From NCBI GenBank assembly GCA_031082225.1, contig JAVHLG010000024.1, positions 1 through 54,413 on the forward strand: a stretch of DNA of 54,413 nt, written 5' to 3'. Below, one piece after another: positions 1 through 54,413 of this stretch. The first letter of the stretch is position 1; each line of letters opens with the position of its first letter. The translations under genes and the position numbers were made by a program. Below the pieces are notes generated by a model, which worked only from the letters and a program-made list of their open reading frames with translations, had not been told where the DNA came from and searched no databases. Origin of the DNA: Desulfovibrionaceae bacterium. GTDB taxonomy: Bacteria; Desulfobacterota; Desulfovibrionia; Desulfovibrionales; Desulfovibrionaceae.

Positions 1-843
1 CAATATCTCAACATTGTGGGATGATAAGTTGCATAATTTTGCAAATTCAGAATTAGTCATTAAAAATTTATTTTTTCTTGAAAAGTTTAAGAGAGATTCA
101 CGCATATCTTTCTCAAGAAAATCTTTATAGCCGTACACATTCCTTGCAATCGGGGGAAACTGGCTTTTAACTGAAGAATTTTCCAGTATAAAATCAACAT
201 TTTCTATTTTAGAAAAATCTTGATCTCCAGAATAAAAAATATATCTATTTGAGTTTATGAACATACCCGAAATAAACCCTAAAGAAATCATCATTGCATG
301 AACATGCTTTCTGAACTCAATGATTGTCAGCTTTTCTTGACATTCTAACGCTAAAAAATTGTCATTATCATATTGAAATACGTACAAATCAAATTGCTTG
401 TCAGTATTTATTTGCATGAGATTGCAAATGTAGTCTGTTTTTTCTATGCTGCATGGCTGGCAGTCTGACACGTACAAGTCTAACCTAAATTGTTTTTCTA
501 TTTTAAACATTATTCGAATGAAATACTTATCGGACTTGTCAATTGTATTGGTATAAACATTACTTGTCGTATATATTAATGGCAATGGAGATTGCTTGAG
601 AAGTAACTCGTCGGAATATAAAGTTTTGCCGTCTACCGATATGGCAACTTTCGAAATCGGTTTAGTGTCTCGTGCAAATTTCAAATACTTATTATATGTA
701 AAGGTAATGTTGTTGCTGTGCACTTCCATAGCGCAAGCAACACCATCTATTTTTTGTGAAATATTCTTTAAATATACTGGTCCATTATAATCTAGGATTC
801 CAAGTTCATCGATGCACTGGACAACTTTTTTGCAAATTTCCAT
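1..843 (-). CDS. Unrecognised AT-rich protein, N-terminal 281 codons, truncated by window edge
   Basis: Reading the minus strand from ATG at 843, there are 281 codons with no stop up to position 1, so the gene continues outside the window. An AGGA ribosome-binding site lies 8 bases before the ATG, and a good promoter match (TTGACA, 17 bases, GAAAAT) sits at 903-875. Codon and base use are strongly AT-rich, unlike every other gene here, which points to recent transfer. The protein is soluble-looking, rich in Lys, Asn, Ile and Phe, starts MEICKKVVQCIDELG and has a hydrophobic stretch near residue 205 (MMISLGFISGMF). I do not recognise the family. Its placement at the edge of an AT-rich tract beside a tRNA fits a genomic-island gene, possibly a defence gene, but that is inference. 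Confidence 0.7.
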   Translation of the reverse strand, partial: MEICKKVVQCIDELGILDYNGPVYLKNISQKIDGVACAMEVHSNNITFTYNKYLKFARDTKPISKVAISVDGKTLYSDELLLKQSPLPLIYTTSNVYTNTIDKSDKYFIRIMFKIEKQFRLDLYVSDCQPCSIEKTDYICNLMQINTDKQFDLYVFQYDNDNFLALECQEKLTIIEFRKHVHAMMISLGFISGMFINSNRYIFYSGDQDFSKIENVDFILENSSVKSQFPPIARNVYGYKDFLEKDMRESLLNFSRKNKFLMTNSEFAKLCNLSSHNVEIL

Positions 844-1167
844 TTTATTCCATCCTGCTTTCAAATATTTTAGTATTTTCCTATATACTGAATAGGTTGT
901 CAATTCTCTAACGTACCACCGTAACCCCTCTGGTTTTTACTTAATATGTTGAAATAATTTACTATTCATTTTCATTCACTCCCCAACGTCCGTTTTCTTC
1001 TCCCCCGAGTAAAACCCCTTGACCTCCCATCCAATAAGTACTTCCCCCGCGCCAACTTCGCCAACTTCGCCAACACGCGCCAACTCAAAAAATTTCCTCT
1101 TTCCCCCCGGGCCAATCTTGACTTCCCCACTGGTTTGGGGCAAGTAACCCATTCCCGTTTGGCCCTT
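844..1167. other. Island-to-backbone transition without a gene
   Basis: No coding potential is seen. Base composition changes from AT-rich (up to about 1010) to pyrimidine-rich and GC-rich. A short imperfect tandem repeat of the unit GCCAACTTC lies at 1051-1086 (two full copies and two degenerate ones). It may mark the junction between acquired DNA on the left and the conserved tRNA-Val/thrS backbone on the right. Confidence 0.5.
875..903 (-). promoter_or_regulatory. Candidate sigma70 promoter of the left-edge gene
   Basis: On the minus strand TTGACA (903-898) is followed by a 17-base spacer and GAAAAT (880-875; 4 of 6 to the consensus). It would start transcription about 20 bases before the Shine-Dalgarno of the leftward gene. 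Confidence 0.45.
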
Positions 1168-1242
1168 AGGACCGTAGCTCAGGGGGAGAGCGCTTGCTTG
1201 ACACGCAAGAAGTCAGGAGTTCAAATCTCCTCGGTCCTACCA
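1168..1242 (+). tRNA. tRNA-Val (anticodon GAC)
   Basis: A full cloverleaf can be drawn. The acceptor stem AGGACCG pairs with CGGTCCT. The D arm is GCTC..GAGC. The anticodon stem CTTGC/GCAAG carries the loop TTGACAC with anticodon GAC, reading GUC valine codons. The T arm is AGGAG/CTCCT with loop TTCAAAT. The 3' CCA is encoded. It lies 95 bases upstream of thrS in the same direction. Confidence 0.95.
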
Positions 1243-1337
1243 TGTAATCCCGGGGAGGCCCTGGCCTCCCCTTCTTTGTATTGAAGCGTCGCAGATGACG
1301 CGCGGGCGGGTTCCGACCGCCCTGGGGAGATGGCGCC

Positions 1338-3281
1338 GTGCAGGTCCGTGTCGAGGACAAAACAGTGGAAGCCGCACAGGGCGAATCCTGCGGCCAGGTC
1401 TTGGCCAAGGCCCTTTCCGGAAAGCGTGTCAAAAACACCCTCCTGTGCCGGTGCGGCCAGACCCTTATCGATCTGACCACCCCCATCCCTGCCGACTGTC
1501 GCGAGCTCGAGCCCGTGTCCGCCGACGCCCCCGAGGGCCTGGAGGTCATCCGCCACTCCGCCGCCCACATCATGGCCGAGGCCGTGAAAACGCTCTTCCC
1601 CTCGGTCAAGGTCACCATCGGCCCGGCCATCGAGAACGGCTTCTACTACGATTTCGCCTTCGAGCGCCCGTTCACCCCCGAAGACCTGGAGGCCATCGAG
1701 GCCGAGATGCGCCGCGCCGTGGCCTCCGACATCCCGTTTTCGCGCCGCGAGCTGCCGCGCGACGAGGCCCGGACCTTTTTTGCGGATGCGGGCGAGGACT
1801 ACAAGATCGAGATCCTCGACGAGATCGCCAAGGACGACACCGTGTCCTTATATAGCAACGGCGCGTTCACCGACCTGTGCCGCGGCCCGCACATCCCGTC
1901 CTCGGGACACCTCAAGGCCTTCAAGCTGTTGTCCGTGGCCGGGGCCTACTGGCGCGGCGACGAAAAGCGGCCCATGCTGCAACGCATCTACGGCACGGCG
2001 TTCGCCTCGGAAAAGGACTTAAAGACCTACCTCCACCATCTGGAGGAGGCCAAAAAGCGCGACCATCGGCGCATCGGCACCCAGCTTGACCTGTTCAGCT
2101 TCTCCGACGAGGCCGGGCCGGGCATGGCCATCTGGCACCCCAAGGGCGAGCTGATCCGCACCATCCTGGAGGACTTCGAGCGCCGGGAGCACCTGCGGCG
2201 CGGCTACCACATCGTGCGCGGCCCGCAGATTTTGAAGCGCGAGTTGTGGGAGCGCTCCGGGCACTACGAAAATTACCGCGAGAACATGTATTTCACGGCC
2301 ATCGACGAGCAGGTCTACGGCGTAAAGCCCATGAACTGCCTGGCCCACATGCTCATCTACAAAGCCAAGGTGCGCAGCTACCGCGATCTGCCGCTGCGCT
2401 ACTTCGAGCTGGGCGTTGTGCACCGCCACGAGAAATCCGGCGTGCTGCACGGGCTGTTGCGGGTGCGCCAGTTCACCCAGGACGACGCCCACATCCTGTG
2501 CCGTCCGGACCAGCTTTTGGAGGAGATCACCGGCGTCGTGCGCTTCGTGCAGGATGTGGTGGGCCTTTTCGGCTTCGATTTCGAGGTGGAGCTGTCCACG
2601 AGGCCGGAGAAATCCATCGGCAGCGACGAGGACTGGGAGCGGGCCACCACGGCCCTGACCGAGGCCCTGGACGCCCTGGGGCTGCCGTACGAGATCAACG
2701 CCGGCGACGGGGCGTTTTACGGCCCCAAGATTGACATAAAGCTCAAGGATGCCTTAGAGCGCCGGTGGCAGTGCGCCACCATCCAGTGCGATTTCACCTT
2801 GCCGGAACGCTTTGATCTGGTTTACACGGACTCGGATGGAACCCGGAAGCGGCCGGTGATGCTGCATCGGGTGATTTTGGGCGCGGTGGAGCGGTTCCTG
2901 GGGGTCTTGATCGAGCACACGGCCGGGGCGTTGCCCACGTGGCTGACGCCGGTGCAGGCCCGGGTGCTGACGGTCACCGAGGCCCAGGACGAATTTGCGC
3001 GCCAGGTCGTGGACCGGCTGCGCCAGGCGGGCATCCGGGTCGAACTGGATGATCGCAACGAAAAGCTGGGCTTCAAGGTACGCGAGGCCCAGATGGAAAA
3101 GATTCCCTACATGCTGGTGATTGGGGACAAGGAAAAGGAACTCGGCGGGGTCAACGTCCGGCTGCGCTCCGGGGAAAACCTGGGGCTCAAACCACTCGAC
3201 GAGGTGGTTCTTTTGATTCTGGCCGACTGCCAGGAACCGTTTAAGCGTGGAGGTATGAGCTATAAATTCTGCTCCCAGTGA
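1338..3281 (+). CDS. thrS: Threonyl-tRNA synthetase
   Basis: Class II synthetase that charges tRNA-Thr; 647 residues, the usual bacterial length. The TGS domain covers about residues 1-60 and is followed by the editing domain with its HxxxH motif (H73, H77). The class II core contains the zinc ligands in MNCLAHM, in the motif 2 region [16 protein letters not shown], and a His in HTAGALPTW. The anticodon-binding domain occupies the last 100 residues. The GTG start at 1338 is supported by GGGGAGA seven bases upstream. It opens the thrS-infC-rpmI-rplT-pheS-pheT cluster, and its last 20 bases overlap the proposed start of infC. A conserved GGAGGT inside its 3' end serves infC. Confidence 0.97.
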
Positions 3282-3786
3282 ACCCCGGTGCAACCATAGG
3301 ATTCGCGCCCGCGAGGTGCGGGTCATTGCGGATGACGGACAACAATTGGGCATCATTCCCACTTCCGAGGCCCTCCGCATAGCCCAGGAAAAGGGGCTTG
3401 ATCTGGTCGAGGTGGCGTCTAGCGCCGAACCTCCGGTCTGTCGCATTATGGATTTCGGGAAATTCAAGTATCAGCAGCAAAAAAAGCAGCAGGAAGCCCG
3501 AAAGAAACAGACCGTCATCCAGCTCAAGGAAATCAAGGTCCGCCCGAAGACGGATGAACATGACTATCTGACCAAGCTCAAGCATATCCGGCGGTTTCTC
3601 GAGGCCGGAGACCGCTGCAAGGTCACCGTGTTTTTCCGAGGCCGCGAGATTGTGCACAAGGACCGGGGGCTGACCATTTTGAACCGGATCGTGGTCGATC
3701 TGGGCGAACTGGCCAAGACGGAGCAGGAGCCCAAGTCCGAGGGCCGTACCATGACCATGCTTCTGGCCCCGCAACCCAAGAAGTGA
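3262..3786 (+). CDS. infC: Translation initiation factor IF-3, proposed AUA start codon
   Basis: IF-3 binds the 30S subunit and checks start-codon pairing. The C-terminal domain and linker are typical ([15 protein letters not shown] near the N-terminus, then [17 protein letters not shown] and KIQLKE-like regions). The first ordinary start in frame (GTG 3316) would cut off the conserved [10 protein letters not shown]-type N-terminus, and there is no ATG, GTG or TTG between the in-frame stop at 3256 and GTG 3316. A strong GGAGGT (3249-3254) sits exactly seven bases before ATA at 3262, giving a 174-residue protein of normal length. IF-3 genes often use rare AUU/AUA/AUC starts for self-control, so I place the start at ATA. 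ATT at 3301 is the alternative. Confidence 0.9.
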
Positions 3787-3833
3787 TCCCCCGGACGCCT
3801 GCATGGCCCGGGAATCCATAAAGGAGTCCGCAT

Positions 3834-4031
3834 ATGCCCAAGATGAAGACCAACAGAAGCGCCGCCAAGCGTTTCAGCGTGACCGGAAGCGGCAAGTTCA
3901 AGCGTCGTCGTCAGAACCTGCGTCACATTCTGACCAAGAAAAACGCCAAGCGCACCCGCCGCCTGGGCCAGGGAACCCTGGTCGATTCGGCCAACATCAA
4001 GGCCGTCAAAAAGCTTCTGCCCTACGCCTAG
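3834..4031 (+). CDS. rpmI: 50S ribosomal protein L35
   Basis: 65 residues, starting [14 protein letters not shown], the L35 signature. It is very basic and of full length. AAGGAG lies seven bases before the ATG, 47 bases after infC, in the usual infC-rpmI-rplT order. L35 is a small protein of the large ribosomal subunit. The conserved C-terminus ([10 protein letters not shown]) is intact. Confidence 0.97.
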
Positions 4032-4315
4032 CGTCGGCTGCGGCCGCGTCTTCCCCGGGTGAGCGCCTTGGGAGATTGGACGCGGGCCAGGTCAACACCC
4101 CGCCGAAACGCGGGGAGGCAAGGCTGGAAAGACAATGCCGGAAGGCGCGCCTGGCGCGCCGAGGTCAAAAGCCCATCGAGCGGTCCCGGGCGCTCCCCCA
4201 AAGACCCTCGCCACGAAAAACAAGCGCGTTTGCCGTCCCGGTGCGGTCAGCCGCCCCGCGCTTCGACACCACGTACGGATGGCCTGAGCGCCGTCCGTCC
4301 CAAGGAGATGCCATC
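4032..4315 (+). other. Unusually long rpmI-rplT spacer with inverted repeats
   Basis: There are 284 bases between two ribosomal protein genes that are usually close together. It holds GC-rich hairpins, for example CCCCGC..GCGGGG near 4098-4116 and two copies of the self-complementary GGCGCGCC at 4145-4160. One reading frame is open through it, but the translation is low-complexity and not L35- or L20-like, so I do not call a gene. It could be an L20 autoregulatory leader or a processing site. Confidence 0.35.
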
Positions 4316-4669
4316 ATGAGAGTAAAAAGAGGCCAGGCCGCCCATAAGCGCCACAAGAAATATTTGAAGTTGGCCAAAGGATACGTCGGCGCCCGCAGCA
4401 AGCTGTACGAAACCGCACGGGAGACCGTCGAACGTTCCCTGGCCTACGCCTACCGCGACCGCAAGACCAAAAAGCGCGAGTTCCGCAAGCTGTGGATCAT
4501 GCGCATCAACGCCGCCGCCAGGGAGCACGGCATGTCCTACAGCGTGTTCATGCGCGGCCTGGCCCTGGCCGGGGTGGAACTGGACCGCAAGGTTCTGGCC
4601 GATCTGGCCGTTCGCGAAAAGGACAGCTTCGGCAAACTGGTGGAGCTGGCCAAAGCCCAGGCGGTCTAG
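4316..4669 (+). CDS. rplT: 50S ribosomal protein L20
   Basis: 117 residues, starting [15 protein letters not shown], the L20 signature. L20 binds 23S rRNA early in 50S assembly and represses its own operon in other bacteria. ATG 4316 is preceded by AAGGAG eight bases upstream. The same frame is open back to 3803, but only the part from 4316 matches L20. pheS starts two bases after its stop. Confidence 0.97.
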
Positions 4670-4671
4670 GC

Positions 4672-5718
4672 GTGTCGGCGCCGACCCTCCTTTCCGAACT
4701 GGAAAGCCTGGTCGGGGAGTGCGTGTCGCTCCTCGACCAGGCTTCGACGTTCGAGGCTTTGGAAGATGCCCGGGTGGCCTTTCTCGGACGCAAGGGACGT
4801 CTGGCCCAGGCCATGGCCCTTCTGCCCTCGCTTTCCGCCGACGAGCGCCGCGAGGCCGGGCAGGCCGCCAACCGGGCCAAGCAGACCTTGACCGAGCGCC
4901 ACGACGCCCGGCTGGCCGAGCTGTCCCGAGCCGAGAGCGCGGCCAGGCTGGCGGCCTTCGACCCCACCCTGCCCGGCCGGACGCCCTTCGCCGGGAGCCG
5001 CCACCCCGTGAACCTGGTCACCGCCGACATCTGCCGGGTCTTCGAGGGCCTTGGCTACGACATCGTGTCCGGTCCCGAGATCGAGACCGACTATTACAAC
5101 TTCGAGGCCCTGAACATGCCCCCGGAGCATCCCGCCCGGGACATGCAGGACACCCTGTACATCTCCGACTCCATCGTCCTGCGCACCCATACCTCGCCGC
5201 TGCAGGTGCGCACCATGCTGTCCAAAAAGCCCCCCGTGGCCGTGGTGGCCCCGGGCAAGGTCTACCGCCGGGACTCGGATCTCACGCACACCCCCATGTT
5301 CCATCAGATCGAGGGGCTCTACGTGGATCACGACGTGTCCATGGCCGACCTGCGCGGCACCCTGACCCATTTCGTGCGCGCCGTCTTCGGCCCGGACACC
5401 AGGGTGCGTTTCCGGCCGAGCTTTTTCCCCTTCACCGAGCCCAGCGCCGAGGTGGACATCTCCTGCGTGCTGTGCGGCGGCACGGGCGCGGCCGGAGAGG
5501 GCGCCTGCCGGGTGTGCAAGGGCACGGGCTGGGTGGAGATCCTGGGCTGCGGCATGGTCGATCCCAACGTCTTCAAAAGCGTGGGCTACGATCCCGAGGT
5601 CTATACCGGCTTCGCCTTCGGCATGGGCGTGGAGCGGGTGGCCATGCTCAAGTACGGCATCGGCGACCTGCGCATGTTTTTTGAAAACGACATCCGGTTT
5701 TTGCGCCAGTTCGCGTAA
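4672..5718 (+). CDS. pheS: Phenylalanyl-tRNA synthetase alpha subunit
   Basis: 348 residues and the catalytic alpha subunit of the alpha2-beta2 enzyme. An N-terminal coiled coil (about residues 1-90) precedes the class II core, with FGxGxERxxML-type motif 3 ([15 protein letters not shown]) near the end. The phenylalanine pocket [16 protein letters not shown] is present. A CxxC..CxxC pair (CVLCGGTG...CRVCKGTGW) is inserted before motif 3 and may bind zinc. The GTG start at 4672 lies two bases after rplT, so translation is probably coupled; longer upstream starts would lie inside rplT. It is separated from pheT by a toxin-antitoxin pair. Confidence 0.95.
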
Positions 5719-5760
5719 CGTCGAATCCCGGCGGCGACCCGGGGAATACGGCGGTGGCCC

Positions 5761-6054
5761 ATGCGCCTTTCCGACGAGGAAAAACAAGCCATTGTCAGCG
5801 TGGTGGCCTCCTTTGATCCGGCGGCGGAGGTCTATCTATTCGGGTCGCGGGTGGACGACGCCAAAAGGGGTGGGGACATCGACCTGCTCATTTATTCCGG
5901 GCGCATGGACCGCACGGTGCTCCGGGCCATCCGCCGGGCCATTTTAGACCGCATAGGGGACCAGAAGCTGGACATCGTCACCGCCAAGGCCCCGGGCAAC
6001 GCGATCGAGCCCTTTGTCCGGCTGGCCCGGCAAAACGCCGTGAGGCTGACATGA
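5761..6054 (+). CDS. mntA: MntA-type nucleotidyltransferase antitoxin
   Basis: 97 residues with the minimal nucleotidyltransferase motif GSX9DXD: G28-S29, then D39-I-D41, within GSRVDDAKRGGDIDLLI. In characterised MntA/HepT systems this enzyme adds AMP to a tyrosine of the HepT toxin and neutralises it. It starts 42 bases after pheS, and its TGA overlaps the ATG of the next gene (ATGA), typical of a co-translated antitoxin-toxin pair. Function is assigned by motif and partner; no close homologue was checked. The site between pheS and pheT is unusual. Confidence 0.85.
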   Translation: MRLSDEEKQAIVSVVASFDPAAEVYLFGSRVDDAKRGGDIDLLIYSGRMDRTVLRAIRRAILDRIGDQKLDIVTAKAPGNAIEPFVRLARQNAVRLT

Positions 6055-6515
6055 CGGCGCGGGACCGGCTGGACAATCTGCACCGATGCCTGGAGGCCCT
6101 TGCAGCGGCGTCCGGGTGGCTTGCCCGCTCTTTCAGGCAATGCCGGGACATCGGCGGGGCAAGACCGTATTCCGCTGAACAGTTCGACGCCTTCGAGACC
6201 CTGACCAGCCGGTTCGCCAGGACCGTGGATATCCTGATCCACAAGGTCTACCGGGCCGTGGACGCCATGGAGATGGAAGACGGCGGGACGATGCTGGATG
6301 TGGTCAACCGGGCGCACAAACGGGGGCTGCTCGATTCCGTGGAGCGCCTGCGCGACATGAAGGACATCCGCAACGAGATCGCCCACGAATACAGCCTAAA
6401 CTCCCTGGAAGACCTCTTTGCCGACGTTGTGTCCCTGACGCCGGAACTGTTGGCCCTCACGGACAGAGCCCGCACATACTGCACAAAATATCCGTCCGAC
6501 AGGGACAGGCCCTAA
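6051..6515 (+). CDS. hepT: HepT-like HEPN ribonuclease toxin
   Basis: 154 residues, all helical in appearance, with the HEPN active-site motif RX4HXY as RNEIAHEY (R107 to Y114). HEPN toxins of this group cleave RNA, and the tyrosine of this motif is the target of MntA AMPylation. The ATG overlaps the mntA stop by four bases. The gene ends 57 bases before pheT, so the toxin sits on the transcript of an essential synthetase. The N-terminal half is longer than in the shortest HepT proteins and is not recognised. Confidence 0.82.
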   Translation: MTARDRLDNLHRCLEALAAASGWLARSFRQCRDIGGARPYSAEQFDAFETLTSRFARTVDILIHKVYRAVDAMEMEDGGTMLDVVNRAHKRGLLDSVERLRDMKDIRNEIAHEYSLNSLEDLFADVVSLTPELLALTDRARTYCTKYPSDRDRP

Positions 6516-6572
6516 GACGTCCGGCCCTTCGGCCTGTCCCCGGCATCCTTCGACCCTTGGTGGAGAAACGAC

Positions 6573-8984
6573 ATGCTTTTGAGTCTTGCCTGGCTGCGCG
6601 AGTTCACCCCCTACGACGGCGACCCCCAGACCCTGGCCGACCGCCTGACCATGCTCGGCCTTGAGGTCGAGGACATCCACAATCCCTTTGCCGGGCTGTC
6701 CGGCGTGGTGACGGGCAGGGTGCTGACCCGGGCCCCGCACCCGGACGCGGACAAGCTGTCGCTGTGCAGCGTGGACGTGGGCGGCCCCGAGGCGCTTTCC
6801 ATCGTGTGCGGCGCGCCCAACGTGGCCGCCGGACAGTGCGTGCCCGTGGCCACCGTGGGCGCGGTGCTGCCGGGCGGCATGGAGATCAAAAAAAGCAAGA
6901 TTCGCGGCCAGGCCTCCCACGGCATGATCTGCTCCGAATCCGAACTGGGCCTGGCCGAGACAAGCTCCGGCATCATGGTCCTTTCCGGCGACCCCGCTCC
7001 GGGCACGCCCCTGGCCGAGGCCCTTGGCCTGGACACCTGCGTGCTTGACGTGTCCATCACCCCCAATAGGGCCGACTGCCTAAGCGTCCTGGGCCTGGCC
7101 CGGGAGACGGCCATGGCCTTCGGGCTGCCCCTGACCCTGCCCGCCGTTTCCTTCACCGAGACCGCGCCCACCGCCGAGGACGCGGCCCGGGAGGTGCGCA
7201 TCGAGATCGCGGACCCGGCCCTGTGCCCGGTCTACCGGGGCAGGCGCATCAAAAATCTCAGCGTGGGCCAAAGCCCGGACTGGCTGCGCTACCGGCTCTT
7301 GGCCGTGGGCCAGCGGCCCATCAGCAACGTGGTGGACGTGACCAACTACGTGCTCTTCGAGCTTGGCCAGCCCATGCACGCCTTTGACCGGGACATCCTG
7401 GCCGGAAACGTCATCCGGGTGGCCCCGGCTGCGGACGGCATGACATTTACCACCCTGGACGGCCAGAAACGCACCCTTACCTCCCGCGACCTGCTCATCT
7501 GGGACGCCGAGAAGCCCGTGGGGCTGGCCGGGGTCATGGGCGGCGAAAACTCCGAGATGACCGCGCAAAGCACCGAGGTCTTTTTGGAATGCGCCATGTT
7601 CAACCCGGCCACCATCCGCAAGACCGCCCGCCGCCTGGGCATCCCAAGCGAGGCCTCCTACCGCTTCGAGCGCGGCGTGGACCAGGTGGGCTCGGCCTTT
7701 GCCCTTGACCGGGCCGTGTCGCTCATCCTCAAGACCGCCGGGGGACAGGCGCTCGCGGGTACGGCCCTGGCCGAACCCCGGCCCTTCGCCGCCCCCCGCC
7801 TGACCTTCCGCAAGGCCCGGGCCGAAAAACTTCTGGGCGTGCCCCTGACGGACGCCTTCTGCCGCGACACCCTGGCCGCCCTGGGCTGCGTCCTGGGCGC
7901 GGAGTCCGGGGACGGCGTGGAGGTGCTGCCGCCGTCCCACCGCCTGGACCTGGAGCGCGAGGTGGACCTCATCGAGGAGGTGGGCCGGGTCTACGGCATG
8001 GACCGCATCGAGCCGGTGCTGCCCGCCATCGCCCACAGCCTGGATACGGCGGCGGCGGCCGAGTCCGCGCATTCCTTCTGGAACCGGGTGCGGGCCTGGG
8101 GCGTGGGCGCGGGCCTCAACGAGGCCGTCAACTACAGCTTCGTGGGGCATGCCGACCTGGACCAGTTGTGTCTGGACGCAGCCTGCCGGGTGTCCGTGGC
8201 CAACCCCCTGTCCGAGGAGCAAAACGTCATGCGCCCGGAGCTTGCGCCGGGGCTTTTGCAGAGCGTGCGCCTCAACATCTCCCGGGGCAACGCCGATCTG
8301 CGCCTTTTCGAGGTGGCCAAGGTCTTCCACGCCGCCACGTCCTCCGAAACCGGCTGCATTGAGCACGGCCGCCTGGGACTGGCCCTGCACGGTAGCCGCC
8401 ACCCCGAGGGCTGGCCCTTCCCGGCCGAGACCTCCGGCTACGAAGACATCAAGGGGCTGGTGGAGAATCTTCTGGCCGCCTGCAAGCTTCCCGGGGCCGA
8501 CTATGCCCTGGCCGCCGGGGAAAGCCCCTGGCTGTCGCCGCGCGTGCAACTGACCCTGGCCGGACGCGACTTCGGCTACATCGGCCGGGTGACCCCCGAG
8601 GTCGCCGACGCCTTCCACGCCCGGCGCGAACTGTGGCTGGCCGAGGTCTCCCTGGACCTTCTGGCCGAGCTGTCCGCCGCGGCACAAATCACCTTCACGC
8701 CCCTGCCCGTCTACCCGCCCGTGCGTCGCGACATCACGGTCATCGCCCCGGCCTCCCTGTCCGCCAGGGCCGTCCTTGAGGCCATCGCCGCGAAAAAAAC
8801 GCCGCTATTGCGCGACGTGTTCTTGGCCGACCTGTTCGTCCCCGAGGGCGGCGTCGAGCGCAACCTGACCTTCCGCCTGACCTACCGCCACGACGAACGC
8901 ACCCTCAAGGACAAGGACGTGGACAAGGAACGCGAGGCCCTGACCCGGCATCTGGCCACGGTGTTGCCCGTGCGCTTCTCCTGA
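6573..8984 (+). CDS. pheT: Phenylalanyl-tRNA synthetase beta subunit
   Basis: 803 residues, normal length. Domains in order: N-terminal segment, tRNA-binding OB fold (about 40-150, GAPNVAAGQCVPVA), B3/B4 editing domain (about 210-390), B5 domain, catalytic-like core (SFWNRVRAWGVGAGLNEAVNYSF), and a C-terminal ferredoxin-fold anticodon-binding domain (YPPVRRDITVI, last 90 residues). GGTGGAG lies seven bases before ATG 6573. It must assemble with PheS encoded about 0.9 kb upstream across the mntA-hepT pair. Confidence 0.97.
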   Translation: MLLSLAWLREFTPYDGDPQTLADRLTMLGLEVEDIHNPFAGLSGVVTGRVLTRAPHPDADKLSLCSVDVGGPEALSIVCGAPNVAAGQCVPVATVGAVLPGGMEIKKSKIRGQASHGMICSESELGLAETSSGIMVLSGDPAPGTPLAEALGLDTCVLDVSITPNRADCLSVLGLARETAMAFGLPLTLPAVSFTETAPTAEDAAREVRIEIADPALCPVYRGRRIKNLSVGQSPDWLRYRLLAVGQRPISNVVDVTNYVLFELGQPMHAFDRDILAGNVIRVAPAADGMTFTTLDGQKRTLTSRDLLIWDAEKPVGLAGVMGGENSEMTAQSTEVFLECAMFNPATIRKTARRLGIPSEASYRFERGVDQVGSAFALDRAVSLILKTAGGQALAGTALAEPRPFAAPRLTFRKARAEKLLGVPLTDAFCRDTLAALGCVLGAESGDGVEVLPPSHRLDLEREVDLIEEVGRVYGMDRIEPVLPAIAHSLDTAAAAESAHSFWNRVRAWGVGAGLNEAVNYSFVGHADLDQLCLDAACRVSVANPLSEEQNVMRPELAPGLLQSVRLNISRGNADLRLFEVAKVFHAATSSETGCIEHGRLGLALHGSRHPEGWPFPAETSGYEDIKGLVENLLAACKLPGADYALAAGESPWLSPRVQLTLAGRDFGYIGRVTPEVADAFHARRELWLAEVSLDLLAELSAAAQITFTPLPVYPPVRRDITVIAPASLSARAVLEAIAAKKTPLLRDVFLADLFVPEGGVERNLTFRLTYRHDERTLKDKDVDKEREALTRHLATVLPVRFS

Positions 8985-9063
8985 GGCCGTCCGGCCGCGA
9001 CCGGCCCCCCTGCCCCGGGGGGGGTTGACCGGGGGACGCAACTTGTCGCACATCTGTCCGGTC

Positions 9064-9387
9064 ATGGAGCCGAAAACGTATAAGATCGGCGAGGCAGCCC
9101 GGCTGTGCGGCGTCAAGCCCTTTGTCCTGCGCTTTTGGGAAAGCGAGTTCCCCGGCCTTTCCCCCATCCGCACCCCGAAAGGACAGCGGCTCTACACCGA
9201 CGAGCATGTCCGGCTCATCGCCCGCATCAAGGCCCTGCTCCATGAGCAAGGGCTGACCATTGAAGGCGCGCGCAAAAAACTCGCCGAGAAAGGTGACGCC
9301 GCCGAGCTGTTGCGTGCGCTGCACGCCGAACTCTCGGCCATCCGCGCCCTTCTGGCCCGCCCGGACGCCACCTCGGACCATACCTGA
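9064..9387 (+). CDS. MerR-family HTH regulator downstream of pheT
   Basis: About 107 residues from ATG 9064. The MerR winged helix is clear: YKIGEAARLCGVKPFVLRFWESEF, then GQRLYTDEHV and a dimerisation-helix region IKALLHEQGLTIEGARKKL. No C-terminal effector domain is visible, so the signal is unknown. TTG 9043, preceded by GGGGGA, is an alternative start adding seven residues. A small MerR protein after pheT is a common arrangement in this group; its targets cannot be read from the sequence. Confidence 0.85.
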   Translation: MEPKTYKIGEAARLCGVKPFVLRFWESEFPGLSPIRTPKGQRLYTDEHVRLIARIKALLHEQGLTIEGARKKLAEKGDAAELLRALHAELSAIRALLARPDATSDHT

Positions 9388-9447
9388 CGGCCCCTCGTGT
9401 CGTGTCCGTGAAAATCGAAGAGGCGAATTTACAAGATAACAAATTTG

Positions 9448-9473
9448 AAAGAGTTCTTTTTTTTCAAAAATAC
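9448..9473 (+). terminator. Possible terminator after the merR-like gene
   Basis: TTTGAAA and TTTCAAA form a weak stem around a run of eight Ts, in an AT-rich stretch 61 bases after the merR-like stop and just before the FecR-domain gene. Confidence 0.3.
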
Positions 9474-9514
9474 TGGCGTTTTTTTGGAAGCGACATCAGC
9501 GAAAGGATAGCGGC

Positions 9515-10258
9515 ATGACCCGGCGGATTCGCATTTCGATGACGGCAATGGCCCTGCTTCTGTGGCTTGGCGTCCTGCCCGCGCGCGGGGCGGACGAACC
9601 GGCCCTGGCCGCGGGCGTCATGGCGGACCTGCGCGGCATGGTCACCGCCCGCCAGGACGGCGGACAACCCCGCGCCATGGCCAAGGACGGCCCCGTGTTC
9701 GTGTCCGACGTCCTCTCCACCGGTCCGCAGGACAAGGGCAAGGTGGTCTTCGCCGACGATTCGGTGCTGGAGATCGGCCCGGACAGCGAGGTCCGCATCG
9801 CGGAATTCGCCTACGACACCGCAGACCGCGACAACTTCCGCCAGGGCATCCACATGGCCAAGGGGCTTTTCCGTTACGCCACGGGCAAGATCGTGGCCTA
9901 CGACCCGGACCGCCTGAAGATCGAATCCCCCCTGGCCAGCATCGGCATTCGCGGCACCACCACCGACCATCTGATCCAGGTCCGGGAAGAGATCAGAGAC
10001 GGCAGGCCCGAACGCGTCGTGGAAAACGAACTGCACGCCCTGCGCCAGTCCAAGTCCAAAACCGAGGTGGTGGTCACGCACCAAAACAAGCCCGTCCGCC
10101 TGAAAAAGGAGGACTCCGCCGCCGCCCTGGCCCCGAAAAAACCCGCCGTCACCCGGCCCCTGACCGCAGACGAAAAGAAGATCTTCGCCGAGATTCCCCT
10201 CTCCCCCGCCCCCTTCGACCCCAGACCGGGCCTGAGCCTTACGGGCGGCGGACAGTAG
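9515..10258 (+). CDS. Secreted FecR-domain protein
   Basis: 247 residues with a clear signal peptide (residues 1-26, hydrophobic core AMALLLWLGVLP, cut near ARGADE). Residues 35-150 match the FecR beta-domain pattern (VFVSDVLSTGPQDKG, then FADDSVLEIGPDSEVRI and SPLASIGIRGTTT). FecR domains occur in periplasmic sensors of iron transport but also in many stand-alone envelope proteins; no sigma factor or receptor gene is nearby, so a stand-alone envelope role is more likely. The tail is Lys/Ala/Pro-rich. AAAGGA lies seven bases before the ATG. Confidence 0.8.
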   Translation: MTRRIRISMTAMALLLWLGVLPARGADEPALAAGVMADLRGMVTARQDGGQPRAMAKDGPVFVSDVLSTGPQDKGKVVFADDSVLEIGPDSEVRIAEFAYDTADRDNFRQGIHMAKGLFRYATGKIVAYDPDRLKIESPLASIGIRGTTTDHLIQVREEIRDGRPERVVENELHALRQSKSKTEVVVTHQNKPVRLKKEDSAAALAPKKPAVTRPLTADEKKIFAEIPLSPAPFDPRPGLSLTGGGQ

Positions 10259-10279
10259 CCGCGCCCGGAGAGGAGGGCA

Positions 10280-10477
10280 TCACCAGCGCATGAGCGTCAC
10301 CACCAAAAGGCCGGTCAGGATGGCGGTCAGGCCCAGGCGGCGCAATTCCGGCGCGGGGCGCTCGGACAGAAAGCGCAGCACCTTGGGCATTTTTTCGGCC
10401 AGCAGAAAGTAGGGAAGGCCCTCCAGGATGAAGGCCAGGCCCAGGGCGGTGAGGAAGGTTTTCCAGTCGAAATCCAT
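10280..10477 (-). CDS. DUF2065 small inner-membrane protein
   Basis: 65 residues starting MDFDWKTFLTALGLAFILEGLPYFLL. It has two membrane helices, one near residues 5-26 and one at 45-62, and a conserved EGLPYF motif. The pattern matches the DUF2065 (YjeT-like) family, of unknown function. It converges with the FecR-domain gene, only 21 bases apart. Confidence 0.78.
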   Translation of the reverse strand: MDFDWKTFLTALGLAFILEGLPYFLLAEKMPKVLRFLSERPAPELRRLGLTAILTGLLVVTLMRW

Positions 10478-10652
10478 GTCCCCAGTATGCGATGGCGGCG
10501 GCCGGATGTAAACGGGCGCCCCTGGCCCAAGGCGACACGCCGCCTTGAAGGCCAGCCGGAAGTCCGGTAGTATTTCGCCTTTCCGGGGGAGGCCCCCTTT
10601 TTCGTGGACCGTCCGCCGGACATCAAGAAATACACCAGAAAAAGGATTCGCT

Positions 10653-11968
<1,316 letters not shown>

Positions 11969-11969
<1 letters not shown>

Positions 11970-12072
11970 TGCGGCGTTCACAAAAAACAGGTATGTTTTT
12001 TTGTGAAGACGAATCATTGATTCACGACATTGCTGTTTGCTGATCCATAGCGGAAAGTACCGACCGCAGCAC
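11969..12072. repeat. Dispersed MITE-like repeat, copy A
   Basis: 104 bases, about three-quarters identical to 44536-44637. The ends are imperfect inverted repeats (GTGCGGCGTTC at the left, GACCGCAGCAC at the right; 9 of 11 positions pair). The interior has a second palindrome, CACAAAAAAC..GTTTTTTTGTG. It begins on the TAG stop of the UDP-sugar dehydrogenase gene. It has no coding capacity, consistent with a miniature inverted-repeat element. Confidence 0.75.
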
Positions 12073-12158
12073 CTGTCCGGCGCGGGGAATGGCCCCGGTT
12101 CGCCGGGACCGGTCCGTTTTTTTGATACCCCATGGACATCCATGCCAAGGACGGCCCC

Positions 12159-12902
12159 ATGACCCTGCTTGTGGCCTGCGCCACCAGGACCGAACTTCGC
12201 GCCGCGCTGCCGGTCCTTTTTTCAGGCGACGCCCGGCCGCCCGGACAGGGCGGGGCGGTGCACGAGGTCTTTCCGGACCGGCCGGTCACGGTGCAGGGCC
12301 GGTCCGTCCTGGCCCTGTGCACCGGCGTGGGCCCCGTGGCCGCGGCAGCCGTCCTGGGCCGGGCCCTGGCCGGGCGGCCGGGCCTGACGGGGGTGATCCA
12401 GATCGGCGTGGCCGGGAGCTTCGACCTGGGCGCAGCGCCCATGGGCGGGGCATGGGCCGTGACCCGGGAGACCTGGCCCGAATACGGCTTGGCGGGCGCG
12501 GACGGCGTGGCCCCCCGGGGCATCGGCCTGCCCATGGCCGCAACCGGCGACGGCCCGGTGCACGAGACCCTGGACCTCGACCCTGACGCGGCGGCCAGGG
12601 CCATGGGCCTGGCCCTTCCCGCCTCCTTCGGCCGGGCCGCGTCCCTGACCGTGGCCGGGGTGACCGGGACCATGGAGCGGGCGGCCCGGCTGTATCGAAT
12701 CCACGGCGCCCTGCTGGAGAACATGGAGGGGTTCGCCGCGGCCCTGGCCTGCCGCCTGTCCGGGACGCCCTTTTTGCAGATCCGCACGGTCTCCAACCTG
12801 GTGGGCAGCCGCCAGCCCGGACACTGGGATCTGAAAAAGGCCCTGGCCAGCCTCAAACCGGCCCTGGACCGGCTTTTTGGGGACGTCGTATGCGACGTCT
12901 GA
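12159..12902 (+). CDS. mqnB: Futalosine hydrolase
   Basis: 247 residues from ATG 12159 (AAGGA eight bases upstream; ATG 12132 is possible). It is a nucleoside-phosphorylase fold: CTGVGPVAAA near the N-terminus, IGVAGSFDLG for ribose and purine binding, and ENMEGFAAALA near residue 190. MqnB removes hypoxanthine from futalosine in the alternative menaquinone route. It overlaps mqnD by 13 bases and is followed by a polyprenyl synthase gene, which strongly supports the MqnB assignment over MTA/SAH nucleosidase. Confidence 0.9.
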   Translation: MTLLVACATRTELRAALPVLFSGDARPPGQGGAVHEVFPDRPVTVQGRSVLALCTGVGPVAAAAVLGRALAGRPGLTGVIQIGVAGSFDLGAAPMGGAWAVTRETWPEYGLAGADGVAPRGIGLPMAATGDGPVHETLDLDPDAAARAMGLALPASFGRAASLTVAGVTGTMERAARLYRIHGALLENMEGFAAALACRLSGTPFLQIRTVSNLVGSRQPGHWDLKKALASLKPALDRLFGDVVCDV

Positions 12903-13747
12903 CCGTGGCCGTCTCCCCCTGTCCCAACGACACGGCCATCTTCGGGGCCTGGATGCTGGGACGCGTGCCGGACGCCCCCCCGGCGGACTTCGTCTTTCTC
13001 GACGTGGAGAACTTAAACGAGGCCGCCCTGTCCGGCCGCTTTGACATCATCAAGGTTTCGGCCGCCGTGGGCCTGGAAGTGGGCGAGACCTGCCGCATCC
13101 TGCCTGCGGGCGCGGCCTTCGGCCTTTGCGTCGGGCCCAAACTGGCCGTACCCCAGGGGCTGGCCGGGGATCGCCGCCCGGACACCGTGATCGTGCCCGG
13201 CCTTCTGACCACGGCGGCCAGGCTTCTGCGCGCCGCCCTGGCCGACCCGGCCGTGGCCGCCCTGCCCGGCATCCCCGGGCCTGACGCGGCCTTTCTCCCC
13301 GTGCGCTACGACCGGGTGGCCGAAACCGCCGCCCGGGGCCACGCCGCCGCCCTGCTCATCCACGAGACGGCCCTGGCCCCGCAGCGCCACGGCCTGCGCA
13401 CAATCCTGGACCTGGGCCGCTGGTGGGACGAAAAAACCGGCGGCCTGCCCGTGCCCCTGGGGGTCATCGTGGGCCGCACCCGCCTTGGCGAAAAAACCCT
13501 GCGCGCCGCCGCCCGAAGCATACGGCGCAGCCTGGAGACGGCCCTGGCCGATCCCGCTGCGGTCCTGCCCCTCATTTCGGCCCTGGCCGTTGAAAAGGAC
13601 GGGGGCGTCGTCACGGCCCATATCAAGGCCTACGTCAACGACCTGTCCCGGGACATGGGCGCATCCGGGGAAAAGGCCCTGGCCGCCCTGGCCGCCATGG
13701 GGAAATGCCCGGCATCCCCCTTGCCAGTCCTCGGGAAATCCTGGTAG
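12890..13747 (+). CDS. mqnD: 1,4-dihydroxy-6-naphthoate synthase
   Basis: 285 residues. The N-terminal motif SPCPNDTAIF is the MqnD signature (MqnA lacks it). The fold is a periplasmic-binding-protein type lyase; a conserved basic and His-rich region lies near LLIHETALAPQRHG. MqnD converts cyclic de-hypoxanthine futalosine to 1,4-dihydroxy-6-naphthoate. ATG 12890 lies within the end of mqnB, so the two are translationally coupled. Confidence 0.93.
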   Translation: MRRLTVAVSPCPNDTAIFGAWMLGRVPDAPPADFVFLDVENLNEAALSGRFDIIKVSAAVGLEVGETCRILPAGAAFGLCVGPKLAVPQGLAGDRRPDTVIVPGLLTTAARLLRAALADPAVAALPGIPGPDAAFLPVRYDRVAETAARGHAAALLIHETALAPQRHGLRTILDLGRWWDEKTGGLPVPLGVIVGRTRLGEKTLRAAARSIRRSLETALADPAAVLPLISALAVEKDGGVVTAHIKAYVNDLSRDMGASGEKALAALAAMGKCPASPLPVLGKSW

Positions 13748-13757
13748 AGCCCCGTCG

Positions 13758-14726
13758 ATGAATCCGCTTGAGCGTTTCCACGCGCAGGAACTCCCCCGCA
13801 TAAACCGCTTCCTGGAGGACCAGGCCGAGCGGATGCACGTCTCCGTCCGCCCCACGGTGCGCCATGTGTTTGAGGCCGGCGGCAAGCGCCTGCGGCCCAT
13901 ACTGACCATCCTCATGGCCCGGGTCCTGGGCTGCCGGGACAGGGACATCCTGCCCCTGGCCTGTTCCCTGGAGCTTTTGCATTCCGCCACGCTCCTGCAC
14001 GACGACATCCTCGACGGGGCCACCATCCGGCGCGGTCGGCAGACCGCCCATACCCTTTTCGGCGCCACCCACACCATCCTGGTAGGCGACGCGCTTTTGG
14101 CCCTGGCCAACCGGCTGGTGGCCGAATACGGCGTTCCGGCCCTGACCCGGCACCTGTCCGAGGCGCTTTTGCGCACGGCCACCGGCGAGATCCAGGAGAT
14201 CGCCCACCTGCGCGACACGGATCTGGCCATCGCCACCTATTACGAGATCATCACCGGCAAGACCGCCTTTCTCATCCAGGCCGCCTGCCGCTGCGGGGCC
14301 GTCTTCGCCGGGGCCGGCGACGATCTGGAGGAGGCCGCTGCGGACTTCGGCCTGTGTCTGGGCATCGCCTTCCAGCTCGTGGACGACGCCCTGGACTACA
14401 CCTCCCCGTCCTCGGTCTCGGGCAAGCCTGCGGCCTCGGACCTCAAGGAGGGCAAGGTCACCCTGCCGCTTTTGCTGTTCCTGGCCGACCTGGATCCCGG
14501 GGAACGTCGCCGTCTGGCCGAAGATTTCAAACAGGACCGGCTGTCGCCGGAAGACCTGGAGAACCTGCGGGAAACCATCGTTTCCGGCGGATATGCGGAC
14601 AAGACCCGCGAGGCGGCCGCCTCGTACCTGGCCCGGGCCGAAACGGCGCTTGCCCCCTTTCCGGCCTCGCCGGAGCGGGACATGCTGGCCCTGGCCCTGG
14701 GCCCCATGCTCGACCGGAAAAAATAG
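13758..14726 (+). CDS. Long-chain polyprenyl diphosphate synthase
   Basis: 322 residues. Both aspartate-rich motifs are intact: HDDILDGATIRRG (first DDxxD) and FQLVDDALDY (second). GGKRLRP near residue 37 binds isopentenyl diphosphate. The residues before the first motif (SLELLHSATLLHDD) match the octaprenyl/heptaprenyl type rather than the farnesyl type. It is 10 bases after mqnD, so it most likely makes the menaquinone side chain. Chain length cannot be read reliably from the sequence. Confidence 0.9.
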   Translation: MNPLERFHAQELPRINRFLEDQAERMHVSVRPTVRHVFEAGGKRLRPILTILMARVLGCRDRDILPLACSLELLHSATLLHDDILDGATIRRGRQTAHTLFGATHTILVGDALLALANRLVAEYGVPALTRHLSEALLRTATGEIQEIAHLRDTDLAIATYYEIITGKTAFLIQAACRCGAVFAGAGDDLEEAAADFGLCLGIAFQLVDDALDYTSPSSVSGKPAASDLKEGKVTLPLLLFLADLDPGERRRLAEDFKQDRLSPEDLENLRETIVSGGYADKTREAAASYLARAETALAPFPASPERDMLALALGPMLDRKK

Positions 14727-14864
14727 GCCGGGCATCCGCGCGAGACGGTATCCGGGCGGCCCGGCGTGCGGCGGCCCACGCGCCGGACCCTGGCCGCGCA
14801 TGTCGCCGGTTGTGCCCGCAGCCCGAAACCCTCCCGCCTTCACCCCCTTGCAAGGATGACTGCC

Positions 14865-17800
14865 ATGCTTTTTCGCGTCGAAGTGGGACAACGGCCAGAC
14901 GTTCGCGATGTCATGGGCGAAAAGACCGCCCGCAAAATCAAAAACGAACTCGGTCTGGCCATCGGCGGCGTGGATCTGGTGCGGGTGTTCACCCTGGAGG
15001 GCCTTGACCGGGATGAGGCCGAAGCCCTGCTGGCCGCCCACGCCCTGCATGATCCCGTGCTGCATGTGGCCTGCCTCGATCCCCTGCCCCTGTCCGACCC
15101 CGCCCCGGATTTCATCCTGGAGGTGGCGTTTCGGCCCGGGGTCACGGACAACGAGGGCCGCACGGCCAGGGAGACCGCCGCCCTGGTCCTGGGGCTCTCC
15201 CCCGGACGGGCCGAAAAGGCCGCCGTGTACACCGCCGCCCAGTACCGCCTGCGCGGCGTCGCCGACCTGGACACGGCCCGGCGCATCGGCCGCGACCTTT
15301 TGGCCAACGAGCTCATCCAGCGCTTCGAGATCAAGAGCGCGGCCCAGTGGCGGGCCGAACCGGGATTCGCCCCCCGGGCCGCCCGGGTTACGGGACAGGC
15401 CTCGGACGACGTGGCCGCCATCAATCTCTTCGCCATGGACGACGACGCCCTTGCGGCCTTTAGCCGGGACAACGTCCTGGCCTTAAGCCTCGTGGAGATG
15501 CGGGCCATCCGCGACCACTACGCCGACCCGGCCGTGGCCCAGGCCCGGAAAAGCGCCGGGCTGCCGACCCTGCCCACGGACGCCGAGATCGAGGTGCTGG
15601 CCCAGACCTGGTCCGAGCACTGCAAGCACAAGATCTTTGGCGCGACCATCGACTACCAGGACCGGGAAAAGGGCCTGCGCACGTCCCTGACCAGCCTCTA
15701 CAAGACCTGCATCCAGGGCAGCACGGCCGACATCCGGCGCGAACTGGGGGAAAAGGATTTCTGCCTGTCGGTCTTCACGGACAACGCCGGGGTGGTGCGC
15801 TTCACCGACACCCATCACGTGTGCATCAAGGTGGAGACCCACAACAGCCCCTCGGCCCTGGACCCTTACGGCGGCGCGCTGACCGGCATCGTGGGGGTCA
15901 ACCGCGACCCCATGGGCACCGGGCTTGGGGCCAACCTTTTGTGCAACACCGACGTGTTCTGCTTCGCCTCGCCCTTTCACCAGGGGGAACTGCCCCCCAG
16001 GCTCCTGCATCCGCGCCGGGTTTTTGAGGGCGTGCGCGAGGGCGTGGAGCACGGCGGCAACAAGTCCGGCATCCCCACGGTCAACGGCTCCATCGTCTTC
16101 GACGAGCGCTACCTGGGCAAGCCCCTGGTCTTTTGCGGCACCGTGGGCCTTTTGCCGGTCACCGTGACCGGACGCCCCAGCCATCTGAAAAAAGCCCGGC
16201 CCGGTGACGCCATCGTCATGACCGGCGGCCGCATCGGCAAGGACGGCATCCACGGCGCGACCTTTTCCTCCGAGGAGCTGCATGAGGGCTCCCCGGCCAC
16301 GGCCGTGCAGATCGGCGACCCCATCACCCAGCGCAAGATGTACGACTTCCTCATGCGCGCCCGGGACATGGGCCTGTATAGCGCCATCACCGACAACGGC
16401 GCGGGCGGCCTGTCCTCGTCCGTGGGCGAGATGGCCCAGGACAGCGGCGGCTGCGACCTGGATCTGTCCCGGGCCCCGCTCAAGTACGACGGGCTTCGGC
16501 CCTGGGAGGTGCTGTTGTCCGAGGCCCAGGAGCGCATGACCCTGGCCGTGCCAAAAAAGCACCTGAAGACCTTCCTGGATCTGGCGAAAGAGATGGACGT
16601 CCTGGCCACCGAGCTTGGCGCGTTCACCGACTCCGGGGTCTTTTTCGTGCGCCATGGGGAGAAGCCCGTGGCCCGGCTGCCCATGGACTTCATGCACCAC
16701 GGCGCGCCGACCATGCATCTTTCCGCCGTGTGGGAGCGTCCGGAGACGGCCGCCACCGCCGTCCCCCATGTCCCGGCCGGAGAACAGGGGGCGCTTCTTC
16801 GCCGCATGCTCGGGCGTCTCAACATCTGCAGCAAGGACTATGTGGTGCGCCAGTACGACCATGAGGTCAAAGGGGCCAGCGTGGTCAAGCCCATGGTCGG
16901 GGCCAGGCGCGACGGCCCGTCCGACGCCGGGGTGCTGCGGCCCGTGTTGTCGCGGCCCGAGGGACTGGTTCTGTCCCACGGCATCTGCCCCAAATATTCC
17001 GATCTCGACGCCTACTGGATGATGGCCAACGCCATTGACGAGGCCGTGCGCAACGCCGTGGCCGTGGGCGCGGACCCGGACCGGATGGCCGGGGTGGACA
17101 ATTTCTGCTGGTGCGACCCGGTTGAGTCCGAAAAGACCCCGGACGGCCGCTACAAGCTGGCCCAACTGGTGCGGGCCAACCTGGCCCTGGCCCATTTCTG
17201 CCGGGCCTACCGCCTGCCCTGCGTGTCCGGCAAGGACTCCATGAAAAACGACTACACCGGCGGCGGCCACAAGATCTCCATCCCGCCCACGGTGCTGTTC
17301 ACGGTCATGGGGTACATGCCCAAGGCCCACACGGCCGTGACCTCGGACTTCAAGACCCCCGGGGATCTGATCTACCTGCTCGGGAGCACGGCCCCGGAAT
17401 GCGGCGGATCGGAGATTGCCGCGGAGATGGGATTCACCTCGTCCGCCGTGCCCCATGTGGACGCCCTGGCCGCCGCCGCGCGCTACCGGGCCCTGCACGC
17501 GGCCATCCGGGCCGGGCTGGTCACGGCCTGCCACGACCTCTCGGACGGAGGGCTCGGCGTGGCCCTGGCCGAAATGGCCATCGGCGGCCGACTGGGCTGC
17601 GAGGTGGACGTGGCCCTGGCCCCCACGGCGGGACTGTATTGCGGCCCTGCGGCCATGACCGACGTGGAGATGCTGTATGCCGAGTCCGCCGGGCGGCTTT
17701 TTGTCACCGTGCGTCCCGGGAACCGCGCAGCCTTCGAGGCGCGGTTCGCCGGGCAGGCCGCCGCCTGCCTGGGCCGGGTGACGGACACGGACGCGGTCCT

Positions 17801-17882
17801 CGTGGCCCGGGGAGAGCGGCCCCTGATCCGCGAGGCCGTGGCGGACCTGGTCCTGGCCTTCACAAAAACCCTGTCCTGGTAG
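14865..17882 (+). CDS. purL: Phosphoribosylformylglycinamidine synthase, PurS-PurL fusion
   Basis: 1005 residues. The N-terminal 190 residues show two PurS-like halves (MLFRVEVGQRPDVRD and ILEVAFRPGVTDNEGRTARE), then the PurL catalytic region: AQTWSEHCKHK, IKVETHNSPSALDPYGGA, the NGGIPTVNGSI-like segment, TDNGAGGLSSSVGEM and VSGKDSMKNDY. There is no C-terminal glutaminase domain, so a separate PurQ must supply ammonia. It catalyses the ATP-dependent FGAR to FGAM step of purine synthesis. ATG 14865 has AAGG upstream; ATG 14856 is an alternative start. Confidence 0.93.
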   Translation: MLFRVEVGQRPDVRDVMGEKTARKIKNELGLAIGGVDLVRVFTLEGLDRDEAEALLAAHALHDPVLHVACLDPLPLSDPAPDFILEVAFRPGVTDNEGRTARETAALVLGLSPGRAEKAAVYTAAQYRLRGVADLDTARRIGRDLLANELIQRFEIKSAAQWRAEPGFAPRAARVTGQASDDVAAINLFAMDDDALAAFSRDNVLALSLVEMRAIRDHYADPAVAQARKSAGLPTLPTDAEIEVLAQTWSEHCKHKIFGATIDYQDREKGLRTSLTSLYKTCIQGSTADIRRELGEKDFCLSVFTDNAGVVRFTDTHHVCIKVETHNSPSALDPYGGALTGIVGVNRDPMGTGLGANLLCNTDVFCFASPFHQGELPPRLLHPRRVFEGVREGVEHGGNKSGIPTVNGSIVFDERYLGKPLVFCGTVGLLPVTVTGRPSHLKKARPGDAIVMTGGRIGKDGIHGATFSSEELHEGSPATAVQIGDPITQRKMYDFLMRARDMGLYSAITDNGAGGLSSSVGEMAQDSGGCDLDLSRAPLKYDGLRPWEVLLSEAQERMTLAVPKKHLKTFLDLAKEMDVLATELGAFTDSGVFFVRHGEKPVARLPMDFMHHGAPTMHLSAVWERPETAATAVPHVPAGEQGALLRRMLGRLNICSKDYVVRQYDHEVKGASVVKPMVGARRDGPSDAGVLRPVLSRPEGLVLSHGICPKYSDLDAYWMMANAIDEAVRNAVAVGADPDRMAGVDNFCWCDPVESEKTPDGRYKLAQLVRANLALAHFCRAYRLPCVSGKDSMKNDYTGGGHKISIPPTVLFTVMGYMPKAHTAVTSDFKTPGDLIYLLGSTAPECGGSEIAAEMGFTSSAVPHVDALAAAARYRALHAAIRAGLVTACHDLSDGGLGVALAEMAIGGRLGCEVDVALAPTAGLYCGPAAMTDVEMLYAESAGRLFVTVRPGNRAAFEARFAGQAAACLGRVTDTDAVLVARGERPLIREAVADLVLAFTKTLSW

Positions 17883-18094
17883 GGACTTTTCCTTTCCGCC
17901 CGGAGGCGGGCATCCTGCCCCGCCGCACCGCGAGTCCTTCCCGGCCCGTCCCTGCCGTCTGAAATACGACCCAGGCAGGGGCGGGCCCCGTCATTGCCGA
18001 CGTCCCTGTACGTCCCCCCAAAAATATTTCGCAAAGTATTTTCAAAAAAGCCCATCATACGATACCTTTCCCGGGGGACACGGAGAAAAAAACG

Positions 18095-18143
18095 CCAACA
18101 TCGCGTGTTGGTTGTTGTCACAACCGCCAGCCTCGCGTACATG
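18095..18143 (+). promoter_or_regulatory. Palindrome and candidate promoter before the cytochrome-chemoreceptor operon
   Basis: A perfect palindrome CCAACA-TCGCG-TGTTGG (18095-18111) lies just before TTGTCA (18115-18120), a 17-base spacer and TACATG (18138-18143). It could be an activator or repressor site next to a weak promoter. The remaining 17883-18094 stretch shows only AT-rich tracts and weak hairpins. Confidence 0.35.
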
Positions 18144-18173
18144 TGAAGGAATTATCATGAAGGAGGCACACCC

Positions 18174-18671
18174 ATGCCTGTCGCCCGTTTCCCAGCCATT
18201 CTCGCCGGGCTGGCATTAGTCGCGTCTTTCGCCTGGGTTCCAGCGGGATTCACCCAGCAACCTGACAGCGCGGCGGCCCCCGAGGCCGTCTACGTCGGCT
18301 CGGACGCCTGCGCCTCCTGCCATGACGCCCAGTTTGCGACCTATTCCAAGTATTCGAAAAAGGCCCATTCCTCAAAAAGCGTACAGATCATGGCCTCGGA
18401 CCTGACCGAGGAGGAACTGCGCGGCTGCTACGGATGCCACACCACGGGCTACGGCAAACCCGGCGGGTTCCAAAGCTTCTCGGCCACGCCCGGCCTGGCC
18501 AACGCCGGGTGCGAGGTCTGTCACGGCCCGGGTTCGGCCCATGCCGAGTCCGGGGGAGACGCCTCGCTGATCAAGGGCAAGCTGACCATGGCCGACTGCG
18601 AGTCCTGCCACAGCGCCGAGCGGGTTGCGGCGTTCAATTTCAAGCCCATGCTCTACGCTGGCGCGCACTAG
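18174..18671 (+). CDS. Periplasmic tetrahaem cytochrome c
   Basis: 165 residues with a signal peptide (about 1-27) and four CxxCH haem sites: CASCH (46-50), CYGCH (85-89), CEVCH (113-117) and CESCH (142-146). The spacing, with the first haem followed by a long Lys-rich loop, resembles the cytochrome c554/multihaem family rather than cytochrome c3. AAGGAGG lies before the ATG. The gene is nine bases before a haem-containing chemoreceptor, so it probably exchanges electrons with, or reports redox state to, that receptor. The exact partner is unknown. Confidence 0.88.
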   Translation: MPVARFPAILAGLALVASFAWVPAGFTQQPDSAAAPEAVYVGSDACASCHDAQFATYSKYSKKAHSSKSVQIMASDLTEEELRGCYGCHTTGYGKPGGFQSFSATPGLANAGCEVCHGPGSAHAESGGDASLIKGKLTMADCESCHSAERVAAFNFKPMLYAGAH

Positions 18672-18680
18672 GAGATGCCC

Positions 18681-20693
18681 ATGGACATCATGGCCCGATC
18701 CATCGGGGTCAAGGTGCTCGTCCTCGTTTCGGCCCTGACCATTATCGCCTTCACCGGGCTTTTCCTGGCCAATTCCTACTGGCAGCACAACAGCACCGTG
18801 GACCAGATCCGGGCCGCGTCCGAGCGCACCTCGGACCTTTTGCGCATGGCCATCGAGGAACCCATGGCCCTGGGGAAAAACCAGGAGACCACGGCCCAGT
18901 TCGACAAGGTGGCCAAGCGCTACAGCGACATCCGCGTGTTCATGACCAATTTCAAAGGCAACATCACCTACGCCACGAATCAGGCCGACCTGCGCAAGGA
19001 TCTGGCCCAGGTCGTTCCCGACGCCCCGTTCAATGAAGCCGTGCAAAAAAGCCTGGCCTCTGCGGCGCACTCCGGCGCCATCATGACCGTGGGCGGCAAG
19101 AGCGCCTTCGTGGAGGTCGCCTCCGTGGCCAACGCCCCGGCCTGCCACCACTGCCACGGCTCCAGCAAGCCCATCCTGGGATCCATGGTGGTCATCAAAG
19201 ACATCGAACAGGAGATGGGCCGCCTCACCGACACCCAGTATAAAAGCGCGGGCATCTCCCTGTTCAGCCTCGTGGGCCTTCTGGCCTGCCTGCTCTTTTT
19301 CATCCGCCGGTCGGTCATAAACCGCATCCGGACCATCGCCGCCGCCTCCCACGAGATCAGCCAGGGGGCCCTGGACGTGTCCTTCAAGGTCCACGGCCAC
19401 GACGAACTCAGTAATCTGGCGGGCAACCTGGCCGAGATGGTGGGCAAGATCAAAGACCAGCTCGAGTACAATAAAAGCATCTTAAGCGGCATCATCATAC
19501 CGCTTTTCGTGGCCGACAAGGACGAGAACTTCGACTTCGTGAACATCCCCCTGCAAAACATCCTGGGCAAGGGGCACAAGGAACTCGTGGGCCGTTCCGT
19601 GGCCGACAGCCTGTCCGGCGAGCAGGGCGGCCGGGTCTGCGCCGAGGTCATCGCCACCGGAACCAGCAAAAGCGGCTTCACCCGGTTCACCCGGGCCGAC
19701 GGCATGGTCTATCCCCTGCACTACGAGATATCCCCCCTGCAAAACGCCTCGGGACAGACCGTGGGGGCCATCGGGGTGCTCATCGACCTGACCCAGGAGG
19801 AGCGCGACAAGGACCGCATCCGGGCCCAGCGCGAAAACCTGCTCAAGGTGGCCGAAGAGGTCACGGAAGTGGCCATGAACCTGTCCGAGGCCTCGGACGA
19901 ACTGTCGCAGCAGATGACGGAACTGACCCAGGGCGTGGACACCACCGCCGGCGAGACCGAGCGGGTGGCCACGGCCATGGAGGAGATGAACGCCACGGTG
20001 CTCGAGGTGGCCAAAAACGCCGGCCAGACCGCCGAGGCCTCGGATGTGGCCAGCCAGGCAGCCCGGGAGGGCGGGCGCGAGGTGCAAAACACCGTGACCG
20101 AGACCCGGCAGGTCTCCAACCGCACCGACAGCCTGGCCCAATCCCTGGGCGAACTCTCCACCCGGGCGGAAAACATCGGCCGGGTCATGGCTGTCATCGG
20201 CGACATTGCCGACCAGACCAACCTCCTGGCGCTCAATGCCGCCATTGAGGCCGCCAGGGCCGGAGAGGCCGGGCGGGGATTCGCGGTGGTCGCCGACGAG
20301 GTCCGCAAGCTGGCCGAAAAGACCATGCAGGCCACCACCGAGGTGGCCGAGGCCATCCGGGACATCCAGGGCAGCACCCGCACCGTGGTCTCGGGCATGG
20401 ACGAAACCAAGGCCAAGGTGGAACTGACGGCGCAGATGGCGGAAAAGTCCGGCGAGGTGCTGGAGCAGATCGTGGCCCAGTCCGACCGCATCGCGGACAT
20501 GGTGCGCAACATCGCGGCGGCCTCGGAGCAGCAGTCCTCCACCAGCGACGAGGTCAATCACAGCGTCAGCCACATCAATGAACTTTCGCAGGCTATTTCG
20601 CGACAAATTCAGGAAGCCAACCACCGCATCGCCGGGGTCCGGGACATGTCCCAGCGTCTGGCCTCGCTGGTGGCGCGGTTTCGGGAGCAATGA
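18681..20693 (+). CDS. DcrA-like haem-c methyl-accepting chemotaxis protein
   Basis: 670 residues from ATG 18681, chosen because GGAG ends six bases upstream (ATG 18675 touches it). A transmembrane helix near residues 10-32, a periplasmic domain with a CHHCH haem-c motif at about 155-159, and a second helix at about 190-210 lead into a HAMP region, a PAS domain (about 255-370) and the MCP signalling bundle, whose tip reads [19 protein letters not shown]. Desulfovibrio DcrA is a known c-haem chemoreceptor for oxygen/redox; the same layout is seen here. It is co-transcribed with a tetrahaem cytochrome. Confidence 0.92.
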
Positions 20694-20699
20694 TCCGGT

Positions 20700-20716
20700 C
20701 CGGGGCCGTGCCCCGG
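20700..20716 (+). terminator. Possible terminator hairpin after the chemoreceptor
   Basis: CCGGGGC and GCCCCGG form a seven-base stem with a three-base loop seven bases after the stop. There is no T run, so termination is uncertain. Confidence 0.3.
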
Positions 20717-20753
20717 GGCCGCGCCGCACCCGGGATGCCGGGCCGGGCGGGTC

Positions 20754-20785
20754 TTGACAAGAAGAGCCGAACTAAAGGATAGACT
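20754..20785 (+). promoter_or_regulatory. Candidate promoter for the rubredoxin leader
   Basis: A perfect TTGACA (20754-20759) is followed by GGATAGACT at 20777-20785, in which the best -10 match (GATAGA, 18-base spacer) is weak. It would start transcription near the beginning of the structured leader described next. Confidence 0.35.
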
Positions 20786-20983
20786 TCACATGGCGCGGCC
20801 GTGATTCCGGTCGCGCCATGAGGACGTTGATGAAACCGGTCCCAAACCGGCGATCTTTCGCCGGGACTCCGTCTGAAAGAGTCCGCCACGGCGATACGAA
20901 AAAACACCCTGTTTGCCGCTCAGGCAAGGGTCGCCCCCCCTGGGACGCGCCCGGCGCTGAGGGCCAAAATGAGGTCTTTTTTT
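20782..20983 (+). ncRNA. Candidate structured small RNA or leader upstream of rubredoxin
   Basis: About 200 bases without a gene but with strong ordered hairpins: CATGGCGCG/CGCGCCATG (20789-20820), CCGGCGA/TCGCCGG with a TCTT loop (20847-20864), GACTC/GAGTC (20865-20883) and ACCC..TTGCC/GGCAAGGGT (20906-20931). GACTTCA (20782-20788) can pair with TGAGGTC (20970-20976), closing the whole segment directly before a run of seven Ts. It reads either as an independent RNA ending at 20983 or as a regulated leader of the rubredoxin-ROO genes. I could not match it to a riboswitch class. Confidence 0.4.
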
Positions 20984-21023
20984 CATGATCGCGGCCGGGA
21001 ACCATTCCCCTGAAGGAGACCAC

Positions 21024-21182
21024 ATGGACAGGTACGTGTGCAACATCTGCGGCTACGTGTACGATCCCAAGGACGGCGATCCGGACAACGGCGTCAAGCC
21101 CGGGACTAAGTTCGAAGATGTTCCCGAGGACTGGGTCTGTCCGGTGTGCGGGGCGGCCAAGGATGAATTCACCAAGGAATAA
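21024..21182 (+). CDS. rub: Rubredoxin
   Basis: 52 residues, the standard length. The two iron-binding CxxC pairs are C6-C9 (CNICG) and C39-C42 (CPVCG), with the usual [10 protein letters not shown] loop between. It carries one electron and in Desulfovibrio gives it to ROO, encoded next. ATG 21024 follows AAGGAG six bases upstream. Unlike in D. vulgaris, no desulfoferrodoxin gene precedes it here. Confidence 0.97.
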
Positions 21183-21210
21183 CCCCTTCGCATCCATATC
21201 TCCCTCCACA

Positions 21211-21238
21211 CCGCCGACCCCTGGTCGGCGGTCTTTTT
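21211..21238 (+). terminator. Rho-independent terminator between rub and roo
   Basis: ACCGCCGACC pairs perfectly with GGTCGGCGGT around a CCT loop, followed by CTTTTTG. The 10-base stem and T run are textbook. It lies between the rubredoxin stop and the roo Shine-Dalgarno, so it should cut most transcripts after rub and leave fewer copies of roo. Confidence 0.8.
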
Positions 21239-21250
21239 GAGGATACCGAC

Positions 21251-22453
21251 ATGCAACCCGTTCAAATCGTCAAGGATGTCCACTGGGTCGGGACCGTGGA
21301 CTGGGACTGCCGCAATTTCCACGGCTATTCCATCTCCCCGCGCGGCACCACCTACAATGCCTATCTCGTCATGGACGAGAAGGTCACCCTGTTTGACACG
21401 GTCAAGTCCGAGTTTGCGGGCAAGCTTTTGTGCAACATCGCCCACCTGGTCAAACCCGGGGACATCGACTACATCGTGGTCAACCACGTGGAGATGGACC
21501 ATTCCGGCGCCCTGCCCGAGATCGTGGCCAAGGTCCGGCCGGAAAAGATCTTCTGCTCCCCCATGGGCGAACGGGCCCTCAAGCTGCACTTCGACGTGAC
21601 CGGCTGGCCCATCCAGGTGGTGAAGACGGGCGACACCGTAACGATAGGCAAACGCACCCTGTCGTTTCTGGAAACCCGCATGTTGCACTGGCCCGACAGC
21701 ATGGCCACCTACATCCCCGAGGACAAGATCCTCATCGCCAACGACGCCTTCGGCCAGAACATCGCCAGCAGCGAACGCTTCGCCGACGAACTGGACCGCT
21801 CCGAGTTGTATCGCCAGATGGTCCGCTACTACGCCAACATCGTGCTGCCGTTTTCGCCCATCACGCAAAAGATCATCGCGCAAATCGAATCCCTTGGCCT
21901 GGCCATCGATTACCTGCTGCCGGACCACGGGGTCATGTTCCGGGGGGCCGACGTGGCCTTCGCCATCGAATCCTACAAGGCCTTCGCGGCCCAGACACCC
22001 ACGAAAAAGGCCGTGGTGGTCTACGACACCATGTGGCATTCCACGGAAAAAATGGCCAACGCCATCGCCGACGGCCTCATGTCCGAGGGCCTGTCAGTCG
22101 CAATCATGAACCTGCACGTCTTCGACCACAGCGACGTCATGGAGGAGGTGCTGGAGGCCGGGGCCGTGGTGGTGGGATCGCCCACCCACAACAACGGCAT
22201 GATGCCCCGGGTGGCGGACATGCTGACGTATATGAAGGGCTTAAAACCCCAGAACAAGATCGGCGGGGCCTTCGGCTCCTACGGCTGGAGCGGCGAGGCG
22301 GTCAAGGCCGTGGCCGAGGCGCTTTCGGCCATGGGCATGGAGATGCCTGCCGAGCCCCTGCGCTCCCTGTATGTGCCCAGGCATGAGGAGCTGGCCAAGT
22401 ATGTGGAGATGGGACGGACCATCGGCCGGGCCGTGGCCGCCAAGGTGGGCTGA
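21251..22453 (+). CDS. roo: Rubredoxin:oxygen oxidoreductase (flavodiiron protein)
   Basis: 400 residues. The metallo-beta-lactamase-like domain carries the diiron ligands, including HVEMDH (H79, E81, D83, H84). The C-terminal flavodoxin domain from about residue 250 has the FMN loop VVYDTMWHSTEKMA and GSPTHNNGMM. The protein closely follows the D. gigas ROO layout. It takes electrons from rubredoxin and reduces O2 to water in the cytoplasm, and may also act on NO. A short GAGGAT site precedes ATG 21251. Confidence 0.96.
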   Translation: MQPVQIVKDVHWVGTVDWDCRNFHGYSISPRGTTYNAYLVMDEKVTLFDTVKSEFAGKLLCNIAHLVKPGDIDYIVVNHVEMDHSGALPEIVAKVRPEKIFCSPMGERALKLHFDVTGWPIQVVKTGDTVTIGKRTLSFLETRMLHWPDSMATYIPEDKILIANDAFGQNIASSERFADELDRSELYRQMVRYYANIVLPFSPITQKIIAQIESLGLAIDYLLPDHGVMFRGADVAFAIESYKAFAAQTPTKKAVVVYDTMWHSTEKMANAIADGLMSEGLSVAIMNLHVFDHSDVMEEVLEAGAVVVGSPTHNNGMMPRVADMLTYMKGLKPQNKIGGAFGSYGWSGEAVKAVAEALSAMGMEMPAEPLRSLYVPRHEELAKYVEMGRTIGRAVAAKVG

Positions 22454-22480
22454 GCGCCGCCCCGGTTTCCCGACCCTCGC

Positions 22481-22522
22481 AAAAAACGGCCCGGAACCGC
22501 ATGGTCCCGGGCCGATTGTTTT
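22481..22522. terminator. Bidirectional terminator between roo and hup
   Basis: CGGCCCGG...CCGGGCCG (22487-22514) forms a strong stem between two convergent genes. On the minus strand it is followed by six Ts; on the plus strand by ATTGTTTT. It serves both genes. Confidence 0.75.
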
Positions 22523-22542
22523 GGCGTTCAGGGGAAGGGGGC

Positions 22543-22818
22543 TTACTTCACCGCTTCCTTGAGGGCCTTGCCCACGGTAAACTTCACCGCCTTGGAAGCG
22601 GGAATCTTGATCTCCTTGCCGGTCTGGGGGTTGCGGCCGGTACGGGCGGCGCGCTCGGACACCTTGAAGGATCCGAACCCGGTCAGGGTCACGGTCTCAC
22701 CGGCGGCCAGGGCGTCCCGGACGGCCTCGACCACGGCGTCGAGGGCCTTTCCGGCGGCGTCCTTGGTTTTTAAACCCGCTTTGACCTGTACCTTTTCGAT
22801 CAAATCAGCTTTGGCCAT
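22543..22818 (-). CDS. hup: HU-family DNA-binding protein
   Basis: 91 residues, standard HU length. Starts MAKADLIEKVQVKAGL; the DNA-binding arm contains GFGSFKVSERAARTGRNPQTGKEI and the conserved C-terminal AVKFTVGKALKEAVK. It bends and packages DNA as a dimer. It follows the MucR-like gene by 31 bases on the same strand, with GGAG before the ATG. Confidence 0.95.
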   Translation of the reverse strand: MAKADLIEKVQVKAGLKTKDAAGKALDAVVEAVRDALAAGETVTLTGFGSFKVSERAARTGRNPQTGKEIKIPASKAVKFTVGKALKEAVK

Positions 22819-22849
22819 GTACCCTTCTCCTGCTTGCTTTCGGTTGATG

Positions 22850-23251
22850 TTATTTCGCGGCCTTCTGGGCTTTCTTCTCCCACAGGCGCATTTCCTTCAT
22901 TTTCTTTCGGCGGTCGCGTTGCAAGGCCTTGCAGACCAGGGGCGCGCCTTTCTTCAGGCCATGCTTCGCCTTGTATTCCTCCGGGGTCAACCCGTGGGAG
23001 CCAAGGTGCTTTTTGGTGATGACCTTGAAGGTCTTGCCGCACTCCAGACAGGTGACGGTCTTTTCCTTCACCGCCTTTTTGGGATCAAGCCCGAGAGCCG
23101 GGGCGCTTTCTCCTGCACCGCAGCCTTCGCTGATCTCCCGGATCCCGCCTGCAAGCCGTTTGACCATGGAGGTGATTTCCTCATCGGTCATGTTCCTTAC
23201 GGAAGCCTGCGCTTTCACAATCTCCAGGGCGCTTTTCAGATACTCTTCCAT
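22850..23251 (-). CDS. MucR/Ros-like zinc-finger transcriptional regulator
   Basis: 133 residues from ATG 23251, chosen because GGAGG lies six bases upstream; a TTG twelve bases earlier falls inside that site. A prokaryotic C2H2 zinc finger is seen at C68, C71, H82, H86 (TCLECGKTF...KKHLGSHGLTPEEYKAKHGL), the MucR/Ros hallmark, followed by a Lys/Arg-rich tail. The N-terminal region (about 1-40) may give oligomerisation. MucR proteins silence AT-rich targets like nucleoid proteins. It is co-oriented with hup and probably shares its transcript. Confidence 0.88.
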   Translation of the reverse strand: MEEYLKSALEIVKAQASVRNMTDEEITSMVKRLAGGIREISEGCGAGESAPALGLDPKKAVKEKTVTCLECGKTFKVITKKHLGSHGLTPEEYKAKHGLKKGAPLVCKALQRDRRKKMKEMRLWEKKAQKAAK

Positions 23252-23451
23252 TGATTCCTCCAAAGTCGATGATTCCTAAACTCGTTCCGGCGCGGCAAAC
23301 ATGCTGTCAAATGGAGCGATTGTCAATTGTTGCGACCCGAAATACACGCCGAAGCCGGAGCCCAAGACGTCTTGATGCCTGTTGCGGCGCACTCGAAGCC
23401 GTGTGCTTCATCGGCCACGCTGTGCATCTTTACATATCCGCATAAAATACG

Positions 23452-23490
23452 CAAAAACAAAACGGGCCCCTCCCGAAGGAAAGGCCCGGC
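23452..23490 (-). terminator. Rho-independent terminator of the hsp20 unit
   Basis: On the minus strand, CGGGCC-TTTCC, a TTCG loop and GGAGG-GGCCCG form a stem followed by TTTTGTTTTTG. It lies 25 bases after the downstream hsp20 gene. Confidence 0.8.
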
Positions 23491-23514
23491 TCTTCATGAC
23501 CTGTTTCCAGGTCT

Positions 23515-23880
23515 CTATCCGGCCTGGATTTCAATCTTTCTCGGCTGCGCCTTGGCGGCCTTGGGCAAAACGATCTCCACCACCCCGTTTTTCAGGGTGG
23601 CCTTGATCCGTTCCTTGTCCACAATATGCGACAGGGTGAAGCTGCGGAAGTATTCACCCGATCCGAACTCCACATGTCCGATCTTGCGTTTCTCAGGGGC
23701 GTCGTATTCCGCCTTGCCCGAAATCTTGATCTCGTCCTCGTTCAAATCGATGATCAGATGTTCCTTGTCCACTCCGGGCATGTCCAGAAGCAGCAGGAAG
23801 CCCTCCTCATTCTCGATGATGTCCGTGGCCGGTTTCACCCGGGGCAGTCCCTTTTCAGCCTTGACGACGTTTTCGTTCAT
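23515..23880 (-). CDS. Hsp20/alpha-crystallin small heat-shock protein (first)
   Basis: 121 residues. The alpha-crystallin domain spans about residues 15-110: LLLLDMPGVDKEHLIIDL, then IKISGKAEYD and the C-terminal VKNGVVEIVLPK-type strand (LKNGVVEIVLPKAAK), and a short tail ending RKIEIQAG. It holds unfolded proteins without ATP. GGGAGG lies eight bases before the ATG. It is downstream of a second hsp20 gene in the same direction. Confidence 0.92.
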   Translation of the reverse strand: MNENVVKAEKGLPRVKPATDIIENEEGFLLLLDMPGVDKEHLIIDLNEDEIKISGKAEYDAPEKRKIGHVEFGSGEYFRSFTLSHIVDKERIKATLKNGVVEIVLPKAAKAQPRKIEIQAG

Positions 23881-24095
23881 GTCCGGTTCCTCCCTGGCGC
23901 GACGTAGGCGCCTCGTTCAAGGGGTGATGCGTCCCGCCCCTTGCGCGCTGCATGTTTTTTCCCTGGCGTCGGGCGTCCTGGACAAATCATGCTCCGGCGG
24001 GTTCGACAAACCCTCGCGCCGCATCATGCCCGGCACGCCGGTCCCTCCAGCCGCCGCCCGTCGCCCACAGTCGTCCCTCCAGCCAAAAACCTGCG

Positions 24096-24509
24096 CTACG
24101 TGGCGTCGATGCTGATCTTTTTCGGCTTGCATTCCTCGGACTTGGGAATAACCACCTCCAGGATGCCGTCCTTCATCCTGGCCGTGACCTTGTCCCGGCT
24201 GATGGCCGCCTGGATGTTCACCACCCGCTGGAAAAAGCCCGTGGGCCGCTCCTGGCGGTAGAATTTCCCCTTGGCGCCCTTGCGTTCGCCCTTGATGACC
24301 AGGCTGGAATCGGTCAGGGTCAGATCCAGGTCGCCGATGTCCATGCCCGGAATCTCGCACTGGACGTAGATGCTCTCGTCATCCTCGCTGATGTTGAGCG
24401 GGGGATAGGCCAAGCTCCGCTGGCTGATGGAAAGCGGCGTCCAAAGCGATTCGAGCAGCCTGTCGAAGGGATTCGACGTGCCGTAAAAGGGACTCAAATC
24501 GATAACCAT
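24096..24509 (-). CDS. Hsp20/alpha-crystallin small heat-shock protein (second)
   Basis: 137 residues from ATG 24509 (GGAGG eight bases upstream; the GTG at 24518 lies in the binding site). The N-terminal region MVIDLSPFYGTSNPFDRLLES is longer than in its neighbour. The alpha-crystallin domain (CEIPGMDIGDLDLTL, then FQRVVNIQAAISRDKV and LEVVIPKSEE) ends with a short KKISIDAT tail. The two proteins differ enough to form mixed oligomers of distinct roles. Confidence 0.92.
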   Translation of the reverse strand: MVIDLSPFYGTSNPFDRLLESLWTPLSISQRSLAYPPLNISEDDESIYVQCEIPGMDIGDLDLTLTDSSLVIKGERKGAKGKFYRQERPTGFFQRVVNIQAAISRDKVTARMKDGILEVVIPKSEECKPKKISIDAT

Positions 24510-24542
24510 GGCATGCACCTCCCAGTGTTTTTTCCGAAAAAA

Positions 24543-24570
24543 AGGATAATCCGGCCTGAGCCGTTGTCAA
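24543..24570 (-). promoter_or_regulatory. Sigma70-type promoter of the hsp20 genes
   Basis: On the minus strand TTGACA (24570-24565), a 16-base spacer and TATCCT (24548-24543) lie 34 bases before the upstream hsp20 start. No sigma32-type sequence or CIRCE-like inverted repeat was seen. Confidence 0.6.
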
Positions 24571-24684
24571 CGCCGCCAGGGCCGCTTTCCCGGGAAATGC
24601 CCGGCTGCCGGGGTGCAGCGGCCCTTGACATCATGGTCCGGCGACTTACCTGATATCCGCAAAAAAACTCCCCGGAGGATCACC

Positions 24685-24897
24685 GTGCCCCTGTACGAAT
24701 ACGCCTGCCCCGCCTGCGACGCCCATTTCGAGGAACTGGTTTCCGTGCATAGCGACGCTTCCCCGAAGTGTCCCCGCTGCGGCCACGAGGCCTGCACCCG
24801 CGTCCTGTCCGCCACCTCGGCCGTGCGCCCGGGACAGGCCACACTGCCCCGCTTCGAAACCCATTCCTCGGGATGCGGCGGCGGCGGATTCTCCTGA
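24685..24897 (+). CDS. FmdB-family zinc-ribbon protein
   Basis: 70 residues from GTG 24685, with GGAGG six bases upstream. Starts MPLYEYACPACDAHFEELVS, then CPRCG: two CxxC pairs forming a small zinc ribbon, the FmdB pattern. The tail is Gly-rich (GCGGGGFS). The family is possibly regulatory, but its function is not established. It stands 91 bases before htpG and may be co-transcribed with it. Confidence 0.85.
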   Translation: MPLYEYACPACDAHFEELVSVHSDASPKCPRCGHEACTRVLSATSAVRPGQATLPRFETHSSGCGGGGFS

Positions 24898-24988
24898 GCC
24901 GGATAAGCCCGCGCGCCCTGGCGGCGCGCTTCAGATCCACCCGCCTCCCAGGCGGGCACACCACCTTTTTCCTACAAAGGAGCGCATC

Positions 24989-26902
24989 ATGCCGGACAAA
25001 AATCCGGGTTCCACCCATGAGTTCAAGGCCGAGATACGCCAACTGCTGGAGATCATCACCCATTCCATCTACACCAATCGCGAAATCTTTTTGCGCGAAC
25101 TCGTCTCCAACGCCTCCGACGCCCTGGACAAGCTGCGCTTCGAGACCGGGCGCGGCACGGCCGTGGCCGATCCCGAACTGCCGCTGGAAATCCGCATCAC
25201 CGCCGACAAGGAGGCGGGCGTCCTGACCATCGCCGACACGGGCCTGGGCATGACCCGGGACGAACTCATCGAGAATATCGGCACCATCGCCCGCTCCGGG
25301 TCCGCCGAGTTCCTCAAAAAGCTGGCCGACAACAAGGATGCCGCCTCGGGCATCATCGGCCGCTTCGGCGTGGGATTTTATTCCGTGTTCATGGTGGCCA
25401 AAAACGTGGTCCTGACCACGAAATCCCTGCTTCCCGACGCGCCCGCCGTGCGTTGGGAGTCCGACGGCTCCGGCTCCTATGCCCTCGCGGACGCCCCTGG
25501 CGAGGCCGTGCGGGGCACGCGCATCGAGATCCATTTGAAGGACGATGCCAAGGAATTCGCCGACCCCGAACGCATCAAGACCGTCCTGCGCAAGCATTCC
25601 AACTTCATTTCCTTCCCCATTGTCGTGGGCGAGGAGAAGGTCAACACCGTCCCGGCCCTGTGGCGCGAGTCCAAGTTCTCGGTCACGCCCGAGCAGTACA
25701 AGGAGTTTTACGAGTTTTTGACCTTCGACACCGAGGATCCTCTTCTGACCATCCACGTCTCCGTGGACGCCCCGGTGCAGTTCAGCGCCCTGCTTTTCAT
25801 CCCCAAAACCCCCATGGACCTCTTCGGCATGCGCCCCGAGGCCCGGGGGCTGGATCTCTACGTGCGCCGGGTGCTCATCCAGCACGAGACCAAGGATCTT
25901 CTGCCCGAATTTCTGGGATTTGTGCGCGGCGTGGTGGACACCGAGGATCTGCCCCTGAACATCTCCCGGGAGACCCTCCAGGAGAACCGGGTGCTGCGCA
26001 AGATCGCCTCCACCATCACCAAGCAGGTTCTCGACCGGCTGGGACAGATGGCCAAGGACGATGCCGAAAAATACGCCGACTTCTGGCGCGAGCACGGCCG
26101 GGTCATGAAGCTCGGCTACGGCGACTACCTGCACCGCGAGGCCTTTGCGGAACTTCTGCGCTTCGAGTCCTCGGCGCTTCCCCCGGAACCCGGCAAGCCC
26201 GCGCCCCTCACCCCGCTGGCCGACTACGTCACCCGGGCCAAGACCGGCCAGAAACACATCTACTTCCTCTCGGGCCCCTCCCGGGCCGCCCTGGACCTAA
26301 GCCCCACCCTGGAAATCTTCCGGGACAAGGGCCTGGAGGCGCTCTATCTGCTGGAGCCCATCGACGAATTCGTCATGGAATCCGTGCGCACCTACAAGGA
26401 ATTGACCCTGACCTCGGCCGACCGGGCCGCGCCCGGCGATCTGGCCGCCTTCGAGAGCGTGGCCGCAGCCGACGCCCCGCCCCCCCTGTCTGCGGACCAG
26501 CAGGCCGCCCTGCCTGGCCTCACGGCCGCCGTCAAGACCGTCCTGGGCGACCGGGTGGCGGATGTGCGCCTGTCCGAGCGCCTGCGCAAAAGCCCCTCCT
26601 GCCTGGTCGGCCCCGACGGCGACCCCTCGGCCGGGATGCAAAAGATCATGCGCATGCTGGCCAAGGACGAAACCCCGCCCAAAAAGATCCTGGAGCTCAA
26701 TCCCGACCATCCGCTTTTGCGCAACCTGCTGCGCATCCACCAGGTGCGCCCCGACGACCCGTTTCTGGCCACGGCCGCCAACCAGCTCCTGGACGCGGCC
26801 CTGCTCCTGGACGGCTACCTGGCCGACCCGCACCAGATGGTGGACCGGGTCACCTCCATCCTGACCGACGCCAGCGGCTGGTACGCCGACCTGAAGAAAT
26901 AA
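24989..26902 (+). CDS. htpG: Chaperone HtpG (Hsp90)
   Basis: 637 residues, the normal bacterial Hsp90 length. The GHKL ATPase domain has [17 protein letters not shown] (first helix with the catalytic Glu), [12 protein letters not shown], and [13 protein letters not shown]. The middle domain (about 230-500) has [18 protein letters not shown] and the catalytic-loop Arg region [11 protein letters not shown]. The C-terminal dimerisation domain follows to residue 637. AAAGGAG precedes ATG 24989. It lies near the hsp20 pair, forming a small chaperone cluster. Confidence 0.96.
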
Positions 26903-26982
26903 GCCGCCGCGCCGTCCGGCCCGGCCCGGCAGCATCGGCGCGACCCGGGACACAGGCGGCGTCCCGGCCCTTCGAAAAGCAA

Positions 26983-27016
26983 CGGCCCCCTCTCCAGCGG
27001 ATGGAGGGGGGGGCCG
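26983..27016. terminator. Bidirectional terminator between htpG and gap
   Basis: GGCCCCCTCTCC...GGAGGGGGGGCC makes a stem of about twelve pairs with a short loop. On the minus strand it is followed by GTTGCTTTTC, on the plus strand by GTGTTGTC. It is placed between convergent htpG and gap. Confidence 0.6.
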
Positions 27017-27167
27017 TGTTGTCGTCAGACAATCGCGCGGTGCGGCTCGTGGTCGGGATGCTTCCGTGCGACGCGTCTTCAAAAAGACGTCCGCAGCATT
27101 TCCAGAAAGCGCTCCTCTCAGAGAAGTGTCCCCGCCATCCGCATGCTCGGATGACGCGGCCGCCGCA

Positions 27168-28184
27168 CTAGATGCCCTTGGCGGCCATGAGCTTGATCAA
27201 ATCGCCCACGCGGCAGGAATAGCCCCATTCGTTGTCGTACCAGGCCACGACCTTGGCCATGTTGCCGTTTTGGACCACGGTGTATTCTTCCTCGACGATG
27301 CCCGAGCGGGGGTCGCCCTTGTAGTCCATGGAGACCAGGGGCTCGGTGGCGTAGCCCAGGATGCCCTTGAGTTCGCCCTCGGAGGCGGCCCGAAGCGCCG
27401 CGCGCAGTTCCTCGGTGGTGGTGGATTTCTCCAGGGTGCAGGCAAAGTCCACGACGGACACCGTGGGCGTGGGCACACGCAGGGAATAGCCGTCGAATTT
27501 TCCCTTCAGTTCCGGGATGACCAGGGCCACGGCCTTGGCCGCGCCCGTGGAGGTGGGGATGATGTTCTGGCCGGCGGCCCGGGCCCGGCGCAGATCCTTG
27601 TGCGGCAGGTCCAGGATGCGCTGATCATTGGTGTAGGAGTGAATGGTGCACATCAGCCCGGTGATGATGCCGAACTTCTCGTGCACCACCTTCACGGCCG
27701 GGGCCAGGCAGTTGGTGGTGCAGGAGGCGTTGGAGAGGATGTGGTGCTTTTCGGGATCGTAGAGGTGGTCGTTGACCCCGAGCACGATGGTGATGTCCTC
27801 ATCCTTGGCCGGGGAGGAGATGATGACCTTCTTGGCCCCGGCGTCCAGGTGGGCCCTGGCCTTGGGCCCGGTGCGGAAGATGCCCGTGGACTCGATGACC
27901 ACGTCCACGTCCATGGCCCCCCAGGGGATTTCCCGGGGGTCGCGCAGGGCGAAGTTCTTCACCTCCCAGCCGCCGAAGACGATGACGTCGTCCTTCACCG
28001 CGACGTCGAAGGTGGAGCGGCCGTAGTTGGTGTCGTAGCGCAACAGATGCGCATTGGTCGTGACGTCGAACAGGTCGTTGACCGCCACCACCTCCATGGA
28101 TTCGGGGTGCTGCTCGCGCATGGCCTTGAGCACCTGGCGACCGATGCGGCCGAAGCCGTTGATGCCTACCTTGAGTTTCTTCAT
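27168..28184 (-). CDS. gap: Glyceraldehyde-3-phosphate dehydrogenase (type I)
   Basis: 338 residues. The NAD-binding start [18 protein letters not shown], the active-site [12 protein letters not shown] with the catalytic cysteine, and the C-terminal [16 protein letters not shown] are all intact. It oxidises glyceraldehyde 3-phosphate in glycolysis or runs in reverse. GGAGG lies seven bases before the ATG, only eleven bases after a GAF-domain gene on the same strand, so both are probably one transcript. Confidence 0.96.
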
Positions 28185-28195
28185 ATGTTGCCTCC

Positions 28196-28759
28196 TTAAT
28201 CCTCGAATATACGGTATTCGTAGGCCGTGAGCATCTCGTAGTCGGTCTTGAGCGCCTGATGCAGCCGCGCGTTCTCGATGGCGATGGCGCTCAAATTCGC
28301 GATGGACTGCAAAAACTCCTGCTCGGCGGCGTCAAATTGGCGCACGTCTCCGGCGTAGATGCGCAGCACGCCTATGGCCTTGCCGTCCACGGTGAGCGGG
28401 GCCACGGCCACGGCGTGGATGCCCTCCTCCCTGGCGGCCTCGGGATACTGGAAGCGCGGATCGTCGCAGGCGTCGGCGATGCACACCACGCCGCCGCCGG
28501 ACAGGGCCTCGCGATCCACCTCGCTTTTGGCCACCTCGACCGGGCCCTTGCGCAGGTAGTTGCGGCTTAGGCCATAGGTCGCCCCGGCCCGCAGCTTTTT
28601 CCCGGATTTGTCCAGAAGCCGCAGGGTGCAGCCCTTGGCGTCCATGGCCTTGGCCGTCTGCTCCACGATCTTTTCCAGAACGGTGGCCGGATCGAGGCTG
28701 GAGTTGATGGCCGCGACGGCCTCGTGCAGTCCCCTGTAGAATCGCTCGTATCTGTCCAT
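28196..28759 (-). CDS. GAF-domain protein upstream of gap
   Basis: 187 residues that are almost entirely one GAF domain (about 10-175): [20 protein letters not shown] at the N-terminus, [13 protein letters not shown] and [20 protein letters not shown] in the core, and [19 protein letters not shown] as the last helix. No kinase, cyclase or DNA-binding domain is attached, so it could be a stand-alone ligand sensor. AAGGAGG precedes the ATG. The eleven-base spacing to gap suggests a link with central carbon flux, which is inference. Confidence 0.85.
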
Positions 28760-28930
28760 AGGTCATCCTCCTTGCCGACGAATCGGAAGTTGTCCGACGT
28801 TTCGCCGCACGCCGCGACGACGTTGCCGCCATGGCATCACAGGGCGTGCGGACGGCGGTTCCCCGGAACAGGAAGCGGCCGACCTCGCAACGCGCGAATC
28901 ATCGGGGAAACGAAAGACCGGCCGTTTCCT

Positions 28931-29485
28931 CTATGAACTATTAGCGGCCGCATGGGAAGGGTGTCCGTGTGGCGTTTTCCCGGCGGGACGGTGGCGGGGA
29001 GGGGACGACGGAAAGGGGCAGCCTTCCCCGCCGTCGTTTGCCCAACGATCAAGAAGGGCGATGCGGATGCTGCGAAGCAGCGACAGGGCGTCACCCACGG
29101 CGACCCCGTCGCAATCCGGCAGCAACCCGGTGATGATGGCCGCCTCGTTTTTCCTGACGGCGGCCAGTCGTTCGCGGCCGACGTCGGTCAATACCATGCG
29201 TTTTGATCGTTTGTGGCGGGGATTGTCCACACAGGCCGCCAGCCCCATGTCCCGCAACTCGTTGCACACGACTTGGACGCACTGGCGCGAAAGGCCCAGA
29301 TCGGCGGCAAGGTCCGGAACCGTGGCCGAATCCAGGCGGCCGAGCAGGTCCGCCACCCGGACCTGGGGGGTGCGCAGTCCGGAGCGTTCATGCACCGCGT
29401 CCATGCCCAGGGCCAGGGTGTCGCGCAGGGCGAAAACCTCGCGAAACAGGTCGTGCAGATGCTCCCCCGGGCAGGCAGTCGTCAT
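28931..29485 (-). CDS. MarR-family transcriptional regulator
   Basis: 184 residues. The winged HTH covers about residues 35-125: VADLLGRLDSATVPDLAADLGLSRQCVQVVCNEL is the recognition region and DNPRHKRSKRMVLTDVGRERL the wing. The C-terminal 35 residues are Pro/His/Ser-rich and not part of the usual fold. It lies 16 bases after the membrane methyltransferase gene, in one operon. Two tandem inverted repeats before that operon (30038-30074) are the likely self-binding sites. Confidence 0.85.
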   Translation of the reverse strand: MTTACPGEHLHDLFREVFALRDTLALGMDAVHERSGLRTPQVRVADLLGRLDSATVPDLAADLGLSRQCVQVVCNELRDMGLAACVDNPRHKRSKRMVLTDVGRERLAAVRKNEAAIITGLLPDCDGVAVGDALSLLRSIRIALLDRWANDGGEGCPFPSSPPRHRPAGKTPHGHPSHAAANSS

Positions 29486-29501
29486 GGGCGATGTCCTTTG
29501 C

Positions 29502-29996
29502 TCACAGCCATCGGCGCACGGCCCGCCGATAGGTTTCGTACTCCACCCCGAACCGGCGCGCCAGATACGCCTCCTCGCGCGGGATCACGTACAGCCCCAG
29601 ATAGAAGGCCATGGGCAGGACGGTCAAGACCATCCAGGCGCTGCCCGCCGCCAGCCCCAGTCCGGCCAGGATGGCCAGAAAGCCCACATACATCGGGTTG
29701 CGGCTCCATGCGTAGGCCCCGGTGGCGACAAGCATGCTCGCGGGGCGGATGGTCTTCACGTTGACCCCGAGCCTGGTGAAAAGGGTATGCCCCCACATCA
29801 TGAAGGCGATCCCCGCACCGGCCAGAAGCAGGCCCGCCGCCAGTCCGACGGTCTGCGGCAGGCCGGGAACAGGCCACGGCGCGGCCCAGTGGAGGATCAC
29901 CCCGGCCAGGAGGTTCAGCAAAAAGACGAGGGGCGGCATGATGCGCACCCCCGGGGAATCGGGGAAAGGGCTGGCTGATGGCATGGCGGCATTCAT
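29502..29996 (-). CDS. ICMT/PEMT-like membrane methyltransferase family protein
   Basis: 164 residues with four predicted membrane helices (about 20-40, 48-68, 100-118 and 120-140). The C-terminal motifs GAYAWSRNPMYVGF and REEAYLARRFGVEYETYRRAVRRWL are the SAM-binding signature of isoprenylcysteine-carboxyl-methyltransferase-like proteins. The bacterial substrate is unknown. It is the first gene of an operon with a MarR regulator, so its expression is probably induced by a small molecule. GGAGA lies eight bases upstream of the ATG. Confidence 0.85.
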   Translation of the reverse strand: MNAAMPSASPFPDSPGVRIMPPLVFLLNLLAGVILHWAAPWPVPGLPQTVGLAAGLLLAGAGIAFMMWGHTLFTRLGVNVKTIRPASMLVATGAYAWSRNPMYVGFLAILAGLGLAAGSAWMVLTVLPMAFYLGLYVIPREEAYLARRFGVEYETYRRAVRRWL

Positions 29997-30037
29997 GAGG
30001 ATCTCCTTGGGCGCTTAGGTTGAACGGGCCTTACATA

Positions 30038-30074
30038 TGACAATAATATTGTCAATATGACAATTCTATTGTCG
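30038..30074. promoter_or_regulatory. Twin MarR-type operators
   Basis: Two 17-base inverted repeats lie 20 bases apart centre to centre: TGACAAT-AAT-ATTGTCA (30038-30054, perfect) and TGACAAT-TCT-ATTGTCG (30058-30074, one mismatch). They are 42 bases before the methyltransferase-marR operon and about 80 bases before holA on the other strand. The spacing is two helical turns, good for cooperative dimers. Confidence 0.75.
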
Positions 30075-30154
30075 TATTTGCCACCCCTCAAAATGCCTGG
30101 GGTCGCGTCGGCCCCCCGTTGCTCCCCAACGCCGCGTCGGGTATCCTCCCCCCC

Positions 30155-31159
30155 ATGCAACGCCCCGGCTTCACCTTCCTCGTCTGCCCGGACCCGGAGA
30201 TGATCAAACACCGCACGGAGCGCCTGATTGGCGAATCCGGCGAACTCTTCACCCGCGAGGTGTTCCAGGGCGACGAGGAGATTCCCGCCGCCTTCTGGCG
30301 CACGCTCACCGCCCCCTCCCTTTTCGCCGAACCCAAGGCCGTCATCCTGCGCCGGGCCGACAGCCTGCCCGAGGACTTCTGGCCCAAGCTCAAAGCCCCC
30401 CTGTCGGGATTTTCCGCCCATGTCTGGCCCATGATCTGCCTGGAAAAGCCCTTCGGCAAAAAAGGCCCGGCCATCCCCAAGGCCCTCGCCTCCCAGCCCT
30501 ACTACCAGGTGGCCGAGAAGCGCCGCTGGATCTGGAGCTCCCCGGGCCTCACCCGCCGCGATATGGCCCCCATGCTGAAGGACTGGGCGGCCTCGAAAGA
30601 CCTGTCCTTCGCCCCGGGCGTGCTCGACGCCCTGGCCGCCGTCTTGCCCGAGGACATGGCCATGGCCGGACGGGAACTGGAAAAAATCGAGCTCTTGGCG
30701 CGCTCCCGCAGCGACGCGCCGCCCGCCCGCGACGGCGCGCCGCCCCCGCCCGGGCGCATCGTCCAGGCCGATCTGTCGCTTTTGGCCTATAGGCCGGGCA
30801 TGGACGCCTTCGCCTTCCTCAACGCCTTTGCCAGGCGCGGCGCCGAGGCCGCCGTGTGGCGCGAAATCTTCGAGCAAAGCCTGTCCCCGGACGACATGAT
30901 TTTCAAGTTCCTGGGGCTCCTTCGCAGCGACGCCCGCCAGATGTGGCAGCTCCACATGGGCGAGTCCGATGCCGTGCGCCTGCCCCCCTTCGTCAAGACG
31001 CAAAAGGAGGCCATGGCCCGCCGCCTGGGGGTTTCCGGCCTGACGCGCCTTTTCGACCTGGCCCTGGATGCGGAACTGGGCATCAAATCCGGGGAGAAAA
31101 ATCCGGATCAGGCCATGGAAATCCTGGCCGCCGAGCTTTTTTCCCTTTTTTCGCGATGA
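30155..31159 (+). CDS. holA: DNA polymerase III delta subunit
   Basis: 334 residues from ATG 30155. The N-terminal region FLVCPDPEMIKHRTERLI, the FAEPKAVILRRADSL segment and the C-terminal collar-like region KTQKEAMARRLGVSG and LFDLALDAELGIKSGEKNPDQAMEILAAEL are typical of HolA. It opens the beta clamp in the clamp loader. No good Shine-Dalgarno precedes the ATG, and a TTG at 30119 is a possible earlier start. Radial neighbours (radC, acyP, lon) follow in the same direction. Confidence 0.85.
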   Translation: MQRPGFTFLVCPDPEMIKHRTERLIGESGELFTREVFQGDEEIPAAFWRTLTAPSLFAEPKAVILRRADSLPEDFWPKLKAPLSGFSAHVWPMICLEKPFGKKGPAIPKALASQPYYQVAEKRRWIWSSPGLTRRDMAPMLKDWAASKDLSFAPGVLDALAAVLPEDMAMAGRELEKIELLARSRSDAPPARDGAPPPPGRIVQADLSLLAYRPGMDAFAFLNAFARRGAEAAVWREIFEQSLSPDDMIFKFLGLLRSDARQMWQLHMGESDAVRLPPFVKTQKEAMARRLGVSGLTRLFDLALDAELGIKSGEKNPDQAMEILAAELFSLFSR

Positions 31160-31279
31160 GAAACCGATTTCCCTGCCCATTTTTCCTTGTGCTCCCCCCC
31201 TTTTTGCGTCACTTTCCAGATATCAGGGCCGGTTGCGACCATGTTTTCCGGGAAGAAACCCTTGCCCGGGCGGGAAGCC

Positions 31280-31966
31280 ATGCTTATTAAGGAAAGTCAC
31301 CCCCATTACCACGGGCATCGCCAGCGGCTCAAAGACCGTCTGGCGGAAAATCCCCGGGGCCTTGCCGAATACGAGGTGTTGGAACTGCTTTTGAGCTACG
31401 CCAACCCCCGCCGGGACAACAAACCCCTGGCCAAGGCCCTGCTTGAGCGCTTCGGCAGTCTGCGCGGGGTGTTTTCGGCCCGGGAGGCCGAACTGACCGC
31501 CGTGGACGGCTTCGGCCAGGGCTATGCCCGGTTCTGGATGCTGTGGCGGGAGTTCTGGGCCCGGATCAACGAGGATCCCGTGCGGCGGCGGGCGGTCTTA
31601 AGCAGCCCGGATGTGGTGGCCCGCATGGCCATGGCCCGTCTGGGGTCGCTTGAGGACGAGGAATTCTGGCTGGCCCTGGTGGACAACAAAAACCGGCTCA
31701 TCGGCTGGGAGCAGGTCAGCAAGGGCACCGTGGACCAGACCGCGGTCTATCCCCGGGAGGTGTTGGCCCTGGCCCTTTTGCGCAAGGCCAGCGGGGTGAT
31801 CCTGGTGCACAACCACCCGGGAAACGACCCCAAGCCTTCCCGGCAGGACGTGGAGCTCACCAAGCGCATCGTCGCCGCCGCCCGGGAAGTGGATGTGCGG
31901 GTACTGGACCACCTGGTGGTCACGGAAAAAAGCTATTTCAGTTTCCAGTCCGAGGGCATGCTGTAA
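31280..31966 (+). CDS. radC: RadC-family JAB/MPN metal-binding protein
   Basis: 228 residues from ATG 31280 (ATG 31241 is possible). The N-terminal HhH-like region has [13 protein letters not shown] and [21 protein letters not shown]. The MPN domain has the JAMM zinc motif [15 protein letters not shown] and ends in [13 protein letters not shown]. RadC proteins are no longer considered repair factors and their exact role is not settled. It starts 120 bases after holA. Confidence 0.88.
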
Positions 31967-32029
31967 ACCGCCGCATGAATCTCGAGCCTTCCGGGAGCGC
32001 CGCACGGCCCGGAACACACGGAGGAGACC

Positions 32030-32305
32030 ATGGACAAGAGCTTGCATTGCGTTGTCTCCGGAAAGGTGCAGGGCGTGTATTTTCGCGCCTTCGTCCAGGA
32101 ACAGGCCGACAGCCTGGGGCTTCGCGGCTGGGTGCGCAACCTGGCGGACGGCAAGTTGGAAGTGCTGGCCCAGGGGCCCGAGGAGGCCCAGAAGGCCCTT
32201 GTCGAGCGCCTGTGGCAGGGACCGGCCCTGGCCCGGGTGGAGCAGGTGGAGACCAGCCACATCGACTACGACAAGACCTATCCGGGCTTCGCCATTCGCG
32301 GCTGA
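32030..32305 (+). CDS. acyP: Acylphosphatase
   Basis: 91 residues. The active-site pattern [18 protein letters not shown] carries the catalytic Arg, and the [17 protein letters not shown] segment holds the catalytic Asn. It splits carboxyl-phosphate bonds, e.g. acetyl or carbamoyl phosphate. GGAGGAG lies four bases before the ATG, between radC and lon. Confidence 0.94.
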
Positions 32306-32523
32306 TCCCGTCCCCGGCCCGGGGGACCGATGCCCGGCGCGCCGCCCGGCAGGCGTCCTTACGGTTCATGGGGCGCGCTTCCCGGGCCATACTGACTTTT
32401 TGCGCCTTCCGCCGCCCTGGTCCTGCGATCCGGGGCGCGGCGACGCGATTTTCGGCCGCATCACAGGCCCTTGGGCACGGTGCGGCCGTCTCCGATACGA
32501 TCAGAAAAGGAGTGTACCGACTC

Positions 32524-34992
32524 ATGAATGGTGAACATACCCCTCCCTCCGGGGACAACGAAACCCTGCGGGTCGCCCCCGAGGCCGCAGCAGGTCCGGA
32601 CACGCCGCCGGTGGACGAAAAGACCGGCCCCGGCGACGGGGAAAAGGCCCAGCTCGACATCCCCCTGGAGATGCCTGTTCTGCCCGTGCGCGACATCGTG
32701 GTCTTCAACTACATGATCCTGCCGCTTTTCGTGGGCCGGGACAAATCCGTGCAGGCCGTGGACGCGGCCTTAAGCGGCAACAGATACATCCTCATCCTGA
32801 CCCAGAAGGACGAAAAGGTCGACGAACCGGGTCCGGACGATCTGCATACGGTCGGCACCGTGGGCATGATCATGCGCATGCTGAAAATGCCCGACGGCCG
32901 TCTCAAGGTGCTGGTGCAGGGCCTGACCCGGGCCAGGGTCACGGAGTTCACCTCCACCGAGCCCTTCCATCTGGCCAGGATCGAGGTGCTGGAGGAGCGC
33001 GACGTCAAGGAGATCACCCTGGAGCAGGAGGCCATGATGCGCGCCGCCCGCGAACAGAGCGAAAAGATCCTGTCGCTGCGCGGCATCGCCACGGCGGACA
33101 TCATGTCCGTCTTAAACAGCGTCAACGAGCCCGGCCGCCTGGCCGACCTCATCGCCTCCAACCTGCGCATGCGCGTGGACGAGGCCCAGAAGATCCTCGA
33201 ATGCGAAGACCCCATCGAGCGCATGCACCTGGTCAACAACCAGTTGGTCAAGGAGGTCGAGGTGGCCTCCATGCAGGCCAAGATCCAGAACATGGCCAAG
33301 GAAGGCATGGACAAGGCCCAGAAGGACTTTTTTTTGCGCGAGCAGATGAAGGCCATCCGCAAGGAACTGGGCGAGGCCGAAGACGAAGACGACGAGATGG
33401 AAGAGCTCAGGAAGGCCCTGGACAAGGCGGGCATGCAAAAGGAGGTCAAAAAAGAGGCGGACAAGCAGTTAAAACGCCTGACCGCCATGCACCCCGAATC
33501 CTCCGAGGCCTCGGTGATCCGCACCTACCTGGACTGGATGGCCGAACTGCCCTGGAAAAAGCTGTCCCGGGACCAGCTCGACATCAAGGAGGCCAAGCGC
33601 ATCCTGGACGAGGACCACTACGACCTGGACAAGGTCAAGGAGCGCATCCTCGAATACTTAAGCGTCAGGAAGCTCAACCCGGGCATGAAGGGGCCGATCC
33701 TCTGTTTCGTCGGGCCTCCGGGCGTAGGCAAGACCTCCCTGGGGCGGTCCATCGCCCGGGCCTTAAAACGCAAGTTCGTACGCATGTCCCTGGGCGGCAT
33801 GCGCGACGAGGCCGAGATACGCGGCCATAGGCGGACCTACATCGGGTCCATGCCCGGGCGCATCATCCAGAGCATCAAGCAGGCCGGAACGCGCAACCCG
33901 GTGATCATGCTGGACGAGATCGACAAGGTGGGCACGGATTTCCGGGGCGACCCGTCCTCGGCGCTTTTGGAGGTGCTGGACCCGGAGCAGAACTTCTCCT
34001 TCTCCGACCATTACTTAAACGTACCCTTTGACCTGTCCAAGGTGATGTTCATCTGTACCGCCAACATCCTGGACACCATCCCGGCGGCGCTTCTGGACCG
34101 CATGGAGACCATCCGCCTGCCCGGCTACACCGAGCAGGAAAAGGTGCACATCGCCCGGCGCTTCATCCTGCCCCGGCAGGTCCAGGAAAACGGCCTGAAA
34201 AAGACCGACATGGTCCTGTCCGACCAGGTGCTGTCCCAGATCATCCGGGACTATACCCGGGAGGCGGGGCTGCGCAACCTGGAGCGCGAGGTGGGCTCGG
34301 TGTGCCGCAAGCTGGCCCGGCGCAAGGCCGAGGGCGAGAAGCCGCCGTTTCGCATCACGGCCAAGGCCCTGGTGAAGCTCTTGGGACAGCCCCGGCACCT
34401 GGACGAGGAGCATGAAAAGGTGCTGCCGCCCGGGGTGGCCGTGGGACTGGCCTGGACGCCGGTTGGCGGCGAGATCCTGCACATCGAGGTGGCCACCATG
34501 CCCGGCAAGGGCCAGTTGCACCTGACGGGCAAGCTTGGGGACGTGATGAAGGAATCCGCCCAGGCCGCCCTGTCCTATGCCCGGTCCCGGGCCAGGGAGC
34601 TTGGGCTCGACCCGGAATTCACCGAGAAGCTGGACATCCACGTGCATGTGCCCTCGGGGGCCACGCCCAAGGACGGCCCCTCGGCGGGCGTGACCCTGGT
34701 CACGGCGCTCATTTCCGCCCTGACCAACACCCCGGTGTGCCACGACGTGGCCATGACCGGGGAGATCACCCTGCGCGGGAGGGTGTTGCCCGTGGGCGGC
34801 GTCAAGGAGAAGATCCTGGCCGCCGTGGCCGCAGGCATGACCCGGGTGATCATTCCCAAGCGCAACGAAAAGGATCTGGAGGAGATTCCCAAGGAGCTGC
34901 GGGCCAAGATCGTGGTCCAGCCCGTGGAGCACATGGACGAGATATGGCCCCTGGCCTGCGGCCACCCCAGGCCGCAGGACGCCGGTTCGTAA
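32524..34992 (+). CDS. lon: ATP-dependent protease Lon
   Basis: 822 residues from ATG 32524 (the frame is open upstream but that part is not Lon-like; AAAAGGAG lies 11 bases before). The N-terminal substrate domain begins at [20 protein letters not shown]. The AAA+ module has Walker A GPPGVGKT (397-404) and Walker B VIMLDEID. The protease domain has the catalytic dyad Ser720 (KDGPSAGV) and Lys763 (GGVKEK). It degrades damaged and regulatory proteins in the cytoplasm. A 30-residue acidic/Pro-rich N-terminal extension precedes the usual start. Confidence 0.96.
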
Positions 34993-35036
34993 GCGGCACC
35001 ATCAGTAGGGAAACGGAATTCACGCCCAGGCTGCGG

Positions 35037-35144
35037 CAAAGCCCGCGCCGTACGCGCGTGTTTTCCGGGCCTTTCCGCCCGACGGCTCTACCGCCGCTGG
35101 CGGCGCAAAGCCCCGGTTTGTCGAGACCGGGGCTTTGTCATCAA
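35037..35144 (+). repeat. 108-bp structured direct repeat, copy 1
   Basis: Aligns without gaps to 36007-36114 with 86 of 108 positions identical by hand count. It contains two hairpins: GCCGC/GCGGC near 35092-35103 and the 11-base perfect stem AAAGCCCCGGT/ACCGGGGCTTT (35107-35136). Several differences from copy 2 are compensatory inside the stems. It lies between lon and the higA stop and may also end the lon transcript. Confidence 0.8.
35107..35136 (+). terminator. Terminator-like hairpin after lon (part of repeat copy 1)
   Basis: AAAGCCCCGGT pairs perfectly with ACCGGGGCTTT around an eight-base loop, but only TTTG follows the stem. It is 114 bases after lon. Confidence 0.5.
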
Positions 35145-35194
35145 GCTTGGCCGGGATGAACCCTGCCCGGCCCTGGTATGGTCGCGTCAACCGT

Positions 35195-35482
35195 TCAGGC
35201 AACGGCTTGAAGCGGCTGAATCTCCTCGATCTCTTTGCCATGCAACTGCCGGGCGAGATCGAGTTCATACGTCTTCTGCAAATTCATCCAAAAACCCGCA
35301 GAGGTTCCGAAAGCACGTCCCAGACGTAACGCGGTGTCGGCGGTAACCGCACGCTGTTTTTTGAGGATTTGCGTAATACGATTCGCCGGGACGCGTATCT
35401 TCTCTGCAAACTGGTTTGCGTTGATTCCACGAAATTCCAACTCGTCGGACAAAACTTCTCCTGGATGAATTGGTGTGCGCAT
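35195..35482 (-). CDS. higA: HigA-family antitoxin
   Basis: 95 residues from ATG 35482 (AAAGG upstream; the longer frame is low in likelihood). Starts MRTPIHPGEVLSDELEF, the HigA signature, with a Xre-type HTH (NQFAEKIRVPANRITQILKKQRAVT) and GFWMNLQKTYELDLARQL at the end. It neutralises HigB and binds the promoter. The toxin gene lies upstream, the HigBA order. GC content is lower than in the neighbours. Confidence 0.92.
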   Translation of the reverse strand: MRTPIHPGEVLSDELEFRGINANQFAEKIRVPANRITQILKKQRAVTADTALRLGRAFGTSAGFWMNLQKTYELDLARQLHGKEIEEIQPLQAVA

Positions 35483-35591
35483 TGTAGTAACCTTTAATGT
35501 CTTATATAATATAGCATTGTAACTGCAAATTTCTTTTTCACTATGCCAATTTGGCATTCTTGAAATCTATCTGCTTCCTATTCAAATTTGA

Positions 35592-35879
35592 TCAATGATA
35601 ATCAACAATTTCAACATTCGACGGTCCAGGCTCACCTTCAATCCATGTGAAGCAAATCCGCCACTGCTTATTGATGCTGATGCTCAATTGTCCATCCCTG
35701 TCACCATGCAACGCCTCAAAGCGGTTGCTTCCCAAACGCATCAGGTCGTACATTGTTTCCGCCGCATCCAGAATGTTCAATCTCTTTTCTGCCTGTTCCC
35801 GAAAGCTGCGAAACTTCTTGTCACAGACCCCATCCGTGAAAAGCCGCTCTGTTTTCTTGCATCCAAAGCCTTGAATCAT
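35592..35879 (-). CDS. higB: HigB-family (RelE-like) toxin
   Basis: 95 residues, starting MIQGFGCKKTERLFTDG. The RelE/HigB pattern is clear: FREQAEKRLNILDAAETMYDL, then SNRFEALHGDRDGQLSISINKQWRICFTW. It cleaves mRNA on the ribosome. HigB is transcribed first and HigA follows 109 bases later. The promoter TTGACG-N16-TAGACT is 46 bases upstream. Confidence 0.92.
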   Translation of the reverse strand: MIQGFGCKKTERLFTDGVCDKKFRSFREQAEKRLNILDAAETMYDLMRLGSNRFEALHGDRDGQLSISINKQWRICFTWIEGEPGPSNVEIVDYH

Positions 35880-35924
35880 AGCCCCTTCTTCTTGCGACTG
35901 CCGACACCGTCCATCGCAAAATGA

Positions 35925-35957
35925 AGTCTACCCATTTTACGCGCTACGTCAAGCGTA
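35925..35957 (-). promoter_or_regulatory. higBA promoter with overlapping inverted repeat
   Basis: On the minus strand TTGACG (35952-35947), 16 bases, TAGACT (35930-35925). TACGC (35938-35942) and GCGTA (35953-35957) form an inverted repeat around the -35 box, the expected place for HigA binding. Confidence 0.6.
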
Positions 35958-36006
35958 TTTTATGAAAACAATTCCTGGCAATTTCACATCGAACGGCAGA
36001 TCGTGT

Positions 36007-36114
36007 CAAAGCCCGCACCGTAAGCGAGAGTTTTCCGGGTCCTTCCGTCCGGCGGCTCTGTCGCCGCTGACGGCCCAAAGCCCTGGTCTTGCGAAGCCAG
36101 GGCCTTGCCATCAT
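36007..36114 (+). repeat. 108-bp structured direct repeat, copy 2
   Basis: Same orientation as copy 1 (35037-35144) and exactly the same length. Hairpins: GCCG/CGGC near 36063-36074 and AAAGCCCTGG/CCAGGGC (36077-36103). Copies 1 and 2 enclose the 862-bp higBA cassette (35145-36006). Confidence 0.8.
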
Positions 36115-36117
36115 CTG

Positions 36118-36144
36118 AGGCCCGGACGTTCGCCCGGGCCTTTT
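36118..36144 (+). terminator. Rho-independent terminator hairpin
   Basis: AGGCCCGG and CCGGGCCT form an eight-base perfect stem followed by TTTTG. No plus-strand gene lies directly upstream; it may belong to the repeat unit or insulate the GH18 gene. Confidence 0.5.
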
Positions 36145-36412
36145 GCGTTCGTTGCCGACCTCGCCGGTCGTCGGCAACCATGCACCGGCGCGGCCTAGCC
36201 GTACGGCCATGGCGGCGGTCGAGCGACCGTCCGCACGGTCCAGGTTTGATCCGTCTCGAAAACCCTGTATACGAGGAAGGACTGTCGAACCGCCGCCGCC
36301 CCCAGGCTGCCGCCCGAGGGTGGCGGAGTCGGCAAGGCCATGTCCCACGCGTACGCGCCAGGCGGCGACGACCCGCCGGAGCGCAGCACGCCACATCCTG
36401 CGAGGAGGCGTC
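36145..36412. other. Gene-free stretch before the GH18 gene
   Basis: 268 bases with GC-rich short repeats and no supported gene; the long frame open through it on the plus strand is only an upstream extension of the GH18 reading frame. No convincing promoter was found. Confidence 0.4.
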
Positions 36413-37582
36413 ATGACCACGCCCCGCCGGGCACAATTCGTATGGATCGCCGTCGCCGTCTGTGTCCTTTTCAGCCAGAACACGCCCTGCGCCGCCCCCC
36501 TTGTCGGCGGGTACTGGGAAAACTGGAACCCGCCCCTTGATCCCGGAAGCGGCACGGCCGCTGACCCGTCATATTATGCCAACGATCTTGAGCACTTCAA
36601 CTCTGTCTACTACAGCTTCCTGACCCTGGCCCAGACCCCCAACCCCGACAACCCGCCCGTGGCCCACTGGGATGGCCAGGCCATCTACGAGAGCATGACC
36701 GCGGCCGACGTGATCACCGTCATGACCGTGACCGATCCCGCCTGGGCCAACCCGTACGAGTGGCAGCGGGTGAAGATCCAGGCCCTCATCGACGCCTGCC
36801 ACGCCCAGGGCAAAAAGTTCATCTGGGCCGTCGGCGGCTGGTCCGACCTGACCCTGACCGTCACGGACGAGCAGATACCGGCCCTGGTGGACTACCTCGT
36901 CCGGCTTCTTCAACTCTCGGGCGACGGCGTGGACTTTGACTGGGAACACCTCAGCACCGCCCCGGACCCTGATGTCAAAAACCAGCAACGCCGCGTCCTG
37001 GGCAAGATCTTTGCGGCCCTGCGGTCGGCCCTCGACGCCGCAGGCCTGTCCCACCGGCAGATCGGCTACACCACGCGCTTCAACGCCTTTTGGGACGACG
37101 CCACGCGACCGGAAGGCGTTACGGCATTCGAAAGCGACGGCGAGGGCATTGCGGTGGCCGACGCCGCCACCGCCGCCGGGTCGCCCCTGGCCGACTGCCT
37201 GAACTGGATCAACATCATGATGTACGACGTCCCGCCCACGGCCCTGGGCGCGCCGCCAACCGGATTCACCCTGTCCACCTACCAGATGGTGCTCGACGCC
37301 TTTGCCCGGCACGTGCCGAAAAATCTGGTGGTCATGGGGTTCGAACCCGGGGGGCAGGCGGCAGGCGGCGTGTGGGAGGGCATGGCCGTGGACAGGCAGG
37401 CCATCGACTTCGTCCTGGCCCAGAAATATCGCGGGATCATGTTCTGGGCCATCAACCAGCCCGCGCTGCCGCCCTCGGTCGAGGTCACGGGCCTAAACGC
37501 CCGGGAACTGGCCAGGTATGCGCTTGAGACCTGGGCCAAGACCGTGGCCCTGCCGTACCTGCTGCTTCTGGGGGCCGACTGA
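36413..37582 (+). CDS. Secreted glycoside hydrolase family 18 protein (chitinase-like)
   Basis: 389 residues with a signal peptide (about 1-27, core FVWIAVAVCVLFS). The GH18 hallmark DxxDxDxE is intact as DGVDFDWE (171-178), with E178 the proton donor; the second motif FIWAVGGWS (137-145) and a late WAINQPA strand complete the barrel. Substrates could be chitin-like polymers, N-glycans or peptidoglycan-related sugars. No chitin-binding module or partner gene is attached. ATG 36413 follows GAGGAGG. An unusual gene for a sulfate reducer and a candidate for transfer. Confidence 0.88.
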   Translation: MTTPRRAQFVWIAVAVCVLFSQNTPCAAPLVGGYWENWNPPLDPGSGTAADPSYYANDLEHFNSVYYSFLTLAQTPNPDNPPVAHWDGQAIYESMTAADVITVMTVTDPAWANPYEWQRVKIQALIDACHAQGKKFIWAVGGWSDLTLTVTDEQIPALVDYLVRLLQLSGDGVDFDWEHLSTAPDPDVKNQQRRVLGKIFAALRSALDAAGLSHRQIGYTTRFNAFWDDATRPEGVTAFESDGEGIAVADAATAAGSPLADCLNWINIMMYDVPPTALGAPPTGFTLSTYQMVLDAFARHVPKNLVVMGFEPGGQAAGGVWEGMAVDRQAIDFVLAQKYRGIMFWAINQPALPPSVEVTGLNARELARYALETWAKTVALPYLLLLGAD

Positions 37583-37593
37583 CTACGGCCATG

Positions 37594-37620
37594 CGGGCTA
37601 TGGGCGGCCCCCATAGCCCG
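37594..37620 (+). terminator. Hairpin after the GH18 gene
   Basis: CGGGCTATGGG and CCCATAGCCCG form a perfect 11-base stem with a five-base loop, 11 bases after the stop. It lacks a T run but is a good candidate for transcript end or protection. Confidence 0.5.
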
Positions 37621-37756
37621 GGCACGGCGGATTCCACATGGGCCTTCACGCGCAAGCCCCAGGCAGGCCTTCTTCCTGTCGCCGCCCTTGCCCCTGTCTC
37701 TCGCGTCGACTTCATGGCAAAGACCGGCCTCAGGAACGATGGCGCCTGAAAAGACC

Positions 37757-38200
37757 CTAGAACCAGGGCTTGTGGCCGTCGACGTAGACGCGCCGGAACT
37801 CCTCATCGGACTTGCTGATGTACATGAAGCATTCCACCAGCGAAATAAGCCCGATGATCATGGACGGGATTCCGAACAGGACAAACCCGAGCAAAAAGAC
37901 GAGAAGCATGATCACGCCCTGCTTCTTGTAGCCCAGGTAGAACTTGTGGATCCCGAATCCGCCGAGAAAAAAGGCCAGAAGCGCGGCGATGACCTTGTTC
38001 GGCCCGGCGTTCGTTCCGGAGGCCAGGAAATAAATCTCGGACGCCGCGCCATCCTTGCCGACAAAATCCACCTCGGCCCCGGCCACGGGCGAGGCCCCTG
38101 CCTTCCACTCCGCCAGGGTGAAGGGATATCTGTTGCCGTCATCCCCGGAAATGATGCCCGATTTCGCGGAACCATCCCAACTGAGCACGCGTCCTTTCAT
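37757..38200 (-). CDS. Cold-shock-like domain fused to TM2 membrane domain
   Basis: 147 residues from ATG 38200 (GAGGAG seven bases upstream). Residues 1-60 read like a cold-shock/OB barrel (MKGRVLSWDGSAKSGIISGDDG, then YPFTL). From about residue 70 a TM2 domain follows with two hydrophobic helices and the hallmark GGFGIHKFYLGYKKQG, and a short cytoplasmic tail. TM2 proteins often accompany signalling parts; here an RNA/ssDNA-binding-like domain is tethered to the membrane. Function not known. It is placed downstream of mqnE in the same direction. Confidence 0.8.
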   Translation of the reverse strand: MKGRVLSWDGSAKSGIISGDDGNRYPFTLAEWKAGASPVAGAEVDFVGKDGAASEIYFLASGTNAGPNKVIAALLAFFLGGFGIHKFYLGYKKQGVIMLLVFLLGFVLFGIPSMIIGLISLVECFMYISKSDEEFRRVYVDGHKPWF

Positions 38201-38283
38201 TGCCGTCTCCTCGGGTTTTGCGAAAACTGTTTCGGTTCGCCACAGGCGTCGCCTTGGGCACGCAAAGTGATCCGCAACGGCCC

Positions 38284-39366
38284 TCAATCCCCGGCCACGG
38301 GCGCAAACCGGGCGTCGCGCTCAACCGGCGTGAACCCGGCCATGACGATGGCCTGGCGCAACTGGGCCTCCGTGAGCCCCTTGGGGGTGTCGGCCCCGGC
38401 GGCATGCCCCACCCGCTCCTCCACCAGGGTGCCGTCGAAGTCGTCGGCCCCGGCCCACAGGGCCATCTGGGCGGCCTTGATCCCGGCCATGACCCAGTAG
38501 GCCTTCAAATGCGGGATGTTGTCCAGGTAGAGCCGGGAGATGGCCATGGTGCGCAGATAGTCGGCCCCGCCCGGCCCCCGGGCCGACAGGGCGTTGTTGC
38601 CCGGCTGGTAGGGCAGCGGAATAAAGCACAAAAAACCGCCGGTCTTGTCCTGCAACGTGCGCAGGGCGTCCAGGTGGTCGATGCGGTCCGCGAAGGTCTC
38701 GATGTGCCCGAAGAGCATGGTGGCGTTGGTGTTCATGCCCAGGCCGTGGGCCGTCTCGTGGACCGACAGCCAGCGCTCGCCGGAGATTTTTTCGGGGCAC
38801 AGTTTGGCCCGCAGCGCCGGGGAGAACACCTCGGCCCCGCCCCCGGGCAGCATGAGCAGTCCGGCCTGCATCAGGGCGGTGAGGATGTCCGCCTCAGGAC
38901 GGCCCTCCACATCGGCCAGATGCGCCACCTCCACGGCGGTGAAGGCCTTGATCCCGGCCTCGGGACGCTCCTCGGACACGGCCTGCAAAAGCTCCACGTA
39001 ATACGAAAAGGGCAGCTTGGGATTTAAGCCCCCCACGATGTGCGTCTCGCGCACGGTCTGATCGCGTTTGGCGCGGACCATGGCCCGTATCTCGTCCACG
39101 CTGTGGGTCACGGCGTCCGGACTGCCCGGGCGCTTGCCGAAGGCGCAGAACCGGCAGGCGTTGACGCATTCGTTGGTGAAGTTGATGTGCTGGTTGAAGA
39201 CGTAGTAGGCGGACCGGCCGTGGCGGCGCAGGCGGTCGGCCATGGCTGCGGCGCACAGGTCGTGCAGCCCGGCCTGATCGGCCAGGATCAGGGCCTCGTC
39301 GCGGGTCAGCCTGCGTCCGGGAAGCTCGTCAAGGATGCGGCGCGCGGCCGCTGTGGTTTCGTGCAT
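38284..39366 (-). CDS. mqnE: Aminodeoxyfutalosine synthase
   Basis: 360 residues from ATG 39366. Radical-SAM cluster CxxxCxxC is ECVNACRFCAF (C67, C71, C74), with HIVGGLNPKLPFSYYVELL and LLMLPGGGAEVFSPALRAK, then NATMLFGHIET and GFLCFIPLPYQPGN, as in MqnE rather than MqnC. It joins chorismate-derived 3-enolpyruvylbenzoate and SAM to start the futalosine route. The mqnB-mqnD operon lies 25 kb away in this window; mqnA and mqnC were not found here. No clear Shine-Dalgarno precedes the ATG. Confidence 0.9.
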   Translation of the reverse strand: MHETTAAARRILDELPGRRLTRDEALILADQAGLHDLCAAAMADRLRRHGRSAYYVFNQHINFTNECVNACRFCAFGKRPGSPDAVTHSVDEIRAMVRAKRDQTVRETHIVGGLNPKLPFSYYVELLQAVSEERPEAGIKAFTAVEVAHLADVEGRPEADILTALMQAGLLMLPGGGAEVFSPALRAKLCPEKISGERWLSVHETAHGLGMNTNATMLFGHIETFADRIDHLDALRTLQDKTGGFLCFIPLPYQPGNNALSARGPGGADYLRTMAISRLYLDNIPHLKAYWVMAGIKAAQMALWAGADDFDGTLVEERVGHAAGADTPKGLTEAQLRQAIVMAGFTPVERDARFAPVAGD

Positions 39367-39525
39367 GGCGTTGCAATTCGCTGTTTGGCGGGTTACTGAT
39401 TGATGCCGTGCGGTGCGGCATAGCTTTTTTTCCGACGCCGCGCCAGTCCCGGGCCGCACCCGGGCGTCCAACCCATGTGCGCCGCCATTGCCGTCACGGC
39501 AAAAAAGGGGAGGATCGTGAGGGAT

Positions 39526-40107
39526 ATGCCCGTCCGAAAAACCATGCCTTCTCCGGATGCGGCCCTGGCGGCATGCCTGATCCTTCTCGCCGCCCTCCTG
39601 GCCGCATCTGCCCCGGCCTTCGCAGCGGCGGCATCCGGCTCGGACCCCATCGCCTCCCTGCAGCAGTTCTTCAAGGGCCAGGAGGGGAAAAGCTCGGCTC
39701 CGGCCATCGACTTCGAGGTGGTGGGAGGATTCGCCGACATCGCCACCGGGTCCACGGACAGCTCCGGCCGCTACTTCCTGGCCGCCAGCCACATCACCCG
39801 CCTCACCGGCGACATCTACCGCCTGGACATGGCCTTTTCCAAAAAGCTGGAACAGGACATCATGGATTTTTCCCCGGCCTATTATTTCACCGAAAACCGC
39901 AGCTATTACTTCTGGTACAACAACGGCGACCGCATCGTCATCAAGATCGGCGCCTCCCAGGCCACCATCCCCGTGGCCCGCAAGGAAATCACCCGCGTGG
40001 ACATCCAGTCCATGGACACCTACAGCGTGGATCGGCAGAAACTCTTCAAGGATCTGACCTTTGTCGACGGCAATACGGCCATCAGCCTTCAGATACGGTT
40101 CAAATGA
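39526..40107 (+). CDS. Secreted hypothetical protein
   Basis: 193 residues from ATG 39526 (GAGG five bases upstream; GTG 39517 is an alternative). A signal peptide with a hydrophobic core LAACLILLAALLAASAPAFA is cut near AAAASG. The mature part has no recognised domain, with alternating strands such as FLAASHITRLTGDIYRLDM, YYFWYNNGDRIVIKIG and TFVDGNTAISLQIRF that suggest a beta-sandwich. It is divergent from mqnE and upstream of the PilZ gene. Confidence 0.65.
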   Translation: MPVRKTMPSPDAALAACLILLAALLAASAPAFAAAASGSDPIASLQQFFKGQEGKSSAPAIDFEVVGGFADIATGSTDSSGRYFLAASHITRLTGDIYRLDMAFSKKLEQDIMDFSPAYYFTENRSYYFWYNNGDRIVIKIGASQATIPVARKEITRVDIQSMDTYSVDRQKLFKDLTFVDGNTAISLQIRFK

Positions 40108-40338
40108 CGCGCACTGTATCCCCTCCCTCCCTGCCCCGGGACGTTCTTCCCAGGGAACATATCGCCCCAACCGCGCCAGAGGGGTCTGGCCGGTCGCGGG
40201 GGCAGGGAAAAAAGACGCCGGTTTGGCGACGTTTTCACGGCATTTTTCCGCAACATGCCGCAGTGTCCTCCAAAACCGGTATGGGCTTCCACAGTGTCTT
40301 TTTGTTGGAAACCTTGCGGCACGAGGCAGGCTCACCCC

Positions 40339-41241
40339 ATGTTACGACGCTTCATTGCTCTTTTCCGCCCCAGGCGCACATGCTCAGACACCCGGCATCT
40401 CCTTGAGGAAGCCGCCGCGCAACGGGCCGTCTTCCGTATCGCGGTAGGCGAAGGATCGGGAGACCGGCACTATTTCATCGCCGCCGAGATCACCCCGGAC
40501 GGTCTCGAACTGGAACCCAGGGGGCTGAGTCTGGCCAAGCTCCTGCACTGGAAGGGCCAAAGCTACTCCTTCCGGTTCATCCTGTGTTCCCGCGACAGCG
40601 GCCGCACCCGGCTCTTCGAATTCACCTCCCGGGTGTTGTCCGTCGTCCCCCGCCAGGAGCGCCTGGTCCTCTCCCTGCCAAGCGCCGTCACCCCCCTGGA
40701 ACGCCGCCAGAACGTGCGCATCACCCTGCAGATGCGCCACATGCCCCGCCTGGGCCTGTGGCCGGTGATCGGCGGCGGCGGCAAGGCCGCGCCCCGCATC
40801 ATGTCCCGGCCCATCCTGGACATCTCCCCCTCCCACTCCAGCATCGGCCAGACCCTCCGCAACCTGTCCAGCGGCGGCATGCGCCTGTCCCTGAGCAAAT
40901 CCGAATTCTCCAGCAACGAGGTCCACCTGGAGCCGGGCAAACGCCTGCTTCTGGAACTGAACTTCGCGGGCAAAGCCTTCGACACCCGGCATCTGTTCCG
41001 GGTCATCTCCTGCGTGCGCAACGTGATGCCCGGCCAGGGCGGCCGGGTGGAGGTCGGGGTGCAGTTTCTGGCGGTGCACCAGGCCGGGAAAAAACCGGCC
41101 TGGAAAAACGTGGAGCATGGCGGCGTGGACGCCATCGGCCGTCTGGTGCACCAGTTCCAGGTGGAATACTACAAGGAAATAAAAAACCGCCTGGACCGGA
41201 TGCCCGCCCAGGAACCGCAAAAAATGCCCAAGGCCTCATAG
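40339..41241 (+). CDS. PilZ-domain protein (YcgR-like)
   Basis: 300 residues from ATG 40339. The C-terminal PilZ part has the c-di-GMP binding motifs RRQNVRI-like (LERRQNVRITLQM, near residue 120) and NLSSGGMRLSL (near 178), in the correct order. The N-terminal 110 residues (FRIAVGEGSGDRHYFIAAEI, then FEFTSRVLSVVPR) match the YcgR-N/flagellar brake fold. Motility or envelope control by c-di-GMP is likely; the effector partner is not visible. It follows a secreted protein by 231 bases. Confidence 0.82.
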   Translation: MLRRFIALFRPRRTCSDTRHLLEEAAAQRAVFRIAVGEGSGDRHYFIAAEITPDGLELEPRGLSLAKLLHWKGQSYSFRFILCSRDSGRTRLFEFTSRVLSVVPRQERLVLSLPSAVTPLERRQNVRITLQMRHMPRLGLWPVIGGGGKAAPRIMSRPILDISPSHSSIGQTLRNLSSGGMRLSLSKSEFSSNEVHLEPGKRLLLELNFAGKAFDTRHLFRVISCVRNVMPGQGGRVEVGVQFLAVHQAGKKPAWKNVEHGGVDAIGRLVHQFQVEYYKEIKNRLDRMPAQEPQKMPKAS

Positions 41242-41427
41242 GGTGGGGTTCACAGGCGACATGACGCAACACCAGCCCACGGCCCGGACCATGCGGCGGG
41301 ACTGCCCTGGGGGGCGTCCGCCGGGACCGCGCGACCCGGCCAGGCCTCCGTCACGGCGTCTGTAGTACTCGTCTGCGCCACAGCCCGCCAAGCGGCGTCT
41401 GCGCCACGGCCCGCCCGGCGGCGCGAA

Positions 41428-41799
41428 TCAGCGTTTTCGCCGCCAGGCCAAAAGGGCCGCCACCCCCGTCAGGGGGTACAGGGGCCAATAGACCCCGGCG
41501 GCAAGGGACCAGACCGCCGCCCCGCAAAGGACCAGGGCCAGGCCCCAGACAAAGGCCATCTCCCCCCACACCGAGGGCCGCCTGCCTCCGGCAGGCGACA
41601 GGAACACGCCCGGATCGCGCCCCGGGCCAAAGGACGACGCAGGGCCTGTCGCGCCGCGTCCACGGTCCTTTGTCGCGGCGTCCCCGGCAACGTCGCCGCC
41701 CGTGGCCTCCTCCCGCTCACGGGACTGCAGCTTGTGGCCGCAGTCGGCGCACAACCTGTTCCCGTCGTCGTTTTCCGCACCGCATCTGTTGCAGATCAT
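41428..41799 (-). CDS. Zinc-ribbon membrane protein
   Basis: 123 residues from ATG 41799. An N-terminal zinc ribbon (MICNRCGAENDDGNRLCADCG: two CxxC pairs) is followed by a charged linker and two hydrophobic helices (about 78-97 and 102-116) ending in WRRKR. The fold resembles zinc-ribbon-tethered membrane proteins of unknown role. It is divergent from the ferredoxin gene. Confidence 0.6.
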   Translation of the reverse strand: MICNRCGAENDDGNRLCADCGHKLQSREREEATGGDVAGDAATKDRGRGATGPASSFGPGRDPGVFLSPAGGRRPSVWGEMAFVWGLALVLCGAAVWSLAAGVYWPLYPLTGVAALLAWRRKR

Positions 41800-41838
41800 G
41801 ATGTATCCCGCAGACCATCCCCCGCCCGCCGCCGGGCA

Positions 41839-41866
41839 TTGACTTTTCCCAGGCCGGGCATAGCCT
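41839..41866 (+). promoter_or_regulatory. Candidate promoter of the ferredoxin gene
   Basis: TTGACT (41839-41844), a 16-base spacer and TAGCCT (41861-41866) lie 84 bases before the ferredoxin start. Confidence 0.4.
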
Positions 41867-41950
41867 TTCGGATCAGGATGCGATAGTCCGGCGACGGCCT
41901 TTTTTGGCCGCAACCGCCCCCGTCCCCACGAAAGCCCCACGAGGAGATCC

Positions 41951-42154
41951 ATGTCCACGACCTGCCCCATGCGAAGCGTTTCGGTCAATCCCGTGTGTTG
42001 CAACGGCTGCGGCGCGTGCGCCGAGATGGCCCCGGAGATCTTCCGGATGGACCCCCTGACCGAAAAACCCGTGGTCGTCTGCGACGACTGCCCCGAGGAA
42101 GACGCCCTGCGAGCCCAGGCCTACTGCCCCCACGACTGTATCGAGGTGGATTGA
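41951..42154 (+). CDS. Ferredoxin, single [4Fe-4S] type
   Basis: 67 residues. CCNGCGACAEMAPEIF gives ligands C17, C20, C23 and the distant YCPHDC supplies the fourth (C59). An extra CDDC pair (C44, C47) lies between and might form a disulfide or a second site. GAGGAG lies four bases before the ATG. Electron carrier of low potential; its partner enzyme is not nearby. Confidence 0.88.
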   Translation: MSTTCPMRSVSVNPVCCNGCGACAEMAPEIFRMDPLTEKPVVVCDDCPEEDALRAQAYCPHDCIEVD

Positions 42155-42239
42155 GCCCGGCGCGGCGGCCTTGTCCCGAAAAAACCGGCGGGGGCGGGCG
42201 CGGGATGACGTCGCTCAGCCACGCTCGGGCCGACGGCCG

Positions 42240-43508
42240 CTACCCCTCCAGAAGCAGGCGGACCAGTTCGTCCAGGGTGGCCACGAGCTGGCCGCAGGCC
42301 CCGCCCACCCCCGGCGGCGGGCCGAACAGGTCGTGGCGTTCCTTGGCCAGGGCCGTCTCGGGCACGGCCTCGCTGTCGAAGCGGGACAGGGTGGCGGCCA
42401 GCCGCTCGGAGAGGAAATAGTCCGTGACCCCGTCGTGAAAGCGGCGCATGCCCGCCGCAAACCGCCCTCCGTGCTCCTGCCAGAAGGCCTCGGCCGGGGC
42501 CGTGGGCGGGCATGCGGCGGCCTGGTGGGCCATGGCCCGCAGGTTGCTGACAGCGAATCCCGGGGTTCCCGGCCGCCAGCCCAGAAGCCACGGACTGCGG
42601 TGAAAAAGCAGGCGGTGGGCGATGCCCAGGTCGATGACCGCATCCAGCAGACGCGTGGCCCGCTCCAGGCCGTCGTCCCCGAACCGGCGCGGCGCGGCGG
42701 CCGGATTCCAGGCGGGCACGGCCGCAGGCGGCGCGTCCGGAGGGGGCGCTCCGGTCAAGACGGCCAGAATGTGCGCAAGCCAGGCGTTGGCCTCAGGTGA
42801 ATCCGGGGTCTCCAGATGGGCGTGGGACAACACGACCATGCCCCGGCCGAAACGCCCGGCCAGGATGCATGGCCCGGCCCCCAGAAATTCCGGGCCGAAC
42901 CCGATCCCGAACCGCTCCCGCCAGGACTCCAGGGTGGCGGCGGGAAGCCCGGCCACGTCCAGGTCGGCCAGCATGAAATCCGGCCCGGGCCCGTCGTAGG
43001 CCGCCAGGATCCCGCCCTGGTCCGCCGCCGCCAGGGGCGGCGCGAACCGGGCCGGCCACCAGACCGGCGCCAGGGGCCGCTCGGGCAGCCAGGACGGGAC
43101 CAGGGGCGAATCCCGATCCGGGACCACCCCCACATGGCCGCTAATGAAGTGTTTGAGCCGGTTTTTGAATCCCGCCCGCCGCCAGGGACACAGGGACAGG
43201 CCTTCGGGATCGGACAGGGCCAGCCCCGCGCCGCCGCAGATGCCCAGGTAGGAACCGCCTGCGGCCACGAAGCGGCGCACGGCGTCCACGCCGCCAGGGC
43301 CCAGGGCCGAAAGTTTTTTTTTGGCGAAGCCGCCGGGAACGGCCAGAAGCCGGGGCGGCGCGTCGCCGTCCAGCAGGCGCGGCACGTCCCGGCCGCGCAC
43401 CAGCACGAAGGGCAGCCCGAAAAACGACAGGGCGCGGTGCAAAAGGAGCCCCCAGAGGTGGGAATGGTCCCACAACAGGGCGATGGTCGCGGCGGGGCGG
43501 GCGGTCAT
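42240..43508 (-). CDS. BPL-N (class I GATase-like) domain protein
   Basis: 422 residues from ATG 43508 (a TTG two codons earlier is unlikely). The first 250 residues match the biotin-protein-ligase N-terminal-like amidotransferase fold: LLAVPGGFAKKKLSALG, then LGICGGAGLAL with the nucleophile-like cysteine, and VLSHAHLETPDS. There is no biotin ligase domain, and the C-terminal 170 residues (AFWQEHGGRFAAGMRRFHDGV and a Leu-rich end) are helical and unrecognised. Enzyme activity is unknown. Confidence 0.75.
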   Translation of the reverse strand: MTARPAATIALLWDHSHLWGLLLHRALSFFGLPFVLVRGRDVPRLLDGDAPPRLLAVPGGFAKKKLSALGPGGVDAVRRFVAAGGSYLGICGGAGLALSDPEGLSLCPWRRAGFKNRLKHFISGHVGVVPDRDSPLVPSWLPERPLAPVWWPARFAPPLAAADQGGILAAYDGPGPDFMLADLDVAGLPAATLESWRERFGIGFGPEFLGAGPCILAGRFGRGMVVLSHAHLETPDSPEANAWLAHILAVLTGAPPPDAPPAAVPAWNPAAAPRRFGDDGLERATRLLDAVIDLGIAHRLLFHRSPWLLGWRPGTPGFAVSNLRAMAHQAAACPPTAPAEAFWQEHGGRFAAGMRRFHDGVTDYFLSERLAATLSRFDSEAVPETALAKERHDLFGPPPGVGGACGQLVATLDELVRLLLEG

Positions 43509-43825
43509 GCCCAAAGGCTACCAGGGGGCCGCCGGGGAGGCAAGGAGCGCGCCGCGGCTCCCTTGGCCCCCAGGTGATCGGTCAATTCGCGTGCAGCCTC
43601 AATCGCTCATCTTCATGCGTCATTGACTGACGACCGTGGGGTCGTGGCGTCCGATCCCGCGTCGGCCGACGGGTCGCCGCCGTGCGGCATGGCCCATCGG
43701 CCAGGACGTCCAGGCCGGAAAGCCCGCCCGATTCCCCTTGCCACTGCGTGTTTTCGACGTTATAGGGAGGAAATACAGCAACCCTGACGTGCAACCTCGA
43801 TGCGAAGGAAGAAGGAGTTTTTGAC
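43509..43825. other. Gene-free stretch before the BI-1 family gene
   Basis: Over 300 bases without a gene. It contains several GC-rich inverted repeats (e.g. GACGACCGTGGGGTCGTGGCGTC at 43627-43650) and the promoter listed next. No further gene is supported. Confidence 0.45.
43738..43766 (+). promoter_or_regulatory. Sigma70-type promoter of the BI-1 family gene
   Basis: TTGCCA (43738-43743), a 17-base spacer and TATAGG (43761-43766) are 59 bases before the ATG of the downstream gene. Confidence 0.6.
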
Positions 43826-44536
43826 ATGAACCAACCGTATCGCACCATGGAATCGACCCGCGCCCGGGCCGAGGTCGTCAATGCCTTCATGCGCGGCGTG
43901 TACGCCTGGATGTGCATGGGCCTTGGCGTCACCGCCGTGGCCGCGCTTTTTACCATAAGCACCCCGGCCGTGGCCCAGGTGGTGCTCGGCAACCAGATCG
44001 TGTTCTTCGGGCTGATCATCGCCGAACTGGCCCTGGTGGTGGGCTTAAGCGCCGCCATAAACCGGCTTTCCAGCGGCGCGGCCAGCGGCCTTTTCCTGCT
44101 CTACAGCGCGCTCAACGGCCTGACCCTGTCGGCCATCTTCCTGGCCTACAGCCAGACGGCCATCTTCAACGCCTTCGTGGTCAGCGCGGGCATGTTCGGG
44201 GCCATGAGCGTCTACGGCCTTATCACCAAGAAGGATCTCACCTCCTGGGGCAGTTTCCTGTTCATGGGCCTTATCGGCATCATCATCGCCTCGGTGGTGA
44301 ACATCTTCACCAAGAGCGCGGCCATGGACTTCGTCATCTCCTGCGTGGGCGTGCTGGTCTTTCTGGGGCTGACCGCCTACGACACCCAGAAGCTGCGGGT
44401 CATGGGCGAGACCGCCCCGGCAGGCGACACCACGGCCATTCGCCGGGGAACCATCCTCGGGGCCCTGACCCTGTACCTGGACTTCATCAACCTCTTCCTT
44501 ATGATGCTGCGGCTTTTTGGCTCCAGCCGCGACTAG
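43826..44536 (+). CDS. Bax inhibitor-1/YccA family membrane protein
   Basis: 236 residues with seven predicted membrane helices starting near residue 24. FMRGVYAWMCMGLGVTAVAALF, then SALNGLTLSAIFLAY, and the late AYDTQKLRVMGE and TLYLDFINLFLMMLRLFG follow the BI-1 family signature. Members act as pH-sensitive calcium leak channels or as YccA-like modulators of FtsH protease. AAGGAG lies eight bases before the ATG. Its TAG stop overlaps copy B of a dispersed repeat. Confidence 0.94.
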   Translation: MNQPYRTMESTRARAEVVNAFMRGVYAWMCMGLGVTAVAALFTISTPAVAQVVLGNQIVFFGLIIAELALVVGLSAAINRLSSGAASGLFLLYSALNGLTLSAIFLAYSQTAIFNAFVVSAGMFGAMSVYGLITKKDLTSWGSFLFMGLIGIIIASVVNIFTKSAAMDFVISCVGVLVFLGLTAYDTQKLRVMGETAPAGDTTAIRRGTILGALTLYLDFINLFLMMLRLFGSSRD

Positions 44537-44637
44537 TGCGGCGTTCACAAAAAGACATGTATTTTTTGTAAATATAAATCATACATTCAAGATGTTGGTG
44601 CTTGCTCATCCATAACGAAAAGTACCGAACGCAACAC
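44536..44637. repeat. Dispersed MITE-like repeat, copy B
   Basis: 102 bases, about three-quarters identical to 11969-12072. The ends GTGCGGCGTTC and GAACGCAACAC are imperfect inverted repeats. It starts on the TAG stop of the BI-1 family gene, exactly as copy A starts on the stop of its gene, and the first 19 bases of the two copies are nearly identical. Confidence 0.75.
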
Positions 44638-44701
44638 AAGCCGACACCCAAGGATCGTCCGCCGGGGGGCATGGCCAACGCCCCCCGGCCCTTTTCCAAC
44701 C

Positions 44702-45907
44702 ATGCCCGTTCCGGACAGCATAAAATCCCTGTTTTCCACCCTGCTCGTGCCGCCCGCCCTCCTCTACGGGCTCGGCATGCGACTGGCCAGACGTCTCGCC
44801 ACGCCCTGCGACCCGGGCATCCCCTGCGTGGGCGTGGGCGGCATGCAGCCGGGCCTGCCCGGGACGGTGCTGGTCACCTCCTGGCTCCTGGGCTGGGCCG
44901 ACCACCACGGCCTGCGCACGGCCGTGATCGCCCCCCCCTGGCGCAAAGGGGGGGAGACCCAGACCCTGCGGGCCACCCCCGGGGCCGATCCCGGGCTGAT
45001 CGACGCCCAGGCCATCGCCCTGTCCATGTACGCCCCCCGGGCCGCCGTGCTCTGCGACCCTGACCCCAGACGCGCCGTGGAATCGGCCATCGGGGCCTTC
45101 CGGCCGGACCTGCTGGTGGCCCACGACGGTCTGTCCCTGCCCCACCCGGCCAGAGGCCTCCAGATCGTGGTCCTTGGCCAGGACGACCTGACCACGGGCT
45201 TTAACCGCCCCATCCCGGCCGGACGCTGGCGCGAGGACGCCTCGGCCCTGCGCCGGGCGGACATGTTCGTGGTCTACATGCCGCCGGGGCGCTTCGCCGA
45301 GCAGGCCGGGCTCATGGAAAAACGCCTGTCCCGCTACGGCAGACCCGTGGTCGGCGTCAGCCCCCGGGCCTGGCGGCTGCGCCAGGTCGCTGGCCGCCAG
45401 ACGGCCCAGGACTTCGCGGGCGAGCCCTATCTGCTGCTGACCACCGAATCCGAACGCCGCACCACCCCCGAGGCCCTGGCCGCCCTTTTGCCCGCGCCGC
45501 GCCTGTCGGTCATCTTCCCGGACGGGCACCGCTTCACGGTCCAGGAATTGCGCCAGGTGCTGCATGACGCCACGCGCCTCAAGTGCCCCCGGGTGGTCTG
45601 CCCGCCCGTGACCGCCATCCGGCTGGCCGCCCGTCTGGCCGCCCTGGACGGCGGCGACGCGGTGGCCCTGTGGACCTATGATCCCGACGTGGTCTTCGGG
45701 GCGTCCCTGCCCCAGGGCGAAAGCTTCCGCGACTGGTGGCAGGCGGCCTGGGAACGGATCACCGGGCGCACGACGGCCGACACGCCCCGGGCCGCGCCGC
45801 CTGCCGCACCGGCAGACGCCCCCGCAGCGGAAGGCGATCTGGCGGACGACGCGCCAGCCGAAAAAACCCGCCCCCGGAAAAAAACCAACGCGCCGGAAGC
45901 TCAATAA
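44702..45907 (+). CDS. LpxK-like protein with degenerate P-loop
   Basis: 401 residues. It aligns to tetraacyldisaccharide 4'-kinase over its length (VPPALLYGLGMRLARRL; LVAHDGLSLPHPARGLQIVVLG; PAGRWREDASALRRADMFVV). But the Walker A stretch, normally GNxxxGGTGKTP, reads GGMQPGLPGTVLV (about residues 44-56), with Gly-Lys-Thr missing. The DDGFQH-like segment is also changed (AHDGLSLPHP). So lipid A kinase activity is doubtful. The last 60 residues are a charged Pro/Ala tail. Unless another lpxK exists, lipid A would be affected; a moonlighting or regulatory role is possible. Confidence 0.72.
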   Translation: MPVPDSIKSLFSTLLVPPALLYGLGMRLARRLATPCDPGIPCVGVGGMQPGLPGTVLVTSWLLGWADHHGLRTAVIAPPWRKGGETQTLRATPGADPGLIDAQAIALSMYAPRAAVLCDPDPRRAVESAIGAFRPDLLVAHDGLSLPHPARGLQIVVLGQDDLTTGFNRPIPAGRWREDASALRRADMFVVYMPPGRFAEQAGLMEKRLSRYGRPVVGVSPRAWRLRQVAGRQTAQDFAGEPYLLLTTESERRTTPEALAALLPAPRLSVIFPDGHRFTVQELRQVLHDATRLKCPRVVCPPVTAIRLAARLAALDGGDAVALWTYDPDVVFGASLPQGESFRDWWQAAWERITGRTTADTPRAAPPAAPADAPAAEGDLADDAPAEKTRPRKKTNAPEAQ

Positions 45908-46067
45908 CAGCCCCCGGCGCATCGTTTCGCTTTTTTCGTCCGCCCCGGTCCGCCCTGCCCCATCCGTCACAGACACGTCCCGCGCCCAGGCAAACCGCGT
46001 TCCCGGGCTGGCGGATCTCCCGCCGGTCGGGCCGGTCCCGGGGCCGTCCCCTTCTTCCCCTCTTCCC

Positions 46068-48674
46068 CTATTCCATGGACAGCGAGGCCAGGGGCTCGCC
46101 GTAGTAGGCCTTGCGGTACAACGCCTTGATCTCCGCCACCAGGGGATAGCGCGGGTTGCCGCCGGTGCACTGGTCGTCAAAGGCCAATTCCGACATCTCG
46201 TCCAGTTTCTCCAGGAATTCGTCCTCGGGAATCCCGGCCTCGCGCAGGGACTTGGGGATGTTCAGGTCGGCCTTGAGGGCCTCCACAGCCACAACCAGCC
46301 GGGCCACCTTGCGGTCCCGGTCGTCGCCGCAGCCGTCGGTCAGGCCCAGAGATTCCGCAATGCGCGCATAGCGGCCCTTGACGAAGGGATAGCGGTACTG
46401 GGGCAGAAGGCCCTGCTTGGTGGGGTTGTCCGTGGCGTTGTATTCGATGACGTAGGACAAGAGCAGGGCATTGGCCAGACCATGGGGCACGTGGAACATG
46501 CCCCCCAGCTTGTGGGCCATGGAATGGCACACGCCGAGGAAGGCGTTGGCGAAGGCCATGCCCGCAATCGTGGCGCTGTAGTGCATCTTCTCCCGGGCCA
46601 TGACGTTTTTTCGGCCTTCGTGGTAGGAGGCGCGCAGGTATTTGAAAACCAGGCGGATGGCCTCCAGGGCATGGCCGTCGCTGAAGTTGGTGGCGAACAC
46701 CGAGGTGAAGGCCTCGATGCCGTGGGTCAGGACGTCCAGGCCCGAATAGGCGGTCAGGGACTTGGGCATGTCCATGACGAACTCCGGGTCCACGATGGCC
46801 ATGTCCGGGGTCAGTTCGTAGTCCGCGATGGGATATTTCATGCCTGTGGCGTCGTCGGTGATGACCGTGAACGGCGTAACCTCGGAGCCCGTGCCCGAGG
46901 TGGTGGGGATGGCCACCATGACCGCTTTTTTCCGCAGGTCCGGGAAGGCGCAGATGCGCTTTCGGATGTCCATGAAGCGCATGGCGATCTCCTCGAACCT
47001 GAGGTCGGGATGCTCGTACATGAGCCACATGATCTTGGCCGCGTCCATGGGCGAACCGCCGCCCAGGGAGATGAACACGTCGGGCTGGAAGGAGCGGATG
47101 GAGTCCAGGGCGGCGTAGGTGCCCGACAGGTCCGGATCGGGCTTGACCTCGCTGAAGACGCGGTACTGGATGCCGAGCTTTTCCAGCACAGTGGTCACCT
47201 TGGTGACATGCCCCATGGCCTCCATGGTCTTGTCCGTGACGATGAAAGCCTTCGTCTTGGTCTTGATCTCCTCCAGGGCCAGCCTGAGCGCCCCCATTTT
47301 GAAGTAGATCTTGGGCGGCACCCGGAACCACAGCATGTTTTCCCGCCTCTCGGCCACGGTTTTGACGTTCATCAGATGCTTCACCCCGATGTTTTCGCTC
47401 ACGGAATTGCCGCCCCAGGAGCCGCAACCAAGGGTCAGGGAGGGGGCCAGCCGGAAGTTGTACACGTCGCCGATGGCCCCCTGGGACGAGGGCATGTTGA
47501 TCAGCGTGCGGCCCGTGGTCATAACCCGCTCAAAAAGCCGGATGCGATCCGTATTGGTCTCGTTGGTGTAGAGCACCGAGGTGTGCCCGGCCCCGCCCAA
47601 CACGATCAGTTCCTGGGCCATGTCCACGGCCTGCGGAAACGTCCCGGCCCGGTAGAAGCCAAGGACCGGGGAGAGTTTTTCATGGGCGAAGGGGTCGGCG
47701 GCGTCGATGGCCGCACGCTCGGCAATGAGGATCTTCACCGCCGGGTCCACGGCGAATCCGGCCATCTCCGCGATCTTGGCCGCGGACTGGCCCACAATGG
47801 CCGCATTGAGGCGGCCGTCCACGAACATGGTCGCGGCCAGGGCTGCCCGCTGTTCCTCGTTGACGAACAGGCAGCCGCGCAACACGAACTCGGCCTTGAC
47901 CGCCTCGGCCACGGACTCCTCCACAATCACCGCCTGCTCCGAGGCGCAGATCATGCCGTTGTCGAAGGTCTTGCTCATGATCACCGAGCTGACCGCCATC
48001 TTGATGTTGGCCGTGGCGTCGATGACCACCGGGGTGTTGCCCGCGCCCACGCCGATGGCCGGTTTGCCCGAGCTGTAGGCGGCATGGACCATGCCCGGGC
48101 CGCCCGTGGCCAGGATCAGGTTCACGCCCGGGTGCTGCATGAGCAGGCGGCTCAATTCGGCCGTGGGTTCGTCGATCCAGCCGATGATGTGTTCCGGGGC
48201 CCCGGCGGCCACGGCAGCCTCAAGGATGATCCGGGCGGCCTCGTTGGTGGAGCGCCAGGCCCTGGGGTGGGGCGAGAAGATGATGGCGTTTCGGGTCTTG
48301 ATGGCCAGAAGCGACTTGAAGATGGCCGTGGAGGTGGGGTTGGTGGTGGGGATGATCCCGGCGATGATGCCGATGGGCGCGGCCACCTCGCGGTAGCCGT
48401 AAGCCGGATCTTCCTCGATGACCCCGCAGGTTTTGACGTCTTTGTACTTGTTGTAGATGTATTCCGAGGCGAAATGGTTTTTGATGACCTTGTCCTCGAA
48501 AATGCCCATTCCCGTCTCGGTAACCGCCAGCTTGGACAGGGGGATGCGGTTGGCGGCCGCTGCCGCCGCCGCCGCGTGGAACACGGCGTCCACCCGGGCC
48601 TGGTCGAATGCGGCGAAAAGGCCCTGGGCCGTGCGGACCCGGGCCACGAGATCGTCGATATAGTCCTTGCTCAT
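46068..48674 (-). CDS. adhE: Bifunctional acetaldehyde-CoA/alcohol dehydrogenase
   Basis: 868 residues from ATG 48674 (GGAGA four bases upstream). The N-terminal aldehyde dehydrogenase half has GIIPTTNPTSTAIFKSLL and the catalytic cysteine in FDNGMICASEQAVI. The C-terminal iron-dependent half has GGGSPMDAAKIMWLMYEHP, the metal site region FANAFLGVCHSMAHKLGG and HGLANALLLSYVIEYN. It interconverts acetyl-CoA and ethanol, balancing NADH, and typically forms spirosome filaments. The palindrome at 48843-48858 lies upstream and may be a redox-regulator site. Confidence 0.96.
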   Translation of the reverse strand: MSKDYIDDLVARVRTAQGLFAAFDQARVDAVFHAAAAAAAANRIPLSKLAVTETGMGIFEDKVIKNHFASEYIYNKYKDVKTCGVIEEDPAYGYREVAAPIGIIAGIIPTTNPTSTAIFKSLLAIKTRNAIIFSPHPRAWRSTNEAARIILEAAVAAGAPEHIIGWIDEPTAELSRLLMQHPGVNLILATGGPGMVHAAYSSGKPAIGVGAGNTPVVIDATANIKMAVSSVIMSKTFDNGMICASEQAVIVEESVAEAVKAEFVLRGCLFVNEEQRAALAATMFVDGRLNAAIVGQSAAKIAEMAGFAVDPAVKILIAERAAIDAADPFAHEKLSPVLGFYRAGTFPQAVDMAQELIVLGGAGHTSVLYTNETNTDRIRLFERVMTTGRTLINMPSSQGAIGDVYNFRLAPSLTLGCGSWGGNSVSENIGVKHLMNVKTVAERRENMLWFRVPPKIYFKMGALRLALEEIKTKTKAFIVTDKTMEAMGHVTKVTTVLEKLGIQYRVFSEVKPDPDLSGTYAALDSIRSFQPDVFISLGGGSPMDAAKIMWLMYEHPDLRFEEIAMRFMDIRKRICAFPDLRKKAVMVAIPTTSGTGSEVTPFTVITDDATGMKYPIADYELTPDMAIVDPEFVMDMPKSLTAYSGLDVLTHGIEAFTSVFATNFSDGHALEAIRLVFKYLRASYHEGRKNVMAREKMHYSATIAGMAFANAFLGVCHSMAHKLGGMFHVPHGLANALLLSYVIEYNATDNPTKQGLLPQYRYPFVKGRYARIAESLGLTDGCGDDRDRKVARLVVAVEALKADLNIPKSLREAGIPEDEFLEKLDEMSELAFDDQCTGGNPRYPLVAEIKALYRKAYYGEPLASLSME

Positions 48675-48842
48675 GGGCTCTCCATCCGGCCCTGCGGCCG
48701 GTGCGCGCATCGTTTGCATGTTTTTTTCGCCAGGATGCGACTCGAAAGACGCGACCGCCCGCCAAGCCGCCCGGCACGGTGGCCCGCCTGGACGCCCCCC
48801 GTCGGCCATGCCTGGGTTCCGGGACACGTTTGAGCCTGTCTA

Positions 48843-48858
48843 GGCAACCATTGTTGCC
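48843..48858. promoter_or_regulatory. Palindrome upstream of adhE
   Basis: GGCAAC-CATT-GTTGCC is a perfect 16-base palindrome 169 bases before the adhE start. It does not match the usual Rex consensus (TTGTGAA-N4-TTCACAA). No clear -35/-10 pair was found beside it. Confidence 0.4.
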
Positions 48859-48931
48859 GTCGTGAGTCAAGCCCGTCGCTATGCAAAAATTGACAGAAGA
48901 AAACGGAAAGGGACGAGAGGGGATGGCCGCC

Positions 48932-50140
48932 TCAGGCGGACCAGGAGGCGGGGCTGCGGCGCGGTCCGGCGCAGAACCGCATGGCCAGTTCGTAGGCCAG
49001 ATTGACGTCCTTCATGACCTCTTCGTCGCCGCCCAGGTCGGGATGGAACATGCGGGCCATGTCCCGGTAGGCGTTTTTGATCTCCACCGGCGAGCAGGGG
49101 TAGTCCAGGCACAGGATGTCGTAGGCGCACTTGAGGTTCATGCCGGTGTTTCTGGCGGCCAGACGGCCGCGTTCCTGGCGCTCGCCGTTAAAGCGGTGGC
49201 GGGCGGCCCCGTCGGAACGCCCGGCCTCGCGGCGGGTGTCGTAGGCGTTGGAGCTGTGGGAGGTGCGGGATTGGCCGGGCCGCGCGGATTGGCCGAAGGT
49301 CTCGCGCTGCCGCGACTGCCCGGCGGTCCGGGCGTAGGGACCGGTTCCCGCCTGGCCCGCCTGGCCGGTCTGGCCCGAGGCCCCGGCCTGGCCTGAGGCT
49401 GCGGTGGCCCCGGGGCGGGCGGACTGGCCAGCCTGTCCTGTGGCGCCGAAGTTCCCGGCCGTATTCGTCTTTCCGGCGAATCCGAAACGTGGGCCGCCAG
49501 ACTGGGAGCGACCGGCCGCCCCGCCGCTTCCGGCCGGATCGGGTCCGGCCCCGGGCGTGGCGCCAGTGGTAGCTCCGGGCGTAGCTCCGGGTGCCCGGCC
49601 GCCGGCAAACGTCCGATAGGGCGATCCCTTGCGGCTGGAGTCCCCGGCCTGGGCCCCGGCAAAGGCCGGGCCCGTCCGGGACTGGCCGAAGGCTCCGGTC
49701 TTGCCGCCAGACGCGGCATGGTCGCGGGTGAAATCCTGGCAGCGGCCTGACGTCGGCCCGGCGGAAGCGCCCGATGCGGCGTCCGGTCCGGCGTCCGGCC
49801 CGGCGGCGGCCCGTTCGAAACGGCCGTAGCCAGGTCTGGGCCGGGCGGATTTGGCCTCCTGGGCCCTGGCCCCGAATCCGGCCGTCGCGGTCCGCGTGGT
49901 CCGGAAGGCGCTTTTGGGGCCGGTTTTCTCCGTCCGCGCCCCGCTGCGGGCAAAATTTTTATAGCCGACCCGGGCGGCGCGCAGGTTGCGCAAAACCCCT
50001 TGCAGATGGTCCAAAATCTCCTGCAAAATGGTTTTCGTGCGGCACAACTGCTTTTCCAGGGCCGCCCAATCGGTGGGCGACGAGGCGTCTCCCCTGTGGC
50101 GGCCGGAATCGGCCCTGGCCTGGGAGGAGTGCATGGACAT
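48932..50140 (-). CDS. J-domain protein with long Gly/Ala/Gln-rich linker
   Basis: 402 residues. A short helical N-terminus (LEKQLCRTKTILQEILDHLQGVL) is followed by about 270 residues of low complexity (GATPGATTGATPGAG; GQAGASGQTGQAGQAG). A C-terminal DnaJ domain (about 333-390) has AYDILCLDYPCSPVEIKNAYRD and the HPD triad at 366-368. The HPD suggests it stimulates a DnaK ATPase. The linker looks disordered and could drive condensation or membrane/adhesin contact. It is not DnaJ itself, as zinc fingers are absent. GGAG precedes the ATG. Confidence 0.8.
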   Translation of the reverse strand: MSMHSSQARADSGRHRGDASSPTDWAALEKQLCRTKTILQEILDHLQGVLRNLRAARVGYKNFARSGARTEKTGPKSAFRTTRTATAGFGARAQEAKSARPRPGYGRFERAAAGPDAGPDAASGASAGPTSGRCQDFTRDHAASGGKTGAFGQSRTGPAFAGAQAGDSSRKGSPYRTFAGGRAPGATPGATTGATPGAGPDPAGSGGAAGRSQSGGPRFGFAGKTNTAGNFGATGQAGQSARPGATAASGQAGASGQTGQAGQAGTGPYARTAGQSRQRETFGQSARPGQSRTSHSSNAYDTRREAGRSDGAARHRFNGERQERGRLAARNTGMNLKCAYDILCLDYPCSPVEIKNAYRDMARMFHPDLGGDEEVMKDVNLAYELAMRFCAGPRRSPASWSA

Positions 50141-50468
50141 CGCGGTCAGCTCCCCGACCCGATGGATTGGCCGGGACCGCCGGGCGACAAAGAAAAACGC
50201 CCCCTGGGACGGGTCTGTCCCGGGAGCGTCGGCCGTGCGCGGGGGTACTGTTTCATCTCGTTCGTTCGATCCAGGTTTTCATGGGCATTACCCAATTCGC
50301 AAGGGAATGGCAAGCGCCCCCCCCCGGGGTTCAGGGGCCGCCCCCCCGACGCAGGCCCCGGGAGATGACAGGGGGCGCGGTTTTAGTATAGGTATGGCCC
50401 TGTCGCCCCTTCGGGGCCGTCTGCAACCGAAGATTTCGCGACAAACGCCACTACCGAAAGGACCATCC
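50141..50468. other. Gene-free stretch between the J-domain gene and cheX
   Basis: 328 bases with a GCCCC-TTCG-GGGC hairpin at about 50405-50417 and an AGTATAGG that could be a -10 box at 50386-50393. No gene and no riboswitch consensus was identified. Confidence 0.4.
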
Positions 50469-50936
50469 ATGAAGCCCACCGACGCCGAAGTCGCCAAGCC
50501 ATTCGTCGACGCCACCAAGCACGTTCTGTCCATGATGGCCCAAATCGACCCCACCGCCGGCAAACCCTATGTCAAAAAGGGCAGTTCCGCCGCCGGGGAC
50601 GTCTCGGCCGTGGTCGGGGTGACCGGCGACAAGCACGGCAGCATCTCCTTGAGCTTTCCCAAAAAGTGCGCCATCGCCATCGTCAAGAACATGCTCGGCG
50701 ACGACATCGTGGACATCATCCAGGACGCCAAGGACGCCGTGGGCGAGGTGACCAACATGATCTCCGGGCAGGCCCGGGCGGGCCTCAGCCAGATCGGCCT
50801 CAACCTGCAGTCTTCCACGCCCACGGTGATTTTCGGCGACAACCACACCATCAGCCATGTCTCCAGCGGCCCGGTCATCGCCATCCCCTTTTCCACGGAA
50901 TACGGGGTGTTCACGCTGGAATTCTGCTTCGAATAG
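50469..50936 (+). CDS. cheX: CheX-type chemotaxis phosphatase
   Basis: 155 residues. The CheC/CheX/FliY-like motif E-x2-N occurs as GEVTNMISGQAR (E93, N96), with the family's beta-strand PFSTEYGVFTLEFCF at the end. CheX removes phosphate from CheY-P. Only one E-x2-N motif is seen, as in CheX rather than CheC. AAAGGA lies seven bases before the ATG. It stands alone, without cheA or cheY nearby. Confidence 0.85.
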   Translation: MKPTDAEVAKPFVDATKHVLSMMAQIDPTAGKPYVKKGSSAAGDVSAVVGVTGDKHGSISLSFPKKCAIAIVKNMLGDDIVDIIQDAKDAVGEVTNMISGQARAGLSQIGLNLQSSTPTVIFGDNHTISHVSSGPVIAIPFSTEYGVFTLEFCFE

Positions 50937-51042
50937 CCCCGGGGGCCGACATCCCGCAACGAAACGCGCCCGCCCCGGTTACGTGATCCAAACCAGTGGC
51001 CGCTGGCTGCATGTCCGGCGCTTCGTGAAGGCCGACCGCACC

Positions 51043-52968
51043 GTGACACGACATCCGCTCCGCCTTGCCACCTGTCTGCTGATTCCCTGCATCCTGGCGA
51101 TGCTCGGCGCGACCGCCCCGGCCCAGACCGGCCCGGGGGCCGTGGCCAAGGCCATTCCCGTGGAGCTTGAGACCGCGCTTTTCGCCCTGCCGCCCGGACC
51201 CGACGGGGGACGGCTGGCTGTTTTGTTGTTCACCCCGGCGGAGGGATGGCACGCCTACGGCCACATGCCCGGGGACACCGGACAACCCGCCACGGCATCC
51301 CTGCGCCTTGCGCCAGGCGATACCCCGCTGCCGGTCTATTTTCCCGAAGGCCGCCAAAAACCCGACCTCTTCGAGCCGGAGAAAACCGCCAACATCCACG
51401 ACGCCCCCACCCGGGTCTTCGTGCCCCTGCCGCCGGATGCGGCCCCGGGATCGCGGCTGACCGGAACCCTGAACCTGTTTCTGTGCTCCGCCACCAGTTG
51501 CTGGCCCGCCGTCCTGCCCGTGGACCTGCCCCTGGACGGGGCCACGGCCCCGCCTCCCGCCGAGGCCCAACCCTGGTGGCCGGAATTGGGCGCAGCCAAG
51601 GCCGCCACGGCCAAGGTCGCGGCCATGGTCGCGTCCCAAACCCCGCCCGAGGCGCAGGCCGCCCCCCTCGCCCCGACGGTGACCGGGGAGACCGCTGCGG
51701 CCCCGACCCTGGCCCCGCGCTCCCACACCCCGTCCCTGGAGGTGGCCGGGCTTTTGAAGGCGGCCCTCCTGGCCTTTCTGGCCGGGTTCATCCTCAACTT
51801 CATGCCCTGCGTGCTGCCCGTGGTCAGCCTGAAATTGAGCAGCCTGTTGTCCGTATGCTGCCATGAAAACGCCACGGCCCGACACCGCATCCTGCGCGAG
51901 CACAACCTCTTTTTCGCCCTGGGGGTCATGGTCTACTTCCTGGCCCTGAGCCTCCTTCTGTGGCTGGCCGGGATGGCCTGGGGACAGATTTTCCAGTCCA
52001 CAACCTTGACGCTGACCCTGACCGTGGTCCTTTTCGCCCTGACCATGAGCCTTTTCGGGGTGTTCCATCTGCCGGTGATCGACCTGAAGATGCCGGGCAA
52101 GGCCACAGGCGACTCCCGTACCGGCGCGTTTCTGACCGGCGTTTTGGCCACGCTTCTGGCCACGCCGTGCAGCGGCCCGTTTCTGGGCGGCGTCCTGGCC
52201 TGGACGCTTCTGCAGCCCCTGGCCACGGTCATGGCCGTGTTCACCTGTCTGGGGCTGGGCATGGCCCTGCCCTACATCCTTTTGGCCATCTGGCCGCAAA
52301 TGGCGCGGTTCATGCCCCGGCCCGGGAACTGGATGGTGTCGCTGGAACAGGGGATGGGGTTCCTGCTGGCCGGTTCCTGCATCTATTTCCTGACCATCCT
52401 GCCCGCCGACACGCTCGTGCCCGCGCTTCTGGCCCTGTGGACCACGGCCCTGGCCGCCTGGATATGGGGACGGTTCACCAACCTGTCCCAGTCCGGACTG
52501 CACCGGTTCGTGGTGCGCGGGGCGGCGGTGCTCCTGGTGGTCGCGGCCACGGCCTTCGCCGCCGCCGACCGGGAGCCGCCGCGTCTGGAATGGACGGCCT
52601 GGACCCCGGCTGAATTCGCGGCCCGGCACGGCCGGGAGAACCTGCTGGTGACCTTCACCGCCGACTGGTGCCCCACCTGCAAGCTCCTGGAACGCACGGT
52701 GCTGACGCCGGACACCCTGGGGCCGCTGGTGGACACATACGGCCTGACGCTCATGAAGGCCGACCTGACCAGCCAGTCCCCCGAGGCCATGGCCCTGCTG
52801 GCCGCCCTGGGCAGCCGCTCCATCCCCCTGACCGCGCTTTTCCCGGCCGGGCCGGGGGCCTCGGCCCCGCTTGTGCTGCGCGACCTGTACACCAGCGCGG
52901 CCCTGCGCGAGGCCATGGGCGAGGCCTTCGCCGCCGCGTCGGACGTGGCGAAAAAACCGTCGCCTTAA
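51043..52968 (+). CDS. dsbD: Thiol:disulfide interchange protein DsbD
   Basis: 641 residues from GTG 51043. After a signal sequence (CLLIPCILAMLG), the periplasmic N-terminal domain has LFLCSATSCWPAVLPV. The membrane core has the paired cysteines FMPCVLPVVSLK and LLATPCSGPFLGG and about eight helices. The C-terminal thioredoxin domain has ADWCPTCK at about residue 540. It carries electrons from cytoplasmic thioredoxin to periplasmic partners such as DsbC and cytochrome c maturation, relevant in a cytochrome-rich cell. Start is uncertain (GTG 50983 or 51025 are options). Confidence 0.9.
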   Translation: MTRHPLRLATCLLIPCILAMLGATAPAQTGPGAVAKAIPVELETALFALPPGPDGGRLAVLLFTPAEGWHAYGHMPGDTGQPATASLRLAPGDTPLPVYFPEGRQKPDLFEPEKTANIHDAPTRVFVPLPPDAAPGSRLTGTLNLFLCSATSCWPAVLPVDLPLDGATAPPPAEAQPWWPELGAAKAATAKVAAMVASQTPPEAQAAPLAPTVTGETAAAPTLAPRSHTPSLEVAGLLKAALLAFLAGFILNFMPCVLPVVSLKLSSLLSVCCHENATARHRILREHNLFFALGVMVYFLALSLLLWLAGMAWGQIFQSTTLTLTLTVVLFALTMSLFGVFHLPVIDLKMPGKATGDSRTGAFLTGVLATLLATPCSGPFLGGVLAWTLLQPLATVMAVFTCLGLGMALPYILLAIWPQMARFMPRPGNWMVSLEQGMGFLLAGSCIYFLTILPADTLVPALLALWTTALAAWIWGRFTNLSQSGLHRFVVRGAAVLLVVAATAFAAADREPPRLEWTAWTPAEFAARHGRENLLVTFTADWCPTCKLLERTVLTPDTLGPLVDTYGLTLMKADLTSQSPEAMALLAALGSRSIPLTALFPAGPGASAPLVLRDLYTSAALREAMGEAFAAASDVAKKPSP

Positions 52969-52984
52969 GCCCCGCCTCCTGCGG

Positions 52985-53032
52985 ATAAAAAAACCTCGTC
53001 TTTCGACGGCGGGGGCACAGCCTTTCCCGCCG
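52985..53032 (-). terminator. Terminator for the agmatine deiminase gene
   Basis: On the minus strand CGTC-GAAA-GACG ends in AGG and seven Ts. Just before it lies a second stem, CGGCGGG/CCCGCCG (53007-53032). It is 60 bases after the stop and between convergent genes. Confidence 0.5.
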
Positions 53033-53091
53033 CCGCAATCGAGGTCGTCGCATCCGGCCTTTTCCGCCGCGCGCGTTCCGGCAGCCCCCGA

Positions 53092-54291
53092 TCAGCCCTC
53101 CCCTGTGGGCTCCTCGTGGGTCAGGCAGTGCACCGCACCGAATCCCCAGGCCAGTTCCACGGCGTGGACGCCGTGCACGGCGCGGCCCGGGAAGCAGTCG
53201 GCCACAAGCGACAGGGCCGTGCGGTCGCTCGGATCGTTAAAGGTGGGCACCAGCACCACGTGGTTGCCGATGTAGAAATTGGCGTAGCTGGCGGGCAGCC
53301 GCACCCCCTTGTAGGCCACGGGCTGCGGCATGGGCAGGTCGATCACCGTCAGATGCACCCCGGAGGCCAGCCGCACCCCGGCAAGCCGCTCCCGGTTCCC
53401 GGCCAGGACGCGGTGGTTGACGTCGGACGGGTTGTCCTCGCGGCACACGAGCACCGTATCCGGCCCCACGAAGCGGCAGAAGTCGTCCACATGGCCGTGG
53501 GTGTCGTCCCCGGCGATGCCCCGACCCAGCCAGATGGTGTTTTCCACGCCAAGATGCGCGGCAAAGACCGCCTCATAGTCCGCACGCCCCAGGCCGGGAT
53601 TGCGCACCTGGGTCGTCTGGTCCAGGAGACATTCCTCCGTGGCCAGCAGGTCGCCCCGGCCGTTGCCGTCCACGGCCCCGCCCTCCAGCACCACATGACG
53701 CCCCGCGATGGCCGGTTCTTCCAGGGGAAGCCCCAGGCGGTCGGCCACCTGTGGGCCGACGGCGAGGTCTTTTCGATGGTTGGGATATTTTCCCCAGCCG
53801 TTGAAGGCGAAGCGTACGGCGGTCAGGGACGTGGCCGGTGCGGCCGGTGCGGCCGGTGCGGCCGGCCATGCCGCCGCCGGGGACGCCTGGAAACCCTGTA
53901 CGTCCGGCGGGACTGGCGGGACTGGCGGGACCGGTGCGATCCGTGCGGCCGGTGCGGCCGGTGCGGCCTGTGCGGCCTGTGCTATCGGCGTCCGCACGAA
54001 AAAGGGCAGGATGTCGCGGGTCCAGTTGCGGTCCAGGTCCATGGGGACGAACGCGACATGCGACATGTCCGCGCCCGAATCCGTGAGCATGCGCCGGGCC
54101 TCGGCCCGACGGCCGTCGTCCGTGACCAGAAGCCGCACGGTCTGGGAGCGGGACAGAATGCGGATCATCTCCACAAAGGACCATTTCACGGCGGCGAACT
54201 TGCCCGGCCAGTCGCCCGGGTTGTGGGGCCAGCCCATCCAGACCGCGCGTTGCGGGTCGAATTCGGCGGGCAGGCGTTTGGCGTTGGTCAT
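53092..54291 (-). CDS. aguA: Agmatine deiminase with internal repeat insertion
   Basis: 399 residues, about 30-50 longer than usual. The core motifs are present: AVWMGWPHNP, DRNWTRDILPFFV, GGAVDGNGRGDLL, GIAGDDTHGHVDDFCRFV and the catalytic cysteine in WGFGAVHCLTHEEP near the C-terminus. It converts agmatine to N-carbamoylputrescine and ammonia. Between FFVRTP and VRFAFNGWG (about residues 102-160) lies an Ala/Pro-rich stretch encoded by tandem 9-bp repeats (53837-53986), not found in typical family members. The start ATG has weak GAG upstream. No neighbouring amidase gene is seen. Confidence 0.9.
   Translation of the reverse strand: MTNAKRLPAEFDPQRAVWMGWPHNPGDWPGKFAAVKWSFVEMIRILSRSQTVRLLVTDDGRRAEARRMLTDSGADMSHVAFVPMDLDRNWTRDILPFFVRTPIAQAAQAAPAAPAARIAPVPPVPPVPPDVQGFQASPAAAWPAAPAAPAAPATSLTAVRFAFNGWGKYPNHRKDLAVGPQVADRLGLPLEEPAIAGRHVVLEGGAVDGNGRGDLLATEECLLDQTTQVRNPGLGRADYEAVFAAHLGVENTIWLGRGIAGDDTHGHVDDFCRFVGPDTVLVCREDNPSDVNHRVLAGNRERLAGVRLASGVHLTVIDLPMPQPVAYKGVRLPASYANFYIGNHVVLVPTFNDPSDRTALSLVADCFPGRAVHGVHAVELAWGFGAVHCLTHEEPTGEG
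53837..53986. repeat. Clustered 9-bp tandem repeats inside the agmatine deiminase gene
   Basis: Three tracts of in-frame 9-bp units are seen: three copies of GGTGCGGCC (53837-53863), three of GGCGGGAC[T/C] (53906-53932) and five variants of GGTGCGGCC (53942-53986). They encode APAAPA, PVPPVPP and APAAPA/QAAQAA segments. Length changes of 9 bp keep the frame. Confidence 0.85.
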
Positions 54292-54413
54292 GGCGTTTTC
54301 TCGTCATCCATCATGAAAGACAGCGTTGGTTTGGTTGGCCGCGTTCGATCTGTTTTCGTCCAGTCCCATCTTTTTCCCGCTGCCCCATCCGGGGGGTCCG
54401 GGGGGAATGATTC

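Follow-up and report, generated by a model that had tools for sequence, protein, structure and literature searches.

A conserved and narrowly distributed RNA element, most likely cis-regulatory, upstream of rubredoxin genes in Desulfovibrionaceae

The leader of a rubredoxin gene (rub) in a Desulfovibrionaceae genome ends in an imperfect hairpin of about 70 nt, the arms of which are nearly invariant across four genera of the family. Comparative sequence analysis indicates that this conserved RNA element is real, narrowly distributed and most likely cis-regulatory. The DNA analysed (the window) is a stretch of 54,413 nt, in which the leader occupies positions 20754–20983 and the core of the element positions 20904–20976 of the + strand; covariance model R1 recovers the core at 22 places, each with at least 57.7 bits.

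Genomic context and leader architecture

The leader lies between a chemoreceptor gene and rub, with roo after rub. The rub gene (21024–21182, + strand) encodes a rubredoxin of 52 amino acids (PF00301, 90.3 bits; NF045768, 102.3 bits, cut-off 90) and is preceded by a Shine–Dalgarno sequence, AAGGAG, recognized from the sequence at 21013–21018 (+). The roo gene (21251–22453, +) encodes a flavodiiron protein (PF19583 and PF00258 above cut-off); its product is a putative rubredoxin:oxygen oxidoreductase (ROO), named by context, and the NCBIfam flavorubredoxin models score below their cut-offs. Upstream of the leader, the chemoreceptor gene (18675–20693, +) combines MCP signalling, PAS and HAMP regions with a CxxCH motif, and an MCP motif is found upstream of the element in 20 of 22 copies. 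Together with a gene for a c554-type cytochrome, this CxxCH chemoreceptor gene stands directly 5′ of the rub–roo unit (18174–20693); one possibility is that it encodes a receptor for oxygen or redox taxis next to the genes of oxygen reduction.

The 230-base leader folds at −97.1 kcal/mol, compared with a mean of −78.4 kcal/mol (s.d. 4.8) for dinucleotide shuffles (z = −3.90; 0/200 as good), which bears out the strong hairpins noted in a preliminary description of this sequence; the reverse strand stands out less (z = −2.86; 3/200 shuffles as good). The TTGACA box (20754–20759, +) and the seven Ts (20977–20983) lie where that description had placed them. TTGACA, found 134–177 nt before the core in 22/22 copies, is a putative −35 box of the rub–roo promoter, and GATAGA (20778–20783, +), 18 nt after it, is a putative −10 region (GATA at the same spacing in 21/22). 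Transcripts would thus start near 20789–20791, and it is this conserved promoter-like box that suggests transcription of the element. A consensus scan of 20600–21100 returned no full sigma-70 pair and a single terminator-like site, ending in the T-run at 20977–20983 (0.4 expected).

Two features of the preliminary description were not upheld. GACTTCA (20782–20788) and TGAGGTC (20970–20976), described there as a closing stem, are complementary in sequence, and the predicted fold of the 230-nt leader pairs them. GACTTCA overlaps the −10-like GATAGA, however, and the corresponding GATARACT is present in 12/12 copies of genus g26, none of which (0/12) has the TGAGGTC partner. Because of the overlap with the conserved −10 region, the closing stem is probably not formed in the RNA, and GACTTCA is better read as part of a promoter. 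Nor is the whole stretch of 200 nt a conserved unit, as only the 3′ portion of about 70 nt is common between genera. A 5′ hairpin (20791–20818, +) has a common shape in the leaders of the window genus and of g26 (RNAalifold of 3 and 10 leaders), with a few compensatory pairs in this hairpin near the inferred start (20790–20820) in both genera. A second hairpin (CCGGCGA/TCGCCGG; 20847–20864, +) and a third (GACTC/GAGTC; 20865–20883, +) occur in the window genus only.

Structure of the conserved element

The core (73 nt in the window) favours a long, imperfect hairpin. Its 5′ arm, CCU..UUGCCGCUCAGGCAAGG (20908–20929, +), carries a bulged G at 20918 and AA at 20926–20927; columns 10–26 of this arm are invariant in the 22 copies, except column 17 (20920). 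A variable apical stem-loop follows (20930–20951, +; 14–22 nt between species), and the 3′ arm, CGGCGCUGAGGGC..AAAA..AGG (20952–20974, +), contains unpaired G 20953 and G 20956, with columns 49–60 invariant except column 57 (20960), the partner of 20920. The block common to roo-upstream regions can accordingly be written as CCUY..UUGCCGCUCAGGCAAGG, a variable stem and CGGCGCUGAGGG..AAA..GG. In the middle of the hairpin, CGCUSAGG occurs on both strands, each time with one G left unpaired; this pseudo-twofold symmetry could suit recognition by a dimeric protein.

The stability of the isolated 73-nt hairpin is unremarkable in the window (z = −1.04; 23/200 shuffles as good) and ranges from z = −1.0 to −5.3 across 11 core sequences folded alone; the case for the hairpin rests on conservation, not energy. 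In predicted folds of the 22 leaders, the inner helix has a probability of at least 0.89 in 20, and another fold is favoured in the remaining two (G075, 0.02; G011, 0.57).

Two other functions were considered for this region and rejected. Partition folding leaves the Shine–Dalgarno sequence unpaired with a probability of 0.14–0.73, with no consistent masking. A protein-coding leader peptide was discarded because the inter-arm stretch takes every length from 14 to 22 nt, and therefore no reading frame is kept across the element. As a separate observation, one frame of a single copy translates the 5′ arm as CPLCRSGK, a possible remnant of a second rubredoxin gene, and a 16-bit match in genome G018 falls within a gene of this kind.

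Conservation and covariation

In comparisons between genera (147 pairs), the 29 arm columns show 98.3% identity, compared with 51.0% for the 5′ leader outside the arms (49.1% when shuffled), 50.1% for the apical stretch, and 57.6% and 60.1% for the third codon positions and fourfold sites of rub. The same block stands out in within-genus alignments, although much of the remaining leader is retained as well within the window genus. Only columns 17 and 57 vary among the 29, and they pair with each other (U–A in 17 copies, U–G in 3 and G–C in 2); if any two columns could vary, the chance of their being partners would be about 10/406 pairs.

A covariance alignment, which the preliminary description had proposed as a check, was made and retains the inner stem of the 3′ element in 22/22 copies. 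In a MAFFT alignment that was not fitted to the structure (A2), 12/12 inner pairs hold in 19/19 distinct rows, the covariation score is reached by 4/500 column shuffles, and paired cells fall to 30–49% when the alignment is slid by 1–3 columns. Pair 17–57 alone changes on both sides, and by two measures, the number of pairs changed on both sides and that of further pair types, 100/500 shuffles do as well (A2). The hand alignment of 22 copies contains 418/418 standard pairs; its outer stem was fitted to pair and so provides no independent evidence. The 21 G–U pairs among the 418 fit the + strand acting as RNA.

Strand-swap tests were used as unfitted measures of the other two stems. Native halves of the apical stem pair better than exchanged ones (64/10,000 permutations as good). 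The outer stem is unsupported by this test over four genera—the native mean is −9.46 kcal/mol versus −8.53 kcal/mol for swapped halves, and at least 4 of 24 arrangements beat the native one.

Distribution and association with rub

We searched 288 genomes of the family with R1 and found the 22 places in 21 genomes, with the next score at 32.7 bits. The element spans four Desulfovibrionaceae genera (window genus, 3/3 genomes; g26, 11/14; g10, 6/7; g32, 1/1). Each genome has a single strong copy, except G357 (89% complete, 3% contaminated), in which two copies both precede rub–roo; further rubredoxin genes are therefore without the element. At an E value of 0.05, the family search listed 84/288 genomes (including the 21 strong ones), and in none of nine weaker loci (L067–L075) do the listed open frames include a following rub. 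When 59 relatives were searched at the DNA level, the whole leader was recovered only in the two other genomes of the window genus (identities of 80% and 86%), with short matches to the 3′ part in G011, G027 and G033 (in G027 also to an upstream stretch); a short match in G045 was taken as chance.

Wider searches added little, with the qualification that the stricter filters of these large searches lose weak matches. Among 348 genomes of the order (E value of 1e-6), the same 21 were found, plus G265 (32.7 bits), the 3-kb locus of which contains no rubredoxin motif. Among 395 genomes of the phylum, the search returned the three window-genus genomes and seven weak matches (25.0–28.6 bits), all seven of which overlap an open frame of at least 120 codons and none of which has a rubredoxin motif within the fetched 3 kb. 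An exact-pattern scan of a genome contig collection gave at least six stretches, assigned to Solidesulfovibrio, Fundidesulfovibrio or Desulfovibrio, and the same scan of viral contigs gave no match. On a 30-row ROO tree, two changes are needed to account for the element; the forks are weak.

All 22 strong copies precede a rubredoxin gene, and the conserved 3′ arm ends 38–61 nt before the rub start. Genomes G361 (L065) and G083 (L066) retain rub and the element, including its changed base pair, with roo present in fragments only; the element therefore goes with rub, not with roo, which looks decayed in both (no ROO match at 1e-60 in G083, the one of the two covered by that search). In these two genomes the roo fragments lie about 400–600 nt after the element and the HU gene comes later, an order also seen in the window. 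Genomes G120 and G132 have neither the element nor a ROO match at 1e-60, and their only rubredoxins are distant (49.9 and 49.2 bits, against 95.6–119.1 bits in five element-bearing genomes). The other element-less genomes of the four genera, G360 and G284, are 69% and 66% complete.

The rbo–rub–roo operon of other Desulfovibrionaceae contains the same rub and roo genes. Among 40 roo-upstream loci from family genomes that lack the element, a rubredoxin is present in 38 and rbo precedes it in 28 (by a motif that misses some rbo), whereas the core motif occurs by pattern in 0/40; the best R1 score in these and 19 earlier loci is 16.1 bits. A published regulon study reports that its authors detected no conserved regulatory element at the Rbo/Rub/Roo operon (PMC545781).

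Comparison with known RNAs

No Rfam 15 family covers the leader at gathering score; the sole match in the window at that score is a tRNA gene (1168–1239, 69.6 bits). Permissive scans of the window stretch, G033 and G129 gave nothing near a cut-off, the best leader matches being mir-1909 (20.4 bits, cut-off 80) and rmf (18.2 bits, cut-off 45). The latter family (RF01755) matches 20775–20904 weakly (E value of 0.42), but far below its cut-off and in a part that is not conserved between genera. The absence of any family at threshold agrees with the preliminary description, which had recognized no riboswitch consensus. Its broader proposal of a structured, conserved leader of a rub(–roo) oxygen-defence unit behind TTGACA is likewise supported, the box being conserved and the leader without an Rfam match.

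The element shares with riboswitches and protein-responsive leaders its location in a 5′ leader, its conserved structure, the invariance of unpaired bases alongside a variable apical stem, and a terminator-like form in one genus. It is also a conserved structured RNA in a 5′ leader, as a riboswitch is, provided that it is transcribed as we infer. It differs from these systems in having no Rfam match, a single gene type and a narrow distribution. A riboswitch class commonly, though not necessarily, has its aptamer upstream of several genes from one pathway; here rub is the only gene type, which hints at no particular ligand.

Possible modes of action

We propose with moderate confidence that 20904–20976 acts in cis, as an RNA element of the rub–roo 5′ leader, and that it works as follows. 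A promoter at TTGACA/GATAGA would start a leader of about 230 nt, the 3′ part of which would fold into the long imperfect hairpin with invariant bases G 20918, AA 20926–20927, G 20953 and G 20956. Recognition of the hairpin's sequence and shape by a protein or small molecule may then set the amount of rubredoxin. The sequences show conservation, inner and apical pairing, position and synteny; the transcription start, the partner, the direction of control and any link to oxygen are what we infer beyond these.

The means of control probably differs between genera. In the window genus, the hairpin stands between an A6 tract (20899–20904, +; 3/3 leaders) and a terminator-like U7 tract directly after it (20977–20983, +; 7, 8 and 8 Ts in the three leaders). 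In the other 19 copies, the longest A-run is at most 3 and the longest T-run within 15 nt after the stem is at most 4, so that a hairpin with an immediate U-run occurs in 3/3 window-genus leaders and 0/19 others. Given the position between A6 and U7–8, control in the window genus would most likely be premature termination (attenuation), and a short leader product of about 190 nt is plausible there; as only 3/22 copies have the U-run, this is not a general mechanism. In the other three genera, which have no U-run, the hairpin may act on translation, mRNA stability or processing. The stable window-genus hairpin, with its flanking tracts, is thus like an intrinsic terminator or attenuator, and the element as a whole is unlike one in that 19/22 copies have no U-run and its arms are invariant, which a terminator does not need. 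Within the three leaders of this genus (window, G001 and G002), CACGGCGATACGAAAAAACACCC (20887–20909) is invariant, and its sequence seems conserved beyond what the A-tract alone needs.

We consider it unlikely that the hairpin senses nothing and is a passive mRNA stabilizer or an RNase processing site. A long stem directly upstream of a gene for an abundant small protein would suit such a role, as would the strong constitutive expression of the Rub/Roo operon of D. gigas from a sigma-70 promoter, as described in the regulon study (PMC545781); but a generic stabilizer needs no invariant bulges, and 27/29 arm columns are invariant over four genera.

Somewhat more doubtful is a two-state RNA switch, in which the 5′ arm would first close on itself (UUGCC-GCUCA-GGCAA) and then be captured by the 3′ arm. 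The state would be selected by a ligand or protein linked to iron, flavin, redox state or oxygen. Column 17 is the only variable position of the self-complementary stretch, even though the AA within it stays unpaired when the long hairpin forms. In 22/22 copies, folding favours the long hairpin over the local one by 5.9–14.7 kcal/mol (pseudoknot uncounted); the small hairpin would therefore matter only during transcription or when something stabilizes it. If true, anaerobes would here possess an RNA sensor that serves an oxygen-defence operon.

The same terminator-like layout and own promoter in 3/3 window-genus leaders could also mark the end of a small regulatory RNA, a product of about 190 nt that acts elsewhere while rub is expressed by read-through. 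We regard this as improbable, since the 19 other copies have no U-run, the element always lies near the rub start, and G120 and G132 have lost it along with rub.

The dyad in the 5′ arm invites a reading at the DNA level, in which a transcription factor would bind the duplex at TTGCC-N5-GGCAA and at a second block. TTGCC-GCTCA-GGCAA forms a perfect dyad around a spacer of 5 bp, and its dyad positions are invariant in 22/22. The blocks, however, lie 14–22 nt apart with all nine whole-number lengths occurring, the sole varying columns are RNA partners that keep their pairing partly through U–G, and the site would fall more than 100 bp inside the transcript, which together make an operator very improbable. 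Equally hard to credit is the idea that the element simply terminates transcription of the chemoreceptor gene upstream—a same-strand chemoreceptor motif precedes 20/22 copies and the window genus has its U-run, but the element lies downstream of the conserved TTGACA box, G033 has it with no chemoreceptor motif upstream, 19/22 copies have no U-run and the sequence is too conserved for a terminator.

Implications

In the titles and opening lines of abstracts from the literature on RNA elements and transcription in Desulfovibrio and Solidesulfovibrio and on rubredoxin (most subscription papers lie outside this coverage), we found no description of such an element. To our knowledge, the control of rubredoxin and of oxygen reduction in sulfate reducers is poorly known. 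The cis-acting hairpin proposed here is a sharply bounded, nearly invariant element tied to rub in 22/22 copies, and the comparison provides the bases to mutate, the limits of the motif and natural compensatory variants. If the element senses something, strict anaerobes would be controlling oxygen defence at the level of RNA.
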